Below are positions 1 to 64,000 of a stretch of 64,000 nucleotides of DNA, piece by piece. The translations under genes and the position numbers were made by a program. The notes beneath the pieces are model-generated. The model did no database searches. It was given only the letters and a program-made list of their open reading frames with translations, and was not told the DNA's origin. This DNA is from an uncultured Pelagibacteraceae bacterium. GTDB taxonomy: Bacteria > Pseudomonadota > Alphaproteobacteria > Pelagibacterales > Pelagibacteraceae. Each line of letters begins with the position of its first letter. Positions within the stretch are counted from its first letter, which is position 1. Location: positions 1 to 64,000 of the forward strand of contig CACEMG010000004.1 of the NCBI GenBank assembly GCA_902560565.1. The letters are read 5' to 3'.

Positions 1-108
1 GTACATTTAATTAAGCAATTGATTGGTGAAGAAATTAATAATAGCAGTATTTCTGCTATTGTTGATGATCTCTCTAAAAAAAATAAAGGTAAATATTATG
101 GCAATTGA
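1..108 (+). CDS. atpF': F0F1 ATP synthase subunit b' (3' end only)
   Basis: Reading frame 1 is open from the window edge to a TGA at 106-108 and encodes about 35 residues ending KKNKGKYYG-N. It overlaps the start of the next ATP synthase stalk gene by 11 bases, the arrangement seen for the tandem b' and b subunits in alphaproteobacteria. The visible piece is only the charged, helical C-terminus, so the identity rests mainly on position. It would form the peripheral stalk of the membrane ATP synthase together with subunit b. The rest of the gene, and probably atpB and atpE, lie before base 1. Confidence 0.7.
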   Translation, partial: VHLIKQLIGEEINNSSISAIVDDLSKKNKGKYYGN

Positions 109-595
109 TGCAACATTTTGGGTAGCAGTTTCTTTTTTAATTTTCGTGATAGTCCTTATTTACTTTAAAATTCCGCAAAAAGTAAATGATACTTTAAATA
201 AACTTATTTCAGATATTAAAAACGAAATTGATGAAAGTGAGAAATTAAGAAAAGAGTCAAAAATTATGTTAGATAATGCCCAGGCTAAATTGGACAGTGC
301 TAAATTGGAAGTAAGAGAGATCTCAGATAGAGCCAAGCAAGACAGCGAAAAACTTATTATAGAGATGAATGATAAATTTCATAAAATTTCTGATATAAAA
401 AAAAATTTAGCAAAATCTAAAATTTCACAAATGAAAGAAGCAGCACTTAACGATATTAAAAAAACATCAATCAGTATTGCTGTTGACTCTGTAAAAAAAG
501 CAATATCAACATCAGTAGATAAGTCTAAGTTGGATAATTTATTTTCAAAAGATTTAGAGCAAACAAAAAGTCTGTTAAAAAAGATTAATTCTTAA
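98..595 (+). CDS. atpF: F0F1 ATP synthase subunit b
   Basis: A 165-residue peripheral-stalk subunit. It has one N-terminal membrane segment (about residues 6-25, starting after MAIDATFW) followed by a long charged amphipathic helix typical of the b-subunit dimer that links F0 to F1. The ORF track starts at 23, but the preceding 25 codons overlap the upstream b' gene. The ATG at 98 gives the normal family N-terminus and an 11-base overlap with the b' stop, so I use it. It is the last ATP synthase gene here. The next gene, crtI, follows after about 50 bases on the same strand, so read-through into the carotenoid operon is possible. Confidence 0.9.
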   Translation: MAIDATFWVAVSFLIFVIVLIYFKIPQKVNDTLNKLISDIKNEIDESEKLRKESKIMLDNAQAKLDSAKLEVREISDRAKQDSEKLIIEMNDKFHKISDIKKNLAKSKISQMKEAALNDIKKTSISIAVDSVKKAISTSVDKSKLDNLFSKDLEQTKSLLKKINS

Positions 596-646
596 TTTTA
601 CTATAAATTAGTTACTTTTTTTCAAAATAATATAGATTAAGTGTTT

Positions 647-2107
647 ATGGATTCTATTGTAATTGGTTCAGGTTTTGGTGGCATTGCAGCAGCACTGCGC
701 CTTAAAGCAAAAGGTCATAATGTTACGTTAATTGAAAAACATAAAGATCTTGGTGGCAGAGCAAGAGTATTTAAAAAAAATGGTTTCACATATGATGGTG
801 GACCAACTGTTATCACTGCTCCTTACCTTATCAATGAACTATTTGAATTATTTAAAAAAAATCCAGAAAATTACATAAAACTGCAACCTCTGCAAACTTG
901 GTATCAATTTGTTTTTGAGGACGGGACAAAATTTAATTATTCAGGAAATGAAAATGATATGAAAAAGCAAATTGAAAATATCAGCAAAGAAGATGTCGAG
1001 GGTTATTCGAACTTAGTAAGTTTCACAAAAAAAATTTTTGATAAAGGTTTTACCGAACTAGCTGATGTGCCATTTAATAAACCATTTGTAATGATGCAAC
1101 AGTTGCCAGCTTTATTAAAGTTAAAAAGTTATAAATCAGTTTATTCCTTAGTTTCATCTTATGTTAGAAATGAGAAGCTCAGAAGAATGTTGAGTATGCA
1201 CCCATTATTAGTAGGTGGAAATCCTTTTACTACAACATCAATTTATGGATTAATTTTATATTTAGAAAAGAAATGGGGAATTCATTATTCTATGGGTGGA
1301 ACCGGAAATATTGTAAGCGGGCTCGAAAAATTAATGAGTGAAGTTGGAATTAAAATAATTAAAGGTCAAGAAGTAAATAAAATAACTTTAAAAGAAAAAA
1401 AAATAACAGGAATCCAATTGGATGATAAACAAAACATAAATGCTGACAACGTAGTATGTAATGCAGATCCACCTGCGGTATATGAAAATTTATTAAATGG
1501 TAGTAAGAGAAGTTCTTTACTATTTGAATGGAAAAAAAATAGAATGGAATATTCAATGGGATTGTTTGTTTATTATTTCGGCACTAAAAAAACTTATGAT
1601 TCAATAGAACATCACACAATAAAATTTGGCAATAAATATAAAGAACATTTAGACGACATATTTGATAATAAAAAATTAAATAATGATATAAGTTATTATT
1701 TACACAGGCCATCTGCCACGGATAAGTCTATGGCTCCAGAGGGTCATGATTGTTTTTATGTTTTAGTACCAGTTCCTAACAACCAATCTAATATTAATTG
1801 GAATATTGAAGGAGAAAAAATGAAAGACCTAGTAATAGATAAGATGGAAAACGATTTAATGCCAGATTTGAGAAAAAACATTGTTGAGGATTTTTATCTA
1901 ACACCTGATTATTTCGAAAAAGATCTTAATACAAAATATGGTTCTGGTTTTTCAATACAGCCAAAATTTTCACAGTCAGCTTATTTTAGATTTCACAATA
2001 AATCAGAAATTTATGATGGGTTATACTTTGTAGGAGCTGGAACACATCCTGGCGCAGGTGTTCCTGGCGTCCTCTCATCCGCAAAAGTTCTTGATAAAAT
2101 TTTATGA
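647..2107 (+). CDS. crtI: Phytoene desaturase CrtI
   Basis: A 486-residue FAD-dependent desaturase that converts phytoene to lycopene on the inner membrane. The N-terminus carries the Rossmann dinucleotide motif GSGFGG (about residues 7-12) followed by the conserved GGRARVF and YDGGPT stretches. The C-terminus holds the bacterial-type phytoene desaturase signature FVGAGTHPGAGVPGV. Length matches the family (about 490-510). The track begins at a GTG at 641; I prefer the ATG two codons later because the family starts right at the beta strand before GSGFGG. Its stop overlaps crtB by four bases (ATGA), indicating translational coupling in a crtI-crtB-crtY-blh operon. Confidence 0.95.
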   Translation: MDSIVIGSGFGGIAAALRLKAKGHNVTLIEKHKDLGGRARVFKKNGFTYDGGPTVITAPYLINELFELFKKNPENYIKLQPLQTWYQFVFEDGTKFNYSGNENDMKKQIENISKEDVEGYSNLVSFTKKIFDKGFTELADVPFNKPFVMMQQLPALLKLKSYKSVYSLVSSYVRNEKLRRMLSMHPLLVGGNPFTTTSIYGLILYLEKKWGIHYSMGGTGNIVSGLEKLMSEVGIKIIKGQEVNKITLKEKKITGIQLDDKQNINADNVVCNADPPAVYENLLNGSKRSSLLFEWKKNRMEYSMGLFVYYFGTKKTYDSIEHHTIKFGNKYKEHLDDIFDNKKLNNDISYYLHRPSATDKSMAPEGHDCFYVLVPVPNNQSNINWNIEGEKMKDLVIDKMENDLMPDLRKNIVEDFYLTPDYFEKDLNTKYGSGFSIQPKFSQSAYFRFHNKSEIYDGLYFVGAGTHPGAGVPGVLSSAKVLDKIL

Positions 2108-2955
2108 TGACTAAAAGTCTTTTATCTATTCATGCAAAATCTTTTAGTTGGGCAGGTTTTTTTTTACCAAAAAATAAATATAAAGATAGTTCTGATTTAT
2201 ATGATTTTTGTAGAACATTAGATGATATTGTTGATCAAGATCTTTTACTTAACGAAAAAATTAAAAAATTTAATGCATTTAAAAGTGACTTTGAGAATAA
2301 AAACTTTGAGAATAAAAATATCAAAAAAATATACTTACTCATTAAAAAATTTAATATTGATAGGAAAATTGTTAAAGATTTATTCGATGGAGTTGAAACA
2401 GATTTAAAAGAAAAGGTAACATTTGATACAAAAAAAGATTTAATAATATATTCCTATCGTGTTGCTGGTACCGTTGGACTAATGATGGCGAAGATTTTGA
2501 ATGTTAGATCTAAAAGTTCATTAATGTCTGCAATAGATTTAGGGATAGCAATGCAATTAACCAATATAGCGAGGGATGTATTAGAAGATAAAAATAGAAA
2601 TAGGAAGTACATAAATTCAAATTTTGAGACAATAGAGGATACAATAAAATTTGCTGACATTTTTTATAAAAGATCTTTTAGTGCTATAAGTGAAATACCA
2701 TTTTTAAGTAGATTTGCGATTTTAGTTGCAAGAAGAGTCTATAGAGAGATCGGGAACGAGATTTTAAAAAAGAAAAATATGGAAAATTACAAATCTGCAG
2801 GAAAAATTTATGTTTCGTCCTTAGGCAAGTTTAACCAAACAATTTTAAGTATTTTAGATATGTTTAACTTATATTATTCAAAAAAAGATAATGAAATTCA
2901 GAGAAAAGAACATGCTTTAATTAAAGAGGATATAAATTTAGATGAAAGAATTTGA
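2104..2955 (+). CDS. crtB: Phytoene synthase CrtB
   Basis: A 283-residue trans-isoprenyl diphosphate synthase that condenses two geranylgeranyl diphosphates into phytoene. The first Asp-rich region is CRTLDDIVD (about residues 37-45) and the second is in QLTNIARDVLED (about 155-166), both needed for magnesium-diphosphate binding. YSYRVAGTVGLMM is also characteristic. It overlaps crtI by 4 bases and crtY by 14. Residues NFENK occur twice in a row because of an exact 15-bp tandem duplication in a surface loop. No crtE (GGPP synthase) is in the window, so the substrate must come from a gene elsewhere. Confidence 0.94.
   Translation: MMTKSLLSIHAKSFSWAGFFLPKNKYKDSSDLYDFCRTLDDIVDQDLLLNEKIKKFNAFKSDFENKNFENKNIKKIYLLIKKFNIDRKIVKDLFDGVETDLKEKVTFDTKKDLIIYSYRVAGTVGLMMAKILNVRSKSSLMSAIDLGIAMQLTNIARDVLEDKNRNRKYINSNFETIEDTIKFADIFYKRSFSAISEIPFLSRFAILVARRVYREIGNEILKKKNMENYKSAGKIYVSSLGKFNQTILSILDMFNLYYSKKDNEIQRKEHALIKEDINLDERI
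2288..2317 (+). repeat. Perfect 15-bp tandem duplication inside crtB
   Basis: Two adjacent identical copies of actttgagaataaaa, at 2288-2302 and 2303-2317. The unit is a multiple of three, so the crtB frame is kept and the protein gains a repeated five-residue block (NFENK). It lies between the two Asp-rich motifs in a region of variable length. It looks like a slippage event. Confidence 0.85.
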
Positions 2956-4006
2956 TTATATTATTATTGGCGGTGGATGTGCGGGCTTATCTCTGGCATA
3001 TGAACTTAATATAAACAAAAAGTTAGATAAGAAAACTCTAGCAATTATCGAAATTAGAGAGAAATATAAAAGAGATAAAACTTGGTCTTTTTGGAAAGTG
3101 GTTGATCATAATTTTGAGGATTGTGTTATAAAAAGCTGGAATAATTTTACAATTAACTCTCTTCACGGTTCTCATGAAATGGTAAATAAACGATATCCAT
3201 ACCAAACTATTGATAGTGGTTTATTTTACAAAAAAGTAATAGATAGTTTAAAAAAGAATCAAAACATTCAATTTCTAAATGATATAAATCAATTAAATAC
3301 TAAAAATTCTTTTATATTTAATAGTATTTCAACTAATCAAATTCATGATTCTAATCTCTGGCAACATTTTAAAGGTATAGAGATTGAAACTCAAAAAAAT
3401 ATTTTTGATGATGAAATCTTCAACTTAATGGACTTCAATTGTGATCAAAGAAATAATGTGCATTTTTTTTATACTTTGCCTTTTGCAAAAAATAAGGCTT
3501 TAGTTGAGACTACATGGTTGTCCAAAATGAATGATAAAACTCTATATGATTATGATACGCAGTTAGAAAATTATATTAAAGAAACGCTTAAAATAAAAAA
3601 TTACAAAATTAAATATGAAGAAGAGGGTGCAATACCCCTTTTTTACCCAATTAATAAAATCGAACAAAACAAACTTCACATTGGCTCAGCTGGATCTATG
3701 ACACGTCTAAGTACTGGTTATACATTTTTAAATATTCAAGAGCATAGTAAATATATAACCAAAAATATTGAAATGATTAAAAAAGTGAAAATTTATCATA
3801 TTGGAAAAAAATATGAATTTCTTGATAAAGTATTCTTGAATGTATTAAAGAGACATCCTGATAAAATGCCAAAAATATTTTTTGATATGTTTAATGGATC
3901 GTCCGAGGTTGTGATTAAATTTCTTTCTAATAAAAGTAATTTTTTTGAAGATTTAAAAATAATTTTCAAAATGCCAAAAATGCTATTTATTAAGAATATT
4001 TTTTAA
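2942..4006 (+). CDS. crtY: Lycopene beta-cyclase CrtY
   Basis: A 354-residue flavoprotein of the CrtY lycopene cyclase family, which cyclises both ends of lycopene to give beta-carotene. The FAD-binding N-terminus reads YIIIGGGCAGLSLAYEL (about residues 6-22), followed by the family-typical DKTWSFW stretch near residue 45. Later, HIGSAGSMTRLSTGYTF (about 247-263) matches the conserved segment of bacterial CrtY. It is slightly short of the usual 380-390 residues. It overlaps crtB by 14 bases and is followed after four bases by blh, so all four proteins are likely made from one message. Confidence 0.93.
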   Translation: MKEFDYIIIGGGCAGLSLAYELNINKKLDKKTLAIIEIREKYKRDKTWSFWKVVDHNFEDCVIKSWNNFTINSLHGSHEMVNKRYPYQTIDSGLFYKKVIDSLKKNQNIQFLNDINQLNTKNSFIFNSISTNQIHDSNLWQHFKGIEIETQKNIFDDEIFNLMDFNCDQRNNVHFFYTLPFAKNKALVETTWLSKMNDKTLYDYDTQLENYIKETLKIKNYKIKYEEEGAIPLFYPINKIEQNKLHIGSAGSMTRLSTGYTFLNIQEHSKYITKNIEMIKKVKIYHIGKKYEFLDKVFLNVLKRHPDKMPKIFFDMFNGSSEVVIKFLSNKSNFFEDLKIIFKMPKMLFIKNIF

Positions 4007-4010
4007 TAAT

Positions 4011-4907
4011 ATGAATAGAATTAATTATTTACACTCTTTAATTTTTTTTAACATTTGTATTCTATTGTCAGCATTTGATTTTTTACATAATAACGATTTT
4101 TTAATTCTATCCTTATTTTTAATACTAAGTTTAGGGATATCCCACGGAGCGTTAGATCATTTAAAAGGAATGAGGTTATTGAAGATTTTAAAGCATGAAA
4201 CAATTTATGTTTTTTATTTTTTTTATATTTTATTAGCATTTATTGTAATTTTTGCTTGGATGATTCTACCTAAATTTTTATTATTACTTTTTTTAATCGT
4301 TGCCTCCTATCATTTTGGTAAAGAGGACTCGGAATTTATAAAATTAAATTCTAAAAATGATATAATTTATTTTTTTAAAGGAAGTTTAGTCATAGCCGCT
4401 CCATTATTATTTCATAAAAGTGAAACTCTAAAAATTTTTATGGATTTAAATTTTAATGTATCTCAAAGTTTTTTTGTATCTAATGAATTTATTTATTTTT
4501 TAATTGGTTTAAGTTTTATATCAAATATAATTATTTCACTAAATAAGGATATTAATATTAAGGCTCTTCTTTTGATGGATTTTATATCTGTCTTATTAAT
4601 AAATTTTTTTCTACAACCAATTTTAGCGTTTACAATTTACTTTTGTTTTTTACACTCAATTAGACATTCATTTAAATTATCTAATGAACTTAATACTAAT
4701 AATTTTGTTAAAGGTGTTAAAAAATTTATAATTAAAGCAGTACCATTAACTATTTTAACTGCTATTTTATTCCTTGTATCACTATTTTTGTTGAATAATT
4801 ATTATATTTTAGATGCAGCAGTATCAAAAGTTATATTTATTGGTTTGGCGTCTTTAACCTTTCCGCATATATTGCTCGAATATTTAGTCGAAAAAAATGA
4901 AAAATAA
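4011..4907 (+). CDS. blh: Beta-carotene 15,15'-dioxygenase, Brp/Blh family
   Basis: A 298-residue multi-pass membrane enzyme that cleaves beta-carotene into two retinals, the chromophore of rhodopsins. About eight hydrophobic segments are visible. The iron-binding histidines expected for the family appear in GISHGALDHL (about residues 42-51), ASYHFGKED (about 97-105), LHSIRHS (near 210) and FPHILLEY (near 285). It is the last step of the crtI-B-Y-blh operon. No rhodopsin gene lies in the window, so the opsin must be encoded elsewhere. Its 3' end overlaps a small membrane-protein gene by 11 bases. Confidence 0.93.
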   Translation: MNRINYLHSLIFFNICILLSAFDFLHNNDFLILSLFLILSLGISHGALDHLKGMRLLKILKHETIYVFYFFYILLAFIVIFAWMILPKFLLLLFLIVASYHFGKEDSEFIKLNSKNDIIYFFKGSLVIAAPLLFHKSETLKIFMDLNFNVSQSFFVSNEFIYFLIGLSFISNIIISLNKDINIKALLLMDFISVLLINFFLQPILAFTIYFCFLHSIRHSFKLSNELNTNNFVKGVKKFIIKAVPLTILTAILFLVSLFLLNNYYILDAAVSKVIFIGLASLTFPHILLEYLVEKNEK

Positions 4908-5070
4908 AAACATAAATTTATTAGGATGGATATTGTTTATAATATCAGCGATTGGCTTTACTATATCAAGTATTGGTAGTTTCTGGGCGATGTTTGGTAG
5001 TCTTTTTTTTTTAGTAGCATGCCTTATATTTCTTATTCCATTTTTTAGAAAAAAAAGCGATGAAGATTAA
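4897..5070 (+). CDS. Small membrane protein between blh and ispH (57 aa)
   Basis: This gene is below the ORF track's size cut-off. It starts at ATG 4897, overlapping the blh stop by 11 bases, and ends at TAA 5068-5070, overlapping the ispH start (5060) by 11 bases. The product begins MKNKNINLLGW, has two hydrophobic segments (about residues 8-27 and 31-50) with a short polar turn, and ends in the basic/acidic tail FFRKKSDED. Overlaps on both sides argue that it is translated and coupled to retinal and isoprenoid synthesis. I do not recognise a family. It could be a small accessory or topological partner of the Blh enzyme or of an opsin, but that is inference. Confidence 0.72.
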   Translation: MKNKNINLLGWILFIISAIGFTISSIGSFWAMFGSLFFLVACLIFLIPFFRKKSDED

Positions 5071-6004
5071 CGATTTAAAAATATACCTGGCATCACCAAG
5101 GGGTTTCTGCGCAGGTGTTGATAGAGCAATTGAAATTGTAAAAAAAAGTATTTCAAAATATGGTGCTCCAGTATATGTAAGACACGAAATTGTTCATAAT
5201 AAACATGTTGTTGAGAGCTTAAAAAAAATTGGAGCCATATTTGTTGAAGAATTGGATGAAATCAAAGACAAATCTAGACCAGTAATATTTTCTGCTCACG
5301 GTGTACCAAAAAAAATCCCTAATGAAGCAAAAGAACTAAATATGGAATATATTGATGCAACATGTCCACTCGTTACCAAAGTACATAGAGAAGCTGAAAA
5401 TTTATATAAAAATGGATCACATGTTCTTTTGATTGGCCATAAAAATCATCCTGAAGTAATAGGAACTATGGGTCAAATTCCATCTGATGGTATAGATCTA
5501 ATTCAAAGTTTAGAAGATGTCGATAAGTATACTAAAAAGAATGATAAAAAATTAGCGTTTATTACTCAGACAACCCTATCCGTTGACGATACAAAAGATA
5601 TAGTTGACAGATTAAAGAAAAAATTTCCAGAGATAAGAGAACCAAAAAAAGAAGATATCTGTTATGCGACTACTAATAGACAAGCTGCAGTTAAAAAAAT
5701 CGCCAACAAATGTGATATGTTTTTTGTTATTGGAAGTAGAAATTCATCGAATTCTTTAAGACTGGTAGAGGTTGCAAAAAATTCAGGTTGTGAAAATTCT
5801 ATCCTCCTACATTCAGAGAGCAATGTGCCATTTGATAAAATTGATAAGTGTAAGAGCATAGGTATCTCCTCTGGTGCATCTGCACCAGAAGTATTAGTGG
5901 AACAGTTTTTAGATCAGATAAAAAAAAAATACAATATTTTTGTCGAAGAGGTTGAAATTGTAAAAGAAGATGTAACTTTCAAAATTCCTGGAAAATTAAA
6001 TTAA
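5060..6004 (+). CDS. ispH: 4-hydroxy-3-methylbut-2-enyl diphosphate reductase IspH
   Basis: A 314-residue iron-sulfur enzyme catalysing the last step of the MEP pathway, HMBPP to IPP and DMAPP. The three cluster cysteines are in GFCAGVDRA (residue about 18), DATCPLVTK (about 102) and the EDICYATT region (about 200). The substrate-binding stretches SAHGVP and GSRNSSNS are present. Length is normal. It overlaps the small membrane gene upstream and abuts thrB (TAATG). Its place directly after the carotenoid genes puts isoprenoid precursor supply in the same transcript as retinal synthesis; ispH-thrB-rnhA itself is a common alphaproteobacterial order. Confidence 0.97.
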   Translation: MKINDLKIYLASPRGFCAGVDRAIEIVKKSISKYGAPVYVRHEIVHNKHVVESLKKIGAIFVEELDEIKDKSRPVIFSAHGVPKKIPNEAKELNMEYIDATCPLVTKVHREAENLYKNGSHVLLIGHKNHPEVIGTMGQIPSDGIDLIQSLEDVDKYTKKNDKKLAFITQTTLSVDDTKDIVDRLKKKFPEIREPKKEDICYATTNRQAAVKKIANKCDMFFVIGSRNSSNSLRLVEVAKNSGCENSILLHSESNVPFDKIDKCKSIGISSGASAPEVLVEQFLDQIKKKYNIFVEEVEIVKEDVTFKIPGKLN

Positions 6005-6972
6005 TGGCAGTTTTTACAAAAATAAATTCTAAGGATATAAAAAAAATAGAAAATATTTTTAATCTTGGCTCAATCAATCAGGTAAAAGGCATTAAAAAAG
6101 GAATAGAAAATACTAACTATATAGTCAAATTTAATAGCACAAAGTTTGTTTTAACAATTTTTGAAAAACGGGTTAAAACTAAAGATCTGCCATTTTTTAT
6201 GAAGCTTATGTCAGGGCTTTCAAACTTAAAGATCAATTGCCCAAGACCCATAAAAACAAAAAAAAATAGTTATCTTTTTAATATTAAGAAAAAAAAAGCT
6301 TGTCTTGTAAGTTTTTTGCAGGGTAATGATAAAAAAAATTTAACACCAAAAGATTGTTATATTTTGGGAAAGAATATAGCGATCTTACATAGAGCCTCAA
6401 AGAAATTAAACTTGCATAGAAAAAACTCATTAGATGTAAAATCATGGTCTAAGTTAAATAAAAAGATTGATAAAAGAATTAACAAACTATCAAAAAACCT
6501 CAAAAATATAATAGAGGAAAATATTTATAATATTGAAAAAAATTGGCCAAAAAACTTACCTAAAGGCGTTATACACGCTGATCTTTTCATAGATAATATA
6601 TTCTTTTTTAGAAAAAAATTTTATGGTTTTATAGATTTTTACTTTTCTTCAACAGATTTTTATGCATATGAACTAGCTACTTGTATTAATGCAATATGTT
6701 TTAAAAAAAAGAAGAGTCAATATTTTCTTGACCTTAATAAATCTTCTAATCTTTTAAAAGGATATCAAAAAATAAGAAAATTAAATTCATCTGAAAAGAA
6801 TAATTTTAATATTCTTTGTAAAGGTTCAGCACTTAGATATTTGTTGACAAGATCATATGATTTTCTTAACACTCCGAAAACAGCATTAATAAAAGTAAAA
6901 GACCCAAAAGAATATTTTAAAAAACTTATTTTTCATAATAGCTTATACGATTTTAAAAATTATATAAAATGA
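6004..6972 (+). CDS. thrB: Homoserine kinase, type II
   Basis: A 322-residue kinase of the aminoglycoside phosphotransferase fold that phosphorylates homoserine on the way to threonine. The N-terminal motif GIENTNYIVKF (about residues 38-48), the catalytic-loop motif VIHADLFIDNIFF (about 195-207) and the metal-binding DFYFSS (about 217-222) are as expected for the alphaproteobacterial ThrB. The ATG at 6004 overlaps the ispH stop by one base, and the 3' end overlaps rnhA by four. The matching pathway enzyme ThrC is encoded nearby on the other strand. Confidence 0.92.
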   Translation: MAVFTKINSKDIKKIENIFNLGSINQVKGIKKGIENTNYIVKFNSTKFVLTIFEKRVKTKDLPFFMKLMSGLSNLKINCPRPIKTKKNSYLFNIKKKKACLVSFLQGNDKKNLTPKDCYILGKNIAILHRASKKLNLHRKNSLDVKSWSKLNKKIDKRINKLSKNLKNIIEENIYNIEKNWPKNLPKGVIHADLFIDNIFFFRKKFYGFIDFYFSSTDFYAYELATCINAICFKKKKSQYFLDLNKSSNLLKGYQKIRKLNSSEKNNFNILCKGSALRYLLTRSYDFLNTPKTALIKVKDPKEYFKKLIFHNSLYDFKNYIK

Positions 6973-7394
6973 TAAAGATTTATACAGACGGTTCATGTTT
7001 AGAAAATCCAGGCAACGGGGGTTGGGCTGCTATAATTATTATGAATAAAGAAAAAAAAATTATTTCTGGAAACCAGAAAAATACAACCAATAACAGGATG
7101 GAACTATTAGCACCAATTGAAGCTTTAAAAACTCTTGAAATTAATTCAGAGATAGAAATCATTACAGATTCAAAATACGTTAAATTGGGAATTACAGAAT
7201 GGATAAATAATTGGAAAAAAAATGGTTGGAAAACTGCAAACAAGAAAGAAGTCAAAAATATAGAACTATGGAAAGAATTAGATAGTTTAGTTGAAAATTT
7301 TAACATTAAATGGTCCTGGGTTAAGGGTCACTCAACAGATCAATTAAATAATGAAGTCGATTTAATTGCTAAAAAAGCAGCAAACCTAAATTAA
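6969..7394 (+). CDS. rnhA: Ribonuclease HI
   Basis: A 141-residue RNase H that removes RNA from RNA-DNA hybrids such as primers and R-loops. The four catalytic acids are visible: Asp in IYTDGSCLENPG (about residue 7), Glu in RMELLAPIEAL (about 44), Asp in ITDSKYV (about 65) and Asp in NNEVDLIAKKA (about 130). The family motif NPGNGGWA is complete. It is coupled to thrB by an ATGA overlap and ends in a 9-base convergent overlap with the peroxiredoxin gene. Confidence 0.96.
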   Translation: MIKIYTDGSCLENPGNGGWAAIIIMNKEKKIISGNQKNTTNNRMELLAPIEALKTLEINSEIEIITDSKYVKLGITEWINNWKKNGWKTANKKEVKNIELWKELDSLVENFNIKWSWVKGHSTDQLNNEVDLIAKKAANLN

Positions 7395-7871
7395 ATTTAG
7401 AAAATTTTCTGCTGCCGAGATTTCACACATTCCTGTTTCTTTTTCTTCTTTGATTTGTAAAATTTTATTATCTTCAATCAACATGGTATATCTATTTGAT
7501 CGAATTCCAAGACCTCTTCCAGATTTATCAACCTCAGCTCCTATAGATTTTGTAAAAGTTGAGAAAGGATCTCCCAACATTAAAATATTTTCATGAACAT
7601 TTTGTTTTTTTCCCCACGCATTCATTACAAAAGGATCATTTACAGCAATACAAGCTATTAATTCGATCCCTTTAGATTTAAATCGATCAATATTATTTAA
7701 ATATCCTGGAAGATGCTTTGAAGAGCAAACAGATGTAAAAGCACCAGGCATGCCAAGTAATATAGATTTTTTTTCTTGAAACATCTTTTTAACTCTAATT
7801 TTCACTGGCTCATTGTTTATAAGTTGAAAAACTTCAACATCAGGTATGATGTCTTTAATCTTTAACTTCAT
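7386..7871 (-). CDS. Peroxiredoxin (Prx5-type)
   Basis: A 161-residue thiol peroxidase of the Prx5 group, which reduces hydrogen and organic peroxides, usually with glutathione or glutaredoxin as donor. The peroxidatic cysteine sits in GAFTSVCSSKHLPGY (about residue 49), a near-exact Prx5 active-site block. The conserved NDPFVMNAWGK and LGIRSNRYTMLIE stretches follow. There is no fused glutaredoxin domain. It overlaps thrC by four bases upstream, so the two are co-transcribed, and overlaps rnhA tail to tail. Confidence 0.93.
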   Translation of the reverse strand: MKLKIKDIIPDVEVFQLINNEPVKIRVKKMFQEKKSILLGMPGAFTSVCSSKHLPGYLNNIDRFKSKGIELIACIAVNDPFVMNAWGKKQNVHENILMLGDPFSTFTKSIGAEVDKSGRGLGIRSNRYTMLIEDNKILQIKEEKETGMCEISAAENFLNLI

Positions 7872-9241
7872 ACGGAATTTTTTTTTATATAGGATTTCAA
7901 ACTCTGTATATTGTTTTTAAATACTACATATTGTTCTTTTTGATTTAATATACTCTTAAGATGACTTGGTAATTCCTCTTTTTTACCAATTGCTTTGAAA
8001 ATAGCATCAGGAAATTTACTTGGGTGAGCAGTTGCTAAAACAACATAATTTTTCCCGTTATGCTTTTTAACTGCCCCAGCTCCTATAGCAGTATGAGGAT
8101 CAATTATAATACCACTATTTTTATATATGCTCTTAATTGTATCTAAGATTTCTTTTTCATTAAGACTTTCAGAAATAAAATCGTTTTGTATTTTTTTTAA
8201 TGAACTTTGATCTAAGTTGAATTTGTTGCTTTTAATATTATTCATTATTTCAACAACTTTGTTTGAATCCTCATTATAAATATCAAATAATAATCTCTCA
8301 AAATTACTTGCAACCTGAATATCCATACTTGGAGAAATTGTCTCTTGAACCTTATTTGCTTTATAATCACCTTTTGATATTGCTCTGTGAAGAATATCAT
8401 TTTCGTTTGTTGCTACTAACAACTTATCTATGGGAAGGCCCATTTTCTTAGCCAGATATCCAGCGTAAACATCTCCAAAATTTCCAGTGGGAACAGAAAA
8501 TGAAATTTTTTCTTGTGCATCTAATTTAAAATAGCAAAAAAAATAATAGACTGTTTGTGCAACTATTCTTGCCCAATTAATTGAATTTACACCCGACATG
8601 TTTATAGATTTAGAAAACTCAATGTCAGAAAACATTTCTTTAACAAGTTTTTGACAGTCGTCAAAGTTTCCCTCAACAGCGATATTAAATACGTTTTTTG
8701 ATGGATTTGTAGTCATTAACATTCTCTGGACTGGTGATATACGATTATTTGGATGTAAAACAAAAATATTTATGTTTTTTTTTCCTTTGACTGCATCTAT
8801 CGCAGCTGCTCCTGTATCACCTGAAGTTGCAACAATGATATTTATTTTTTTAGTATTCTTACTTAAGTAATATTCATAAAAATTTCCAATAAGTTGCATT
8901 GCAACATCTTTGAAAGCTAGTGTAGGACCGTGAAAAAGCTCTAGTACATGTAAATCCTCTACTTTTTTAACTTTAACTACATTGTGCTCGTTAAATGTAG
9001 AATACGATTTTTTAACAATTTGGTGCAGTTTTTCATTAGTGCAAAAATCACCAGTGAATCTAGAAATGATTTCTGTAGCCAAATCAACATATGATAAATT
9101 TCTAAGATTTAAAAATTCTTTATCAGATAATTTTTTAATTTGTTTTGGCAGAAATAAACCGCCGTCATCAGAGAGTCCTTTAATAAATATATGCTCAAAT
9201 TTCTCGCTAATCTTATCATTTCTAGTACTTAAATATTCCAT
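7868..9241 (-). CDS. thrC: Threonine synthase
   Basis: A 457-residue PLP enzyme converting O-phosphohomoserine to threonine. The PLP lysine is in HGPTLAFKDVAMQLIG (about residue 112). The phosphate-binding motif ATSGDTGAAA (about 138-147) and the N-terminal YLSTRN start are typical of the long (fungal/proteobacterial) ThrC class. Length fits. It completes the threonine branch with thrB encoded 1 kb away on the opposite strand, and shares a four-base overlap with the peroxiredoxin. Confidence 0.96.
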   Translation of the reverse strand: MEYLSTRNDKISEKFEHIFIKGLSDDGGLFLPKQIKKLSDKEFLNLRNLSYVDLATEIISRFTGDFCTNEKLHQIVKKSYSTFNEHNVVKVKKVEDLHVLELFHGPTLAFKDVAMQLIGNFYEYYLSKNTKKINIIVATSGDTGAAAIDAVKGKKNINIFVLHPNNRISPVQRMLMTTNPSKNVFNIAVEGNFDDCQKLVKEMFSDIEFSKSINMSGVNSINWARIVAQTVYYFFCYFKLDAQEKISFSVPTGNFGDVYAGYLAKKMGLPIDKLLVATNENDILHRAISKGDYKANKVQETISPSMDIQVASNFERLLFDIYNEDSNKVVEIMNNIKSNKFNLDQSSLKKIQNDFISESLNEKEILDTIKSIYKNSGIIIDPHTAIGAGAVKKHNGKNYVVLATAHPSKFPDAIFKAIGKKEELPSHLKSILNQKEQYVVFKNNIQSLKSYIKKNSV

Positions 9242-9298
9242 GATTTTTTTATATCAGATAAATCTTATTTTCCTATGATATTAAGTGTAGTTTTTTAA

Positions 9299-10210
9299 TT
9301 AGATTAATTTATCTATCAAAAATAAAACAAATATTAAAAACAAATAAAATATTGAGTAAGAGAAAACTTTTTTTGCCTTTTTTACCTCAAATTTATTCTT
9401 TTTAAATTTAAGAAGATCATAACAAATGTAATTATAATAAATTGTTAAAACTAATGATGCTATCAAGAATAATTTTCCACTAAAGCCAATATAATAAGGT
9501 AAAATTATTACCGGAAGCATAAAAAGTGAATAAATAAAGATTTTCTTTTTAGTTTCCTCTACTCCATTAGTATTTGGAAGCATTGGGATTTTTGCCTTTT
9601 CGTAATCTTTAGCTTTATACAAACTTAATGCCCAAAAGTGCGACGGCGTCCAATAAAATATAATTAAAAATAATGTAATTGGTTCAAATGTTAGTGAATT
9701 TGTTGCAATTGTCCAACCTATTACAGGTGGTAAGGCGCCAGAGGCTCCACCAATTACAATATTTTGCGGAGTTTTTCTTTTTAACCAAACAGTGTAAACA
9801 AAAACGTAAAAAACTATCGTTAAAAGCAATAAAGATGCAGATATTAAATTTGAAAAATAATACAAACCAAAAACTGAAATAAATGATAGTGTAACACCAA
9901 ACAATAATGCATCCTTTTTTTCAATTTTACCTGTTGGAATTGGTCTTAAACATGTTCTAGACATTAATTTATCGAGATCTGCCTCATACCACATGTTTAA
10001 TGTACCCGCTGCCCCAGCTCCAACAGCGACGAAAAAAATACTTATCATAGCGTCAAATAATTCTACCTTAACCGGTGATACCAATAATCCAACTGCGCAA
10101 GTGAATATAACCAAAGACATTACCCTTGGCTTCATTAATAAAATTAGAGATTTTAAATAAGATGAAAAGTTAATTGAAACAGATTTTTTTTTTAAAATAT
10201 TTGTACTCAC
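9299..10210 (-). CDS. ctaB: Heme o synthase (protoheme IX farnesyltransferase)
   Basis: A 303-residue UbiA-family membrane prenyltransferase that farnesylates protoheme to heme o, the precursor of heme a in the oxidase encoded just upstream. About eight or nine membrane segments are visible. The first Asp-rich motif is NMWYEADLDKLM with RPIPTG following (about residues 72-94), as in CtaB/CyoE. It starts with GTG at 10210, two bases after the stop of the 87-residue gene, so it is the end of the cytochrome oxidase operon. ctaA (heme a synthase) is not in the window. Confidence 0.95.
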   Translation of the reverse strand: MSTNILKKKSVSINFSSYLKSLILLMKPRVMSLVIFTCAVGLLVSPVKVELFDAMISIFFVAVGAGAAGTLNMWYEADLDKLMSRTCLRPIPTGKIEKKDALLFGVTLSFISVFGLYYFSNLISASLLLLTIVFYVFVYTVWLKRKTPQNIVIGGASGALPPVIGWTIATNSLTFEPITLFLIIFYWTPSHFWALSLYKAKDYEKAKIPMLPNTNGVEETKKKIFIYSLFMLPVIILPYYIGFSGKLFLIASLVLTIYYNYICYDLLKFKKNKFEVKKAKKVFSYSIFYLFLIFVLFLIDKLI

Positions 10211-10212
10211 TT

Positions 10213-10476
10213 TTAGTCGACATTAAGTGATACAAAAATTACTATTAAAATAAGACCAATAATAAGGATGTGGTTTCCTAAATCAAAAATTCCAACTTTA
10301 TTATTTTTTTTATCTATTATTTTTCTGTGCAATGGAAGCTGATCATATGGGTTAAGTTTAATATTTGGCCCCTCTTCTTTTTCGTTTTCGACTTTTACAG
10401 AATATCCAAACCATGTGATGTAGATAAAAAAACCAAAAAATATCAATAATCCTGCTAAGATTGTATAACCGTCCAT
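10213..10476 (-). CDS. Small membrane protein in the cytochrome oxidase operon (87 aa)
   Basis: An 87-residue protein with two hydrophobic segments (about residues 6-24 and 66-84) separated by a charged loop containing LNPYDQLPLHRKI. It starts immediately next to the subunit IV stop and ends two bases before ctaB, so it is clearly part of the operon. Its size and place resemble the small CoxF-type proteins of some alphaproteobacterial cta operons, but I see no diagnostic motif. It is too short, and lacks the copper cysteines, to be the assembly factor CtaG/Cox11. Function unknown; assembly or small structural subunit is an inference. Confidence 0.8.
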   Translation of the reverse strand: MDGYTILAGLLIFFGFFIYITWFGYSVKVENEKEEGPNIKLNPYDQLPLHRKIIDKKNNKVGIFDLGNHILIIGLILIVIFVSLNVD

Positions 10477-10836
10477 TTACGCACCTCCTCCAACAAAGAA
10501 ATAAAACATTCTTGAAAATAAAGTATATTCAAATTCTGCAGCCATTAAAAATACAAAACAGGCTATTGCGGTCATCGGCCATAACAATACGTTAACTAAA
10601 GCATATCTTTCCCAAAATAGATGCATAAAGAATGCCATTATTAGTCCGGCTTTTGCAAACATAAAAAATAAAATCAAAGACCATCTTAACATTCCTTGAA
10701 ACTGATACCAGTCAACCATATAAGAGAAAAAACTTAGTACAAAAAGTAGGCCCCAGATCCATAAATAAATACCTATTTTATGCGTTGATTCTACTGGTTT
10801 CTTATCTTTTTCGTTTATTTGATTTGTATCATCCAT
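10477..10836 (-). CDS. Cytochrome c oxidase subunit IV (COX4_pro-like)
   Basis: A 119-residue protein with three membrane segments (about residues 23-41, 52-75 and 82-104). The layout and the motif KAGLIMAFFMHLFWE match the prokaryotic cytochrome oxidase subunit IV family, in which FMHL lies in the second helix. The first 18 residues are polar. It sits between subunit III and the 87-residue gene with a gap of 11 bases on one side and none on the other. It is a non-catalytic subunit of the terminal oxidase. Confidence 0.88.
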   Translation of the reverse strand: MDDTNQINEKDKKPVESTHKIGIYLWIWGLLFVLSFFSYMVDWYQFQGMLRWSLILFFMFAKAGLIMAFFMHLFWERYALVNVLLWPMTAIACFVFLMAAEFEYTLFSRMFYFFVGGGA

Positions 10837-10847
10837 ATAAAATTATT

Positions 10848-11561
10848 TTACCATAAGTAGAAAAATGCAAAAATAAAAACCCACACTAAATCAACAAAGT
10901 GCCAATATAAACCTAGAATTTCTATTTCAACATAATCCCCTTTCATAGTTGTAAACCAACCTCTTTTACCACCATTCTCGTAATGACCTGCAAATACCTT
11001 GTATGCATATATAAACAAGAAAATTACACCAATTGATACGTGGGTGCCGTGAAAACCAGTGATCATAAAAAAGAAAGAACCAAACTGTGCAGCTCCAAAT
11101 GGATTTTCCCAAGGTCTTACACCTTCATGAATAAGTTTTGACCATTCATATGCTTGCATACCTACGAATGTCAGTCCACCAATAGCAGTTGCAAGAACAA
11201 GCCAGCCACACATTTTTCTGTTTTTCTCGTATCCATACTTAACTGCTAGAGCCATTGTTCCACTGCTAGTAATTAAAACGAAAGTCATAAGAGCGATCAA
11301 TAATAAAGGTACTGGTACTCCAAATGCTTCTAATGCAAATACTTCGCTTGGATTTGGCCATTCAACTGGAGTTGAACCTCTTCCCTTCATATATGCAATT
11401 AAAAAACAACTGAATACAAATGTATCGCTCAAAAGGAATATCCACATCATTGCTTTACCCCAATGAACACCTTTGAACATTGTCTGGTCTGATCCAGTAT
11501 CAGATGCCATACCTCTAAAACCTGGTTTTAATTCAAAGCCATCTATTTTAGGATCTGACAT
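10848..11561 (-). CDS. coxC: Cytochrome c oxidase subunit III
   Basis: A 237-residue core subunit with seven apparent membrane helices. GFHGTHVSIGVIFLF (about residues 165-179) and the C-terminal YWHFVDLVWVFIFAFFYLW are the family hallmarks. The glutamate in VEIEILGLYWHF corresponds to the usual acidic position before the last helix. It lies between coxA (15 bases upstream) and subunit IV. It belongs to the main complex, unlike the separate subunit III-like gene at 14567. Confidence 0.95.
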   Translation of the reverse strand: MSDPKIDGFELKPGFRGMASDTGSDQTMFKGVHWGKAMMWIFLLSDTFVFSCFLIAYMKGRGSTPVEWPNPSEVFALEAFGVPVPLLLIALMTFVLITSSGTMALAVKYGYEKNRKMCGWLVLATAIGGLTFVGMQAYEWSKLIHEGVRPWENPFGAAQFGSFFFMITGFHGTHVSIGVIFLFIYAYKVFAGHYENGGKRGWFTTMKGDYVEIEILGLYWHFVDLVWVFIFAFFYLW

Positions 11562-11576
11562 TTTATAAATCTTTGA

Positions 11577-13412
11577 TTATGTTTTCTCCACTTTAGTATG
11601 AACCACTTCACTTGGAGGAGTAGTTTGAGGTATAAAATCATCTTTAGCCCCAGGTACACTGAAATCATACGGCCATCTGTGAACCACAGGCAATCTTTCA
11701 CCAAAATTTCCATGTTCAGGTGGCTGTGTTGAAGTATGCCACTCTAAAGAATTTGCTTTCCATGGATTTTTAGGAGCTGGTTTTCCAGTCTTTAAAGTTT
11801 TAATTATATTGAAGATCAAAATAAATTGTGCTGCACCTACTAAGAAAGCAGCTAAACTAATAAATTCATTCATTCCTACAGCTGAAGTCATATACGGACT
11901 GTCATACATTTCATAATACCTTCTTGGAACCCCTATAAATCCTAGGTAATGCATTGGGAAGTATATCGAATAAGCACCTAAGAATGTTGCCCAAAAGTGC
12001 CATTTACCTAAAGTCTCATTTAACAATCTTCCAGTTATTAATGGAAACCAATGATATACCGCTCCCATGATAACCATAACCGGGGCTATACCCATTACCA
12101 TATGGAAATGAGCTACAACGAAATAAGTGTCTGATAATGGAACATCAACAGAAACATTTCCTAAAAATATACCAGTTATACCTCCATTAACAAATGTTAC
12201 TATAAATCCTAAACACCAAAGCATTACTGTATTAATTCTTATGTTTCCTCTCCACAATGTCAAAATCCAGTTATAAACTTTCATAGCGGTCGGTACTGCT
12301 ATTATAAGTGTTGTGGTAGCAAAAAAGAAACCAAACCATGGGTTCATCCCACTTACATACATATGATGCGCCCAAACGAAAAAGCTTAAAGCACCAATTC
12401 CAACAATTGCCCAAACCATCATTCTATATCCAAAAATATTTTTTCTCGCATGAACTGAAATTAAATCAGAAACGATACCAAAAGCAGGCAATGCCACAAT
12501 ATAAACTTCTGGGTGACCAAAAAACCAAAATAAATGTTGAAATAAAATTGGACTTCCTCCACCATATTCCAAAACTTCACCAGCTTTTAAAATTGTAGGC
12601 ATAAAGAAACTTGTTCCAATAACTTTATCTAGTGTCATCATTATTGCACTTACTAGTAAAGCTGGGAATGCTAACATCGCTAAAACAGTTGCTGTAAAAA
12701 TTCCCCATACAGTCAGTGGCATTCTCATTAAAGTCATACCTCTTGTTCTAGCTTGTAAAACAGTGATCATGTAATTTAGTCCACCCATAGTGAAACCAAT
12801 TACAAAAAGAGCTAAAGACACTAACATTAATAGAATACCCATTCCTGAACCTGGTGTACCCTCTAAAATAGTTTGTGGAGGATATAGTGTCCAGCCTGCT
12901 CCAGTTGGACCTCCTGGCACAAAGAAACTTGCCATTAAAATTGCTACTGCAACAAAGAACATCCAAAAACTTAACATGTTTACATATGGAAAAACCATAT
13001 CTCTTGCACCAACCATCAACGGTATTAAATAATTTCCAAAGCCTCCTAAAAACAAGGCAGTTAAAAAATAAACTACCATTATCATTCCATGCATTGTTAC
13101 AAATTGATAATAGTGTTCGGCAGTTATAAATCCTGCTAGCCCTGGAAAACCTAATTGTAATCTCATTAACCAAGATAAAATTAAACCCACAATTCCTGTA
13201 AAAACAGCAGTTAAAAAATATTGTACTCCAATTACTTTTGCATCCTGACAAAAAACCCATTTAGTTAAAAAAGTATGACCGTGGTATAAATCTTGTTCTG
13301 GTAACTCAGCCGGTCTTACATAATCCATATCTGGAGTTGAACCCGCAGAACCTGTAAGTGCTTCTGATGATTGTGCTTGATAACCAGATTTATTTTCGTA
13401 TTCGTCAGACAT
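11577..13412 (-). CDS. coxA: Cytochrome c oxidase subunit I (aa3, type A1)
   Basis: A 611-residue catalytic subunit that reduces oxygen at the heme a3-CuB centre and pumps protons. The low-spin heme ligand region is TMHGMIMVVYFLT; the D-channel block FGGFGNYLIPLMVGARD is intact; FGHPEVYI carries the CuB histidine, the cross-linked tyrosine and the channel glutamate; WAHHMYVSGM has the other CuB histidines; VPTAMKVYNW has the K-channel lysine; VVAHFHMVMG has the heme ligands. All key residues for a type A1 pump are therefore present. It starts two bases after the coxB stop. About 12 helices span the membrane, with a soluble C-tail. Confidence 0.97.
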   Translation of the reverse strand: MSDEYENKSGYQAQSSEALTGSAGSTPDMDYVRPAELPEQDLYHGHTFLTKWVFCQDAKVIGVQYFLTAVFTGIVGLILSWLMRLQLGFPGLAGFITAEHYYQFVTMHGMIMVVYFLTALFLGGFGNYLIPLMVGARDMVFPYVNMLSFWMFFVAVAILMASFFVPGGPTGAGWTLYPPQTILEGTPGSGMGILLMLVSLALFVIGFTMGGLNYMITVLQARTRGMTLMRMPLTVWGIFTATVLAMLAFPALLVSAIMMTLDKVIGTSFFMPTILKAGEVLEYGGGSPILFQHLFWFFGHPEVYIVALPAFGIVSDLISVHARKNIFGYRMMVWAIVGIGALSFFVWAHHMYVSGMNPWFGFFFATTTLIIAVPTAMKVYNWILTLWRGNIRINTVMLWCLGFIVTFVNGGITGIFLGNVSVDVPLSDTYFVVAHFHMVMGIAPVMVIMGAVYHWFPLITGRLLNETLGKWHFWATFLGAYSIYFPMHYLGFIGVPRRYYEMYDSPYMTSAVGMNEFISLAAFLVGAAQFILIFNIIKTLKTGKPAPKNPWKANSLEWHTSTQPPEHGNFGERLPVVHRWPYDFSVPGAKDDFIPQTTPPSEVVHTKVEKT

Positions 13413-13414
13413 AA

Positions 13415-14287
13415 TTATTTTTCCTCTTTATATATAACTTTTTCAATATTTGAATTATTTTTTGCGACCTTTTTTGTCTCAATTTCCTTGTTTTGCTTAG
13501 CTAAAAGGTCTGAGAATGTTTCTTGTTCTCCCAACCATTCTTGGTAACTATTAGGATCTTGCACCTCTACCCCGCCTCTCATTGCATAATGACCAACGCC
13601 GCAATATTCAGCACATAAAACTTCATACTCACCCACTTTGTTAGGCTCAAACCAATAATATGTTACAACTCCAGGCACAGCATCCATCTTTGCTCTAAAT
13701 TGAGGCACGTACCAATTATGAAGCACATCTACAGATCTTAATAAAATTTTTACTGGTCTATTATTTTCTAAATTAATTATATCACTTTGCACCATTACAT
13801 CGTCTCTCCCGTAAGGATCGTCTAGGTTGATACCAAATGGGTTATCGTCATTTATATTTACAACTTTTGTAGTGCCGAGTTTTCCATCATTACCAGGCAG
13901 TCTATATTGCCAGCCCCATTGCCATGCCATGACATCTATCTCAATTGAGTTTTTTGGAACGTTTACATATTGGTTCCAAATTATTAATCCTGGAGCTAGT
14001 AGAGCTGCAACTCCAAGCGTAGTGGCTACTGTTAAAATTTTTTCTAATTTTTTATCTTCAGGTTTATACTCTGCTTTTCTATCTTCTTTATAAGAATACT
14101 TAAAAACGCAATAAATCATGAAAAGACAAACAGCTACAAATACTCCTCCACCTACCCAAAAGGTTAGAGTTATAGTATCGTCCATTCCTTTCCAGTTTGA
14201 TGCAATATCAGTCCAATACCAAGGTGTGAAAATATGGAAAAGTATTGAACCTAAAATGACTAAAAAAAATATTATACCTGCGTGCAT
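13415..14287 (-). CDS. coxB: Cytochrome c oxidase subunit II (CuA)
   Basis: A 290-residue subunit that accepts electrons from cytochrome c. Two N-terminal membrane helices (about residues 3-20 and 43-64) precede a periplasmic cupredoxin domain. The CuA ligands are the histidine in DVLHNWYVPQF and the block CAEYCGVGHYAM with both cysteines, the backbone glutamate, the histidine and the methionine. DVMAWQWGWQY is the aromatic electron-entry patch. The CuA site shows this is a cytochrome c oxidase and not a quinol oxidase. There is no fused heme c domain. It is the first gene of the minus-strand oxidase operon. Confidence 0.96.
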   Translation of the reverse strand: MHAGIIFFLVILGSILFHIFTPWYWTDIASNWKGMDDTITLTFWVGGGVFVAVCLFMIYCVFKYSYKEDRKAEYKPEDKKLEKILTVATTLGVAALLAPGLIIWNQYVNVPKNSIEIDVMAWQWGWQYRLPGNDGKLGTTKVVNINDDNPFGINLDDPYGRDDVMVQSDIINLENNRPVKILLRSVDVLHNWYVPQFRAKMDAVPGVVTYYWFEPNKVGEYEVLCAEYCGVGHYAMRGGVEVQDPNSYQEWLGEQETFSDLLAKQNKEIETKKVAKNNSNIEKVIYKEEK

Positions 14288-14322
14288 GGCTATTTATATA
14301 GATTATTAATAGTATAAATACC

Positions 14323-14339
14323 TATGACAAAATGTCATA
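14323..14339. promoter_or_regulatory. Inverted repeat between coxB and the divergent small ORF
   Basis: TATGACA-AAA-TGTCATA is a perfect 7-bp inverted repeat with a 3-bp spacer. It lies in the only sizeable intergenic gap in the oxidase region, 36 bases upstream of coxB and 37 bases upstream of the divergent 64-residue ORF. The size suits a dimeric regulator binding both promoters. I cannot name the regulator: it does not match the FNR consensus TTGAT-N4-ATCAA. Confidence 0.35.
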
Positions 14340-14375
14340 AAATTAAAGAAAATAAACTTATATATACAGTAAATT

Positions 14376-14570
14376 ATGCTCGGTAAATTTGGAATTCTTG
14401 TAGTCTTACTCATTTTGGTCTTATTATTTTATGTTGTCATATCCTTCGGGGCTGGGGCGTTCTCAAAAGGAGAAACAAAACCAGAAACAAAGAAATATTT
14501 AAAGTCAGTAAAAATATTGTTAGCTGTTATCGCGATTGTAGGATCAATACTTGTACTTTTTCTTGATTAA
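14376..14570 (+). CDS. Small two-helix membrane protein (64 aa)
   Basis: A 64-residue protein with two hydrophobic segments (about residues 5-28 and 43-62) joined by a basic loop GETKPETKKYLKS. It is transcribed away from the oxidase operon and shares its last four bases (TTAA) with the convergent subunit III-like gene. I do not recognise the family. Its position among oxidase genes suggests a small respiratory subunit or assembly helper, but this is only context. Confidence 0.65.
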   Translation: MLGKFGILVVLLILVLLFYVVISFGAGAFSKGETKPETKKYLKSVKILLAVIAIVGSILVLFLD

Positions 14571-15247
14571 GAAATAAGTGTTTTGCACCAAGCAATAAAT
14601 GAGTCATTAAAAATATAAATCATTAAAAAGAAAGCTAACCAAACTACTAATAAAAACATCCAGTACATTGATAACGCAGAGATATTATTTTCCTCATCTA
14701 AAATTTTATTCTGCTCCATTTTTAAAATTCGACCAGCTACTCTTCCCCAAAAAAATAATCCTCCAAGCAAGTGCATTCCATGTAGCGCAGTAAAAATATA
14801 AAATGATGAAAAATATGAATTAGTTGAAACATAATTTCCACTTTGCATTAATTGCACCCAAAAATACAATTGCCCAAATAAAAACAAATAACTTAGGCCA
14901 CCAACTAAGATTATGTTTCTTTTTATTCTAATAGTTTCTTTTTGCTTTAAGTCGCTAGTTATTTTTGAAAAAAAGTAAGCAATAACAAAAAGTACAAAAG
15001 TATTTATCCAAAGAAAGTTCGGTTTTAAAAGATATCTTGTGTCTTGTTCAGGTGGGATAGAATAAATATAACCTGTAAATATTAAGCTAAACAAAACAGT
15101 TGCAATACCAAAGATAATTATTACAGCAGAAGTCTGAACTGAAAGGTCGAAAGTCTTACCTATATGAGCATCATCTATTTTTGCTCTATCACTCTCCCAA
15201 GGTTTTTCAGTTAGTGTGCCGAAAAGTTTCTTTATAAAATTGCTCAT
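14567..15247 (-). CDS. Second cytochrome oxidase subunit III-like protein
   Basis: A 226-residue membrane protein of the heme-copper oxidase subunit III family. It has a polar N-terminal stretch, then about five helices; FTALHGMHLLGGLFFWG (about residues 153-169) corresponds to the TGFHGTHV block of coxC, and LSMYWMFLLVVWLAFFLMIY to the last helix. It lies outside the coxBAC operon, divergent from the sco gene. It could be a paralogous assembly or regulatory subunit of the same oxidase, or belong to a second oxidase; no second catalytic subunit is present here. Confidence 0.82.
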   Translation of the reverse strand: MSNFIKKLFGTLTEKPWESDRAKIDDAHIGKTFDLSVQTSAVIIIFGIATVLFSLIFTGYIYSIPPEQDTRYLLKPNFLWINTFVLFVIAYFFSKITSDLKQKETIRIKRNIILVGGLSYLFLFGQLYFWVQLMQSGNYVSTNSYFSSFYIFTALHGMHLLGGLFFWGRVAGRILKMEQNKILDEENNISALSMYWMFLLVVWLAFFLMIYIFNDSFIAWCKTLIS

Positions 15248-15283
15248 GGATCCTATATAATAAATAATAATTATTTATCAACA

Positions 15284-15874
15284 ATGAAAATAAAAACATC
15301 AATTGCAATTATAAGTGGATGTCTGGTAATTTTTCTCTTTTTAATGCTACCAGTTTTTTTATCTATTCAAAATCAGAAGGAAGATCTTGTCGCATCATTC
15401 AAAGGATCAACTTTTTCACTTAAAGATGTAAATAATAATACAATAACTGAAAAATCTTTTGAAGGACCTTTAACAGCAATTTTTTTTGGTTTTACAAACT
15501 GTCCTGATATATGTCCAATGACGTTAAGCAATATAGATTTAGTTATTAAAAACTTAAATGAACAAAAAAAGAAAAAATTTAAGGTTTTCTTTGTAAGCAT
15601 AGATCCTGAGAGAGATAGCCCGAGTGTAATAAAAAATTATCTGGACACATTTGAAAATCAAATGTTTGGAATAACTGGTGATCCAAAAAAAGTTTTTCTA
15701 TTATCTCAATCCTGGGGTGTCTTATCAGAAAAAATATTTAATGAAGATGGAAATTATTTAATTAATCATAGTTCATCGGTATTACTTTTAAAAGATGGAA
15801 AGTATTTAGACAGAATTAATCATCATGCTAAATACAAAGATATGTTCAAGGTGATAGATAAATATTTAAGATAA
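15284..15874 (+). CDS. SCO1/SenC family copper chaperone
   Basis: A 196-residue thioredoxin-fold protein that delivers copper to the CuA site of oxidase subunit II. An N-terminal membrane anchor spans about residues 7-26. The copper-binding CxxxC is in FTNCPDICPMTL (about residues 71-75) and the third ligand is the histidine of INHSSSVLLL (about 164). Being next to the oxidase genes supports this role. Its 3' end overlaps rsmE by nine bases tail to tail. Confidence 0.95.
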   Translation: MKIKTSIAIISGCLVIFLFLMLPVFLSIQNQKEDLVASFKGSTFSLKDVNNNTITEKSFEGPLTAIFFGFTNCPDICPMTLSNIDLVIKNLNEQKKKKFKVFFVSIDPERDSPSVIKNYLDTFENQMFGITGDPKKVFLLSQSWGVLSEKIFNEDGNYLINHSSSVLLLKDGKYLDRINHHAKYKDMFKVIDKYLR

Positions 15875-16567
15875 TAAAGTATAACTGATTATAGAAATCA
15901 TCGATATTGCAGCAGTTTCAGATCTTAAAATATTTTTATTAATATTTATAGGAATTATATTTTTCATTTTAGAAATTATTTCCCTTTCTTTAATGGAGAA
16001 ATCACCCTCTGGACCAATCAAAATACATAACGGCTCATCTCTTTTGATATCAATTTTTTTATTTTTTGAATTAAGATCACCAAAATGAATTGTTATGTCA
16101 ATATTTTCTTTTAAAAATTCTTCAAGATTTTTTAATTTATCTAAAGTTGGTAAATTTAATCTATTACTTTGTTCTGATGCTTCAACAATAATTTTTTTAA
16201 CTCTTTTTTCATTAATCTTTCTAACGACAGTTCGTTCAGAAAGTAGTGGTATAAATCTAGTTACTCCAAGTTCTGTAGCCTTTTGAATCATTAAGTTTAG
16301 ATAATTTAGTTTAATAGGTGTGAAGGCAAGCCATATTTCTGTTGGATTATCTGCTGACCTTAATTTTTTTTCTACTGAAAACTCTACAATTCCTCTTATT
16401 ATATTTTCTACTTTTGCCTCAAATTCCCCAGATTGATTAAACAAACTAAAATTTTGTCCTTCTTTAATTCTCATCACCTTATGAATATAGTGTGATTGAG
16501 TTTTATCTAATTTAGATTTTAAATTTATATATAAACTTTCATTAAAAAATAATCTAATATTACTCAT
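15866..16567 (-). CDS. rsmE: 16S rRNA (uracil-1498-N3)-methyltransferase
   Basis: A 233-residue SPOUT-class RNA methyltransferase. The N-terminal PUA-like part contains QSHYIHKVMRIKEG (about residues 24-37). The C-terminal knot shows LIGPEGDFSIKERE (about 183-196) and LRSETAAISM (about 216-225), both diagnostic of RsmE. It modifies U1498 in the decoding region of the 30S subunit. It is a single-gene unit, diverging from the haloacid dehalogenase gene by 16 bases. Confidence 0.95.
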   Translation of the reverse strand: MSNIRLFFNESLYINLKSKLDKTQSHYIHKVMRIKEGQNFSLFNQSGEFEAKVENIIRGIVEFSVEKKLRSADNPTEIWLAFTPIKLNYLNLMIQKATELGVTRFIPLLSERTVVRKINEKRVKKIIVEASEQSNRLNLPTLDKLKNLEEFLKENIDITIHFGDLNSKNKKIDIKRDEPLCILIGPEGDFSIKEREIISKMKNIIPININKNILRSETAAISMISIISYTLLS

Positions 16568-16583
16568 TTAAATAAGTTAATTT

Positions 16584-17246
16584 ATGAAAAATCTTAAAGC
16601 AATAATTTTCGATGCTTATGGAACTTTATTTGATGTAAATTCAGCAGCTGAGAAATGCAAAAGTAAAATTGGTGATAAGTGGGAAAATTTTGCAAATTAT
16701 TGGAGAACAACCCAGTTAGAATATACATGGCTTAGAAGTATGATGAGTAGACATAAAAATTTCTGGCAAATAACTGAGGACAGCTTAGACAAATCTATGA
16801 AAAAATTTAAAATACAAAATAATATGAGAAGTGAGCTTTTAGACCTGTATAAAATTTTATCTCCCTACCCAGAGGTTAAAGAAACCTTAAAACAACTAAA
16901 AAATAAAAACTATAAAATTGCTATTCTATCAAATGGAACACCTTCCCTACTAAATGAGTTAGTTGAAAAAAATGACATGAAAAACTTATTTGATGATATT
17001 TTTTCTATAGAGGAGGTTGGAATATTTAAACCAAGTTCAAAAGTATACGAAATCCCCGTTATAAAATATAAAATAGATAAAGGAGAGATTGCTTTTTTAA
17101 GTTCAAACACATGGGATATTTCTGGAGGTGGAAATTTTGGATACAATTGTTTCTGGATCAATAGAAATAATGATGTATTTGATAATTTAGATTATTCACC
17201 AAAAAATGAATTAAAAAATTTAAATGAATTACTTGATATTATTTAA
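16584..17246 (+). CDS. Haloacid dehalogenase, type II (L-2-haloacid dehalogenase family)
   Basis: A 220-residue HAD-fold hydrolase. The nucleophile aspartate is in FDAYGTLFDVNS (about residue 9); motif II is ILSNGTPSLL (about 115); the lysine is in GIFKPSSKVYE (about 152); and SSNTWDISGGGNFGY (about 175-189) is the special motif of type II L-2-haloacid dehalogenases, which release halide from 2-haloalkanoates. The motif set is complete, so dehalogenation is plausible, although other small phosphatases or 2-haloacid-like substrates cannot be excluded. It is first in a run with DoxX, pirin and a quinone reductase. Confidence 0.88.
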   Translation: MKNLKAIIFDAYGTLFDVNSAAEKCKSKIGDKWENFANYWRTTQLEYTWLRSMMSRHKNFWQITEDSLDKSMKKFKIQNNMRSELLDLYKILSPYPEVKETLKQLKNKNYKIAILSNGTPSLLNELVEKNDMKNLFDDIFSIEEVGIFKPSSKVYEIPVIKYKIDKGEIAFLSSNTWDISGGGNFGYNCFWINRNNDVFDNLDYSPKNELKNLNELLDII

Positions 17247-17270
17247 TTAAGCATTATTTCATAAATAATT

Positions 17271-17645
17271 ATGACAAATATTTTAGATCTTTTTGCAAGA
17301 ATATTAATTTCAACATTATTTTTAATAAATGGAATTTTTAAAATAACTAATTATGATGGTACTGTAGGCTGGATGGAAGGATATGGTGTGCCTGGAATTC
17401 TTTTAATACCAGCGATAATAATAGAAATATTAGGTCCAATTTTAATAATATTAGGATATCAAACAAAAATTACTGCGGCATTTTTAAGTTTATTTTGTTT
17501 GGTAACAGCAATTATATTCCACAATGAATTTAGTAACCAAATGCAACTAACCTCTTTTTTAAAGAATATTGCATTAGCAGGTGGATTTTTGTTTCTTGTT
17601 ATTAATGGTTCAAAAAAATTCAGTTTAGATAATAAACTTAAGTAA
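17271..17645 (+). CDS. DoxX family membrane protein
   Basis: A 124-residue protein with four membrane segments. LFARILISTLFLINGIFKI at the N-terminus and PAIIIEILGPILIILGYQTK near the middle are characteristic of DoxX/YphA family proteins. The biochemical role of the family is poorly defined; members are often found with redox or thiosulfate genes. It lies 24 bases after the dehalogenase and two bases before pirin, suggesting one operon for oxidative or xenobiotic handling. Confidence 0.88.
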   Translation: MTNILDLFARILISTLFLINGIFKITNYDGTVGWMEGYGVPGILLIPAIIIEILGPILIILGYQTKITAAFLSLFCLVTAIIFHNEFSNQMQLTSFLKNIALAGGFLFLVINGSKKFSLDNKLK

Positions 17646-17647
17646 TT

Positions 17648-18484
17648 ATGAAAAGTATTGAGGTCGAGAAAATAATCAAGCCCATACTGTCGTCAGATGG
17701 TGCTGGTGTTAAATTAAAAAGAAGTATTGGGGTAGAGCCAAATTATTATGACCCATTTTTAATGTTAGATGAGTTTGGATCAGAAGATAAAGAGGATTAC
17801 ATAGGTGGTTTTCCACCACATCCTCATAGAGGAATAGAAACAGTAACATACATGCTTCACGGTGAGTTTGAGCATAAAGATAGTACTGGCGGAAAAGGTA
17901 GAATGAAAGCTGGTGATGTTCAGTGGATGAAAACTGGAAGTGGCATCATTCATTCAGAAATGCCTGCAATGAGTGATGGAAAACTTCAAGGTTTTCAATT
18001 ATGGATTAACATGCCTGCTAAATTAAAAATGAGTAAACCTGAATACATCTATATAGACTCTAAGGAAATGCAGATACATAAGGATCTGGATAAGACTGTA
18101 AAAACAATAGCGGGTAAATTTGAAAAAGCTGAAGGTCCAATCAAAGGTCATAATGTAGAACCAATTTATTTTGATATAGAATTAAATAAAGATAAAGAGT
18201 TTGTATTTGATCTTCCTATTACTCACAATTCACTAATTTATTTAGTAAATGGTGAAATTCAAGTTGGAGAAAAGAAACATGAAAGAATTAGTAATTCAAA
18301 TTTAATTTTACTATCTAAGGGTGAAAATCTTAAAGTAAAAAGCATTTCTAATTCAAAATTCTTGCTTATTTCTGGAAAACCCATTAATGAACAAATTGCT
18401 AGAGGAGGTCCGTTCGTTATGAATACAAAATCTGAAATTTTGCAAGCTGTGAATGATTATCATAATGGAACTTTCGTAAAATAG
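17648..18484 (+). CDS. Pirin family protein
   Basis: A 278-residue bicupin. The first cupin has the metal-binding set PPHPHRGIETVTYML (about residues 57-71) with the further histidine in GEFEHKDSTG and a glutamate in HSEMPAM (about 101-107). The C-terminal pirin domain includes IARGGPFVMNT. Some bacterial pirins oxidise quercetin or modulate redox regulators; no specific role can be read here. The stop overlaps the GTG of the next gene by one base. Confidence 0.93.
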   Translation: MKSIEVEKIIKPILSSDGAGVKLKRSIGVEPNYYDPFLMLDEFGSEDKEDYIGGFPPHPHRGIETVTYMLHGEFEHKDSTGGKGRMKAGDVQWMKTGSGIIHSEMPAMSDGKLQGFQLWINMPAKLKMSKPEYIYIDSKEMQIHKDLDKTVKTIAGKFEKAEGPIKGHNVEPIYFDIELNKDKEFVFDLPITHNSLIYLVNGEIQVGEKKHERISNSNLILLSKGENLKVKSISNSKFLLISGKPINEQIARGGPFVMNTKSEILQAVNDYHNGTFVK

Positions 18485-19458
18485 TGCAAGCAATCGAAAT
18501 TAAAAAAACTGGTGGTCCTGAAGTTTTAGAGCTAAAAGATATAAAACTTGATGATCCAAAAGACGGCGAAGTTCTTATAAAACATTCAGCGATTGGTCTT
18601 AATTATATTGATACATATCATAGATCAGGTTTATACCCTCTTCCACTACCATCAGGAATAGGACTAGAAGCAGCTGGCATAATAGAAAAAATAGGAAAAA
18701 ATGTAGGAGATTTTAAAGAAGGAGATAAGGTTGCTTATGCTGCTGCTCCAATAGGCTCTTATTCTTCTCATAGAATTTATCCCACAAAAAGTTTAGTTAA
18801 GGTCCCAGACGGGATAGATTTGGAAGTTGTAGCAACTTTAATGACTAAAGGACTAACAACATTTTATCTATTACACAAAACATATATAGTTAAATCAGGT
18901 CAAACCATACTATTCCATGCAGCTGCAGGTGGGGTAGGTCAAATATTTTGTCAGTGGGCAAAAAGTTTAGGTTGTAGTGTAATCGGTACTGTCGGATCTG
19001 ATGAAAAAATTGAAATCGCAAAAAAATTTGGATGCAGTCATGTAATAAATTATTCTAAAGATGATTTTCAAAAAAAAGTTATGGAGATTACCAATGATGA
19101 GGGTTTGCCGGTTGTTTATGATGGAGTTGGAAAGGTGACAATGGAAAAATCATTAGGATGCTTAAAAATGAGAGGAACTTTTGTGTCTTTTGGAAATGCA
19201 TCTGGAAAACTTGATCCCCTAGATGTTGGAAAATTAATTGCACCTAAAGGATTATTTTTAACCCGACCTAGTATAGCACACTATACTGCGACCAGAAAAG
19301 AATTAGATGAAGCTGCTAATAAACTATTCGAGATGGTAAAAACACAAAAGGTAAAAATTGATATTTTTAAAAAATATTCTCTTGAGGATGTTGTTAATGC
19401 TCATAAAGATTTAGAAGGAAGAAAGATAATTGGACCTGCAATTATAGTACCAAACTAG
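18484..19458 (+). CDS. NADPH:quinone oxidoreductase (zinc-free MDR family)
   Basis: A 324-residue medium-chain reductase of the quinone oxidoreductase type. It lacks the zinc-binding cysteines of alcohol dehydrogenases. The nucleotide motif is HAAAGGVGQIFCQWAKSLG (about residues 141-159), and NYIDTYHRSGLYPLP near residue 40 is typical of QOR. It starts with GTG at 18484, sharing one base with the pirin stop, so translation is coupled. It probably performs one-electron reduction of quinones with NADPH. Convergent four-base overlap (CTAG) with the DUF2721 gene. Confidence 0.93.
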   Translation: MQAIEIKKTGGPEVLELKDIKLDDPKDGEVLIKHSAIGLNYIDTYHRSGLYPLPLPSGIGLEAAGIIEKIGKNVGDFKEGDKVAYAAAPIGSYSSHRIYPTKSLVKVPDGIDLEVVATLMTKGLTTFYLLHKTYIVKSGQTILFHAAAGGVGQIFCQWAKSLGCSVIGTVGSDEKIEIAKKFGCSHVINYSKDDFQKKVMEITNDEGLPVVYDGVGKVTMEKSLGCLKMRGTFVSFGNASGKLDPLDVGKLIAPKGLFLTRPSIAHYTATRKELDEAANKLFEMVKTQKVKIDIFKKYSLEDVVNAHKDLEGRKIIGPAIIVPN

Positions 19459-19859
19459 TCTATCTTTACATCCATATCGGACATATGAAGATTTAATGCG
19501 TTGGTTGAAACTTGTATTTCTCTAATGAAGAAAACAATCGAAACAATCATAGACAAACAACATGAACCAAAAATTACTCTCGCCACAAATAACTCATCCA
19601 AATAAAGAGCAAAAACAGTTAGCATATTGAATAAAAAACCAAAAGCTGCAAACATTATAGTCCATCTTAAAATTGAAATTCTATTACTTAAATTCAAAAA
19701 TTGCTTTTTCCACTCAGGTGGGACATGTTTTTCATAAACATGCTCATCATGCAATTCTCTAATTAATTTACTTAATGTGTGAAATCGATTGCTGTAAACT
19801 CCCATAAGTAGCGGAATAGCGGGAAACATTAGTGCGGTTACTGTATAATCTATATTCAT
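19455..19859 (-). CDS. DUF2721 family membrane protein
   Basis: A 134-residue membrane protein. The N-terminus MNIDYTVTALMFPAIPLLMGVYSNRFHTLSKLIREL and the order helix, charged helix, two helices fit the DUF2721 family, whose function is unknown. The track begins at a TTG at 19868; the ATG three codons on gives a cleaner start, so I use 19859. It is alone on its strand between the quinone reductase and ubiA. Confidence 0.82.
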   Translation of the reverse strand: MNIDYTVTALMFPAIPLLMGVYSNRFHTLSKLIRELHDEHVYEKHVPPEWKKQFLNLSNRISILRWTIMFAAFGFLFNMLTVFALYLDELFVARVIFGSCCLSMIVSIVFFIREIQVSTNALNLHMSDMDVKID

Positions 19860-19911
19860 ACGAATCAATTTGATTATGAAACTACCCTTTGCTATTTACA
19901 AGTAAATTCTG

Positions 19912-20781
19912 ATGGAAAAAATTAATCATTTTTTTGAATTAACTAGATTAAAAAAACCTATAGGTTATATGCTTTTATTTTGGCCTTGTGTTTGGGGACT
20001 GACTATTGCTTTTGATTTTGCAAACAATGTACAAATTTATTTAAAATATTGTTTTCTTTTTCTCTGTGGATCTATTTTAATGAGATCCGCAGGTTGTATT
20101 ATAAATGATATCGCTGATAAAGATTTTGATGCAAAAGTAGAGAGAACAAAAAAAAGACCTATTGCTTTTGGGAAGGTGTCGGTAAAACTTGGTTTATTTT
20201 ATTCCGCAATTCTTTGCTTAATAGCTCTGAATGTTTTACTACAATTCAATTTATATACTATCATTTTAGCTTTATGTTCGATGCCTTTAGCATTTACTTA
20301 TCCTTACATGAAAAGATTTACTTATTGGCCGCAGTTATTTCTGGGTATCACATTTAATTATGGTCTTATTCTTGGTTGGACCGCAATTTATGCTGATCTA
20401 AATGTTGTGCCTTTAATATTTTATTTTGGAGCCATATTTTGGACATTAGGTTACGACACTATATATGGGTTTCAGGATATAAAAGATGACGAAATAATAG
20501 GAGTTAAATCTACATCAATTAAATTTAAAAATAATCCAAAGCAATTTGTTTTAATATGTTACTTAATATTTATTGTATCTCAGGTTTTTATCGGCTTTAA
20601 AATGAATTTTGCTAATATTTATTTTTTTGGAATTATTTTAATTTCTTTGCATCTATTTATTTATCAAATATTTAAATTAAATATTAATTCGGAAAGAAAT
20701 TGTCTTGAAATATTTAAATCAAATAATTTTTTAGGATTTATGGTTTTTATAAATATTTTAATTGGAAAAATAATTATATGA
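19912..20781 (+). CDS. ubiA: 4-hydroxybenzoate polyprenyltransferase UbiA
   Basis: A 289-residue membrane prenyltransferase that attaches the polyprenyl tail to 4-hydroxybenzoate in ubiquinone synthesis. The first Asp-rich motif is NDIADKDFDAKVERTKKRP (about residues 64-82) and the second is YGFQDIKDDEIIGVKST (about 183-199), both exact for UbiA. About eight membrane helices. It overlaps the ABC transporter gene by four bases, so it starts the plus-strand operon that continues into lipid A genes. Confidence 0.95.
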   Translation: MEKINHFFELTRLKKPIGYMLLFWPCVWGLTIAFDFANNVQIYLKYCFLFLCGSILMRSAGCIINDIADKDFDAKVERTKKRPIAFGKVSVKLGLFYSAILCLIALNVLLQFNLYTIILALCSMPLAFTYPYMKRFTYWPQLFLGITFNYGLILGWTAIYADLNVVPLIFYFGAIFWTLGYDTIYGFQDIKDDEIIGVKSTSIKFKNNPKQFVLICYLIFIVSQVFIGFKMNFANIYFFGIILISLHLFIYQIFKLNINSERNCLEIFKSNNFLGFMVFINILIGKIII

Positions 20782-22517
20782 TGTCAAATAAAGACACAAT
20801 AGTTAGGCTTTACCATAGTTATACAAAACGTTTTTTAGGTAAAATTATTATTTCAATTTTACTTTCTATGATTGTAGCGGCAGCTACTTCAGCGATAGCT
20901 TGGCTTTTAGATCCTGCAATAAAAAAATTGTTTATTGAAAAGGATGAAACTTTAATTTTAATAATTCCTTTAGCAATAATTCTAGCTTTTTCTGCAAAAG
21001 GTGTTTCTCTATATTTAGCAAAGGTTCTTATGATTGGCGTTGCTGAGGATATTAAGAAAGATATTCAAAAAGACATGGTTACTAGTTTGGTAAAGGCCGA
21101 TATTACAGCTATTGATAACAAGCATACTGGAAAATTTATTTCTAACCTTACTTATGATACTACTCTTATTGTAAGTTTGGTCAGCACGGCTTTATTAAGT
21201 TTATTTAAAGATTCTATAACTTTGCTTGGACTATTAATTGTTATGTTTTATCAAAATTGGAAATTGTCTTTGATTGCAATTATCATGATACCTTTGGCTT
21301 CAGCTGCTGCAAAATCTCTTGGTAAAAGAATTGGGAAAGTAACTACTGAAGCACAGATTAAATCTGGGGAGTTGAACAAACATTTGATGGAAATATTTAA
21401 AAATCATAAATTGATTAAAATTTTTCAGAAAGAAATTTTTGAAATCGAAAGGACTGATAATTTTCTTGTTAATCTTAAAGAAAAAGCTAAAAAAATTGCA
21501 ATTGTTTTTGTAAGAGCTTCTCCAATAATGGAGATATTAACTGGTATAATGATAGCTTTGTTAATTTTTTACTCAGGTAAATTAATTATAAATGATGAAT
21601 TGCAAATAAATAATTTTTTTTCTTTTTTGGCTGCAATGATGCTCGCGTATCAACCAGTTAGGGCTTTAGCTACACTAAATCTAAGTATTAATACAGGATT
21701 GTCAGCAGCTAAAAGAATTATACCAATTATAGATACTAAAAATAAAATTATTGAAAAACATGACGCAAAAGAACTAAAAATTCAAGATTGTACTATTAAA
21801 TTTCAAAACTGTAATTTTAAATATGATTCTTCTAATAATTTAATTTTAGATAATTTAAATTTGACAATAGAAGGGGGTAAAACTACAGCGCTTGTCGGTT
21901 ATACTGGTGCTGGCAAATCTTCAATATTAAATTTAATACCAAGGTTTTATGATTGTGAAATGGGTGATATTAAGATTGATAATCAATCCATTTATTCATT
22001 AAAGGTCAAAGATTTAAGAAAAAATATTTCGATAGTCACTCAAGACATAACTCTTTTTGACGATACAATAAGAAATAACATAATTTACGCAAATCCAAAT
22101 GCCACAGAAAAAGAAATTTTAGAAGTTGTAAAAAATTCTTTTGCTCTAGAGTTTATTGAAAAATTACCAAATAAGTTTGATACAATTATTGGTGAGAATG
22201 GTGTTCGCCTGTCTGGAGGGGAAAAGCAGAGAATTTCAATAGCAAGAGCAATGCTAAAAAAAACGCCAATAATTTTATTAGATGAGGCCACATCTTCGTT
22301 AGATGCAGATACTGAGAGCAAAATACAGAATGCAATGGAAATACTTACTCAAAATAAAACAACACTGGTTATAGCTCATAGGCTATCTACAATTATTAAT
22401 GCACATAAAATTTTTGTTATAGATAAAGGAACAATTGTTGCAAATGGTACTCATAAAGAATTAATTGAAAACTCAAAAATCTATAAAAATTTTTATCAAA
22501 ATCAACTTAGACCTTAA
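20778..22517 (+). CDS. msbA: ABC transporter, MsbA-like lipid flippase
   Basis: A 579-residue half-transporter: six-helix membrane domain (about residues 1-310) fused to a nucleotide-binding domain. Walker A is GYTGAGKSS (about 374-382), the signature is LSGGEKQR (about 476-483) and Walker B is IILLDEATSSLD (about 495-506). Placement between ubiA and waaA-lpxK-lpxL supports a role as the lipid A-core flippase MsbA in the inner membrane. Sequence alone cannot exclude other lipid export. Confidence 0.9.
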   Translation: MMSNKDTIVRLYHSYTKRFLGKIIISILLSMIVAAATSAIAWLLDPAIKKLFIEKDETLILIIPLAIILAFSAKGVSLYLAKVLMIGVAEDIKKDIQKDMVTSLVKADITAIDNKHTGKFISNLTYDTTLIVSLVSTALLSLFKDSITLLGLLIVMFYQNWKLSLIAIIMIPLASAAAKSLGKRIGKVTTEAQIKSGELNKHLMEIFKNHKLIKIFQKEIFEIERTDNFLVNLKEKAKKIAIVFVRASPIMEILTGIMIALLIFYSGKLIINDELQINNFFSFLAAMMLAYQPVRALATLNLSINTGLSAAKRIIPIIDTKNKIIEKHDAKELKIQDCTIKFQNCNFKYDSSNNLILDNLNLTIEGGKTTALVGYTGAGKSSILNLIPRFYDCEMGDIKIDNQSIYSLKVKDLRKNISIVTQDITLFDDTIRNNIIYANPNATEKEILEVVKNSFALEFIEKLPNKFDTIIGENGVRLSGGEKQRISIARAMLKKTPIILLDEATSSLDADTESKIQNAMEILTQNKTTLVIAHRLSTIINAHKIFVIDKGTIVANGTHKELIENSKIYKNFYQNQLRP

Positions 22518-22519
22518 TA

Positions 22520-23770
22520 ATGTTATTATTTATTTACAGGTTAATAATTAATTTTATTTTTTTATTATCCCCTTTTATAATTTTATATAGAATTTTTATA
22601 AATAAAGAGGACCCAAAAAGATACAAAGAAAAACTTTGTTTTTTTTCAAAAAAAAAAATTGGGAAAAAATTAATTTGGTTTCATGGAGCTAGTGTTGGTG
22701 AAATATCAAGCATAATTCCTCTTGTTTTCAAATTAGAAAAAAATAGAAAAATAGATCAAATATTAATTACGTCATCTACATTAAGTTCCTCAAATATATT
22801 AAAACAATTTAAATTCAAAAAAACAATACATCAATTCTTTCCTATTGATACAAATCAATTATCAAATAAGTTTTTAAATTACTGGAAACCATCATTAGCC
22901 GTTTTCATTGATTCAGAAATTTGGCCTAATATGGTTTTTAATTTAAAAAAAAAATCTATTCCTATTTTGCTTTTAAATGCAAGAATAACGAACAGATCTT
23001 TTCGAAAGTGGAAAATGTTAGGTAATTTTAGCAATCACGTTTTCCAATGCATTGATAAAACTTTAGTATCCAATATTGAAACAATTAAATATCTAAAATA
23101 TTTTGGTGTTAAAAATATGAAGTCAGTTGGAAATTTAAAATTTATTCAAAATAGATATAAAAATCTTTCTTTACCAAAAAACTTGAAAAAATTTATTTTA
23201 AATAAAAATACATGGTGCTCCTCAAGTACCCATAGAGGTGAAGAGCTTATATCCGTCAAGACACATAAAATATTAAAAAGAAAATACAATAATTTACTTA
23301 GTGTTATTATTCCAAGACATGTAGAAAGATCAAATGAACTTGTAGAAATGTTTAATAACCACAATTTAAATATTCATTGTCATAGTTGGAAAACCCAAAT
23401 ACCTAAAAAAACAGACATATACCTAGTAGATACCTATGGTGAAACAGAAAAGTTTTTCAATTTAATTAAAATAGTTTTTGTTGGTGGTTCTTTTGTAAAC
23501 CATGGTGGACAAAATCCTTTAGAACCAGTAAGGCACGGTTGTTTTGTTTTGTATGGTCCTTATGTAAATAATTTCAAACATATTTATAATTATCTTGATA
23601 AGATTAAGTTATCAAAGAAAGTAGGCAACATTCAAAACTTGAATAAAAAAATTAAAATTCTGTTCAAAAATAAAAATAAATCCAAACTAGTTGTAAAAAA
23701 AGTAAAGAAATTTGGAGATAAAATTTTAATAAGTACAGTTAAAGAGATTGAAAGAGAATTAAATAAATGA
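22520..23770 (+). CDS. waaA: 3-deoxy-D-manno-octulosonic acid transferase
   Basis: A 416-residue GT-B glycosyltransferase that adds Kdo to lipid IVA. One N-terminal membrane anchor is followed by IWFHGASVGEISS (about residues 50-62), the WaaA signature region. DSEIWPNM (about 132-139) and the acceptor/donor block VGGSFVNHGGQNPLEPVRHG (about 321-340) complete the family pattern. It starts two bases after the flippase stop and overlaps lpxK by four bases. Confidence 0.96.
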   Translation: MLLFIYRLIINFIFLLSPFIILYRIFINKEDPKRYKEKLCFFSKKKIGKKLIWFHGASVGEISSIIPLVFKLEKNRKIDQILITSSTLSSSNILKQFKFKKTIHQFFPIDTNQLSNKFLNYWKPSLAVFIDSEIWPNMVFNLKKKSIPILLLNARITNRSFRKWKMLGNFSNHVFQCIDKTLVSNIETIKYLKYFGVKNMKSVGNLKFIQNRYKNLSLPKNLKKFILNKNTWCSSSTHRGEELISVKTHKILKRKYNNLLSVIIPRHVERSNELVEMFNNHNLNIHCHSWKTQIPKKTDIYLVDTYGETEKFFNLIKIVFVGGSFVNHGGQNPLEPVRHGCFVLYGPYVNNFKHIYNYLDKIKLSKKVGNIQNLNKKIKILFKNKNKSKLVVKKVKKFGDKILISTVKEIERELNK

Positions 23771-24693
23771 TTATTAAAAAACCTAAATTTTGGGATCAAA
23801 AAAAACCCAACTTTTTTGCCTATTTGTTAATTCCATTATCCAAAATTGTAACTATTTACAGTCTTCTTAAAAACAAAAATGTCTTAGAATTTCCCAATAT
23901 AAGAACAATTTGTGTAGGAAATATTTATATCGGTGGCACTGGAAAAACACCTTTGTCGATCAAAATAAGCGAATTATTAAATTCAAAAGGTATTAAAACA
24001 ACAGTTTTAAAAAAGTATTACAGTGAGCAAAAAGATGAACAATTATTAATAAAAAGTAGAACTAATTTGATAAGTAAAAGATCTAGAAAAGATTGTAGTA
24101 ATGAAGCTATAAACAAAAATTTTAAATATGCAATTTTTGACGATGGGTTACAAGATAGGTCTATTAAATATGATATCAAGATTTGTTGCTTTAATTCGTA
24201 TAATTGGATTGGAAATGGCTGTGTAATACCTGCTGGTCCCTTAAGAGAAAAAATTTCTTCTTTAAAAAATATTGATATAGTGTTTTTAAATGGACCAGAT
24301 ATTAACAACGAAGAAATTAGAGAAAAAATTTTAAAAATTAAAAATAACATTAAAATTTTTGAGGGAAAATATGAAATTGAAAATATTGAGAGGTTTGACC
24401 TGTCTAAAAACTATATTGCATTTTCCGGTATAGGAAACCCAGAAAATTTTTATTTTACTCTAAAAGAAAATAGATTTAAAATAACAAAGAATTTTTCTTT
24501 TCCAGATCATTATAATTATAAAAAAAATGAGATAGAAAATATTAAAAAATTTGCACATACTAATAATTTAAAAATAGTAACTACTGAGAAAGATTACCTT
24601 AGAATAAGCAAAGAATTGAGAAACAATATTAATTATATTAAAATGGACTTGGATATAAGTGATAAAAAAACTTTTTTAGATTTAATTTCATAG
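23767..24693 (+). CDS. lpxK: Tetraacyldisaccharide 4'-kinase LpxK
   Basis: A 308-residue membrane-associated kinase that phosphorylates the 4' position of the lipid A disaccharide. The P-loop is NIYIGGTGKTPLSIK (about residues 51-65), as in other LpxK proteins, and FDDGLQDRSIKYD (about 125-137) is the conserved second block. TTEKDYLRI (near 277) is the usual C-terminal motif. It overlaps waaA and is three bases before the acyltransferase gene. Confidence 0.96.
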   Translation: MIIKKPKFWDQKKPNFFAYLLIPLSKIVTIYSLLKNKNVLEFPNIRTICVGNIYIGGTGKTPLSIKISELLNSKGIKTTVLKKYYSEQKDEQLLIKSRTNLISKRSRKDCSNEAINKNFKYAIFDDGLQDRSIKYDIKICCFNSYNWIGNGCVIPAGPLREKISSLKNIDIVFLNGPDINNEEIREKILKIKNNIKIFEGKYEIENIERFDLSKNYIAFSGIGNPENFYFTLKENRFKITKNFSFPDHYNYKKNEIENIKKFAHTNNLKIVTTEKDYLRISKELRNNINYIKMDLDISDKKTFLDLIS

Positions 24694-24696
24694 AAA

Positions 24697-25560
24697 ATGA
24701 AACAAGTAAGATATTTTATAGAATTTTTATTTATAAAGTTATTTTTTTTAATTTTTAAATTAATTGGATACAAAAACGCCTCAAATTTAGGTGCAAAACT
24801 AGGATCAATTTTAGGCCCGTTATTTAGATCAAGAAAATTGATAATAAATAATATTAAGAACAGTTTCCCAAATATTACAGATAAAGAGATAAACAATCTA
24901 ATAAAGAAAATGTGGAAAAATTATGGAAGAATTTTTTCTGATTACGTATATATCGATCAATTTAGATCAAAAAAATTAGAAAAATACATTGTTGTTAATG
25001 GAGTTGAAATTCTAGAAAAAATCAAAAATGAGGGAAAGCCGGTGGTTTTTATATCAGGCCATTTTAATAACTTTGAATTAATGGCTATGAAAATTGAATT
25101 ATCTGGTATTAATTTATCAGCAGTTTATAGACCTTTGAATAACATATTTTTGAATCGAACGATGGAAAATTTAAGAAAAAATTATATTTGTAAAAATCAA
25201 ATTAAAAAAGGATTGGGTGGCGTGAGAGAGATTATTAAAGCTTTCTCTCAAAACATATCTATAGCATTGATGATTGATCAACGTGTTACAGAAGGGGAAA
25301 AATCCATTTTGTTCAAAAAGTCTACTTACACGACTACTATTCCAGCACAACTGATTAAAAAGTATAAATGTCCAGTGGTTCCAATTTACATTCAAAGAAG
25401 TAATGATATTTTTTTTGATATGAGTGTTGAAAAACCAATATACTTTAGTGAAAATGATGATGTTAAGAGTATTACCTTAAAATTAAATAATTGGCTTGAA
25501 AGCAAAATATCTATAAATCCTGATCAGTGGATATGGACACACAATAAATGGAAGCTGTAA
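24697..25560 (+). CDS. lpxL: Lipid A acyltransferase, LpxL/HtrB family
   Basis: A 287-residue inner-membrane acyltransferase of the lysophospholipid/lipid A type. After an N-terminal hydrophobic segment, the catalytic H-x4-E block appears as SGHFNNFELMAM (about residues 115-126), and MIDQRVTEG (about 189-197) is the second conserved motif. It adds secondary acyl chains to Kdo2-lipid IVA. It ends the lipid A run. Whether it transfers laurate or another chain cannot be told from the sequence. Confidence 0.92.
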   Translation: MKQVRYFIEFLFIKLFFLIFKLIGYKNASNLGAKLGSILGPLFRSRKLIINNIKNSFPNITDKEINNLIKKMWKNYGRIFSDYVYIDQFRSKKLEKYIVVNGVEILEKIKNEGKPVVFISGHFNNFELMAMKIELSGINLSAVYRPLNNIFLNRTMENLRKNYICKNQIKKGLGGVREIIKAFSQNISIALMIDQRVTEGEKSILFKKSTYTTTIPAQLIKKYKCPVVPIYIQRSNDIFFDMSVEKPIYFSENDDVKSITLKLNNWLESKISINPDQWIWTHNKWKL

Positions 25561-25574
25561 CTGGTAAGAAGTTC

Positions 25575-25754
25575 TTACCTTTTTTTTGATGCCTCTAAAT
25601 AAGAAAAATAGGCCTCTTGTAATTCTACATTCCAATAATTAAGATTTTCAAGTTGTATTTTTTTTCCTGAAACTGCACAAATAACGTGATCTCCATTTTC
25701 TAATATTTCAAAGTTATTAGGCAAATATTTTAATTTAGCTAATTTATTTTTCAT
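25575..25754 (-). CDS. DUF2093 family small protein (59 aa)
   Basis: A gene just under the ORF-track cut-off. The reverse strand from ATG 25752-25754 to TAA 25575-25577 encodes 59 residues. The central part GDHVICAVSGKKIQLENLNY and the following WNVELQEAY match the alphaproteobacterial DUF2093 family, usually 65-75 residues long and often encoded beside purD and xseA. Here it diverges from purD with 22 bases between start codons, and xseA is absent from the neighbourhood. Function unknown; the short cysteine-containing fold may bind a ligand or nucleic acid, but nothing here shows that. Confidence 0.85.
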   Translation of the reverse strand: MKNKLAKLKYLPNNFEILENGDHVICAVSGKKIQLENLNYWNVELQEAYFSYLEASKKR

Positions 25755-25776
25755 TATTTAGTTGTATAAAATATAT

Positions 25777-27036
25777 ATGAACATTGGAATTATTGGAAGT
25801 GGTGGAAGAGAACACTCGCTTTGTTTTAAGCTTAAAGAATCAAGTGTCGTTAATAAGATATTCTGCTTTCCTGGAAATGCTGGTACAGGATTAATTGCTG
25901 AAAATATAAATCTAGATATCTCAGATTTCAAAAAAATCCACAAAACTTGCGATGAAAAAAACATAGAATTAATAATTGTAGGACCTGAAAAACCTTTGGT
26001 AGAGGGCATCGTTGAATATTTTAAAAAAACAAAAATTAAAATTTTTGGTCCTGACAAGATAAGTGCACAATTAGAAGGATCAAAAACCTTTACGAAAAAA
26101 CTTTGCAAGAAATATAAAATACCTACGTCAAATTTTGAAATTTTTAATGAAGAAAAGTTAGCTTTAAATTACATAAAATCTTTAAATTATCCAGTTGTAG
26201 TAAAGGCTGATGGCCTGGCATCAGGAAAAGGAGTTTATATTTGCAAAAATGAAAGTGATGCAAAATTAGCAGTTCAAGAAATATTCAACGGACGTTTTGG
26301 CAAGGCTGACTGCGTGCTTATTGAGGAATTTTTGGATGGTGAAGAAATGAGTTACTTTATAATTTCCGATGGCATTACCCACAAATTTTTTCAAACCGCT
26401 CAAGACCATAAACGCGTTGGTGAAAATGATACTGGTAAAAATACTGGAGGTATGGGGGCATATTCTCCTTCAAGACTTTATAGTACAGAACTTGATAAAA
26501 AAATTAATGAAAAAATCATAAAACCAACCATGAGTGGTATTAAAGATCTTGGTACGACTTATTGTGGATTTTTATATATTGGATTAATGATTGTAAATAA
26601 CGATCCCTACCTTATAGAATTTAATGTTAGGATGGGTGATCCAGAATGCCAAACCATACTCCCAATGTTAAAAACAGATTTCGGAAAAATAGTTTTAGCT
26701 TGTTGTGATAAAAAATTAAATAATATTGAAATCAAATGGAAAGAAAAAAAAAGTGTATGTATTGTTTTGTGTTCTAGCGGATATCCAGATGATTATCAAA
26801 AAAATATTAAAATTAATCAATTAAAAAATATTAAGCTAAATAAAGATGAATATTTATTTCATGCAGGTACAAAAATTGAAAATGAAGATTATATTGCAGT
26901 CGGAGGGAGAGTATTAAATGTGGTCACTACAACAAAAGATTTTAAACAATCAAAAGAACAAGCTTTAAAAATTTTAAATGATATTGATTGGAAAGAAGGT
27001 TTTTTCCGAAAAGATATTGCTTATAAAGTTGCTTAA
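25777..27036 (+). CDS. purD: Phosphoribosylamine-glycine ligase
   Basis: A 419-residue ATP-grasp enzyme of purine synthesis (PRA plus glycine to GAR). The N-terminus MNIGIIGSGGREHSL is the standard PurD start, which is why I choose the ATG at 25777 over the TTG at 25762. VVVKADGLASGKGV (about residues 142-155), GGMGAYSPS (about 225-233) and NVRMGDPECQ (about 284-293) are the nucleotide and metal-binding blocks. It is followed by rsmD after one base. Confidence 0.97.
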   Translation: MNIGIIGSGGREHSLCFKLKESSVVNKIFCFPGNAGTGLIAENINLDISDFKKIHKTCDEKNIELIIVGPEKPLVEGIVEYFKKTKIKIFGPDKISAQLEGSKTFTKKLCKKYKIPTSNFEIFNEEKLALNYIKSLNYPVVVKADGLASGKGVYICKNESDAKLAVQEIFNGRFGKADCVLIEEFLDGEEMSYFIISDGITHKFFQTAQDHKRVGENDTGKNTGGMGAYSPSRLYSTELDKKINEKIIKPTMSGIKDLGTTYCGFLYIGLMIVNNDPYLIEFNVRMGDPECQTILPMLKTDFGKIVLACCDKKLNNIEIKWKEKKSVCIVLCSSGYPDDYQKNIKINQLKNIKLNKDEYLFHAGTKIENEDYIAVGGRVLNVVTTTKDFKQSKEQALKILNDIDWKEGFFRKDIAYKVA

Positions 27037-27037
27037 C

Positions 27038-27601
27038 ATGAGAATAATTAGCGGTAAATTTAAAAACAAAAAAATTTTTTTACCAACTAATAAAATAACA
27101 CGACCACTAAAGGACATTGTAAGAGAATCTATATTTAATATTATTGAACACTCAAATCTTATAGAAAGAAAAATTTTTAATTCCTCTGTTCTAGATCTTT
27201 ATTCTGGGTCAGGTTCATTTGGGCTTGAATGTTTATCCAGAGGAGCATCTAAGGTATTATTTTGTGAAAACTATTCACCTGCGTTTGAAGTACTGAAAAA
27301 AAATATTGTTTATTTAGATCTCAATAATCAAATAGAATTATCAAATGAAAAAGTTTTAAAATTTATTAAAAGACTGAAAATTAATGAAACAAAGTATGAT
27401 ATCATTTTTATGGACCCTCCATACAAACAAAGTGAGATTATAGAGGTATTAAATTCTATTTTCGAAAAAAAAATTTTAAAACAAAATAGTTTACTTATCT
27501 TACATAGAAATAAGAAAACTAAAGACGAATTTCCAAGTAATTTTCAAATACTTGAAGAGAGAACATATGGTTCATCAAAAATATACTTTGGAAAATTTTA
27601 A
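27038..27601 (+). CDS. rsmD: 16S rRNA (guanine-966-N2)-methyltransferase
   Basis: A 187-residue Rossmann-fold methyltransferase. MRIISGKFKNKKIF is the family N-terminus, so I use the ATG at 27038, one base after the purD stop, rather than the track start inside purD. The SAM motif is VLDLYSGSGSFGLECLSRGA (about residues 52-71) and the catalytic motif is FMDPPYKQS (about 124-132). It methylates G966 of 16S rRNA. The 3' end shares TTAA with the convergent pgi gene. Confidence 0.95.
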   Translation: MRIISGKFKNKKIFLPTNKITRPLKDIVRESIFNIIEHSNLIERKIFNSSVLDLYSGSGSFGLECLSRGASKVLFCENYSPAFEVLKKNIVYLDLNNQIELSNEKVLKFIKRLKINETKYDIIFMDPPYKQSEIIEVLNSIFEKKILKQNSLLILHRNKKTKDEFPSNFQILEERTYGSSKIYFGKF

Positions 27602-28758
27602 TTTACTAGAATTCTTTTTGTTTCAGTTTTAATTAGTTCCACTGATGGTTGATCAAAAGGATTGACTTTCATTAAATCTCCTAAAAGAATAGTTTCTAGC
27701 ATAAAGAAAGTAAACAATTCACCTAATGACTCTTCTGAACGAAGTAAAACCTTAAAACTTCGAAATGGTATATTTTTTTTTCTGAATATATTCTCAGTAG
27801 CTTTTTTTTGGGCGTACTTAATCTGATATAGGTTTTTATTTTTTAAGAAATTAAATGAATGCAATATCTCAGAATTATTAATTTTTTGTTTGTCATGATC
27901 ATTTACATCAAAAAAAGTAAAAAAAGAATTTTTAGGTCCATCAAGATACAACTGCATTAAACTATGATTATCTTTTGGCATACTCGAAATCAAAGGTAAA
28001 ATTCCTTTTGAATTTTTACCTAAGCTTTCAGCTATAAGTTGTTGATACCATTGAAATAAATCTATTGAAAGTTCGTCATAATTTAAAATTACGGAATTAA
28101 ATTTTTTTTTAGCCAAAAAATATTTGGTCGATAATACACTATCCAACAGTGAGTTTACGAAGTTTTTATTTTTTATTAAATTATTAAAATTCTTAAATTT
28201 TCCTTCCTTAAGTCCCATAAATATTGCTGGCAACATTCCAGCTTCGGAAAGTACTGAGTATCTACCACCTATATAATTTTTATGAGCAATGATTTCGCAA
28301 TTGAGTTTGTTTGCTAAAGATTTAATATAATTATCAGAATTTTCGCATATAAATAGGTTTCTCTTATTTCCTTTAATTGCAGAATAATTTGAAATTGTTT
28401 CAAGAGTATTACCTGACTTAGAAATTATAATATTTAAAGTCTTTGTTTTCTTTAGAATTTTTTTTTTGGAGCTCAGGTTATCAAAAAACGTAAATTTTTT
28501 TTTTATTTTTGGACTTAAGAAATTATAGATAGCCTTAGCTCCAAGAGAAGATCCACCCATACCAATTAAATTATAATTATTGAATTTTTTATATTTTTTT
28601 ATTTGGGGCTGTGAAAAACTATAGGTATAGTTCTTTGAAAAGCTTTCTACTAGTTTGTGATTTTTATAATTATTAAGAGACTTTAGAATATTAGCTTTAC
28701 TTTTTTTTTTATTCTTAATATCACCAAAACCTTTTAGACGAATATTTTTAGTAAACAT
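27598..28758 (-). CDS. pgi: Glucose-6-phosphate isomerase, short form
   Basis: A 386-residue phosphosugar isomerase with two SIS-type halves. PGI signature 1 appears as YIGGRYSVLSEAG (about residues 162-174) and signature 2 as NPFDQPSVELIKTE (about 366-379), with the catalytic lysine near the end. ISKSGNTLETI (about 112-122) binds the phosphate. It is much shorter than the usual 540-550 residues, lacking the typical extra N- and C-terminal segments, and very lysine-rich. It is last in the HAD-ribF-ileS-lspA-bamF-pgi operon and overlaps the lipoprotein gene by one base. Confidence 0.88.
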   Translation of the reverse strand: MFTKNIRLKGFGDIKNKKKSKANILKSLNNYKNHKLVESFSKNYTYSFSQPQIKKYKKFNNYNLIGMGGSSLGAKAIYNFLSPKIKKKFTFFDNLSSKKKILKKTKTLNIIISKSGNTLETISNYSAIKGNKRNLFICENSDNYIKSLANKLNCEIIAHKNYIGGRYSVLSEAGMLPAIFMGLKEGKFKNFNNLIKNKNFVNSLLDSVLSTKYFLAKKKFNSVILNYDELSIDLFQWYQQLIAESLGKNSKGILPLISSMPKDNHSLMQLYLDGPKNSFFTFFDVNDHDKQKINNSEILHSFNFLKNKNLYQIKYAQKKATENIFRKKNIPFRSFKVLLRSEESLGELFTFFMLETILLGDLMKVNPFDQPSVELIKTETKRILVN

Positions 28759-29084
28759 TAATTTTTTTTGATTTGTTTAAGAACAAAATCTTCAGCTGAC
28801 TTATCATTATTTTCGAAGCTATTATTAATATCACTATTTTGTAACAATTTTTCTATATCTTCGTCTATCTTATCAGCTTGATTAAGCTCCTCATCCTCTA
28901 GGGTAGGTTTTGGAAGTAAGCCAAAATCTGGTGGTATTTCTAACGGGTTTTTCTTTTCAATTAAAAATTCATCACTATTTTTATTTTTGTTGCCAGCCAA
29001 ACCATCTTGTACAGCTTGACAAGCGTTTAATAGAGTAAATATACAAACTAAAAAAAAAATATTTTTATGCATTAAGTTTTTCAT
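28758..29084 (-). CDS. Lipoprotein, DUF3035/BamF-like
   Basis: About 108 residues. The start MKNLMHKNIFFLVCIFTLLNACQ is a signal peptide with a lipobox ending at LLNAC, so the mature protein should be lipid-anchored. The segment NPLEIPPDFGLLPKP, preceded by a DEF motif, fits the alphaproteobacterial DUF3035 family, described as BamF of the outer-membrane assembly machine. The ATG at 29084 overlaps lspA by 20 bases; the ATG at 29072 is an equally possible start. Its neighbour lspA encodes the peptidase that would process it. Confidence 0.78.
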   Translation of the reverse strand: MKNLMHKNIFFLVCIFTLLNACQAVQDGLAGNKNKNSDEFLIEKKNPLEIPPDFGLLPKPTLEDEELNQADKIDEDIEKLLQNSDINNSFENNDKSAEDFVLKQIKKN

Positions 29085-29562
29085 CTTTATTAGAAAATAA
29101 TTCAACAAAAATAAGGCATACAACACCAATTGAAATAAATATATCAGCTACATTGAAAATAAACCAATGAAAATCATTATAATTTAAATCTATAAAATCA
29201 GGAACTGCAGAATAATAAAGTCTATCGAATAGGTTGCCTAGTGATCCACCTAAAATGACAAAAAATATAAGTCCTTTAAAATTACTCGCCTTTACACCAA
29301 GGTATAAAATTACAAAATTAACTAATATAATTATCAATGTAATTAAATTATAAATAAATTGTTTTTCAAATGACAATAATCCAAACCCTATTCCTGTATT
29401 CCAAACTAAAATAATATTTATAAATTGATTTAGATAAATATCTACTTTGCCATAAGTTTCAGCAATATTTATAACATAAATCTTTGAAATCCTATCTAAA
29501 GTGAAAATTAATAATGTAATTAAAAAATAAAAAAAAATCTTTTTATTTAAAAATTTTGTCAT
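29065..29562 (-). CDS. lspA: Lipoprotein signal peptidase (signal peptidase II)
   Basis: A 165-residue inner-membrane aspartyl protease with four membrane helices that removes signal peptides from lipoproteins. The catalytic aspartates are in GGSLGNLFDRL (about residue 119) and NVADIFISIG (about 145). WNTGIGFGLL (about 54-63) is the other family block. It overlaps ileS by four bases, the widespread ileS-lspA pairing, and overlaps the lipoprotein gene downstream. Confidence 0.97.
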   Translation of the reverse strand: MTKFLNKKIFFYFLITLLIFTLDRISKIYVINIAETYGKVDIYLNQFINIILVWNTGIGFGLLSFEKQFIYNLITLIIILVNFVILYLGVKASNFKGLIFFVILGGSLGNLFDRLYYSAVPDFIDLNYNDFHWFIFNVADIFISIGVVCLIFVELFSNKDEKLNA

Positions 29563-32297
29563 TTAAAACTGCATGTTGGGTGTCTTTCACACTCTGTTTC
29601 TCTAATCTTCCAACAAATAGAACATTTTTTTCCGTTTGCTTTTGAAGTTTTTACTTCTATGTTATCTTTTGCATTTTCATCCAAAATAGTATTTGCAAGT
29701 GAAGTTATACATATTTCTGAAAAATCATATTTTTTTGCAAGATCATATAGATCCTTGGTCAATTTAATATCAATTGCAGTTTCTAAGCTTGATCCTATTG
29801 TTTTGGCTGCTCTTTTTTCTTCAATGCTAATATTTGCAACACCTCTTATTTTGTTTATTTTTTCCCAGTTGTTATTAAGCTCCTCATCTTTCCAAGATTT
29901 TGGAAATTCTGGAAATTTTTTTAAATGAATGCTATTTTTTTCATCTTTGTTTAAAAGACTGAAAATTTCCTCTGTGGTAAAAGATAAAATTGGTGCAAAC
30001 CATTTTAACAAGGCGTCCAATATCGTATTTAATATTAAAATACAACTTTGTCTCTTATCTGAATCTTTTTTATCGCAATATAAAGTATCTTTTCTAATAT
30101 CAAAATAAAATGAAGAAAGATCTACAGTGCAGAAGTTTAATAACTCTTTGTACAAAACATGAAAATTATATTCTTTAAAGTTTAAATTAAATTTTTCATT
30201 TAATATATACAATTTGTGTAACATTAGCCTTTCGAGTTCAGGGAGTTTAGTTAAATTAATTTTGCTATATTCTTGCTCTGAATAATTGTCATTTATATTT
30301 CCCATTAAGTATCTAAATGTATTTCTTATCTTTCTATATGCTTCAGCATGTTGCTCTAAAATTGAGTAGTCTATTCTTAAATCTTCAGAGTAATCGGATG
30401 CAGTCACCCAAACTCTTAGGATATCTGCTCCATATTTTTTTAGAATATCCTCAGGGAAAATCTGGTTCCCTAAAGACTTTGACATTTTCAAACCCTTACC
30501 ATCCATCACAAATCCGTGAGATAAGATGCTTTCAAATGGAGCTCTGCCTCTTGTTCCACAAGACTCTAATAATGAGGAGTGAAACCATCCTCTATGTTGA
30601 TCAGATCCCTCTAGGTACATAGATGCAGGCCATTTTAAATCTCCTCTTTTTTCAAGAACAAATGAATGTGTAGATCCACTATCAAACCAAACCTCAACAA
30701 TATCTTTTAGTTTAACAAAATCTTCAGCTTTATATTTATCTCCTAAAAACTTTTGAGGGTCATCTGAAAACCAGCAATCTGATCCTTCTTTTTCGTAAAT
30801 AGATGCAATATTTTCAAACACATCCTCATCAACTAAAACCTTGCCATCTGATTTAGAAATGAATATTGGCAATGGTACACCCCAAACTCTTTGTCTAGAA
30901 ACACACCAATCTGGTCTTGTTTCAATCATTGATCTCAATCTTTCTTTTCCTTTTGCGGGATAAAATTCTGTGTTATCAATTGCTTTTAAAGCTTTATCTC
31001 TTAATTTGTGACTTTCCATCGAAATAAACCATTGAGGTGTAGCTCTATGTACTAAGGGAGCTTTAGATCTCCACGAATGTGGATATGAGTGGTTTAGTTT
31101 TCCATTCGCTAATAAATTTTTTTCGTTTTTAAGCTTCTCAATAACAATTGGGTTTGCTTTAAAAATATGAATACCTTCAAAATTTAAAACATGTTTTGTA
31201 TACTTTCCATCATCATCAACTGTTTCAACAGCTTTAATATTATTATTTAAACATAAATTAAAATCATCTGGACCATGGCTTGGAGCGCAATGTACTATTC
31301 CTGAGCCTTGTTCTGTCGTAACAAACCTTGCCTCAAGCATCGGTATATCATAATTGTAGCCTATGCTCTTAAATGGATGGGAGCAAACTACTCCATCAAA
31401 ATCGGATCCATTTATTTCACTTATAATTTTGTAGTCGTTAATTTTACAATCTTCAACTACACTTTTTAAAAGATCTTTTGCAACTATAATTTTTCTTGTG
31501 TTAAAATCACCTTTATCGTTAATTTGTATTACGACATATTTCAAAGATTTGTTGTAAGCTAAAGCTTTATTTGCTGGTATCGTCCATGGTGTAGTTGTCC
31601 AGATAATTACTTCAGCGCCTAAAAGATTTTCTAATTTTGATTTTTGAATAGGAAACGAAACATAAATTGTATCTGATGTATGATCCATATATTCAACCTC
31701 TGCATCAGCTAGAGCAGTTTTCTCTACAGTGGACCACAAAACTGGCTTGTAGCCTCTATATAAACTACCTTCTTTTAAAAATTTGCCTAGTTCTCTTACT
31801 ATTTGAGCTTCAGCATCATTACTCATTGTAGAATAGTAATTTTCCCAATCTCCAACAACTCCAAGCCTTTTAAATTGTTCTTTATGAACTTTGATCCATT
31901 TATTAGCAAACTCTCTGCACTCTTTTCTAAATTCAACTACTGGCACGTCATTTTTATTTTTTTTATTTTTTTTATATTGTTCTTCTATTTTCCATTCAAT
32001 CGGTAATCCATGACAATCCCATCCAGGAACGTATACTGAGTCTTTACCATCCATTTGATGAAATTTTGTAATTATATCTTTAAGAATTTTATTAAAAGCT
32101 GTTCCCATATGAATATTACCATTTGCATAAGGAGGTCCGTCGTGAAGAACAAATTTTTCTTTGCCTTTATTATTTTCTCTTAATAAATTGTAAAGATCGA
32201 TTTTATTCCAATGTTCGACGATCTTAGGTTCTTTCAATGGAAGATTTGCTTTCATTGAAAAAGCTGTTTTTGGAAGGTTTATTTGATCTTTGCTCAT
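29559..32297 (-). CDS. ileS: Isoleucyl-tRNA synthetase
   Basis: A 912-residue class I synthetase. The HIGH-type motif is PPYANGNIHMGTAFNK (about residues 54-69) and the KMSKS loop is GLKMSKSLGNQIFPED (about 599-614). The editing domain lies between. At the C-terminus, CSICWKIRETECERHPTC is the zinc-binding module of bacterial IleRS. Length is normal for the bacterial type. It overlaps ribF upstream and lspA downstream by four bases each. Confidence 0.98.
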   Translation of the reverse strand: MSKDQINLPKTAFSMKANLPLKEPKIVEHWNKIDLYNLLRENNKGKEKFVLHDGPPYANGNIHMGTAFNKILKDIITKFHQMDGKDSVYVPGWDCHGLPIEWKIEEQYKKNKKNKNDVPVVEFRKECREFANKWIKVHKEQFKRLGVVGDWENYYSTMSNDAEAQIVRELGKFLKEGSLYRGYKPVLWSTVEKTALADAEVEYMDHTSDTIYVSFPIQKSKLENLLGAEVIIWTTTPWTIPANKALAYNKSLKYVVIQINDKGDFNTRKIIVAKDLLKSVVEDCKINDYKIISEINGSDFDGVVCSHPFKSIGYNYDIPMLEARFVTTEQGSGIVHCAPSHGPDDFNLCLNNNIKAVETVDDDGKYTKHVLNFEGIHIFKANPIVIEKLKNEKNLLANGKLNHSYPHSWRSKAPLVHRATPQWFISMESHKLRDKALKAIDNTEFYPAKGKERLRSMIETRPDWCVSRQRVWGVPLPIFISKSDGKVLVDEDVFENIASIYEKEGSDCWFSDDPQKFLGDKYKAEDFVKLKDIVEVWFDSGSTHSFVLEKRGDLKWPASMYLEGSDQHRGWFHSSLLESCGTRGRAPFESILSHGFVMDGKGLKMSKSLGNQIFPEDILKKYGADILRVWVTASDYSEDLRIDYSILEQHAEAYRKIRNTFRYLMGNINDNYSEQEYSKINLTKLPELERLMLHKLYILNEKFNLNFKEYNFHVLYKELLNFCTVDLSSFYFDIRKDTLYCDKKDSDKRQSCILILNTILDALLKWFAPILSFTTEEIFSLLNKDEKNSIHLKKFPEFPKSWKDEELNNNWEKINKIRGVANISIEEKRAAKTIGSSLETAIDIKLTKDLYDLAKKYDFSEICITSLANTILDENAKDNIEVKTSKANGKKCSICWKIRETECERHPTCSFK

Positions 32298-33226
32298 TTT
32301 AATTTTTTAGCTGTTTTTATATCTTTTTTTATCTGTTTTTTTAATTCATCTGTACCGTTAAATTTTTTTTCACCTCTAATAAACTTCAAAAACTCAACAG
32401 TTAGCTTTTTATTATAAAGATTTTTTTTAAAATTAAAAATATTTACCTCAAGAAGAATTTTATTTTGGTTAAATGTGGGTCTATAACCCAGGTTTGCGAT
32501 TCCACTCAGTTTTTTTTTTGTCTTATTTATTAAGATTTTAACTGCATAAACTCCTGGTTTAGCTATCACATAATTTCCAATGTCTATGTTGCAAGTTGGG
32601 AAACCAATAGTTTTGCCTAATCTTCTTCCGTGTTGTACAATTCCCTGAATGGACCAATTTCTATCTAAGTATTTATTGGCAATAGAGATTTGTCCTTTCT
32701 CTAAAAGTTTCCTTATAGATGTTGAAGATATAATCTTTTTCTTTTTCTTTAAAGGTGATGGATTTATTATTCTATATCTAAATTTAGTTTCAAATAATTT
32801 TAATAATTTTACATCTCCCTCACGTTTATTTCCAAATCGAAAATTATTACTTACAAAAATTAATTTTGCAGATAATTTTTTGTAAAGGAATTTTTCAATA
32901 AATTGATTACATTTTATCTTTGAAAATTTTAAGTCAAATTTTTTGTTAATAACAAAATCAACCTTAAATTTTTTTAAAATATCTAACTTTTGATCAAAGT
33001 TGGATATTCTATAATTTTTAATTTTTTTAAAAAAAAACATTTTAGGGATTGGATCAAATGTAACTACCCCAATTTTATATTTTTTTCTTTTTTTTAATAT
33101 CAACGCTTTTTTAAATAATTTTTGATGTCCTAAATGAACACCATCAAAATTACCAATTAATATAATTGAGTTTTTGTGTTTTTTTTGCACGTCAAAATTT
33201 TTGTAATATTTTATTTTATTTACCAT
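32294..33226 (-). CDS. ribF: Bifunctional riboflavin kinase/FAD synthetase
   Basis: A 310-residue enzyme that makes FMN and then FAD from riboflavin. The N-terminal adenylyltransferase has the GNFDGVHLGHQKL motif (about residues 25-37) and SSTSIRKLLEKG (about 167-178). The C-terminal kinase has GRRLGKTIGFPTCNID (about 202-217) and a conserved GVYAV near 226-230. It is very lysine-rich for the family. It overlaps the HAD hydrolase gene by seven bases and ileS by four. Confidence 0.95.
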   Translation of the reverse strand: MVNKIKYYKNFDVQKKHKNSIILIGNFDGVHLGHQKLFKKALILKKRKKYKIGVVTFDPIPKMFFFKKIKNYRISNFDQKLDILKKFKVDFVINKKFDLKFSKIKCNQFIEKFLYKKLSAKLIFVSNNFRFGNKREGDVKLLKLFETKFRYRIINPSPLKKKKKIISSTSIRKLLEKGQISIANKYLDRNWSIQGIVQHGRRLGKTIGFPTCNIDIGNYVIAKPGVYAVKILINKTKKKLSGIANLGYRPTFNQNKILLEVNIFNFKKNLYNKKLTVEFLKFIRGEKKFNGTDELKKQIKKDIKTAKKLK

Positions 33227-34035
33227 TTTAAGTGTGATTGATAATAATTAATCTTTACATTGTATTTTAATTGAACTTTTTCAATATTTTTATCTATTTC
33301 TTTTTTATGTATACCTGACGATATTAGCATAGAGTCGAAATTTTGAATATTGGCTCCTTTGATATCCGTATTTAGATTATCTCCGATACACAATATTTTT
33401 TTATTTTTTATGTCTGCAGCTTGTTGATATACTGGTGGATAAGGTTTTCCAAAATATTCAACTTTTCCTCCAAGATCCTCAAATATTTTTGCTACTGAGC
33501 CTGCACAATATTCTGTAACATTGCCTCTATCTACAATTAAATCAGGATTTGTACATATCATTATCTTACCAATTACATTTTTAAATATTTCTTTATAATA
33601 TTTTAAGTCTTCTTCATATTCTTCGAAAAGTCCTGTACACAATATAAAATTGGATTGTTCTAAATTATCAATTTTATTTTTTTCAAACAGTTTAAAAAGA
33701 TCAAAATCTCTTGGAGGTCCAATATGATAAAATTTCTTTTCTTTATAATTTTTTTCTAAATGTTTTAGTGCGGATTCCCCAGATGTATAAACTTTGCTAC
33801 ATTTATTTTCATCTAATCCCATCTTTTTTAAGAATTCAATTACTGTTTTATTTGGTCTTGGTGCATTAGTGAGCAAAATATATTTCTTATTTAATTTTTC
33901 TAATTCGTCTAAAACATTAACAGAATTTTGATTTAGACTTATTCCGTTATGAATCACTCCCCAAATATCAATAAAGAAGACATCGTAATTGTTCGCAACT
34001 GTCTTCAGTCCTAAATCATCTAAATTTTTTAGCAT
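33220..34035 (-). CDS. HAD hydrolase, subfamily IIA (TIGR01459-like)
   Basis: A 271-residue HAD-fold phosphatase. Motif I is FFIDIWGVIHNG (about residues 20-31), motif II is LLTNAPRPN (about 55-63), and the C-terminal motif is ILCIGDNLNTDIKGAN (about 214-229), the arrangement of the subfamily IIA enzymes. Members of the alphaproteobacterial TIGR01459 group sit upstream of ribF and ileS as here, but their substrate is unknown. A housekeeping dephosphorylation role, perhaps of a flavin or sugar phosphate, is only inferred from context. Confidence 0.87.
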   Translation of the reverse strand: MLKNLDDLGLKTVANNYDVFFIDIWGVIHNGISLNQNSVNVLDELEKLNKKYILLTNAPRPNKTVIEFLKKMGLDENKCSKVYTSGESALKHLEKNYKEKKFYHIGPPRDFDLFKLFEKNKIDNLEQSNFILCTGLFEEYEEDLKYYKEIFKNVIGKIMICTNPDLIVDRGNVTEYCAGSVAKIFEDLGGKVEYFGKPYPPVYQQAADIKNKKILCIGDNLNTDIKGANIQNFDSMLISSGIHKKEIDKNIEKVQLKYNVKINYYQSHLKW

Positions 34036-34102
34036 TTAGGAGATATAGCTTAAAAAAATCAATATTTCTTGGTTTTTTAAGGCTTAAATTTCTTGATGAT
34101 AT

Positions 34103-34132
34103 CTTGAAATAATAGCAAAGCATCTTTATATG
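34103..34132 (+). promoter_or_regulatory. Candidate sigma-32 (heat-shock) promoter of groES-groEL
   Basis: CTTGAAA begins at 34103, and 17 bases after CTTG comes CTTTATATG, close to the alphaproteobacterial RpoH pattern (CTTG, 17-18 bases, CYTATNT). Transcription would begin near 34138-34140, giving a short leader before the SD at 34148-34152. The same CTTGAAA plus 17-base layout precedes hsp20. I see no CIRCE element (TTAGCACTC-N9-GAGTGCTAA), so HrcA control is not supported. Confidence 0.5.
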
Positions 34133-34156
34133 ATCACCATATTTATAGGAGTTTTT

Positions 34157-34450
34157 ATGAAATTTAAACCTTTGCACGATAGAGTGCTTATAGAAGTTCT
34201 AGATGGCAGTGAAAAAACTGCGGGTGGAATAATCATACCAGACACGGCTCAAGAAAAACCGCAAGAAGGTAAAGTTGTTGCTGTAGGAGGAGGAGCTAAG
34301 ACTGAAGACGGAAAAATAATCCCAATGGATGTTAAAGTTGGAGATAAAGTTCTTTTCGGCAAATGGTCTGGTACAGAAGTTAAAATTGATGGAAAAGAGT
34401 ACAGCATAATGAAAGAGTCAGACATTATGGGTATTTCAACAGGAAAATAA
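34157..34450 (+). CDS. groES: Co-chaperonin GroES
   Basis: A 97-residue co-chaperonin that caps the GroEL folding chamber. The start [15 protein letters not shown] is the family N-terminus; the mobile loop region is [19 protein letters not shown] (about residues 15-33), and the C-terminus has the usual [10 protein letters not shown] pattern. I use the ATG at 34157, which follows a clear SD (ATAGGAG); the track start at 34130 is too far upstream. It is followed by groEL after 15 bases. Confidence 0.97.
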
Positions 34451-36121
<1,671 letters not shown>

Positions 36122-36147
36122 TCCCTAGTTATTTCCAAAATAAAATT

Positions 36148-36180
36148 TAAAAAGGGCGGTTTTTACTGCCCTTTTTTTTT
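36148..36180 (+). terminator. Rho-independent terminator of groES-groEL
   Basis: AAAGGGCGG (36151-36159), loop TTTTTA, CTGCCCTTT (36166-36174) forms a 9-bp stem with one G-U pair, followed by an unbroken run of T to 36180. It starts about 30 bases after the groEL stop. It is the clearest intrinsic terminator in the window. Confidence 0.93.
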
Positions 36181-36309
36181 CCTATCCTCTTCATGGTGGA
36201 TGAAAAGTTAATCTAACAAATTTATGTAGTCTAATTCTAACAAACCACATATCAAAATCATACGCCTCTTAATAAGTTGTATAAATCACTAATTTGTTGA
36301 AAATTAAAA
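36181..36309. other. Intergenic region between groEL terminator and psiE-like gene
   Basis: About 129 bases between converging transcripts. I find no ORF of note, no hairpin with a T-run and no recognisable RNA. It is one of the longest non-coding stretches here. Confidence 0.5.
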
Positions 36310-36693
36310 TTACTTACTTTTCTTTTTTTTTGATATTCCTAGCTTATCGCTATGTCTTAACCTTAATATAACAATTGCTCCAGCAATTAACACAATAGCT
36401 ACCGCTTCGTAGACTAGTGCTGAAGGATCCATTTCCTTTCCTTGCAAAATTATGAATCGTGAAAGAGCAGTAATTGCAATTAAAAGTGGTAAAGTAATAC
36501 TAATTGACTGTTGATCCCAAAACACTCTAACCATTGCAAGCACCTCTAGGTATAGAAACATTAAAAGTAAATCAGCAAGAGTTACTGATGTATTTATGAA
36601 CATTAGTTTAATCTCTAAAACTACAGCAATGATAGTGCTAACTAAAATTATTCCAAGTAAGCCAAGTTGTAAATATTTTACTAAATCTCTCAT
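36310..36693 (-). CDS. PsiE-like membrane protein
   Basis: A 127-residue protein with four membrane helices and a basic tail (RHSDKLGISKKKKSK). The helix pattern, with the charged MVRVFWDQQSISI loop and ITALSRFIILQGKE near residue 75, fits the phosphate-starvation-inducible PsiE family. The family's function is unknown. No Pho box is obvious upstream. It lies downstream of the YczE-like gene on the same strand with a gap of 41 bases. Confidence 0.83.
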   Translation of the reverse strand: MRDLVKYLQLGLLGIILVSTIIAVVLEIKLMFINTSVTLADLLLMFLYLEVLAMVRVFWDQQSISITLPLLIAITALSRFIILQGKEMDPSALVYEAVAIVLIAGAIVILRLRHSDKLGISKKKKSK

Positions 36694-36734
36694 ACAATTT
36701 TAAATTAATGATTCGATTACCAAAATACAAGAAA

Positions 36735-37382
36735 TTATCTAAAAATTCTACCAACAATAAATAAACCAAGTGCCACTGCTGGTCCAATACCAAAGGCAAA
36801 AAGTATAGTTCCAACACCAACTGTCCCACCCAAATACCAACCAATACTAACTACTGTTATTTCTAAAAATGCTCTAACTGCTGCTATTGGCAAATTTGTT
36901 TTTTTTTGAAGTCCAGTCATCAAACCATCTCTGGGACCGGGGCCTAAATTAGCTACAAGATAAATACCACTTCCTATTCCAACGAGCAGGACAGCTGCAA
37001 CTGCTAAGATCATTTTTAAAATAAAGCTTTCGGGTGTGGAAACGTAATTTAAACAAAGATCTATCATTGCAGCAATAATCACTGCATTTAGAATTGTGCC
37101 AATTCCTGGTTTTTGACTCAAAAATACCCAAAGAGAGATAACGAAAATACTAATAAAAAAAGTTATAATTCCAATTGAAGCATTTACTTTGAAAGAAATA
37201 CCTTGAGCTAATACACTCCATGGCGAAGCTCCAGTATAAGATACAAGCAACAAACCTTCGCCTATACCAAATAAACTTAGCCCAAAGCATAAAAAGAAAA
37301 AAGTTGATAATCTTGGTTTTAAATTAAGAGGATTTTCAGAACTCCATGAAACCTTTGGAATATTTTTAATTTTTAGAAACAT
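36735..37382 (-). CDS. YczE/YitT-like integral membrane protein
   Basis: A 215-residue protein with about five membrane segments. The glycine-rich LVANLGPGPRDGLMTGLQKKT stretch (about residues 142-160) and the N-terminal GLLLVSYTGASPWSVLAQGI match the YczE group of YyaS/YitT-like membrane proteins. The family's transport or regulatory role is not established. It diverges from the DUF6134-like gene. Confidence 0.8.
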   Translation of the reverse strand: MFLKIKNIPKVSWSSENPLNLKPRLSTFFFLCFGLSLFGIGEGLLLVSYTGASPWSVLAQGISFKVNASIGIITFFISIFVISLWVFLSQKPGIGTILNAVIIAAMIDLCLNYVSTPESFILKMILAVAAVLLVGIGSGIYLVANLGPGPRDGLMTGLQKKTNLPIAAVRAFLEITVVSIGWYLGGTVGVGTILFAFGIGPAVALGLFIVGRIFR

Positions 37383-37481
37383 AGTTTATTTAGTAATAAA
37401 ACTTAATAAATCCTAATAAAAAATAATTTGCAAATAAATAATCTTATTTTAGTAATTAAAAAAATCTATAGACTTACTTTT

Positions 37482-38162
37482 ATGAAAAAAATCTTCATTA
37501 CTGCTATAATATTAACTTTAGGAATTTTTAAAACTTCTATCCCCAAAGAAATAATTGATTTAAAGTTTATAGAGATGGAAATATCAAGAAATGGCGATGT
37601 AATTGGTTTTTCGAATTACAAATTCTCAAAAGAAAATAATTTTTTGAAAGTTGAAAATGAAACAAAATTTAAAGTCGATGTTTTAGGGGTAAATTTGTTC
37701 AAAATTGATAGCTTGGGAATTGAAACTTATGAGAATAATAAGTTAGTTTCATTCGAATCTGAAACTTTTCAAAACAAGAAAGTAAAATATGTAAATTTAA
37801 AACTTTCAGAGGATAAAACCCAATATTTAATAAACGGTTCATCGTATAAAGGAAATGCTACTCTTAATAATGTTATAGGAAACTGGTGGAACTATAAAAT
37901 TTTACAAACTGATACCCAAATAAGCCCTTTATCAGGAAGTGTAAAAAAACAAGAGGTAAAATATATAGGCGATGAATTAATAAAAATTTTTGACAGAAAA
38001 ATAGAAGCAAAAAAATTTAGTTTGAAATCAAAAAACCAAAACCTCCCTAAAGATAAAAAGCTTGATTTTATTATATGGATAGACCCTGGCACAAATATAA
38101 TTCTAAAAGTTGCATATGAAAGAATGGGTAGATGGGAATATAAATTAAAGAATTATAATTAA
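37482..38162 (+). CDS. Secreted DUF6134-like protein
   Basis: A 226-residue exported protein. MKKIFITAIILTLGIFKTSIPKE is a Sec signal peptide, and I start at the ATG at 37482 because the track's earlier start (37428) adds an untypical extension. The mature part is beta-rich and contains GNWWNYKIL and LDFIIWIDPGTNIILKVAYE near the C-terminus, matching DUF6134-type proteins that resemble the DUF3108 fold. A periplasmic carrier or scaffold role is possible but not shown. Confidence 0.78.
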   Translation: MKKIFITAIILTLGIFKTSIPKEIIDLKFIEMEISRNGDVIGFSNYKFSKENNFLKVENETKFKVDVLGVNLFKIDSLGIETYENNKLVSFESETFQNKKVKYVNLKLSEDKTQYLINGSSYKGNATLNNVIGNWWNYKILQTDTQISPLSGSVKKQEVKYIGDELIKIFDRKIEAKKFSLKSKNQNLPKDKKLDFIIWIDPGTNIILKVAYERMGRWEYKLKNYN

Positions 38163-38166
38163 AAAA

Positions 38167-39324
38167 TTAATTTTCCTTTTTTTTTCTTACTCTTGCAATT
38201 AACTGTGTTAACGAGTCAACCATTTGATCTGAAGCTTTAAAAATTTCTGTAGTTTTGTAATCGTAAGATAAATTTTTTTCTGGATTAGTTTTATCTTCTA
38301 TTATTATTCCCTCATCAGGAGAATTATTTTTAATATAAATTAATATCAGCCAATTATCATCTTCATTTTCATCCCATTTAATGAAAATTTCTCCAGTTTC
38401 AAATCTTCGATCTATACATCTTAAAATAGACATCTGTCTAGTGATATGTCTTTTATTTAATTGGAAAACCAAACTGCTTGCGCTTCTATAAAAACTCTCT
38501 AAAGCAAACTCAATTTTTTGTCTTGCTAATGTATAATCTTTTTCTTTTTGAAGTAGCGTTTCTCTATCTTCGTCACCTTGTATTTTTACTCCAAGAGCCT
38601 CTACTCTCTCTCGAATTTTTTGGTCTCTTATAATTCTATATTTTTCTCTTAATTTATCTATTCTCTCCTGTAAACCAGCATAATCCTCTCTTTTTTCTTT
38701 TAGTGAGATTTTTTCTAATTGTTCTAATTCTTTTATTTCTCTTATTCTAAATTTCTCAATTTGTTTTTCTAATTTTATTTGTTCAAGGAATTTTCTCTGC
38801 TTTTCAGCTTGTTCTTGTCTTATTATCGCCTGTTCTTTTCTTAAAAATGATTTGATGTCTTTAACTCTCTCTTTCTCTAATTTTATCTCATCTTTTAATA
38901 GTTGTTCTTTGAGTTTTAAATTAGCTTGCTTTTCTTCTTCTAGACGTAATTTTTTATCGATTTTCTCTTTTTCAATTCTTTCCATTTCCTCAATTTTTTT
39001 TCTTCTCGTTTCATCTTTTTGTAATACCTTGTATTCATTGATTGTATCTGAAATTTTTGTAAAGAATTTTTGAAGGAAGGTATCGATAGCTACAAAAGGA
39101 TTAAAGCTTATTTTTATGTCAGGCTTCAAAGAACTTTGAAATCTTATTAATCTTAAAAGGACTTGATTTTTTTTATTTTTATTATCAAATTTAAATTTTT
39201 TTTTTATATTTTTCTTTCTCTTTTTTGTTTTTTTTTGTTTTTTCGACTTTATTGAGGATTTTTTAATCTTTTTGATTTTAGAGACTCTTTTAGCTTTTTT
39301 ATTTTTTTTTTTCTTTTTTTTCAT
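38167..39324 (-). CDS. Lysine-rich coiled-coil protein, unknown function
   Basis: A 385-residue protein in three parts. Residues 1-52 are largely lysine and arginine (starting MKKKKKKNKKAKR), likely disordered and able to bind nucleic acid or anionic lipid. Residues about 95-265 are a long charged coiled coil (ERIEKEKIDKKLRLEEEK and similar). The last 120 residues form a mixed globular domain including ILRCIDRRFETGEIFIKW and NWLILIYIKNNSPDEG. No signal peptide or membrane helix is seen. I do not recognise the family. It is 26 bases downstream of cfa on the same strand. Confidence 0.78.
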   Translation of the reverse strand: MKKKKKKNKKAKRVSKIKKIKKSSIKSKKQKKTKKRKKNIKKKFKFDNKNKKNQVLLRLIRFQSSLKPDIKISFNPFVAIDTFLQKFFTKISDTINEYKVLQKDETRRKKIEEMERIEKEKIDKKLRLEEEKQANLKLKEQLLKDEIKLEKERVKDIKSFLRKEQAIIRQEQAEKQRKFLEQIKLEKQIEKFRIREIKELEQLEKISLKEKREDYAGLQERIDKLREKYRIIRDQKIRERVEALGVKIQGDEDRETLLQKEKDYTLARQKIEFALESFYRSASSLVFQLNKRHITRQMSILRCIDRRFETGEIFIKWDENEDDNWLILIYIKNNSPDEGIIIEDKTNPEKNLSYDYKTTEIFKASDQMVDSLTQLIARVRKKKEN

Positions 39325-39350
39325 TTAGTGGGTTTTAGAAATTTATCAAT

Positions 39351-40544
39351 TTATTGTTGATAAATATAGTCTCTTGTGTTCGGTACAGAATCTAATTTTT
39401 TAGATAATTGGAATTGAAATACAACCTGGTCTCCCCATTTAAAAGCCATTTCACAACTTGTAAGATAAAATTCCCACATTCTAAAAAATTTTTCATCAAA
39501 CATTTCTAAAACCTGACTTTTTTTACTGAGAAATCGTTCTTTCCAGTGTCTTAAGGTGTGAGCATAATGCTTTCTTAAAACCTCAATATCAGAAAGTATT
39601 AATCCAGATTTTTCAATTGGTAGAGCTACTTCACTTAAACTTGGTGTATATCCTCCAGGAAAAATATATTTATTTATCCATGGCTGTGGATCACGTGGTG
39701 GATTTATTGATCCGATCGTATGTATCAATGCAATACCATCTTCAGAAAGAAGTTTTGAGACTGTATTAAAGTATGTTTTATAAAACTTTTTACCTACATG
39801 TTCAAACATTCCAACACTCACTATCCTGTCAAACTTTTCATTTAAATTTCTATAATCTTCAAGTTTAAAATCAACTTGATTTTCTAAGTTCATCTCTTTT
39901 GCTTTTTGTTTGCTATATTGCAACTGGTTTTCTGAAAGAGTAATACCAAGTACTGAACATTTGGTTTTTTTTGCTATTTCTAAGGCTAATGTCCCCCATC
40001 CGCTTCCAATGTCTAAAACTCTTTGATCATTTTCTAATTTAAGTTTTTTAATTATATGGTCGATTTTATTATTTTGAGCTTCTTCTAAAGTATTTTTTTC
40101 ATCTTTAAAATACGCGCAAGAATATTGTCTTTTCTCATCCAAAAATAAATCATAAAGTTTTTCAGATATATCATAATGATGTGCAACATTTCTTTTCGAT
40201 TTTTTTATAAAGTTGAAACTTGTAAGGGTTTTATAGAATCCTCTGAGTTTATTAATTATCATTCCATAATTATTTATCTCACCCCTTCCGATATTTTCAA
40301 ATGCAATTTCTAAAAAGTCTGTTAATGATCCATTTTCAATTACAACAGATCCATTTGAGTAAGCTTCTCCAAAATAAAGATCTGGATGAAAAAGTAATTT
40401 AAAGTGTAAGCTTTTATCCAAAAGTTTTAGAGTAATTGGATTTTCTTTTTTTGGGTTTCCAATCTTATATTTATTGCTATCAGCATCGATTAAAATAAAT
40501 CCATTTTTAATAAATAAGCTATTTAAAAATTTTGCTAGTTTCAT
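39351..40544 (-). CDS. cfa: Cyclopropane-fatty-acyl-phospholipid synthase family
   Basis: A 397-residue SAM-dependent enzyme that methylenates unsaturated fatty acyl chains of membrane lipids. VAHHYDISEKLYDLFL (about residues 124-139) and the SAM motif LDIGSGWGTLALEIA (about 177-191) are characteristic, with VSVGMFEHVGKKF (about 243-255) following. An N-terminal lipid-binding domain precedes them. It could be a true Cfa or one of the related methyltransferases of the same fold. One base separates it from the aldolase gene upstream. Confidence 0.88.
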   Translation of the reverse strand: MKLAKFLNSLFIKNGFILIDADSNKYKIGNPKKENPITLKLLDKSLHFKLLFHPDLYFGEAYSNGSVVIENGSLTDFLEIAFENIGRGEINNYGMIINKLRGFYKTLTSFNFIKKSKRNVAHHYDISEKLYDLFLDEKRQYSCAYFKDEKNTLEEAQNNKIDHIIKKLKLENDQRVLDIGSGWGTLALEIAKKTKCSVLGITLSENQLQYSKQKAKEMNLENQVDFKLEDYRNLNEKFDRIVSVGMFEHVGKKFYKTYFNTVSKLLSEDGIALIHTIGSINPPRDPQPWINKYIFPGGYTPSLSEVALPIEKSGLILSDIEVLRKHYAHTLRHWKERFLSKKSQVLEMFDEKFFRMWEFYLTSCEMAFKWGDQVVFQFQLSKKLDSVPNTRDYIYQQ

Positions 40545-40545
40545 T

Positions 40546-41430
40546 TTAAGCTACCTTTAAAAAATTATAATTAAAATCTAATTTGGCTAATTCATCAAGT
40601 AATTTTTTTTTGCTTTCTTGATTTAATAACGAAAGTGGTGGTAATAAATTCTTATAAGAATTATCTGAAATTGATAAAAATGTATGGATACCAGATATTA
40701 AATTATATTTATCAAATTCCTCTCGAACATAACATAATTTTTGGTTGTTAGTTTGATCTATTTTATTAATAAAGTTGTCATAAACATTTCTTGATAATTC
40801 TGCTGTAACATTGCAGGTTGCAGTAATTATTCCTGAACATCCCAATTCTAAACCATTTAATAATTTTGATTCTGAGCCAGGTAAGATAGAAAAATTTTTT
40901 AATTTTAAGTCTTTGTACAAATTATATGTGCTGTCTTTAACTCCTATGATTTGATCTGGATAATTTTTTACAAGTTCTTCAACACATTCTACGGAAAATT
41001 TATATCCACACAATTTTTCAAAATTATATAAAATGATTTTGCACCATGGATGAATTTTGATTATCTCAGAATAAAATTTAATCGCATCATTATCTGTATA
41101 AAAGTAATATGCCGGCGGCATTATAAGGAAATTCTCAAAATTGAAATTTTTACATACATTAAGAAATGAAATAGTTTCTTTAAGTGAATTAAAGCCTGTG
41201 CCAATTATAAAATTATTTTTAAATTTATTTTTTGAAAGTTTCTCAATTAATTTAATTTTTTCTGCAACAGAAATTAATTGAGCTTGTCCTGTGCTACCAA
41301 AAATTACAACTCCATGACAACCCTGTAATATTAAATTTTCTGCATGTTTAATTGTTTTATCTTCATCTAAATTCAATTCTTTATCTAACACAGATACTGA
41401 GGCCGCATAAATGCCATTAATTTTACTCAT
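40546..41430 (-). CDS. DapA-family aldolase/lyase
   Basis: A 294-residue (beta/alpha)8 protein of the dihydrodipicolinate synthase/N-acetylneuraminate lyase superfamily. The Schiff-base lysine is in IIGVKDST (about residue 163) and the general tyrosine in IILYNFE (about 137). The pyruvate-binding loop reads GSTGQAQL instead of GTTGES, and the DapA arginine after the tyrosine (usually NVPGRT) is missing (NFEKLCGYKF). It is therefore more likely another pyruvate-type aldolase or dehydratase than the lysine-pathway DapA. It sits next to cfa, not in a lysine operon. Confidence 0.85.
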   Translation of the reverse strand: MSKINGIYAASVSVLDKELNLDEDKTIKHAENLILQGCHGVVIFGSTGQAQLISVAEKIKLIEKLSKNKFKNNFIIGTGFNSLKETISFLNVCKNFNFENFLIMPPAYYFYTDNDAIKFYSEIIKIHPWCKIILYNFEKLCGYKFSVECVEELVKNYPDQIIGVKDSTYNLYKDLKLKNFSILPGSESKLLNGLELGCSGIITATCNVTAELSRNVYDNFINKIDQTNNQKLCYVREEFDKYNLISGIHTFLSISDNSYKNLLPPLSLLNQESKKKLLDELAKLDFNYNFLKVA

Positions 41431-41477
41431 AATAAAAACTTATATAAAAATAAAATTTTAGTAAAGTTGTTAAAAAA

Positions 41478-42443
41478 ATGAAAATTCTAGCTATTCAAAA
41501 CAGGATGGGTATTGGTGATATGATAATATATTTGCCTTTTATAGAAGCAATATCAAAAAAATATAATACAAAAATCAAAATTTTAGTTAAAGAAAACTCT
41601 AAAGCATCAGAAATTTTAAAAGAAAACAAATATGTGGGTGAGATTATAAATTTAGACAGAAGTAACAAGAGTAAAAAAGGAATACATGATGGCATTTTTG
41701 GATCAATCAATTTAGCAAATCAATTAAAAAATTATAAATTTGAAAAAGTTTTTATTTTTAATTCATCTTTAAGGTACAAACTAATATGCAAGTTGGCATC
41801 CATTAAAGAAATATATCAATATCCGTTGTTTGAAAAAAAAAACCAGCATATTGTTTTAGCTGCTCAAAATTTTCTTAAGAATTCGATTGGTGAAACTATA
41901 AAAAGTGAACCTGTAATCAATGTAGATAATAAAAGTATTTCTGAAACAGCAAGTAAGTTAAAAATATCAAAGAGCGAAAAAAATATTATATTAGGTATAG
42001 GTGGATCAGGAAATACAAAAAGAATACCATCAAAAACATTTTTAAAATTTATGGAAATGTGTGAAAATAAACATAATTGCAGATTTTTTTTAGCTACAGG
42101 AACTAACGACGAGGAGCAAATTATCTTAAAGGATATATTGAGTTCAAAATATAATTGTAAATGCTTAGCCTTAGATAAAATGAGTTTGTTTCAAATCTTG
42201 CCTATCATTGCTAATTGCGATGTAGCGGTTTGTAATGACTCTAGCTTTAGTCACTTATCTGCTGCAATTGGTATACCGACTATAGTTTTAATGGCGGATA
42301 CACCTTTGATATATGGTAGTTATAGTTCAAAAATGTTTCCAATAATTCCTGACGGAGAGGTTACTGTCAAACATGATACTTTAGGTAAAGATAAAATTGA
42401 TCCACAAAAGATATTTTATAAATTTAAAGAATTAATTAACTAA
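41478..42443 (+). CDS. Glycosyltransferase family 9 (heptosyltransferase-like)
   Basis: A 321-residue GT-B fold protein. The N-terminus KILAIQNRMGIGDMIIYLPFIEAI (quoted in part) is the GT9 start with the GIGD loop, and ILGIGGSGNTKRIP (about residues 174-187) plus CDVAVCNDSSFSHLSAAIG (about 252-270) form the donor-binding half. It probably adds a sugar to the LPS core or another surface glycan, but there is no core cluster around it. It diverges from the aldolase gene and overlaps the DnaJ gene by eight bases tail to tail. Confidence 0.88.
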   Translation: MKILAIQNRMGIGDMIIYLPFIEAISKKYNTKIKILVKENSKASEILKENKYVGEIINLDRSNKSKKGIHDGIFGSINLANQLKNYKFEKVFIFNSSLRYKLICKLASIKEIYQYPLFEKKNQHIVLAAQNFLKNSIGETIKSEPVINVDNKSISETASKLKISKSEKNIILGIGGSGNTKRIPSKTFLKFMEMCENKHNCRFFLATGTNDEEQIILKDILSSKYNCKCLALDKMSLFQILPIIANCDVAVCNDSSFSHLSAAIGIPTIVLMADTPLIYGSYSSKMFPIIPDGEVTVKHDTLGKDKIDPQKIFYKFKELIN

Positions 42444-42945
42444 CATCCTTCAAAACAATTTCTTTAGCCTCATTTACTATTGCTGATAGTCTAGATAATT
42501 CAGGACTTACATCTGGGTGAATTTTTTTCATGATATTTTTATACGACTTCATAATTTCTTCTTTAGAATATTTTTTTTTTGGATTTAAGTTAAGTATTTT
42601 ATAAGCCTCATCTACTGACATAGACTGGGTATTAGCTGCTGATCCCATATTATTAAAATTAAACCTTCCTGAATTTTTTAAGAATCTTAGTAAGCCCCAA
42701 ATTCTTACTAGTTGAAGTAAGGTCAAGCCAGCTTTGGTCTTTATTAGTGGCAAAATCATAAGTAAAAATGGTAAAGAAAATATATACCTTCCAGCAAAGG
42801 CCATTATCATAGCAAGAACTATAGATAAAATAATAGTAAAAGTTCTAATTCCTTTGGAAATTTTAGCACTTGATGTCTTTACAAACCAATTAAGTAATAA
42901 ATAGACTAGGACAAAAATAATTAGTGTTAAGAAAAAAATATTCAT
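42436..42945 (-). CDS. Membrane-anchored DnaJ-domain protein (TIM14-like)
   Basis: A 169-residue protein with N-terminal hydrophobic segments (about residues 3-19, 36-52 and 54-66) and a C-terminal J domain. SVDEAYKILNLNPKKKYSKE and the invariant HPD in MKKIHPDVS (about 144-146) are present. This order, membrane anchor first and J domain at the end, resembles the mitochondrial import protein TIM14/Pam18 and its alphaproteobacterial relatives. It should stimulate a DnaK partner at the inner membrane; its client is unknown. Confidence 0.88.
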   Translation of the reverse strand: MNIFFLTLIIFVLVYLLLNWFVKTSSAKISKGIRTFTIILSIVLAMIMAFAGRYIFSLPFLLMILPLIKTKAGLTLLQLVRIWGLLRFLKNSGRFNFNNMGSAANTQSMSVDEAYKILNLNPKKKYSKEEIMKSYKNIMKKIHPDVSPELSRLSAIVNEAKEIVLKDVS

Positions 42946-42952
42946 GTAATAG

Positions 42953-45037
42953 ATGTTAAAAATGAAAATACCACAACTTGAGAAAAAACCAGAACTAAAA
43001 TCTTGTCACAATGTGACATGGGAAGATAATTATAGCTGGATTCATCAAAATAATATTTTAGAGGTTTTAAAAGACAGCTCTAAACTCTTACCAGAGGTAA
43101 GAAAATATCTAGAAGAGGAAAATAATTATACCAAGGAAAATTTAAAAGATACGAAAGAATATCAAAAAAAACTTTTTGATGAAATCAAGGGAAGAATTAA
43201 ATTAGATGATGAGTCTTTGCCATTCAAAGATAAAAATTATGAATATTGGACTAAAACAACAACAAAAGGAAATTATTCAATTAAATTAAGAAAAAAAATT
43301 GGTTCTAATAATGTTGAGGAAATTTGGAATGGAGATAAAGAAAAAGAAAAACTTAAAACTGAGTATTTTGGGGTTGGTGATTTAGAAGTAAGCTACAACG
43401 ATAAATATTTAGCTTATTCATTAGATTTGAAAGGTTCTGAGTATTTCACTATTCACGTAAGAGATATTAAGACAAATGAGATTATTACAGATAAAATTGA
43501 AAATACTTCAGGTTCTATCTTGTTTAGTTTAGATGATAGATTTATTTTCTATTCTAAGCTTGATGAAAATCATAGACCTAAAAAAATTTTCAGGCATGAA
43601 ATTGGTAAATCAATTAAAGAAGATCTATTGATCTTTGAGGAAAGAACCCCAGCATTTACTGTAAGCATTGGTATTAGCGCAGATGAAAAATACTATTTTA
43701 TTAATTCCTCTGATCATAACACCTCTGAGAAATACTATTTTAAAAGTAATGAGAGTTTACCTAAACCAAAAATAGTAAGAAAAAGAGAAAAAGGAATTAT
43801 ATATAGCGTAAGTTCTTGGGGTGGTTATTTTTATATTCACACCAACAAAGGTGCAGAAGATTTCAAAATAGAAAGATCGAGAGATATAGAGGCATCTAAA
43901 TGGGAAGTATTTATACCTGCTAAAAATGAAACAATGATTGGTGGACTGACATTTTTAAAAAATTGGATTATTAGATCTGAACTTAATAACGCTTTAGATA
44001 AAATCTTTGTAAGAGACATCAATTCAAATAAGGAGGAAGAGCTTATTTTTACTGATGAAGAAGTTTATGATGGTAGTATTTCACATACACAAAAAGATAG
44101 AAATACTGATCTAATTTATATTTCATATTCTACTCCAAAAACCCAAGCGAGAACCTATTTATATAATTTAAAGACTAAAGAAAAAAAATTAGTAAAGGAA
44201 CAAGTTATTCCAACAGGACATGATCCAAAAAACTATATAGTGCAAAGAATTGAATGTAATTCTGATGATGGAAGAAAAGTACCTTTAACAATAACTAGGC
44301 ACAAAGATACTCCCTTGGATGGATCTGCAAATCTTCTTTTATATGGATATGGTTCTTATGGAGCTTCAATGTCTCCATCGTTTTCTTCTACAAGATTAAG
44401 TCTAATTAATAGAAATATAATATGGGTGACCGCTCATATACGAGGAGGAATGGAAAGAGGAATGAAGTGGTGGAAAGAAGGAAAACTTCTTAATAAGAAA
44501 AATACCTTTAATGATTATATTGCTGCTGCAAAATTTTTAATAGAAAAAAAATATACTTCAAAGGGTAAGATTATAGGAATGGGTGGTTCAGCTGGAGGAT
44601 TACTGATGGGTGCAGTCGTTAACAAGGCCCCAGATTTATTTTTAGGAATGATTATGGCTGTTCCATTTGTTGACAGTCTAACAACCAATCTAGACCATTC
44701 TTTACCGTTAACGATTGGAGAATTTGACGAATTTGGAAACGCAAAAGATAATAAAGATCACTTTGATTATATTTATTCTTATGCGCCATATAATAATATA
44801 AAAAAAATGGATTACCCGAATATTTTAATTACAACAAGTTTAAGCGATAATAGAGTTTTATTTGATGAACCAGCAAAGTTTACAGCTAAACTTAGAGATT
44901 ATAAAACTGACAACAATCTTTTATTACTTAAGACTGAAATGAATGCAGGCCACGGAGGTAAGTCAGGCAGAGATGGTGCTATTGAAGAAATAGCGTTCGA
45001 CTATGCATTTATTTTAAAAATAGCAGAAAAAATTTAG
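42953..45037 (+). CDS. ptrB: Oligopeptidase B (S9 family prolyl oligopeptidase)
   Basis: A 694-residue serine peptidase: N-terminal beta-propeller (about residues 75-410) and C-terminal alpha/beta hydrolase. The nucleophile is in GMGGSAGGLLMG (about 544), the acid in LSDNRVLFDEP (about 630) and the histidine in NAGHGGKSGR (about 666). The pattern MERGMKWWKEGKLLNKKNTFNDY is typical of oligopeptidase B, which cleaves short peptides after basic residues. ATG at 42953 or 42962 could be the start; no signal peptide, so cytoplasmic. Confidence 0.95.
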   Translation: MLKMKIPQLEKKPELKSCHNVTWEDNYSWIHQNNILEVLKDSSKLLPEVRKYLEEENNYTKENLKDTKEYQKKLFDEIKGRIKLDDESLPFKDKNYEYWTKTTTKGNYSIKLRKKIGSNNVEEIWNGDKEKEKLKTEYFGVGDLEVSYNDKYLAYSLDLKGSEYFTIHVRDIKTNEIITDKIENTSGSILFSLDDRFIFYSKLDENHRPKKIFRHEIGKSIKEDLLIFEERTPAFTVSIGISADEKYYFINSSDHNTSEKYYFKSNESLPKPKIVRKREKGIIYSVSSWGGYFYIHTNKGAEDFKIERSRDIEASKWEVFIPAKNETMIGGLTFLKNWIIRSELNNALDKIFVRDINSNKEEELIFTDEEVYDGSISHTQKDRNTDLIYISYSTPKTQARTYLYNLKTKEKKLVKEQVIPTGHDPKNYIVQRIECNSDDGRKVPLTITRHKDTPLDGSANLLLYGYGSYGASMSPSFSSTRLSLINRNIIWVTAHIRGGMERGMKWWKEGKLLNKKNTFNDYIAAAKFLIEKKYTSKGKIIGMGGSAGGLLMGAVVNKAPDLFLGMIMAVPFVDSLTTNLDHSLPLTIGEFDEFGNAKDNKDHFDYIYSYAPYNNIKKMDYPNILITTSLSDNRVLFDEPAKFTAKLRDYKTDNNLLLLKTEMNAGHGGKSGRDGAIEEIAFDYAFILKIAEKI

Positions 45038-45043
45038 TCCATA

Positions 45044-45073
45044 CTTGAAAGATTTTAATTAATACCTAAATAA
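45044..45073 (+). promoter_or_regulatory. Candidate sigma-32 promoter of hsp20
   Basis: CTTGAAA at 45044-45050, then CCTAAATAA at 45065-45073, with 17 bases between CTTG and CCTAAATAA. This is the same -35 and spacing found upstream of groES and resembles the alphaproteobacterial RpoH pattern. The predicted start near 45079-45081 falls on the first base of the leader hairpin. Confidence 0.5.
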
Positions 45074-45078
45074 AGATC

Positions 45079-45130
45079 ACAAGTTGCCTTATTGGGGCTT
45101 GTAATAAACCTTGCTAACAAAGGAGGAAAA
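45079..45130 (+). ncRNA. ROSE-like RNA thermometer in the hsp20 leader (candidate)
   Basis: Two hairpins lie between the predicted transcription start and the ATG. Hairpin 1 (45079-45102): ACAAGTTGCC, loop TTATT, GGGGCTTGT pair along their length with one bulged G and two G-U pairs. Hairpin 2 (45111-45125): TTGCT pairs with AGGAG of the SD across loop AACAA, as U-A, C-G, a G-G mismatch, U-A and U-G. The U(U/C)GCU element opposite the SD with a G-G pair is the hallmark of ROSE thermometers of rhizobial small heat-shock genes. Folding was done by eye; no energy was computed. Confidence 0.5.
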
Positions 45131-45577
45131 ATGACAAGTAAGGATCTATCTATATTTAACTCACTAAGACCATTCTCAATTGGTTTTGACGATATGTTTG
45201 ATCAATTTGAGAACATGTTAGGAAATGGTAGTTTGACAATGCAATCTAATTACCCGCCCTACAACATTAGAAAAACAGGAAAGGATAAATACTCAATTGA
45301 AGTAGCCTTAGCAGGTTTTTCGAAAAAAGATGTCGAAGTGGAGTTTGAAGATAATTTATTAACTGTAAGAACAAAACAAGTTAATAAATCGGATAATCAA
45401 AATGAAAATGGTGAAATTATTCATAAAGGAATTTCACAAAGACAATTTGCTAGATCATTTACAATTGCTGATGATGTAAAGGTGAATGGTGCTGAGCTAA
45501 AAGATGGTCTTTTGACAATTGCTTGTGAAAGAATTGTGCCAGATTACAAAAAGAAAAAACTTATTGAAATTAAATAA
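45131..45577 (+). CDS. Small heat-shock protein Hsp20 (IbpA-like)
   Basis: A 148-residue alpha-crystallin-type holdase that binds unfolding proteins. The N-terminal arm includes FNSLRPFSIGFDDMFDQFE; the crystallin domain covers about residues 38-130, with YNIRKTGKDKYSIEVALAG and the conserved FARSFTIADDVKVNGAELKDG (quoted in part). The ATG at 45131 sits 4 bases after a perfect SD (AGGAGG), which decides the start; the track's 45092 start would run through the leader hairpins. Predicted heat control is at both promoter and RNA level. Confidence 0.95.
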   Translation: MTSKDLSIFNSLRPFSIGFDDMFDQFENMLGNGSLTMQSNYPPYNIRKTGKDKYSIEVALAGFSKKDVEVEFEDNLLTVRTKQVNKSDNQNENGEIIHKGISQRQFARSFTIADDVKVNGAELKDGLLTIACERIVPDYKKKKLIEIK

Positions 45578-45589
45578 GTATTAACCTTG

Positions 45590-45612
45590 CTTGTGGGGAT
45601 TATCCCCACAAG
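45590..45612. terminator. Hairpin between convergent hsp20 and lipoprotein genes
   Basis: CTTGTGGGGA-TTA-TCCCCACAAG is a perfect 10-bp inverted repeat between the hsp20 stop and the stop of the minus-strand lipoprotein gene, which begins at the next base. Neither side has a T-run, so it may end transcription weakly in both directions or protect the 3' ends. Confidence 0.55.
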
Positions 45613-45918
45613 TTAAAAACACCCTTTAGATACAAATCCAATCACCATATCCTCACTGCTAATTTCAAATTTTCTCTCGCATGGAATTCCATATTTTTTT
45701 GTTTTATATACAAGAATCTTAGAAGCTGTATTAGACTTTTCCTCATTATCAGGCATACCCATAACTATTTTTAATTCTGAGACAGGTTGACCGATAAATT
45801 GACTTAATTTCTCATTTTCTTTTTTTACGATTTCATCTGTTTTGTCCTTAACAGTCTGACAACTAGTCAACTTCGTTAAAAATAAAAAACAAATTAAAAC
45901 TGGTATTAATGAGCGCAC
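45613..45918 (-). CDS. Small lipoprotein, SmpA/OmlA-like (101 aa)
   Basis: A 101-residue exported lipoprotein. The N-terminus has a hydrophobic core and a lipobox ending at KLTSC (about residue 20). The mature part ELKIVMGMPDNEE followed by a beta-rich stretch ending CERKFEIS...KGCF resembles the small BamE/SmpA-type fold, with two cysteines that could form a disulfide. The start is GTG at 45918; no ATG is available in frame. Family assignment is tentative. Confidence 0.72.
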   Translation of the reverse strand: MRSLIPVLICFLFLTKLTSCQTVKDKTDEIVKKENEKLSQFIGQPVSELKIVMGMPDNEEKSNTASKILVYKTKKYGIPCERKFEISSEDMVIGFVSKGCF

Positions 45919-46034
45919 TAATTGACATTATCAGATTTGTTTTAATAAAAAATTAAATTCTAAGTTGAAAATTGTGAATAAAGCTTTCAATTAAAAGGAT
46001 TTGTTTTGAAGAATAGTTTATTATTATAATTATT

Positions 46035-46041
46035 TGGAGGA
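46035..46041 (+). promoter_or_regulatory. Strong ribosome-binding site of the purine permease gene
   Basis: TGGAGGA, six bases before the ATG at 46047... spacing to the start codon is normal. It stands out because many genes in this window have no recognisable SD and are translated by overlap coupling. Confidence 0.7.
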
Positions 46042-46046
46042 ACTCA

Positions 46047-47357
46047 ATGTTAGATAAATATTTTAATTATAAAAAACATAAAACTACTTTTAAAACTGAA
46101 GTTATTGCTGGAGTTACCACTTTCCTAACTATGGCATACATAATGTTTTTAAATCCTTTTATTTTATCTGGAGAATTCGCAGGGCCAGAAAAAGGTTTTT
46201 TTGACTTTGGTGCTGTTTTCACAGCCACGATATTAGCGACTGCTTTAGCTTGTTTCATTATGGCTTTTTACGGAAAGACTTGGCCAATAGGTTTGGCTCC
46301 AGGAATGGGCATAAACGCTTTTGTTGCTTTTGGAGTTGTTGCAGGAATGGGTTATACACCTCAAGAAGCTCTAGGGGCTGTATTAGTTGCGGGTGTTTTG
46401 TTTTTAATTATATCTTTAACGCCAGTAAGATCATGGTTAATTAATTCAATACCTAAAAGCTTAAAACTAGGAATAGGCGCAGGTATAGGATTATTTTTAG
46501 CAATTATTGGTTTAGAAATTATGGGGGTAGTTGGAGATCATCCAGTTACGCTTGTAACTTTAGGAGATATAAAAAATCCTTTAGTTATTCTAGGATGTCT
46601 CACATTTGTAGCAATTATTGTCATGGAAAAACTTAACATTAAAGGAAATATAATAATTGGAATAATTGCATTTAGTATTATTGCTTGGGTAAGTGGATTA
46701 GCAAAGTTTAACGGCGTTGTGGGAAGTATACCTCCAATGACTTATCTTTTTGAGTTTGACTTATCAGCAGCTTTAACTGCAAGTATGTCAACTGTAGTGT
46801 TTACATTATTGTTTATAGATTTTTTTGATACTGCTGGAACTTTAACATCAGTTGCTAATGTAGCGGGTAAAGTTGATAACAAAGGTAGAGTTCAAGATAT
46901 TAATAAAGCAATGATGTCTGATAGTGTTGGTACTGTTGCTGGAGCATTAATGGGAACTACAACCGTTACAAGTTATGTTGAGTCAGGAGCTGGTGTGAAA
47001 GCTGGAGGCAGAACTGGAATGACATCTTTAGTAATTGGTGTTTTGTTTCTTGCATGTTTATTTTTTGCACCTCTTGCAACAAGTTTACCAAAAGAAATCG
47101 ATGGAGCAGCTTTATTATATGTAGCTGTTTTATTTGTGAGAAATATTACTGATATAGAATGGGATGATATTGCGGAGTCAGCTCCTGCTGTACTTGCCAT
47201 GATAGCAATGCCTTTAACATATAGTATAAGCAATGGTATAGCTTTAGCTTTTATTTCTTATGCTTTAATAAAAATATTCACAGGTAAATTTTCAACGACT
47301 TCTCCTGCTATATGGGTTATTGCAGTTCTTAGTGCAATAAGTTTTGCTGTAGCTTAA
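46047..47357 (+). CDS. NCS2/AzgA-type purine permease
   Basis: A 436-residue permease with about 12-14 membrane segments. The N-terminal TEVIAGVTTFLTMAYIMFLNP (quoted in part), GLAPGMGINAFVAF (about residues 82-95) and FFDTAGTLTSVANVAG (about 256-271) are signatures of the AzgA-like branch that imports adenine, guanine or hypoxanthine with protons. TTTVTSYVESGAGVKAGGRTG (about 298-318) is the second substrate region. It converges on a phosphoribosyltransferase gene that could trap the imported base. Confidence 0.93.
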   Translation: MLDKYFNYKKHKTTFKTEVIAGVTTFLTMAYIMFLNPFILSGEFAGPEKGFFDFGAVFTATILATALACFIMAFYGKTWPIGLAPGMGINAFVAFGVVAGMGYTPQEALGAVLVAGVLFLIISLTPVRSWLINSIPKSLKLGIGAGIGLFLAIIGLEIMGVVGDHPVTLVTLGDIKNPLVILGCLTFVAIIVMEKLNIKGNIIIGIIAFSIIAWVSGLAKFNGVVGSIPPMTYLFEFDLSAALTASMSTVVFTLLFIDFFDTAGTLTSVANVAGKVDNKGRVQDINKAMMSDSVGTVAGALMGTTTVTSYVESGAGVKAGGRTGMTSLVIGVLFLACLFFAPLATSLPKEIDGAALLYVAVLFVRNITDIEWDDIAESAPAVLAMIAMPLTYSISNGIALAFISYALIKIFTGKFSTTSPAIWVIAVLSAISFAVA

Positions 47358-47367
47358 ATTCATTTAA

Positions 47368-47399
47368 AAATAAGGCCAGATTTAATTCTGGCCTTATTT
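47368..47399. terminator. Bidirectional terminator between permease and phosphoribosyltransferase genes
   Basis: AAATAAGGCCAGA (47368-47380), loop TTTAAT, TCTGGCCTTATTT (47387-47399) is a perfect 13-bp inverted repeat. It begins 11 bases after the permease stop and contains the stop codon of the minus-strand gene, so it can serve both transcripts. Confidence 0.8.
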
Positions 47400-47915
47400 A
47401 TTTCTCTCAATTATTTTATCAATAGATATTTCCTCGTAGTGTTCAGTTGGTTGAACAATCCAAGGATCTCCATCTAATTTTATGGGACAAAAATCTGGGT
47501 TAAATTTAGATGATTTTTTTTTCCATAAACAAGCAGTTTTAATATCTTTTATATAACTTTTTACTGGTTCATAATTTTTTAACCAATCAATACTTCTATT
47601 TAAAGTAAGCCCTGTATCTGATAAATCATCGACCAGCAGAATTCTTTCAAAGTCTTTTTGATGTGCTATTGAGCTTATGTCTCTTGCAAAAATTAGATCT
47701 CCTTGCTTATCCTCTAATCCTTTTCCTGAATAGCTTTGTATAACAATATAAGCTGTCGGTAATTTAAATATTCTTGATAAAATATCTATTATAGGTGCAG
47801 CTCCTCTCATAATACCAACAAGAACAGTTGGTTTAAATTTTTTATTTACCTCTATTGCAAGCTTTTCAACAGTATCTAGGTATTCCTTAAAATTTATTAT
47901 TAATTTTTTTTCCAT
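47394..47915 (-). CDS. Purine-type phosphoribosyltransferase
   Basis: A 173-residue type I phosphoribosyltransferase. The PRPP-binding loop is RILLVDDLSDTGLTL (about residues 90-104), and VGIMRGAAPIIDIL (about 32-45) precedes the flexible loop. DPWIVQPTEHYEE near residue 150 resembles the xanthine/guanine enzymes more than orotate or adenine ones. It probably converts guanine, xanthine or hypoxanthine to the nucleotide. The convergent purine permease supports salvage. Confidence 0.85.
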   Translation of the reverse strand: MEKKLIINFKEYLDTVEKLAIEVNKKFKPTVLVGIMRGAAPIIDILSRIFKLPTAYIVIQSYSGKGLEDKQGDLIFARDISSIAHQKDFERILLVDDLSDTGLTLNRSIDWLKNYEPVKSYIKDIKTACLWKKKSSKFNPDFCPIKLDGDPWIVQPTEHYEEISIDKIIERNK

Positions 47916-47957
47916 TTATAATTATTATTATAGTATTAGATTTAATTAAATATATTT

Positions 47958-48848
47958 ATGAAAATATTTGACTGTTTTATGTATTTTGATGAAGATTTAG
48001 TTTTAGACTTAAGACTAAATCTTTTAGATGATCAAGTAGATTATTTTGTGATAGTTGAGAGTAAATTTAATCATAAAGGTGAAAAAAGGGAGTTAAAATT
48101 TGATATAGATAGATATCAAAAATTTAAAAAAAAAATTCTCTATTTAGTTTACGATCAAATACCAAATAATTTAGACATTATCAAAGAGGATGAAGATAAG
48201 GATATAACAATCAGCAAATATATGTTTAATGCAGGAAAAAGAGAAAATAGCCAAAGAAACTTTATAATAAATGGATTAACAGAGGCTGATAATGAAGATT
48301 TAGTTTTAATTTCTGATGTAGATGAAATACCAAATCTTCAAAATTTAGATTTTTCAAAAATTAATAAAAAAATTATAATGTTCAAACAAGAAATGTTTTA
48401 TTATAAATTTAATCTAAAATTACCCAATTTTTCATGGATAGGAACAAAAGCTTGTAAGAAAAAGAATTTAAAAAGTCCTCAATGGCTTAGAAATATAAAA
48501 GACAGGAAGTTTCCTTTTTATAGGTTAGATACTCTTTTTTCAGATAATAAATACTCAAGTATTAAATTCATAGATAACGGTGGATGGCATTTTACAAATA
48601 TTAAAACTCCAGAGGAAATTTACCACAAACTAAAGTCTTACCTTCATCACATTGAATTTGAACTAGAACCTTTAACAATTAAACAAATTACAGAGATTAT
48701 GAATGAAAAACGGGCAATATATAATTTAAATGTTGATCAAAGAACAAAAAAATTTGGTAAAGGAGAAAAACTTTTGAAATATGATTTTCAGAAATTGCCT
48801 GATTATATTAAAAATAACAAATCAAAATATGAAAGGTGGTTAGACTAA
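47958..48848 (+). CDS. Glycosyltransferase family 17 (GlcNAc transferase-like)
   Basis: A 296-residue protein resembling GT17, the family of eukaryotic beta-1,4-mannosyl-glycoprotein N-acetylglucosaminyltransferase. IFDCFMYFDEDLVLDLRL at the N-terminus, VIVESKFNHKGEKRELKF (about residues 32-50), the metal motif ISDVDEIPN (about 116-124) and GGWHFTN (about 211-217) match bacterial GT17 members. It has no membrane anchor. Its acceptor is unknown; a surface glycan is likely. Its stop overlaps the next ATG by one base. Confidence 0.87.
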   Translation: MKIFDCFMYFDEDLVLDLRLNLLDDQVDYFVIVESKFNHKGEKRELKFDIDRYQKFKKKILYLVYDQIPNNLDIIKEDEDKDITISKYMFNAGKRENSQRNFIINGLTEADNEDLVLISDVDEIPNLQNLDFSKINKKIIMFKQEMFYYKFNLKLPNFSWIGTKACKKKNLKSPQWLRNIKDRKFPFYRLDTLFSDNKYSSIKFIDNGGWHFTNIKTPEEIYHKLKSYLHHIEFELEPLTIKQITEIMNEKRAIYNLNVDQRTKKFGKGEKLLKYDFQKLPDYIKNNKSKYERWLD

Positions 48849-49135
48849 TGAAAGGTTACTGGGTGTGTATATACGAAAAAATCGACAATCCTGAAAAATT
48901 AAAAGAGTATGCCTCAAAGGCTAAGCCAGCTGTCGAAAAGTTTTCTGGAAAATTCATTGTAAGAGGAGGGAAAAATAAAACTACGGAAGGTATTAATTCT
49001 CCACGTACTGTTGTTGTTGAATTCCCTGATTATAATACAGCTATAGAATGTTATGACTCGAAGGAATACCAAGATGCTCATGAAGTACTTAATGGGTATG
49101 TTGTAAGACATCACCAAATAGTGGAAGCAAGCTAA
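48848..49135 (+). CDS. DUF1330 family protein
   Basis: A 95-residue protein of the DUF1330 group, a dimeric alpha/beta-barrel fold. MKGYWVCIYEKIDNPEKL and GGKNKTTEG followed by VVVEFPDYNTAIECYDS match the family. I start at the ATG at 48848 (TAATG overlap with GT17) rather than 48836. The function is unknown. Ends in a four-base convergent overlap with the glycosylase gene. Confidence 0.9.
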   Translation: MKGYWVCIYEKIDNPEKLKEYASKAKPAVEKFSGKFIVRGGKNKTTEGINSPRTVVVEFPDYNTAIECYDSKEYQDAHEVLNGYVVRHHQIVEAS

Positions 49136-49758
49136 TACTGAATAGGTTCATCATCTATAGATCTCCACAAATACCAAGTTGCAACTGAACAGTAGGGTGA
49201 AAATTTTTTATATAATTTATCAACAAAAATTTTCGGCGGTAAATATTTTTTATTATAATTGTTAGATATCGCTCTTAAAAGGCCTATATCCTGTAAAGGC
49301 CAAATATTTTGTCTGTTAAAAGTGAAAAGCAAAATCATTTCAGCTGACCACCTACCAATCTGTCTTAAAGTTGATAAATATGCTATCGCATCTTCGTCAT
49401 TCATGTTCTTAATTAAATTTGGATTAAAACTTTTATTATGAAACTTACTTGCTAGTTCTTTAATACCTTTAACTTTTTGACGACTTAATCCACATTTTTT
49501 TAGCTGTTGTGAACTTAATTTATTTACTGTTTTTGGATTAATTTTATTTTTACAAAGCTTTTTAAATTTTATAAACACAGAGTTTGCCGCAGCAACACTG
49601 ATCTGTTGGCCTATAATGCTTTTACATAGGGAGAAAAAAACATCTCTTCTGGTAGTTAAAAATGTGTCGTTATACTTTTTTATTAGAGACCTCATAATCT
49701 TATCTTTTGATGATAAATAACTGGTTGCTTTATTCCAGTATTTAGGTGGTTTAGTCAT
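49132..49758 (-). CDS. DNA-3-methyladenine glycosylase, AlkA/HhH-GPD family
   Basis: A 208-residue base-excision glycosylase. The helix-hairpin-helix is LRQIGRWSAEMILLF (about residues 132-146) and the catalytic aspartate is in WPLQDIGLLRAI (about 158). LCKSIIGQQISVAAA (about 45-59) is also typical. There is no iron-sulfur cluster motif. It would remove alkylated purines. It overlaps the EamA transporter gene by eight bases. Confidence 0.93.
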   Translation of the reverse strand: MTKPPKYWNKATSYLSSKDKIMRSLIKKYNDTFLTTRRDVFFSLCKSIIGQQISVAAANSVFIKFKKLCKNKINPKTVNKLSSQQLKKCGLSRQKVKGIKELASKFHNKSFNPNLIKNMNDEDAIAYLSTLRQIGRWSAEMILLFTFNRQNIWPLQDIGLLRAISNNYNKKYLPPKIFVDKLYKKFSPYCSVATWYLWRSIDDEPIQY

Positions 49759-50632
49759 GTCGCGCCGTTGAAATTTGTTTTTTTAATAAAATCTCTCTTC
49801 TAAAAATGATTACTGAAGAGGTAATAACTAATGTTGCACCTACTAAAGTTTTTATTGTTGGTATTTCATCCCAAATGAAATAACCAAAAATTATTGCAAA
49901 AACTAAAGCTAAATATTTTAATGGTGTAACCAATGATACCTCTGAAAATTTATAAGATTGGCTCAGCCATAGATTTGCAACACCTCCAAAAATTCCTATT
50001 AAGGATAAAAGTATTAGGTCTGTTAAATTTGGCATTAACCACCCATAAGGTATCGTAAATAAACCTGCTAATGTAATTGCTGCAGAAAAATATAATGAAA
50101 TTAGCCAAACTGGTTCTGTCGAGGATAATTGTCTGATTGAAATAGCAACATATGACATTCCTAAAACGAAAATAACTGGAAAGATATAATAAACATTTAA
50201 AGAACTTAAACCTGGTTCAGAAATAATAATAATTCCAACGAAACCAACAAAGACCGCTAACCATCTAAAATAACCAACTTTTTCACTTAAGAAAAAAATT
50301 GAAAAAATTGTTGTAAAAATTGGTGCAGCAAACGAAATACTGACAACGGTTGCCAATGGTAGATTTCTCAATGCTGTGAAAATAGAGAGTAAAGCCATCA
50401 GTCCAAAAAAACATCTTGAGAAGTGTAACATTGGCCTTTTTGTTAAGTAAAAATCTTTGAGTCTTTCTTTAGGGATCACAAAATAATAAAGAAATAAGCC
50501 AAAAAAACCTCTGAAAAAGATTACCTGGCCTAAAGGATAGTTATCTGACCATTTTACAATTAGATCCATTACGGAAAATGCACATACAGATAAGAACATG
50601 TACAAAAAACCTAATTGATTTTTAGAAAACAT
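49751..50632 (-). CDS. EamA/DMT family transporter
   Basis: A 293-residue drug/metabolite transporter with ten membrane helices in two EamA repeats (about residues 8-140 and 150-280). FFRGFFGLFLYY and SFAAPIFTTIFSIFFLSEKVG are typical repeat motifs. The substrate cannot be deduced. It shares an overlap with the glycosylase gene and diverges from msrA. Confidence 0.92.
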   Translation of the reverse strand: MFSKNQLGFLYMFLSVCAFSVMDLIVKWSDNYPLGQVIFFRGFFGLFLYYFVIPKERLKDFYLTKRPMLHFSRCFFGLMALLSIFTALRNLPLATVVSISFAAPIFTTIFSIFFLSEKVGYFRWLAVFVGFVGIIIISEPGLSSLNVYYIFPVIFVLGMSYVAISIRQLSSTEPVWLISLYFSAAITLAGLFTIPYGWLMPNLTDLILLSLIGIFGGVANLWLSQSYKFSEVSLVTPLKYLALVFAIIFGYFIWDEIPTIKTLVGATLVITSSVIIFRREILLKKQISTARHD

Positions 50633-50666
50633 AAGATTAACTTTAGTTTAATAAACTTAATAATCA

Positions 50667-51110
50667 ATGGAAATAGCAGTATTAGCTTGTGGATGCTTTT
50701 GGGGACCTGAAATAAAGTTCAGTAGATTAGACGGTGTTTTTAAAACTGAGGTAGGTTATTGCGGAGGTAACACGAGTAAAACAAGTTATCAAGAAGTTTG
50801 TGAAGGAGATACGAATCATGCTGAAGTTGTTAAATTAGACTTTGATCCAAACATAATTTCATATGAAAAAATTTTAGATTACTTTTTTGAAATACATGAT
50901 CCTACAACCTTAAATTCTCAAGGACCAGACTTTGGTACACAGTATAGAAGTGAAATTTTTTATCTTAATGACGAACAGAAAAATATTGCAAAAAAAATAA
51001 TAGAAAAATACAACAAAAAATATTACGGGAAGGTGGTTACTAAAATTTCACAAATAAAAAATTATTGTATAGCTGAGGAATATCATCAAAAATATCTAGA
51101 AAAAAGATAA
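50667..51110 (+). CDS. msrA: Peptide-methionine (S)-S-oxide reductase MsrA
   Basis: A 147-residue repair enzyme that reduces methionine sulfoxide. The active-site motif is CGCFWGPEIKF (about residues 8-18), and VGYCGG (about 29-34) and YCGGNTSKTSYQEVCEGDTN (quoted in part) follow the family. It is at the short end of MsrA, without an extended N- or C-terminus. It abuts the sulfurtransferase gene with no gap. Confidence 0.95.
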   Translation: MEIAVLACGCFWGPEIKFSRLDGVFKTEVGYCGGNTSKTSYQEVCEGDTNHAEVVKLDFDPNIISYEKILDYFFEIHDPTTLNSQGPDFGTQYRSEIFYLNDEQKNIAKKIIEKYNKKYYGKVVTKISQIKNYCIAEEYHQKYLEKR

Positions 51111-51926
51111 ATGTCTTTAGTAGAAACTACTTGGGTTGAAAATAATTTGAGTAATATAAAATTGATTGATTGTTCTTGGCATCTTCCTAATGCTTCGAGA
51201 AATCCATATCAAGAATATTTGAATCAGCATTTACCAAATGCATTGTTTTTTGATTTAGATAAAAATTCTGATCAGAATACAGAACTACCACATATGTTGC
51301 CGTCTCGTAAAAAGTGGGATGAAATTGTTTCAGGTTTAGGTATAAAAAATGAAGATAGAATTATTGTTTATGATAATTCTGATTTAATCAGCTCCTGCAG
51401 ATTATGGTATACTTTTATCTATTTTGGACATGACCCTAAGCTTGTAAGTGTTATGAATGGTGGCCTTGAAAAATGGCAATCAGAAAAAAGACAGATTACA
51501 AAAGAAGTAATAGTTTTTCCTAAATCGCATTACATATCAAAAGAAAAAAAAGATTTAGTAAAATCAAAGACGCAAATTGAACAAAATATTATTAGTCAGG
51601 AATTTAAAATTCTTGATGCAAGAAGTAAAGAAAGATTTGAGGGTAAAGAAAAAGAGCCAAGAAAAGGTTTAAGAAGTGGATCTATACCAAATTCTTTATG
51701 CTTGCCATTCAAGCAATTAATAGAAAAGGATAAAACATTTAAATCTAAAGAAGAATTGTTAAAAATTTTTAAATCAGTTTTAAAACATGATTTTTCATCA
51801 AAAATTGTGTTTTCATGCGGCTCTGGTGTTACAGCCTCAGTTTTAGCACTTGCATATTCCTTAATTGATAATAAGTATAATCCTGTCATTTATGATGGTT
51901 CATGGTCAGAGTATGGCAAAATATAG
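51111..51926 (+). CDS. Thiosulfate/3-mercaptopyruvate sulfurtransferase
   Basis: A 271-residue protein with two rhodanese domains. The catalytic cysteine is in FSCGSGVTASVLAL (about residue 235); the CG(S/T)GVTA loop is typical of 3-mercaptopyruvate sulfurtransferases (SseA) more than of thiosulfate-specific ones. SWHLPNASRNPYQEYLNQHL and ARSKERFEGKEKEPR are matching blocks in the N-terminal and second domain. It directly follows msrA, suggesting shared sulfur/redox physiology. Confidence 0.92.
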   Translation: MSLVETTWVENNLSNIKLIDCSWHLPNASRNPYQEYLNQHLPNALFFDLDKNSDQNTELPHMLPSRKKWDEIVSGLGIKNEDRIIVYDNSDLISSCRLWYTFIYFGHDPKLVSVMNGGLEKWQSEKRQITKEVIVFPKSHYISKEKKDLVKSKTQIEQNIISQEFKILDARSKERFEGKEKEPRKGLRSGSIPNSLCLPFKQLIEKDKTFKSKEELLKIFKSVLKHDFSSKIVFSCGSGVTASVLALAYSLIDNKYNPVIYDGSWSEYGKI

Positions 51927-51929
51927 TTT

Positions 51930-52799
51930 ATGAAAAATTCAAAAAAAGTTTTAATTGGTGTTGTAATTTTTTTTATAATAATTGCAATTGTTGTAATTGG
52001 AAGAACAATGGTTGGAAACCATTTCAAAAAAAAATTTAGCAAAAGACCACCTCCTGGAATTATTGTCAAATTAGTTTCTGAAAAAGCCTTCTCAGAGAGA
52101 ATCGAAAGTTTTGGCACTGCAATTTCAAAAAAAACAAAATCTTATCGGATTCAAAAAAGTGACTTAATTTCAGAACTAAAATTAGATAATTATGTAGAAA
52201 AAGGATCTTTAATAGTCAAATTGAAGGACAAAGATATTATTGCACCATTTAGTGGTATTCTAGGTTATAGAGGCATTACAGAAGATGTCCTAGGATCAGA
52301 CAATTCTCTCATTATAACTTTAGATGATAGTTCGGTAATTTACGCCGATTTAAAAATACCTGAATCTTTTGCGCCAGTTATTAAAAAAAATTTGCCGGTA
52401 GATGTAAAGTTTTCAGGACTAAAAAACAAAATTTTTTCTGGAAAAGTGGAAGGTTATTCAAGTAGAATCAGTGCAGATACAAGAAGTTTATTAACGAGGA
52501 TTAAAATAGATAACAAAGATTATGAATTAATACCAGGTTCACTACTTGAAGTAAGTGTGAAATTTAATGAAAGAAATTCTCTCTCAGTTCCTGACACAAG
52601 TGTGATGCTAGAGGGAGAAAGCTCTTTTGTATATAGAGTGCTTGATGATAATAGTTTAGAAAAAACTCAAATCCAAATTGGAAATAGAGATGAAGGATTT
52701 ATAGAGGTAATTTCAGGATTAAATGAGGGTGATCTAATTGTTGCAGAAGGTCTAAAAAAAGTAAATCCAAAAGGAAAAATTAAACCAATTAAAAAATAA
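51930..52799 (+). CDS. RND efflux periplasmic adaptor lacking the alpha-hairpin
   Basis: A 289-residue membrane fusion protein. Residues about 8-25 are a membrane anchor. The first lipoyl half-motif (about 76-99, ending EKGSLIVKLKD) is joined directly to the second (about 102-114, starting IIAPFSGILGYRG). In ordinary adaptors 60-70 or more residues of coiled-coil hairpin lie between. The beta-barrel domain (about 136-210) and membrane-proximal domain (about 215-289) are present. Its stop (TAA) is immediately followed by the permease ATG, so the two form a unit. With no hairpin, docking to a TolC-type duct must differ. Confidence 0.9.
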   Translation: MKNSKKVLIGVVIFFIIIAIVVIGRTMVGNHFKKKFSKRPPPGIIVKLVSEKAFSERIESFGTAISKKTKSYRIQKSDLISELKLDNYVEKGSLIVKLKDKDIIAPFSGILGYRGITEDVLGSDNSLIITLDDSSVIYADLKIPESFAPVIKKNLPVDVKFSGLKNKIFSGKVEGYSSRISADTRSLLTRIKIDNKDYELIPGSLLEVSVKFNERNSLSVPDTSVMLEGESSFVYRVLDDNSLEKTQIQIGNRDEGFIEVISGLNEGDLIVAEGLKKVNPKGKIKPIKK

Positions 52800-55700
52800 A
52801 TGTTTATAACTGATTTAAGTATAAGAAGGCCGGTAGTCTCTTGGGTAATGTCTCTTATATTGGTTTTATTTGGCATATTTGTATTTTGGAAATTGCCTGT
52901 AAGAGAATTACCATCAGGTCTTCAGCCACCAGTTGTTCAGATAAAAGTGGATTACAAATCAGCATCAGCACCGATAATTGATCAAGAGGTTACTCAAGTT
53001 TTAGAAGATGTAATTGGTGGAGCAGAAGGTATTAAAAATATTGACTCAGTGTCTGAAAATGGAAGGAGTACAATTAGTATTGAGTTTGATACAGAAATGG
53101 ATTTAGACAATGCTGCAAATGATATACGAGAAAGAGTAGCTAGAGTTGCAGATAATTTACCCAATGAGGCAGAGGCTCCACAAATATTAAAACAGGCTGC
53201 GGGTTTTACGACAACTATGTGGATAGCGCTTTCTTCTCCCTCATGGAGTGATTTGGAATTGGGAGATTACGCAGAGAGATATTTAGTTGATAGATTTTCA
53301 AGTATTAAAAATGTTGGAAGAATTTTAGTAGGTGGTCTAAGGGAATTAAGTGTCAGGATTTGGATAGATCCAATAAAATTAGCTGCTAATGATTTAACCA
53401 TTCAAGAATTAGAAAATGCACTCAGAAGCGAAAATGTTAGTCTTCCAGCTGGAACTTTAGAAGCAACTAATGTTGATCTTACTCTAAATCTAGACAAATC
53501 TTATACAACTATTGACCAACTAAAAAGCTTGCCCTTAAAAAAGAACAAAGACAACATAGTAAAATTGTCTGATGTTGCTGAGGTTGAATTTGGCCCTGTT
53601 TCAGAAAAAACATTATTTAAGGCACAAAGAAAAGATAATCTTAACTTAAAAACAGTAGGTATAGGTATTTATGCTAGAAGTGGGGCATCAACTGTCGAAC
53701 TGTCAAAAGATATCAAAAAAAAGCTAAAAGAAGTTAGAAAGTCTTTGCCGAATGGATTAAATATAGAAGTTGCATTTAATAGAGCAAACTATGTCGGAGC
53801 AGCAATTAATGAAGTATACAAAACTCTTTTCATAGCTTTTATATTAGTAGTAATCATTATTTATTTGTTTCTTGGAAATTTAAAAGCAGTGATAGTACCA
53901 GCAGTTGCGCTTCCCGTTAGTCTAATCGCATCTTTTTTAGGAATTTATATTTTTGATCTATCAATAAATATATTTGTTCTTTTGTCTTTTATTTTAGCTA
54001 TTGGAATAATTACAGATGACTCGGTCATTATGACAGACGCAATTTATAGAAGAATTGAAAATGGTGAAAAACCCCTTGTAGCAGCTTATAGAGGATCAAA
54101 GCAAATAACATTTGCAATTATTGCAACTACTCTGATATTGGTTGCAGTATTTTTACCGCTAATTTTCATAAAGGGAATTTCTGGAACCTTATTCAGAGAA
54201 ACCGCGATTGCATTATCTTTTTCTGTAGTTATTTCATCGTTTGTTGCACTAACCTTATCTCCAATGCTTGGAAGTAGATTTTTAACACTAAAAACTAAAC
54301 AAAATAAAATTATAAGTAAATTTAATTATTTTTTTAAATCATTTCTAAAATTTTATAAAGAAAGTCTTAATTATTTTCTCGATAAACAAAGACTAATAAT
54401 TTCATTTATGATTTTAGTAATTATTTCTTCAGTATTATTATTTAATTTTTCAAAAAAGGAACTGCTTCCTCTTGAAGATAGGGGGGCATATTTGGTAATC
54501 GGAATGACTGACGAAGGAAGCTCATTTGAGTACACGCAAGAAAGAGCACAAGAAATAGAGTCTAAATTAATTCCTCTATTGCAGGAAGAAAATAGCCCGT
54601 ATAGAAGATTTATAATGCGAGTTCCAGGTTTTGGTAGATCAAGTAATTCGTTTAATACTTTTATAATAATAGCTTTACTTAATCATTGGGATGATAGAAG
54701 TAAAAATACACAATCAGTTATGAGAGAAGCTATAGGAAAAATAGTAACTAATCCACAAGCGATTGCTTTTCCTATTTCACCACAATCAATAAGAGTTTCA
54801 AATTATAACAAACCAGTTCAAATGGTAATTTTAGGATCATCTTATGAGGAACTTGAGCAAATTCAGAATAACTTAATATCGGAATTAAGAAAAAATAAAA
54901 ATTTGTCAAGAATTGAGTCAGATTATTCTAAAAATAAACCAGAGGTAAAATTAATTATCAACAAAAATAAAGCAAAAGATTTAGGGATATCAACAGACCA
55001 AATAGGCAAGACTTTGGAAACTCTTTATGGTGGAAAAACTGTTACAACGTTTAATAAACTTGGAAAAGAATATCCAATTATAGTACAAAAATATTTGTCA
55101 GATAGAAGAAGTAAAGAAAGTTTAGCAAAAATTTTTGTAAGATCTGAAAATAGCTCAAAACTTATATCACTGGCAAATTTAGTTGATTTTAAGGAAGAAG
55201 GATCAGCCAAAATTCTTTCAAGATATAACAGACAAAGAGCAGTAACTATATCTGCTAATATAAACGAAGGATATTCATTAAGTGAAGCAATAAGATATTT
55301 AGAAAAAACTATGGAAAATGTTTCACCCCAGAATCAGATTTCCTGGAAGGGAAAATCTGAAGAGTTAAAAGAAACCTCAAATGAATTGTTTATAATATTT
55401 GCTTTAGCATTAATAACTGCTTATTTAGTTATGGCAGCTACTTTTAACTCATTTATTCACCCATTTATAATAATAATGACTGTCCCGCTAGCTGTATTTG
55501 GTGGATTGGTTTTCATTCTTTTTTTAAATAGTTCAATCAATATTTTTTCACAAATTGCTCTTGTTATTCTCATTGGTATATCTACAAAAAATAGTATCTT
55601 AATTGTAGATTTTGCAAATCAACTTAGAGCATCTGGAAAAAATATTGATAATGCAATAAAGGAGGCGTGCGATATGAGATTCAGACCTATTATAATGACA

Positions 55701-55922
55701 TCTCTTAGTACAATGATAGCAATGGTTCCTTTAGTAATTGGAAATATTGGACCTGGGGCCGGTGAAGGCTCTAGACTTGCTGTTGGGTCTACTATTTTAG
55801 GAGGTATGATTATATCAACATTTTTTACACTATATGTAACTCCAACCATGTACTTGATGTTAGCAAAGAATACTAAACGAATTGATGCTATTGATATTGA
55901 ATTAAAGAAGCAACTTAATTAA
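52800..55922 (+). CDS. RND efflux permease (HAE1-like)
   Basis: A 1040-residue inner-membrane proton-driven transporter with 12 helices and two large periplasmic loops. The proton relay is in IGIITDDSVIMTDAI (DD in helix 4, about residues 405-420) and the lysine of ISTKNSILIVDFA (helix 10, about 925-937). The N-terminus MFITDLSIRRPVVSWVMSLIL (quoted in part) is typical of the HAE1 group. No outer-membrane factor gene is in the operon or window. Substrate unknown. Confidence 0.95.
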   Translation: MFITDLSIRRPVVSWVMSLILVLFGIFVFWKLPVRELPSGLQPPVVQIKVDYKSASAPIIDQEVTQVLEDVIGGAEGIKNIDSVSENGRSTISIEFDTEMDLDNAANDIRERVARVADNLPNEAEAPQILKQAAGFTTTMWIALSSPSWSDLELGDYAERYLVDRFSSIKNVGRILVGGLRELSVRIWIDPIKLAANDLTIQELENALRSENVSLPAGTLEATNVDLTLNLDKSYTTIDQLKSLPLKKNKDNIVKLSDVAEVEFGPVSEKTLFKAQRKDNLNLKTVGIGIYARSGASTVELSKDIKKKLKEVRKSLPNGLNIEVAFNRANYVGAAINEVYKTLFIAFILVVIIIYLFLGNLKAVIVPAVALPVSLIASFLGIYIFDLSINIFVLLSFILAIGIITDDSVIMTDAIYRRIENGEKPLVAAYRGSKQITFAIIATTLILVAVFLPLIFIKGISGTLFRETAIALSFSVVISSFVALTLSPMLGSRFLTLKTKQNKIISKFNYFFKSFLKFYKESLNYFLDKQRLIISFMILVIISSVLLFNFSKKELLPLEDRGAYLVIGMTDEGSSFEYTQERAQEIESKLIPLLQEENSPYRRFIMRVPGFGRSSNSFNTFIIIALLNHWDDRSKNTQSVMREAIGKIVTNPQAIAFPISPQSIRVSNYNKPVQMVILGSSYEELEQIQNNLISELRKNKNLSRIESDYSKNKPEVKLIINKNKAKDLGISTDQIGKTLETLYGGKTVTTFNKLGKEYPIIVQKYLSDRRSKESLAKIFVRSENSSKLISLANLVDFKEEGSAKILSRYNRQRAVTISANINEGYSLSEAIRYLEKTMENVSPQNQISWKGKSEELKETSNELFIIFALALITAYLVMAATFNSFIHPFIIIMTVPLAVFGGLVFILFLNSSINIFSQIALVILIGISTKNSILIVDFANQLRASGKNIDNAIKEACDMRFRPIIMTSLSTMIAMVPLVIGNIGPGAGEGSRLAVGSTILGGMIISTFFTLYVTPTMYLMLAKNTKRIDAIDIELKKQLN

Positions 55923-56518
55923 AAAATAATATATTTTCTTGTTTTAAGAGAATTTTGGCAACTTAACAATTGTGATTTATATTTTTTAGACTGTGTTTGT
56001 ACCTTCTTGGCTAAAGATATAACTTTTGAATTTTTTTTATAGTTTTTATAGTTTCCCCAACCCTCATGATAAGCAATATACTGTCTAAATGCATCTTTTT
56101 TTGAAATTTTTAATATTTTTTCGGTTTTATTGATGTACCATCCTATAAAATCTACACTATCTTTGAATCTAGTCCTTGTTGCCAAAGGATTGTTTGTTTC
56201 TTGTTTATATTGTTTCCATGTTCCTTTAACTGCTTGAGAATATCCAAAGGATGATGATGGTCTTTTATAAGGAATAACTTTGAAAATTTTATTTCTTTTT
56301 GGTTTTGCAAGCCAGTCAAAATTAGACTCCATTTTAATAATAGCAAGCTGTAAGTATATTGGAGTTCCCCATTTTTTTTCAGTATTTTTCGCATGCTTGT
56401 ACCAAAGATATCTTTCAGAAAATATGGAACAACCATCTGCAGTATTTTTAGGAATAGATGAGCAAGAAAAAAGAAATAAACAGAGCACTAAAATTAAAAT
56501 ATTATTTTTTTTTTTCAT
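55919..56518 (-). CDS. Lytic transglycosylase-like lipoprotein (SLT fold)
   Basis: A 199-residue lipoprotein. MKKKNNILILVLCLFLFSCSS is a lipobox signal peptide, so I use the ATG at 56518 rather than the track start at 56545. The catalytic glutamate is in IIKMESNFDWLAKP (about residue 64), and SSFGYSQAVKGTWKQY (about 88-103) is the GYSQ motif of SLT enzymes. YHEGWGNYKN comes near the end. It probably cleaves peptidoglycan in the periplasm. It overlaps the nuclease gene by 17 bases. Confidence 0.88.
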   Translation of the reverse strand: MKKKNNILILVLCLFLFSCSSIPKNTADGCSIFSERYLWYKHAKNTEKKWGTPIYLQLAIIKMESNFDWLAKPKRNKIFKVIPYKRPSSSFGYSQAVKGTWKQYKQETNNPLATRTRFKDSVDFIGWYINKTEKILKISKKDAFRQYIAYHEGWGNYKNYKKNSKVISLAKKVQTQSKKYKSQLLSCQNSLKTRKYIIF

Positions 56519-57011
56519 TTTTTCTCCAATTCCATGGTTTTTCAAATGTACCCTGCCATAAACCTAATTTATCTCTTGCTGCCTCTTTTTCTTGAAGAAT
56601 ATATTTTTTTGAGTACCTAACATAAGCTAAGGCATGTCCATTTCTAACAAGCCAAGAATTAATATTTAATTTATTCTTATAACAAGTTGCAAGCTTCCTT
56701 TTGTATCTATCTACATTTTCTATTTTACATAATATTAACTCGTTTTTTAATAATTTTTTCAGTTTTTTTGTAGAGATTTTCCCGCATGGGTATTTTTTAT
56801 GAAAAGATAAAAATTGAATGCTTAGAAAAATCTTTTTACATGATTGGTTTGTCTCAGGTGCATCAATACCAGATAATCTAATTTTGTTATTTTTAATTTT
56901 AATTGTATCACCATCAATCACTAAAGCCCTTCCTTCAATTACTTCAGCATAAGCATTGAGCGAGACAAAAAATAATAAAAGTAAAAAAACTTTAAATTTT
57001 TTTTTTAACAT
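56502..57011 (-). CDS. Secreted thermonuclease-like protein (SNase fold)
   Basis: A 169-residue exported nuclease with signal peptide MLKKKFKVFLLLLFFVSLNAYA. The OB-fold active site is VIDGDTIKIKNNKIRLSGID (quoted in part; Asp about 36 and Arg about 47), with DAPETNQ after it and YKRKLATCY (about 105-113) as the second arginine region. It probably degrades nucleic acids in the periplasm, which could serve phosphorus or purine scavenging. It overlaps the VanZ gene by 20 bases and the transglycosylase gene by 17. Confidence 0.92.
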   Translation of the reverse strand: MLKKKFKVFLLLLFFVSLNAYAEVIEGRALVIDGDTIKIKNNKIRLSGIDAPETNQSCKKIFLSIQFLSFHKKYPCGKISTKKLKKLLKNELILCKIENVDRYKRKLATCYKNKLNINSWLVRNGHALAYVRYSKKYILQEKEAARDKLGLWQGTFEKPWNWRKNEKKK

Positions 57012-57378
57012 AAGAAAAACATAAAAATAATATTAATGATATTAATACACCCAATACATTCCCATATAAATCAGAAATCTGGAAACTTCTATTTGGTACT
57101 AATATGTGAAGTATCTCAAATAAAAAGGATATTAAAAAAAAATAAGTAAGAATAATTTTCTTTTTTTTTTCAAAAAAAAGTAAAAATCCGAAAAATGAAA
57201 GAAACAAAAAAGCATAAACATGATTAGATGAGAAATTTAATAATAAGAGATTAAAGTCATCTGTTAGCTGAGGTTGTCGATTTAAGTCTTTATATATTAT
57301 AAAACCCAATATACTTCCCGGGTATAAGTAGAAAATTGCAAATAGTGTATTTATTAAATAAAATAATGATTTAAACAT
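56992..57378 (-). CDS. VanZ-like family protein
   Basis: A 128-residue protein with four membrane helices. FEILHILVPNRSFQISDLYGNVLGVLIS (quoted in part) near residues 85-112 is the VanZ-like motif with conserved polar residues in the last helix. The family role is unknown. It starts 32 bases from the divergent gpmA start and overlaps the nuclease gene. Confidence 0.85.
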   Translation of the reverse strand: MFKSLFYLINTLFAIFYLYPGSILGFIIYKDLNRQPQLTDDFNLLLLNFSSNHVYAFLFLSFFGFLLFFEKKKKIILTYFFLISFLFEILHILVPNRSFQISDLYGNVLGVLISLILFLCFSYVKKKI

Positions 57379-57409
57379 GATACAATTTTCTTATATTTAA
57401 ATTTTTTAT

Positions 57410-58126
57410 ATGAGTCATTTATTTTTAGTAAGACACGGACAAAGTGAATGGAATTTGCAAAAAAAATTCACTGGGTGGGTAGATGTGGATTTAACGCCAC
57501 ATGGAAAATTAGAAGCTTGTAAAGCTGGAGAAGCAATAAAATCAACAAATGTTAAAATTGACTTATTTTTCAGCTCTTACCAATTAAGAGCAATAAATAC
57601 ATTAAAGTTAATAAAAAACACAATAAGAAATAATTCAGAATTCACAAAAGCTTGGGAACTTAATGAGAGACACTATGGATCACTTACAGGTTTGAATAAA
57701 GAGGAAATGATAAATAAACTTGGAGAAAAAAAAATTCACGAGTTTAGGCGATCATGGGATATTAGGCCTGACCCATTAAACCAAAATAGTCCTTACCATC
57801 CAATTAACATAGACATTTATAAAAATATTCCAAAAGAAAATATTCCAGATACAGAGTCTCTTAAAGATACTTATAGTAGAGTGATTAATTATTTTACTAA
57901 AAAAATTAATATCGAAATAAAAAATGAAAAAAATATTCTTATATCGGCACATGGAAATTCAGTAAGAGCGCTTTGTAAGTTTTTATTCAAATTAGATGAA
58001 AAACAGATTCCCAAGCTTGAAATACCTACTGGAAATCCTCTTCATATTGAATTAGATCAAAAATTAAAGATTATTATGTGCAGATATCTTGATCAAGATA
58101 GAGCTCAGGACTTATTGGTTTTTTAA
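57410..58126 (+). CDS. gpmA: 2,3-bisphosphoglycerate-dependent phosphoglycerate mutase
   Basis: A 238-residue glycolytic enzyme interconverting 3- and 2-phosphoglycerate. The phosphohistidine is in LVRHGQSEWN (about residues 6-15), FTGWVDVDLTPHG (about 20-32) and NERHYGSLTGLNKEE (about 85-99) follow, and the second histidine is in SAHGNSVRAL (about 182-191). Length is typical. It overlaps the nucleotidyltransferase gene by 15 bases tail to tail. Confidence 0.96.
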   Translation: MSHLFLVRHGQSEWNLQKKFTGWVDVDLTPHGKLEACKAGEAIKSTNVKIDLFFSSYQLRAINTLKLIKNTIRNNSEFTKAWELNERHYGSLTGLNKEEMINKLGEKKIHEFRRSWDIRPDPLNQNSPYHPINIDIYKNIPKENIPDTESLKDTYSRVINYFTKKINIEIKNEKNILISAHGNSVRALCKFLFKLDEKQIPKLEIPTGNPLHIELDQKLKIIMCRYLDQDRAQDLLVF

Positions 58127-58804
58127 TATTTTATTATAAATCATTAAATCTGTTGTATGTAAAAATTTAAGATTGCTCTCATAACCAAAAAGTTGAGACT
58201 GATTCATTTGATTAGTCCATATTTCATTCATCGAGAATTTTTTTTTTGTGGTTTGAGAAAAAATATTTCTATTAATAATTTGACATCCGGTATATATAAA
58301 TTTTTTATTATTATCTTTTATAAGTTTCTCGTTAACTAAATTAAAATCACCTTGTAATCTTTTATCAAAACTTAGGTCTTTATGAACAACTAGTAAAATA
58401 TTATTTATTTTTTTCGTAAAATAAAAATTAGTCATTTCTAATATGTATTTATTATAGCTCTCATTCCATATAGTGTCGGGGTTAAAAACTAAAAAATTTT
58501 CCTCGTTTGAGTTTTTTATCATATTAGTAATGCCACCTCCTGTATCAAGAATTTCATTACCATCTTCTATTAATTCAATATCTATATTTGTATTCAATTG
58601 CTTTACAAATTTTTTTATCTCGTCTGAGAGGTAAAAAATGTTAATCTTAATTTTTTTTATTTTAAGTTGTTCAATTAATTTAATTGTTTTTTCTAATAGT
58701 GTTGTCTCTCCAATTTTCAACAAAGGTTTAGGTTCTGTTTTAGTTAAGGGAAGTAACCTTTTTCCAAAACCTGCACATAATATGAGTGCTGTATTAATTT
58801 GCAT
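58112..58804 (-). CDS. murU: MurU-like nucleotidyltransferase (MurNAc-1-phosphate uridylyltransferase)
   Basis: A 230-residue sugar nucleotidyltransferase. The signature is LCAGFGKRLLPLTKTEPKPL (about residues 9-28) with the metal aspartate in FNPDTIWN (about 103-110). Its partner gene immediately upstream encodes an AmgK-type kinase, the pair that in pseudomonads recycles MurNAc to UDP-MurNAc. It overlaps that gene by 11 bases. Context supports MurU; the sequence alone would also fit a mannose or glucose-1-phosphate enzyme. Confidence 0.85.
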   Translation of the reverse strand: MQINTALILCAGFGKRLLPLTKTEPKPLLKIGETTLLEKTIKLIEQLKIKKIKINIFYLSDEIKKFVKQLNTNIDIELIEDGNEILDTGGGITNMIKNSNEENFLVFNPDTIWNESYNKYILEMTNFYFTKKINNILLVVHKDLSFDKRLQGDFNLVNEKLIKDNNKKFIYTGCQIINRNIFSQTTKKKFSMNEIWTNQMNQSQLFGYESNLKFLHTTDLMIYNKILKNQ

Positions 58805-60236
58805 TTTTTTTTCTTAGTTTAGCTGAAAAGTTTTTATTTAAATACAATTTAAGATCTTTAAAAACTGGTTTATTTTTAATTCGACTCTCTATTAATTTCC
58901 AAGCATATGGAATTAATTTTAAATATTGATTTTTTTGGTCTCTGAGGGAAAGTCTAGTAAAAATTCCTATAATTTTTAAATTTCTTAGTACAGATAAAAT
59001 ACAAAAGTCATTTACAAATTCTATTTTATTAATTTTGTTTTTATTATTTTTAATATAGTAACTTAGGAGTTTTGCTTTAAGTTTTCTGCTAGTTTGAAAT
59101 CTTACATCATCTATTAAAGAAGCCAAATCATAAGCTTTATTGCCTATAACTGCATCTTGCGAATCTAAAATACCATATGAGTTTTTGCATGGAATTATAT
59201 TAGATATATGAAAATCTCTATGTACAAATGTATCATTTTTTAAAATTATTTTTTTAATTAAGGATTTAATTATTTTTTTTAAGCGTTTATTAATTTTTTT
59301 AACATCTCTCCTATTTTTATTAGCAACTACATACCAATCACAAAAAAGTTTTGCCTCATTAAAAATTTTCACATTTGTGTATACAGGGACTTTATAGTAT
59401 TCACCCATAAAATTTTTTATCTTTTTTGTTTTAATCTTCTGAATTTTGAGCAATGATAATATTATGTCTTTGTAAATTTTTAGATTTTTATGACTATTTT
59501 TTTTTGAAAAAACGTCAAAAATTGTTTTATAACCTAGATCTTCTATTTCTATAAAATTATTTTTATAGTTTTGGTAATAAAGCTTTGGGGCAATAATTTT
59601 ATTTTTAATTAAATTTTTATTAATAGCATCGTAATCCAAAAGATTTTTTTTCTTATCTTTTTTACAATAAACAATAATAGAACTTTTTTTACCTTTGGAT
59701 TTTCTAAAAAATGTTCTAAATGAAGCATCTCCCTTAATCTGAGTATATTTATTTTCTCCAGGATATTCTTTGATTTCTAAGTTAAATATTATTTTTTTTA
59801 TTTCTATAAATCTTTTATTTGTATTTTTGTTTAATTTAAAAAAAAGTTCATATCTATTCTTAGGCTTGGATATAATTTTTTCAGGCCATTCGACTAAAGT
59901 AAGTTTGCTTTTGTAGTCATTAAATAAACCAGTATTTTGAAGATCTTTTGTCTTTTCTATTCTGAAGAGATCAAAATGATTTACAATCAAATTTTTTATC
60001 TGATACTCATTCATAATATTGAAAGTTGGACTGGTAACTTCGCTTAAGGATTTCCTCGATCTTAATTGCAAGTAATTTATAAGATATCTAACAAATGTAG
60101 TTTTTCCAGCTCCGATTTCTCCGTAAAGAAAGACGATGTCCCCTTTATTGAGAAATGTTGAAAAAATTTTAGCTAAAGAGGCTGTTTTGTTTTCTTTAGA
60201 TATATCAATCTTGCTACTGTTAGTAGCGATATGCAT
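58794..60236 (-). CDS. TsaE-AmgK fusion: t6A synthesis ATPase with sugar kinase
   Basis: A 480-residue two-domain protein. Residues about 1-155 are TsaE, the ATPase of the threonylcarbamoyladenosine tRNA-modification complex: Walker [14 protein letters not shown] (about 37-49), then [10 protein letters not shown] and LVEWPEKI. From about residue 160 begins a phosphotransferase of the AmgK type: DASFRTFFR near the start, catalytic loop [12 protein letters not shown] (about 340-351), metal motif ILDSQDAV (about 359). The kinase would make MurNAc/GlcNAc 1-phosphate for the MurU-like enzyme downstream. It overlaps ahcY by 17 bases. No stop or frameshift interrupts the fusion. Confidence 0.9.
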
Positions 60237-61506
60237 CTGGTTTGTATGGACCTTCTGGTTTTACACTAATGTAATCTGCTTGATCTTTAGATAAAGGTGT
60301 TAGTTTCGCTCCAACTTTTTCTAAGTGTAATCTAGCAACTTTTTCATCAAGATGTTTTGGTAAAACATAGACTTTCTTTTCGTATTTTTCTGAATTGTTC
60401 CACAATTCAATTTGTGCCGTAACTTGATTTGTAAAAGATGCACTCATTACAAAACTTGGATGGCCAGTTGCACATCCTAAATTTACTAATCTACCCTCTG
60501 CTAATAGAATTAATCTTTTATTATCTGGAAAAGTAATTTCATGAACTTGTGGTTTAATCTCGTCCCATTTATAATTCTTTAAAGCCTCAACTTGTATTTC
60601 ATTATCAAAGTGGCCAATATTACATAAAATTGATCTATCCTTCATAGCTCTCATGTGGTCAGCGGTAACTATATCTTTATTACCAGTAGCTGTAACGACA
60701 ATATCAGCTTGACCTATCATCTCATCCATAAGAACAACTTCGTATCCTTCCATTGCAGCTTGTAGTGCACAAATTGGGTCTGTCTCTGTTATCATTACTC
60801 TTGCACCACTTTGTCTTAAAGATGCAGCACTTCCTTTACCAACATCACCAAAGCCTGCAACGATCGCAACTTTTCCCGACATCATCACATCTGTAGCTCT
60901 CTTGATACCATCTACTAAACTTTCCCTACATCCATACAAGTTATCAAATTTTGATTTTGTGACTGAGTCATTTACATTTATAGCTGGCACCATCAGAGTT
61001 CCTTGCTCTTCCATTTTTTTGAGAGCTAAAACTCCAGTCGTTGTCTCTTCACTTAAACCTTTTATATCCTTTAATAATTCTTTATATTCTTTATGCATTA
61101 GTGCAGTTAGATCTCCACCATCATCTAATATCATATTAGGTTTCCAATCTTTTCTGCCTTCAATAGTTTGTTTTACACACCACCAATACTCTTCTTCTGT
61201 TTCACCTTTCCAAGCAAATACTGGAATACCAGCTTTTGCGATAGCTGCTGCTGCGTGATCTTGTGTAGAAAATATGTTACATGAAGACCATCTTACTTCG
61301 GCTCCAAGATCTACCAATGTTTCGATTAAAACTGCAGTTTGAATAGTCATATGAAGACAACCAAGAATCTTAGCGCCTTTTAAAGGGGATTTACCCTTAT
61401 ACTCTTTTCTCAGTGCCATTAAACCTGGCATCTCAGTCTCAGCTAAAGAAATTTCTTTTCTTCCGAAATCAGCTTGGGATATGTCTTTTACTTTATAATC
61501 TGGCAT
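60220..61506 (-). CDS. ahcY: Adenosylhomocysteinase
   Basis: A 428-residue NAD-dependent enzyme that hydrolyses S-adenosylhomocysteine to adenosine and homocysteine, relieving inhibition of methyltransferases. NAD-binding motif [16 protein letters not shown] (about residues 214-229), substrate region [16 protein letters not shown] (about 195-210) and the C-terminal YKPDAYRY are characteristic. The family start [15 protein letters not shown] (about 50-64) is present. No SAH or SAM riboswitch is visible in the 45 bases upstream. Confidence 0.98.
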
Positions 61507-61551
61507 AAGAGCGATTTTGTAACAGTATAATTTTAAATAATCAACTTTTCA

Positions 61552-63075
61552 TTACGCTGAGGGGAAAATAATTTCAATTTTTGCACCCTTTCCCCTATTA
61601 TTGTTACTTGCGCTAATTGTACCACCATGAAGATCAATCAAATTTTTCACTATATTTAATCCAAGTCCAGAATGTTCTCCAAATTTTCCAGGTCTATTAC
61701 TGTAAAATCTCTTAAATATTTTTTTTGTATCATTTTCCTTAAAACCAGATCCTTCATCTAACACATCAAGCATTACCGAATTATTTTTTTTTGAGAGCTT
61801 TACTATGATTTTTTTATTATCTTCGCTAAATGAAATAGAATTTTCAAGTAAATTTGCTAAAATTTGTTCAATTCTGTTTTCAATTCCCATAATCTCAATC
61901 TTGTTTCCATTCTGGTTTGAATTTAGAGAAATTTTTATTCCTCTTTTGTTCATATATATACTATTAAAATCATCAACTACTGAGGTAACAATTGGTCTTA
62001 GATCAATTTTTTTCATCTGCTCTTTTGTAATTGCAACTTCATCTTTAAGCATTTGAGAATAATCAGTAATAAGTCTTTCTATACGTTCAACATCGTGACT
62101 TAAGATTTTAACAAGTTTATCTCTTTGGTTTTTATCATCTGTTTCTGAAATAATCTCAGATGCACTTTTAAGGGATGCAAGTGGATTTCGGATTTCATGA
62201 ACAAGATCAGTGGAAAAATTTTCAGCACTATCAGCTCGTTTTTGAAGCTCATGGGTCATGTCATCTAATGAGCTTGATAATACACCGAGCTCATCACCTC
62301 TTTTTTTTAAATTTTGTATATTTGTTTTTTTTTCACTTTTATCTTTAATAATTTTTGTATAATCGACAAGATTTTTAATTGGTTTTAAAAAATATCTATT
62401 TAATACAAAAGAAAAAACAAAAATAACTAATGTTACTAATATAGCTGTTCTAATAACAAAATTTTTTCTTTCATCTATAGCTGTTTTAATGTCGTTAGCG
62501 CGTTCAGCTACTAAAATATAACCAACATTTTCATCACTAATTATAAAATTTTTAAGAGTATTCAATATAAATTGATCATAATATTCTTCTGTATAAGTGA
62601 ATGGTTTTCCATATTCTTTTGAATTAAAATAATCTCTAGTAATATCACTTAAATTTTTCTGAACATTTTTTTTATTATTGCTTGATGCTTTTTCAATATC
62701 TGTATTAATATTATCAAATTCTATTTGATCAGTTCTTTGTGAAAAAGATCGTGGATCCAAGTCTAATGTATCAGTGTCTGCGATAACGTTATATTCAGTA
62801 TCTAGAAAAATTACTCTGTCTAAACTTTGAAATAAAAATCCTGTTGAAAATAAAAATCTTCTTAAATCTTCTTTATTAAAATTTATTTTCAATCTTTTAA
62901 TGTGATCAGTTGTATTATTAATTACAGCTATATGATTTGAAGTTTTTTTGTAAATTAAATTTGGCTTTGAAAAATTTAAATAAACTATTGTCAGGATTCC
63001 AATAACTATAAAAATAATAAGATTTACAAATAAAAATTTTTTTAAAATTGAGAAATTCTTTAATATAGAACCCAT
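61552..63075 (-). CDS. chvG: Sensor histidine kinase ChvG-like
   Basis: A 507-residue membrane sensor. Two membrane segments (about residues 13-31 and 205-222) enclose a periplasmic region of about 170 residues; a HAMP linker follows. The phosphorylated histidine is in DLVHEIRNPLASL (about 291), with N and G boxes in LLENSISFSE, DEGSGFKEND and HSGLGLNIVKNL. The alphaproteobacterial ChvG/ExoS family is recognised from the PLASLKSASE block and its adjacency to chvI. It probably responds to acid or envelope stress. Confidence 0.9.
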   Translation of the reverse strand: MGSILKNFSILKKFLFVNLIIFIVIGILTIVYLNFSKPNLIYKKTSNHIAVINNTTDHIKRLKINFNKEDLRRFLFSTGFLFQSLDRVIFLDTEYNVIADTDTLDLDPRSFSQRTDQIEFDNINTDIEKASSNNKKNVQKNLSDITRDYFNSKEYGKPFTYTEEYYDQFILNTLKNFIISDENVGYILVAERANDIKTAIDERKNFVIRTAILVTLVIFVFSFVLNRYFLKPIKNLVDYTKIIKDKSEKKTNIQNLKKRGDELGVLSSSLDDMTHELQKRADSAENFSTDLVHEIRNPLASLKSASEIISETDDKNQRDKLVKILSHDVERIERLITDYSQMLKDEVAITKEQMKKIDLRPIVTSVVDDFNSIYMNKRGIKISLNSNQNGNKIEIMGIENRIEQILANLLENSISFSEDNKKIIVKLSKKNNSVMLDVLDEGSGFKENDTKKIFKRFYSNRPGKFGEHSGLGLNIVKNLIDLHGGTISASNNNRGKGAKIEIIFPSA

Positions 63076-63078
63076 TAA

Positions 63079-63780
63079 TTAACTTACATTCCATCTATAA
63101 CCACTTCCATACCTTGTTTCAATAGCAGAGAAGTTTTGGTCGACTTTTTTAAATTTTTTTCTAATCCTTTTAACATGACTATCAATTGTTCTGTCTTCAA
63201 TATCAGTATCTTCTCTATAGGCAATGTCCATTAATTGGGATCTCTCTTTTATTATTCCCGGTCTTTTTGCAAGTTCCTGAACTATTAAAAATTCTGTAGT
63301 TGTAAGTTTATCTGGTAATTGATTTCCATCCCATTCACATTCTAATTGTGAAGGATCAAGTTTTAATTTGCCATGTGAAATTACATTTTTCGTCTCTTCA
63401 ATAGGATTTAGATTTTTTTTCCTTAATTGAACCCTTATTCTCTCAATTAATACTTTAATAGAAAAACCTCCAGACTTTTTTACAAAATCATCAGCACCTA
63501 ATTTAAGTCCTAATAATTCATCAATTTCATCATCTTTCGAGGTTAGGAAAATTACAGGTAAGGTTGTTTTTTTTCTAAGTTTTTTTAATAACTCTTCACC
63601 ATCCATTTTCGGCATCTTTATATCAATTATTGCTAAATCTGGTGGCTGTCTTGTTAGACCAATCAAAGCGCTTTCTCCGTCTAAATAAGTTTGAACCTTA
63701 AAACCCTCTTTTTCTAGAGCAATACTTATACTAGTTAAAATATTTCTATCATCATCAATTAACGCAATAGTTTGTTTCAT
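63079..63780 (-). CDS. chvI: Response regulator ChvI-like (OmpR family)
   Basis: A 233-residue transcription factor. The receiver domain has the acidic pair in ALIDDDRNI (about residues 6-14), the phosphorylated aspartate in LAIIDIKMPKMDG (about 56) and a lysine in FLTSKDDE (about 81). The winged helix is complete, with RTIDSHVKRIRKKFK (about 198-212) and YGSGYRWNV at the end. The stop is three bases before the chvG start, so kinase and regulator are co-transcribed. Confidence 0.93.
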   Translation of the reverse strand: MKQTIALIDDDRNILTSISIALEKEGFKVQTYLDGESALIGLTRQPPDLAIIDIKMPKMDGEELLKKLRKKTTLPVIFLTSKDDEIDELLGLKLGADDFVKKSGGFSIKVLIERIRVQLRKKNLNPIEETKNVISHGKLKLDPSQLECEWDGNQLPDKLTTTEFLIVQELAKRPGIIKERSQLMDIAYREDTDIEDRTIDSHVKRIRKKFKKVDQNFSAIETRYGSGYRWNVS

Positions 63781-63842
63781 AAATATGTATCTACTTATAC
63801 AAATACTAAATTGTTCCTATTTGGGCAAGATTACCGAAAAAA

Positions 63843-64000
63843 CTAATGTAGTAACCCCCAATTTTCTCCACTATTTACATCTACTGTGAGAGGCGTTGAG
63901 AATGAATGAAGATCGCTATCCTTTACACTAGTCATTTCTTGTCTTATCAAATTTGTGAAGTTTTTTTCACTTTCCTTTGGAACTTCAAATATTAGTTCGT
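63843..64000 (-). CDS. polA: DNA polymerase I (3' end only)
   Basis: The reverse strand is open from the window edge to a TAG at 63843-63845. The 52 visible codons read ELIFEVPKESEKNF at their start, then VKDSDLHSFSTPLTVDV and NSGENWGLLH at the end. This is the usual C-terminus of family A DNA polymerases, where the chain ends in VPLxVDxxxGxNW. Only the last part of the fingers/palm domain is here; the rest lies beyond 64000. It is 62 bases from the chvI start on the same strand. Confidence 0.85.
   Translation of the reverse strand, partial: ELIFEVPKESEKNFTNLIRQEMTSVKDSDLHSFSTPLTVDVNSGENWGLLH

Follow-up and report, generated by a model that had tools for sequence, protein, structure and literature searches.

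The locus raises the question of how an RND efflux pump could reach the outer membrane when its periplasmic adaptor lacks an alpha-helical hairpin. In current models of tripartite pumps, the hairpin of the adaptor bridges to TolC and also opens it. The stretch of DNA analysed here (the window, 64,000 nucleotides from an uncultured Pelagibacteraceae bacterium) encodes an adaptor (Table 1) for which a sequence-only reading had claimed that the two lipoyl halves run straight together with no hairpin between them. From this it had concluded that the pump either docks to its partner in a different way or works without one, moving lipids or substrates within the periplasm.

Table 1. Features of the adaptor locus, in positions of the window
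Feature	Positions	Strand	Remarks
Peptide methionine sulfoxide reductase (msrA)	50667..51110	+	conserved neighbour
Rhodanese-domain protein (sseA-like)	51111..51926	+	conserved neighbour; gap of 3 bases to the adaptor
Hairpin-less RND periplasmic adaptor, 289 aa	51930..52799	+	N-terminal membrane helix (model residues 2-34), without Cys lipobox
Junction between the two lipoyl halves (residues 96-107)	52215..52250	+	site of the 61-residue hairpin in orthologues
HAE-1 RND permease (ACR_tran), 1040 aa	52800..55922	+	starts directly after the adaptor stop codon

Translation of the open reading frame gave the length of 289 residues stated before, and residues 95-109 (IVKLKDKDIIAPFSG) hold no coiled coil between the lipoyl halves. 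In profile searches, TIGR01730 (RND_mfp) matched the adaptor with 137.3 bits, above its curated cut-off of 94.9 (E 5.5e-40, residues 96-286), and the match starts only at model position 130 of 322, which is the start of the second lipoyl half. In Pfam, HlyD_D23 covers the protein from residue 102 on, and the gene directly downstream encodes an RND permease (ACR_tran, 7.1e-260). The hairpin between lipoyl halves that marks the canonical AcrA/MexA adaptors is absent, and the short link of the BesA type is present, with about 0-3 residues. An AlphaFold2 model built from 19 sequences (mean pLDDT 81.6, and 89-92 in the junction blocks) predicts strands E94-98 and E102-104 joined by a turn at 99-101, with no helix between them. 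The only helices of the model are the membrane anchor (2-34) and H145-150, so that a hairpin inserted elsewhere in the adaptor was also rejected. The absence of the hairpin is therefore borne out by the translation, the family alignments and the model.

An assembly error or an in-frame deletion at the junction, as the earlier reading had itself allowed, or a degraded adaptor would be the simplest objection, and we give it practically no weight. Of 146 genomes from the family, 134 have a homologue of the adaptor with the same size, nearly always as a full-length match, and these include every one of the 52 good-quality genomes; the named loci come, with few exceptions, from SAR11 (uncultured Pelagibacteraceae). 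In a further sample drawn from the order, one 94%-complete genome belonging to the genus gave no adaptor match. The junction is free of insertion in 19 aligned homologues, which share 70 invariant columns, and 106 SAR11 ORFs with the same junction align to the SAR11 profile in one piece, continuous across it. Conservation throughout the family refutes an assembly error, in favour of which nothing was found; the gap is real and old. SAR11-type adaptors also turned up under two other labels. A contig filed under Candidatus Neomarinimicrobiota (L066, NZRW01000024.1) carries one with 71% identity to that of the window, probably through a binning error, and G377 (locus L125; also G377:C3:190-1056), which is classified in a different family within the class, holds two full-length copies that are probably contamination.

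In the alphaproteobacterial relatives, the match to the SAR11 profile is broken into two parts by an insert of 61 residues (24 of 25 sequences) or 75 (the remaining one), and this insert falls at the very place where the lipoyl halves of the SAR11 protein meet. Among relatives drawn from the phylum the insert measures 61 residues (26/28) or 62 (2/28). When all are aligned together, AcrA of E. coli has 77 residues more than the window's adaptor at the junction, and the relatives have 63 more; since two of these residues are an unrelated indel, the scale is that of the published hairpins, 61 residues in MexA and 75 in AcrA (PMC2279261). The hairpins of the relatives carry the R-x3-L part (R27 nearly invariant, L31 invariant) of the RLS motif, a known TolC-recognition motif of adaptor hairpins (PMC4446572). 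The orthologous adaptors (L127-L152), of the MexA/AcrA-type HAE-1 systems, have the same domain order and two-gene adaptor-permease layout as SAR11, and their permeases are orthologous to the SAR11 permease (695-905 bits); they differ in having at the junction a hairpin of 61 (MexA class) or 75 residues (AcrA class), where SAR11 has none. In the sister family of the order (L105-L109), an RND adaptor also lies beside a permease, but this adaptor has 357 residues with a hairpin as against 289 without, and the permease is so distant from that of SAR11 (about 200 bits) that it belongs to a different pump. Thus, the SAR11 pump seems not to be common to both families of the order.

In a permease tree, all 14 SAR11 pumps form one group nested within hairpin-bearing orthologues with support of 100/100 (AcrB forms a long branch, and the rooting serves for drawing only). 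Since the SAR11 permeases are nested in this way, a single loss on the branch leading to the SAR11 family is the most economical history, and the sequences suggest that a MexA-type hairpin of 61 residues was probably lost once there. When other hairpin-less adaptors were sought among 349 genomes of the phylum, no full-coverage match to the SAR11 adaptor profile was found outside SAR11, a search that distant adaptors would escape; one partial match (48-284) occurred in G469.

The permease is a complete HAE-1 protein of the AcrB type; D407, D408, K940, R971 and T978 (AcrB numbering) are kept in all aligned sequences, and both TolC-docking hairpins are conserved as in hairpin-bearing orthologues. 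A full permease with proton relay and docking hairpins speaks against the proposal that the pump moves lipids in the periplasm without a partner. As a change compensating for the lost hairpin we considered the AcrB intermonomer loop, which is 6 residues shorter; this shortening is common to hairpin-bearing orthologues and is therefore not linked to the loss. The permease adjoins the adaptor in 29 of 29 wide loci, and the sseA-like gene is probably in the same operon. The order msrA-sseA-adaptor-permease, followed by a convergent SLT_4 lytic transglycosylase gene, is conserved in all 29 wide SAR11 loci, and the five genes (50667-56545 in the window) are linked across SAR11 genera. The msrA-sseA-SLT_4 neighbourhood points to no clear substrate.

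As the sequence-only reading had stated, no outer-membrane factor is encoded nearby. Profile searches, on which our genome-wide statements are based, found a single TolC-type gene in the genome of the window (432 aa, contig C8), unlinked to the pump and with no transporter beside it within the 3.6 kb read on that contig. The same genome, 82% complete, has one RND adaptor and one ACR_tran permease. An OEP protein is present in 51 of 52 good family genomes, which weakens the view that the pump has no partner. Few of 60 family genomes have another adaptor: adaptor-like further matches occur in G048, G010, G026 and G043, and the remaining extra matches are mostly short ones inside long ORFs, probably of other lipoyl or biotinyl proteins. 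Type-I HlyD gave no match over the cut-off in the family genomes searched. Second adaptor regions with extra OEP matches lie at G026:C1:917782-919577 and G043:C1:1022913-1026663. In both, the first match contains a single in-frame TGA; they may be another export system or a gene that has been split.

Because a streamlined genome keeps TolC together with a window-type adaptor as its usual sole adaptor, we infer that TolC and the pump work together. It has to be considered that TolC may serve something else, and that adaptor and permease by themselves carry substrates into the periplasm from the cytoplasmic or inner-membrane side, or from one envelope site to another. The hairpin is the main TolC-binding part, bearing the R-x3-L motif in orthologues, and its absence would fit such a pump, as would the unlinked TolC gene. 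Nevertheless, a single unlinked TolC also occurs in hairpin-bearing genomes (e.g., G355), the docking tips of the permease are conserved, and TolC is retained in nearly every good genome of this streamlined family, most of which have no other adaptor; we thus consider the partner-free pump unlikely. Of the two options first proposed, the one on docking is right in that any docking would have to differ from that of AcrA/MacA, and the partner-free one has gained no positive support. It is also rather improbable that the pump has a fourth part, an unrecognised protein that provides a hairpin or another bridge in trans. The authors of the BesA work could not exclude an extra factor in Borrelia (PMC3807786), and YbjP is described as an example of extra TolC-binding lipoproteins. 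Against this, most SAR11 genomes have no second adaptor, and of 13 SAR11 genomes searched for a MexA-type hairpin encoded elsewhere, 12 had none and G043 had one in its extra adaptor region; the same search detected the hairpin in all three hairpin-bearing control genomes (G355, G401 and G307), and a bridge of unrelated sequence would escape it.

The SAR11 TolC proteins (residues in E. coli mature numbering) keep the gate residues D153 (37/37), Y362 (36/36) and R367 (35/36), and have D or E at position 371. D374, the second aspartate of the entrance ring, is replaced in 36 of 36 readable sequences (Q 21, N 8, T 4, S 3); by contrast, 11 of the 14 OMFs that served as controls, taken from hairpin-bearing genomes as putative partners of the adaptors there, have D374. 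A longer TolC barrel that would compensate for the hairpin was not seen, the barrel segments of SAR11 mostly being equal in length to those in OMFs of hairpin-bearing genomes; segment 368-425 counts 48-49 in some sequences of both groups, which probably reflects the alignment. SAR11-specific changes, counted by eye, affect 11 of 45 conserved columns in the tip and 11 of 75 elsewhere, which is no convincing enrichment.

We hypothesize that a collar of adaptors, anchored by their N-terminal membrane helix, surrounds the permease trimer and that the single unlinked TolC would contact the permease funnel and this lipoyl collar directly, tip to tip, so that the AcrA-type coiled-coil tube could be dispensed with. 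A TolC entrance in which D374 is replaced may need less help to open. Taken as a whole, the explanation that the window encodes a BesA-type adaptor of an AcrB-like RND pump with direct TolC docking appears to us probable, though by no means secure; the unlinked tolC and the intact D153, Y362 and R367, unlike BesC, count against direct docking. In the tip-to-tip models of AcrAB-TolC it is the adaptor hairpins, not the permease, that touch TolC, and an assembly of the BesA type was called fully incompatible with them (PMC4446572).

The literature on SAR11 RND adaptors, as covered by titles and abstracts, yielded no paper on the window's adaptor. What is new is that the hairpin-less trait spans an abundant marine clade, with a link shorter than that of BesA, and that D374 is missing from every readable SAR11 TolC as it is in BesC. 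That SAR11 adaptors are a new clade of hairpin-less adaptors is well supported, and direct docking to TolC would be the most likely arrangement. Borrelia BesA has been the one solved exception to the models in which the hairpin forms the bridge; SAR11 offers a second, apparently independent loss, fixed across a clade and with hairpin-bearing orthologues as controls, so that the dispensability of the hairpin becomes testable by comparing matched pumps with a difference of about 61 residues. A wider proposal is tentative and, in our view, rather doubtful: that in this clade, with its usual sole RND adaptor hairpin-less and its permease in direct contact with TolC, the OMF lost its second ring aspartate in step with the hairpin, as in Borrelia. 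If true, two lineages would have lost this aspartate together with the hairpin whose task was to unlock the entrance ring.

The hairpin-less kind of adaptor was already known, since BesA of the Borrelia burgdorferi BesABC pump has been crystallised (PDB 4KKS, 4KKT, 4KKU) and its authors mentioned that sequences like it occur in further spirochaetes and, in rare cases, in proteobacteria, for example Legionella (PMC3807786). This precedent (PMC3807786, PMC2279261) was missing from the sequence-only reading. In a Foldseek search with the AlphaFold2 model, the top PDB match was BesA 4KKU (E 5.1e-15, 257 columns over the 266-residue target, TM 0.60/0.65, 0.65 by target, rmsd 4.9), just ahead of a TMexC chain and then CusB, MexA and AcrA, and the remaining domains of the window's adaptor share the BesA fold. 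Both are RND adaptors in which the hairpin is wholly absent, but the link in BesA is a nine-residue loop (PMC3807786), and BesA is lipidated at Cys26, whereas the SAR11 protein has an N-terminal membrane helix and no Cys. Furthermore, besC lies inside the Borrelia operon, while the SAR11 tolC is unlinked. Since the SAR11 adaptor profile does not retrieve BesA at E <= 10 and the SAR11 pump is nested among hairpin-bearing alphaproteobacterial pumps (in a tree without BesB), these sequence comparisons indicate that the SAR11 loss is probably independent of, and convergent with, that of Borrelia. BesC has D363 and K366 at the two positions of its entrance ring and lacks the D153-Y362-R367 network (PMC2279261), and reviews tie its weak gates to the missing hairpin. 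BesC and SAR11 TolC are thus both without the second entrance-ring aspartate (K366 in BesC, PMC2279261), but the primary gate network lost in BesC is intact in SAR11, and the parallel is only partial; at one event per lineage, on a stem in SAR11, the shared loss is suggestive. A direct meeting with TolC has been proposed for BesABC too, and it is likewise the arrangement that we prefer for the SAR11 pump.
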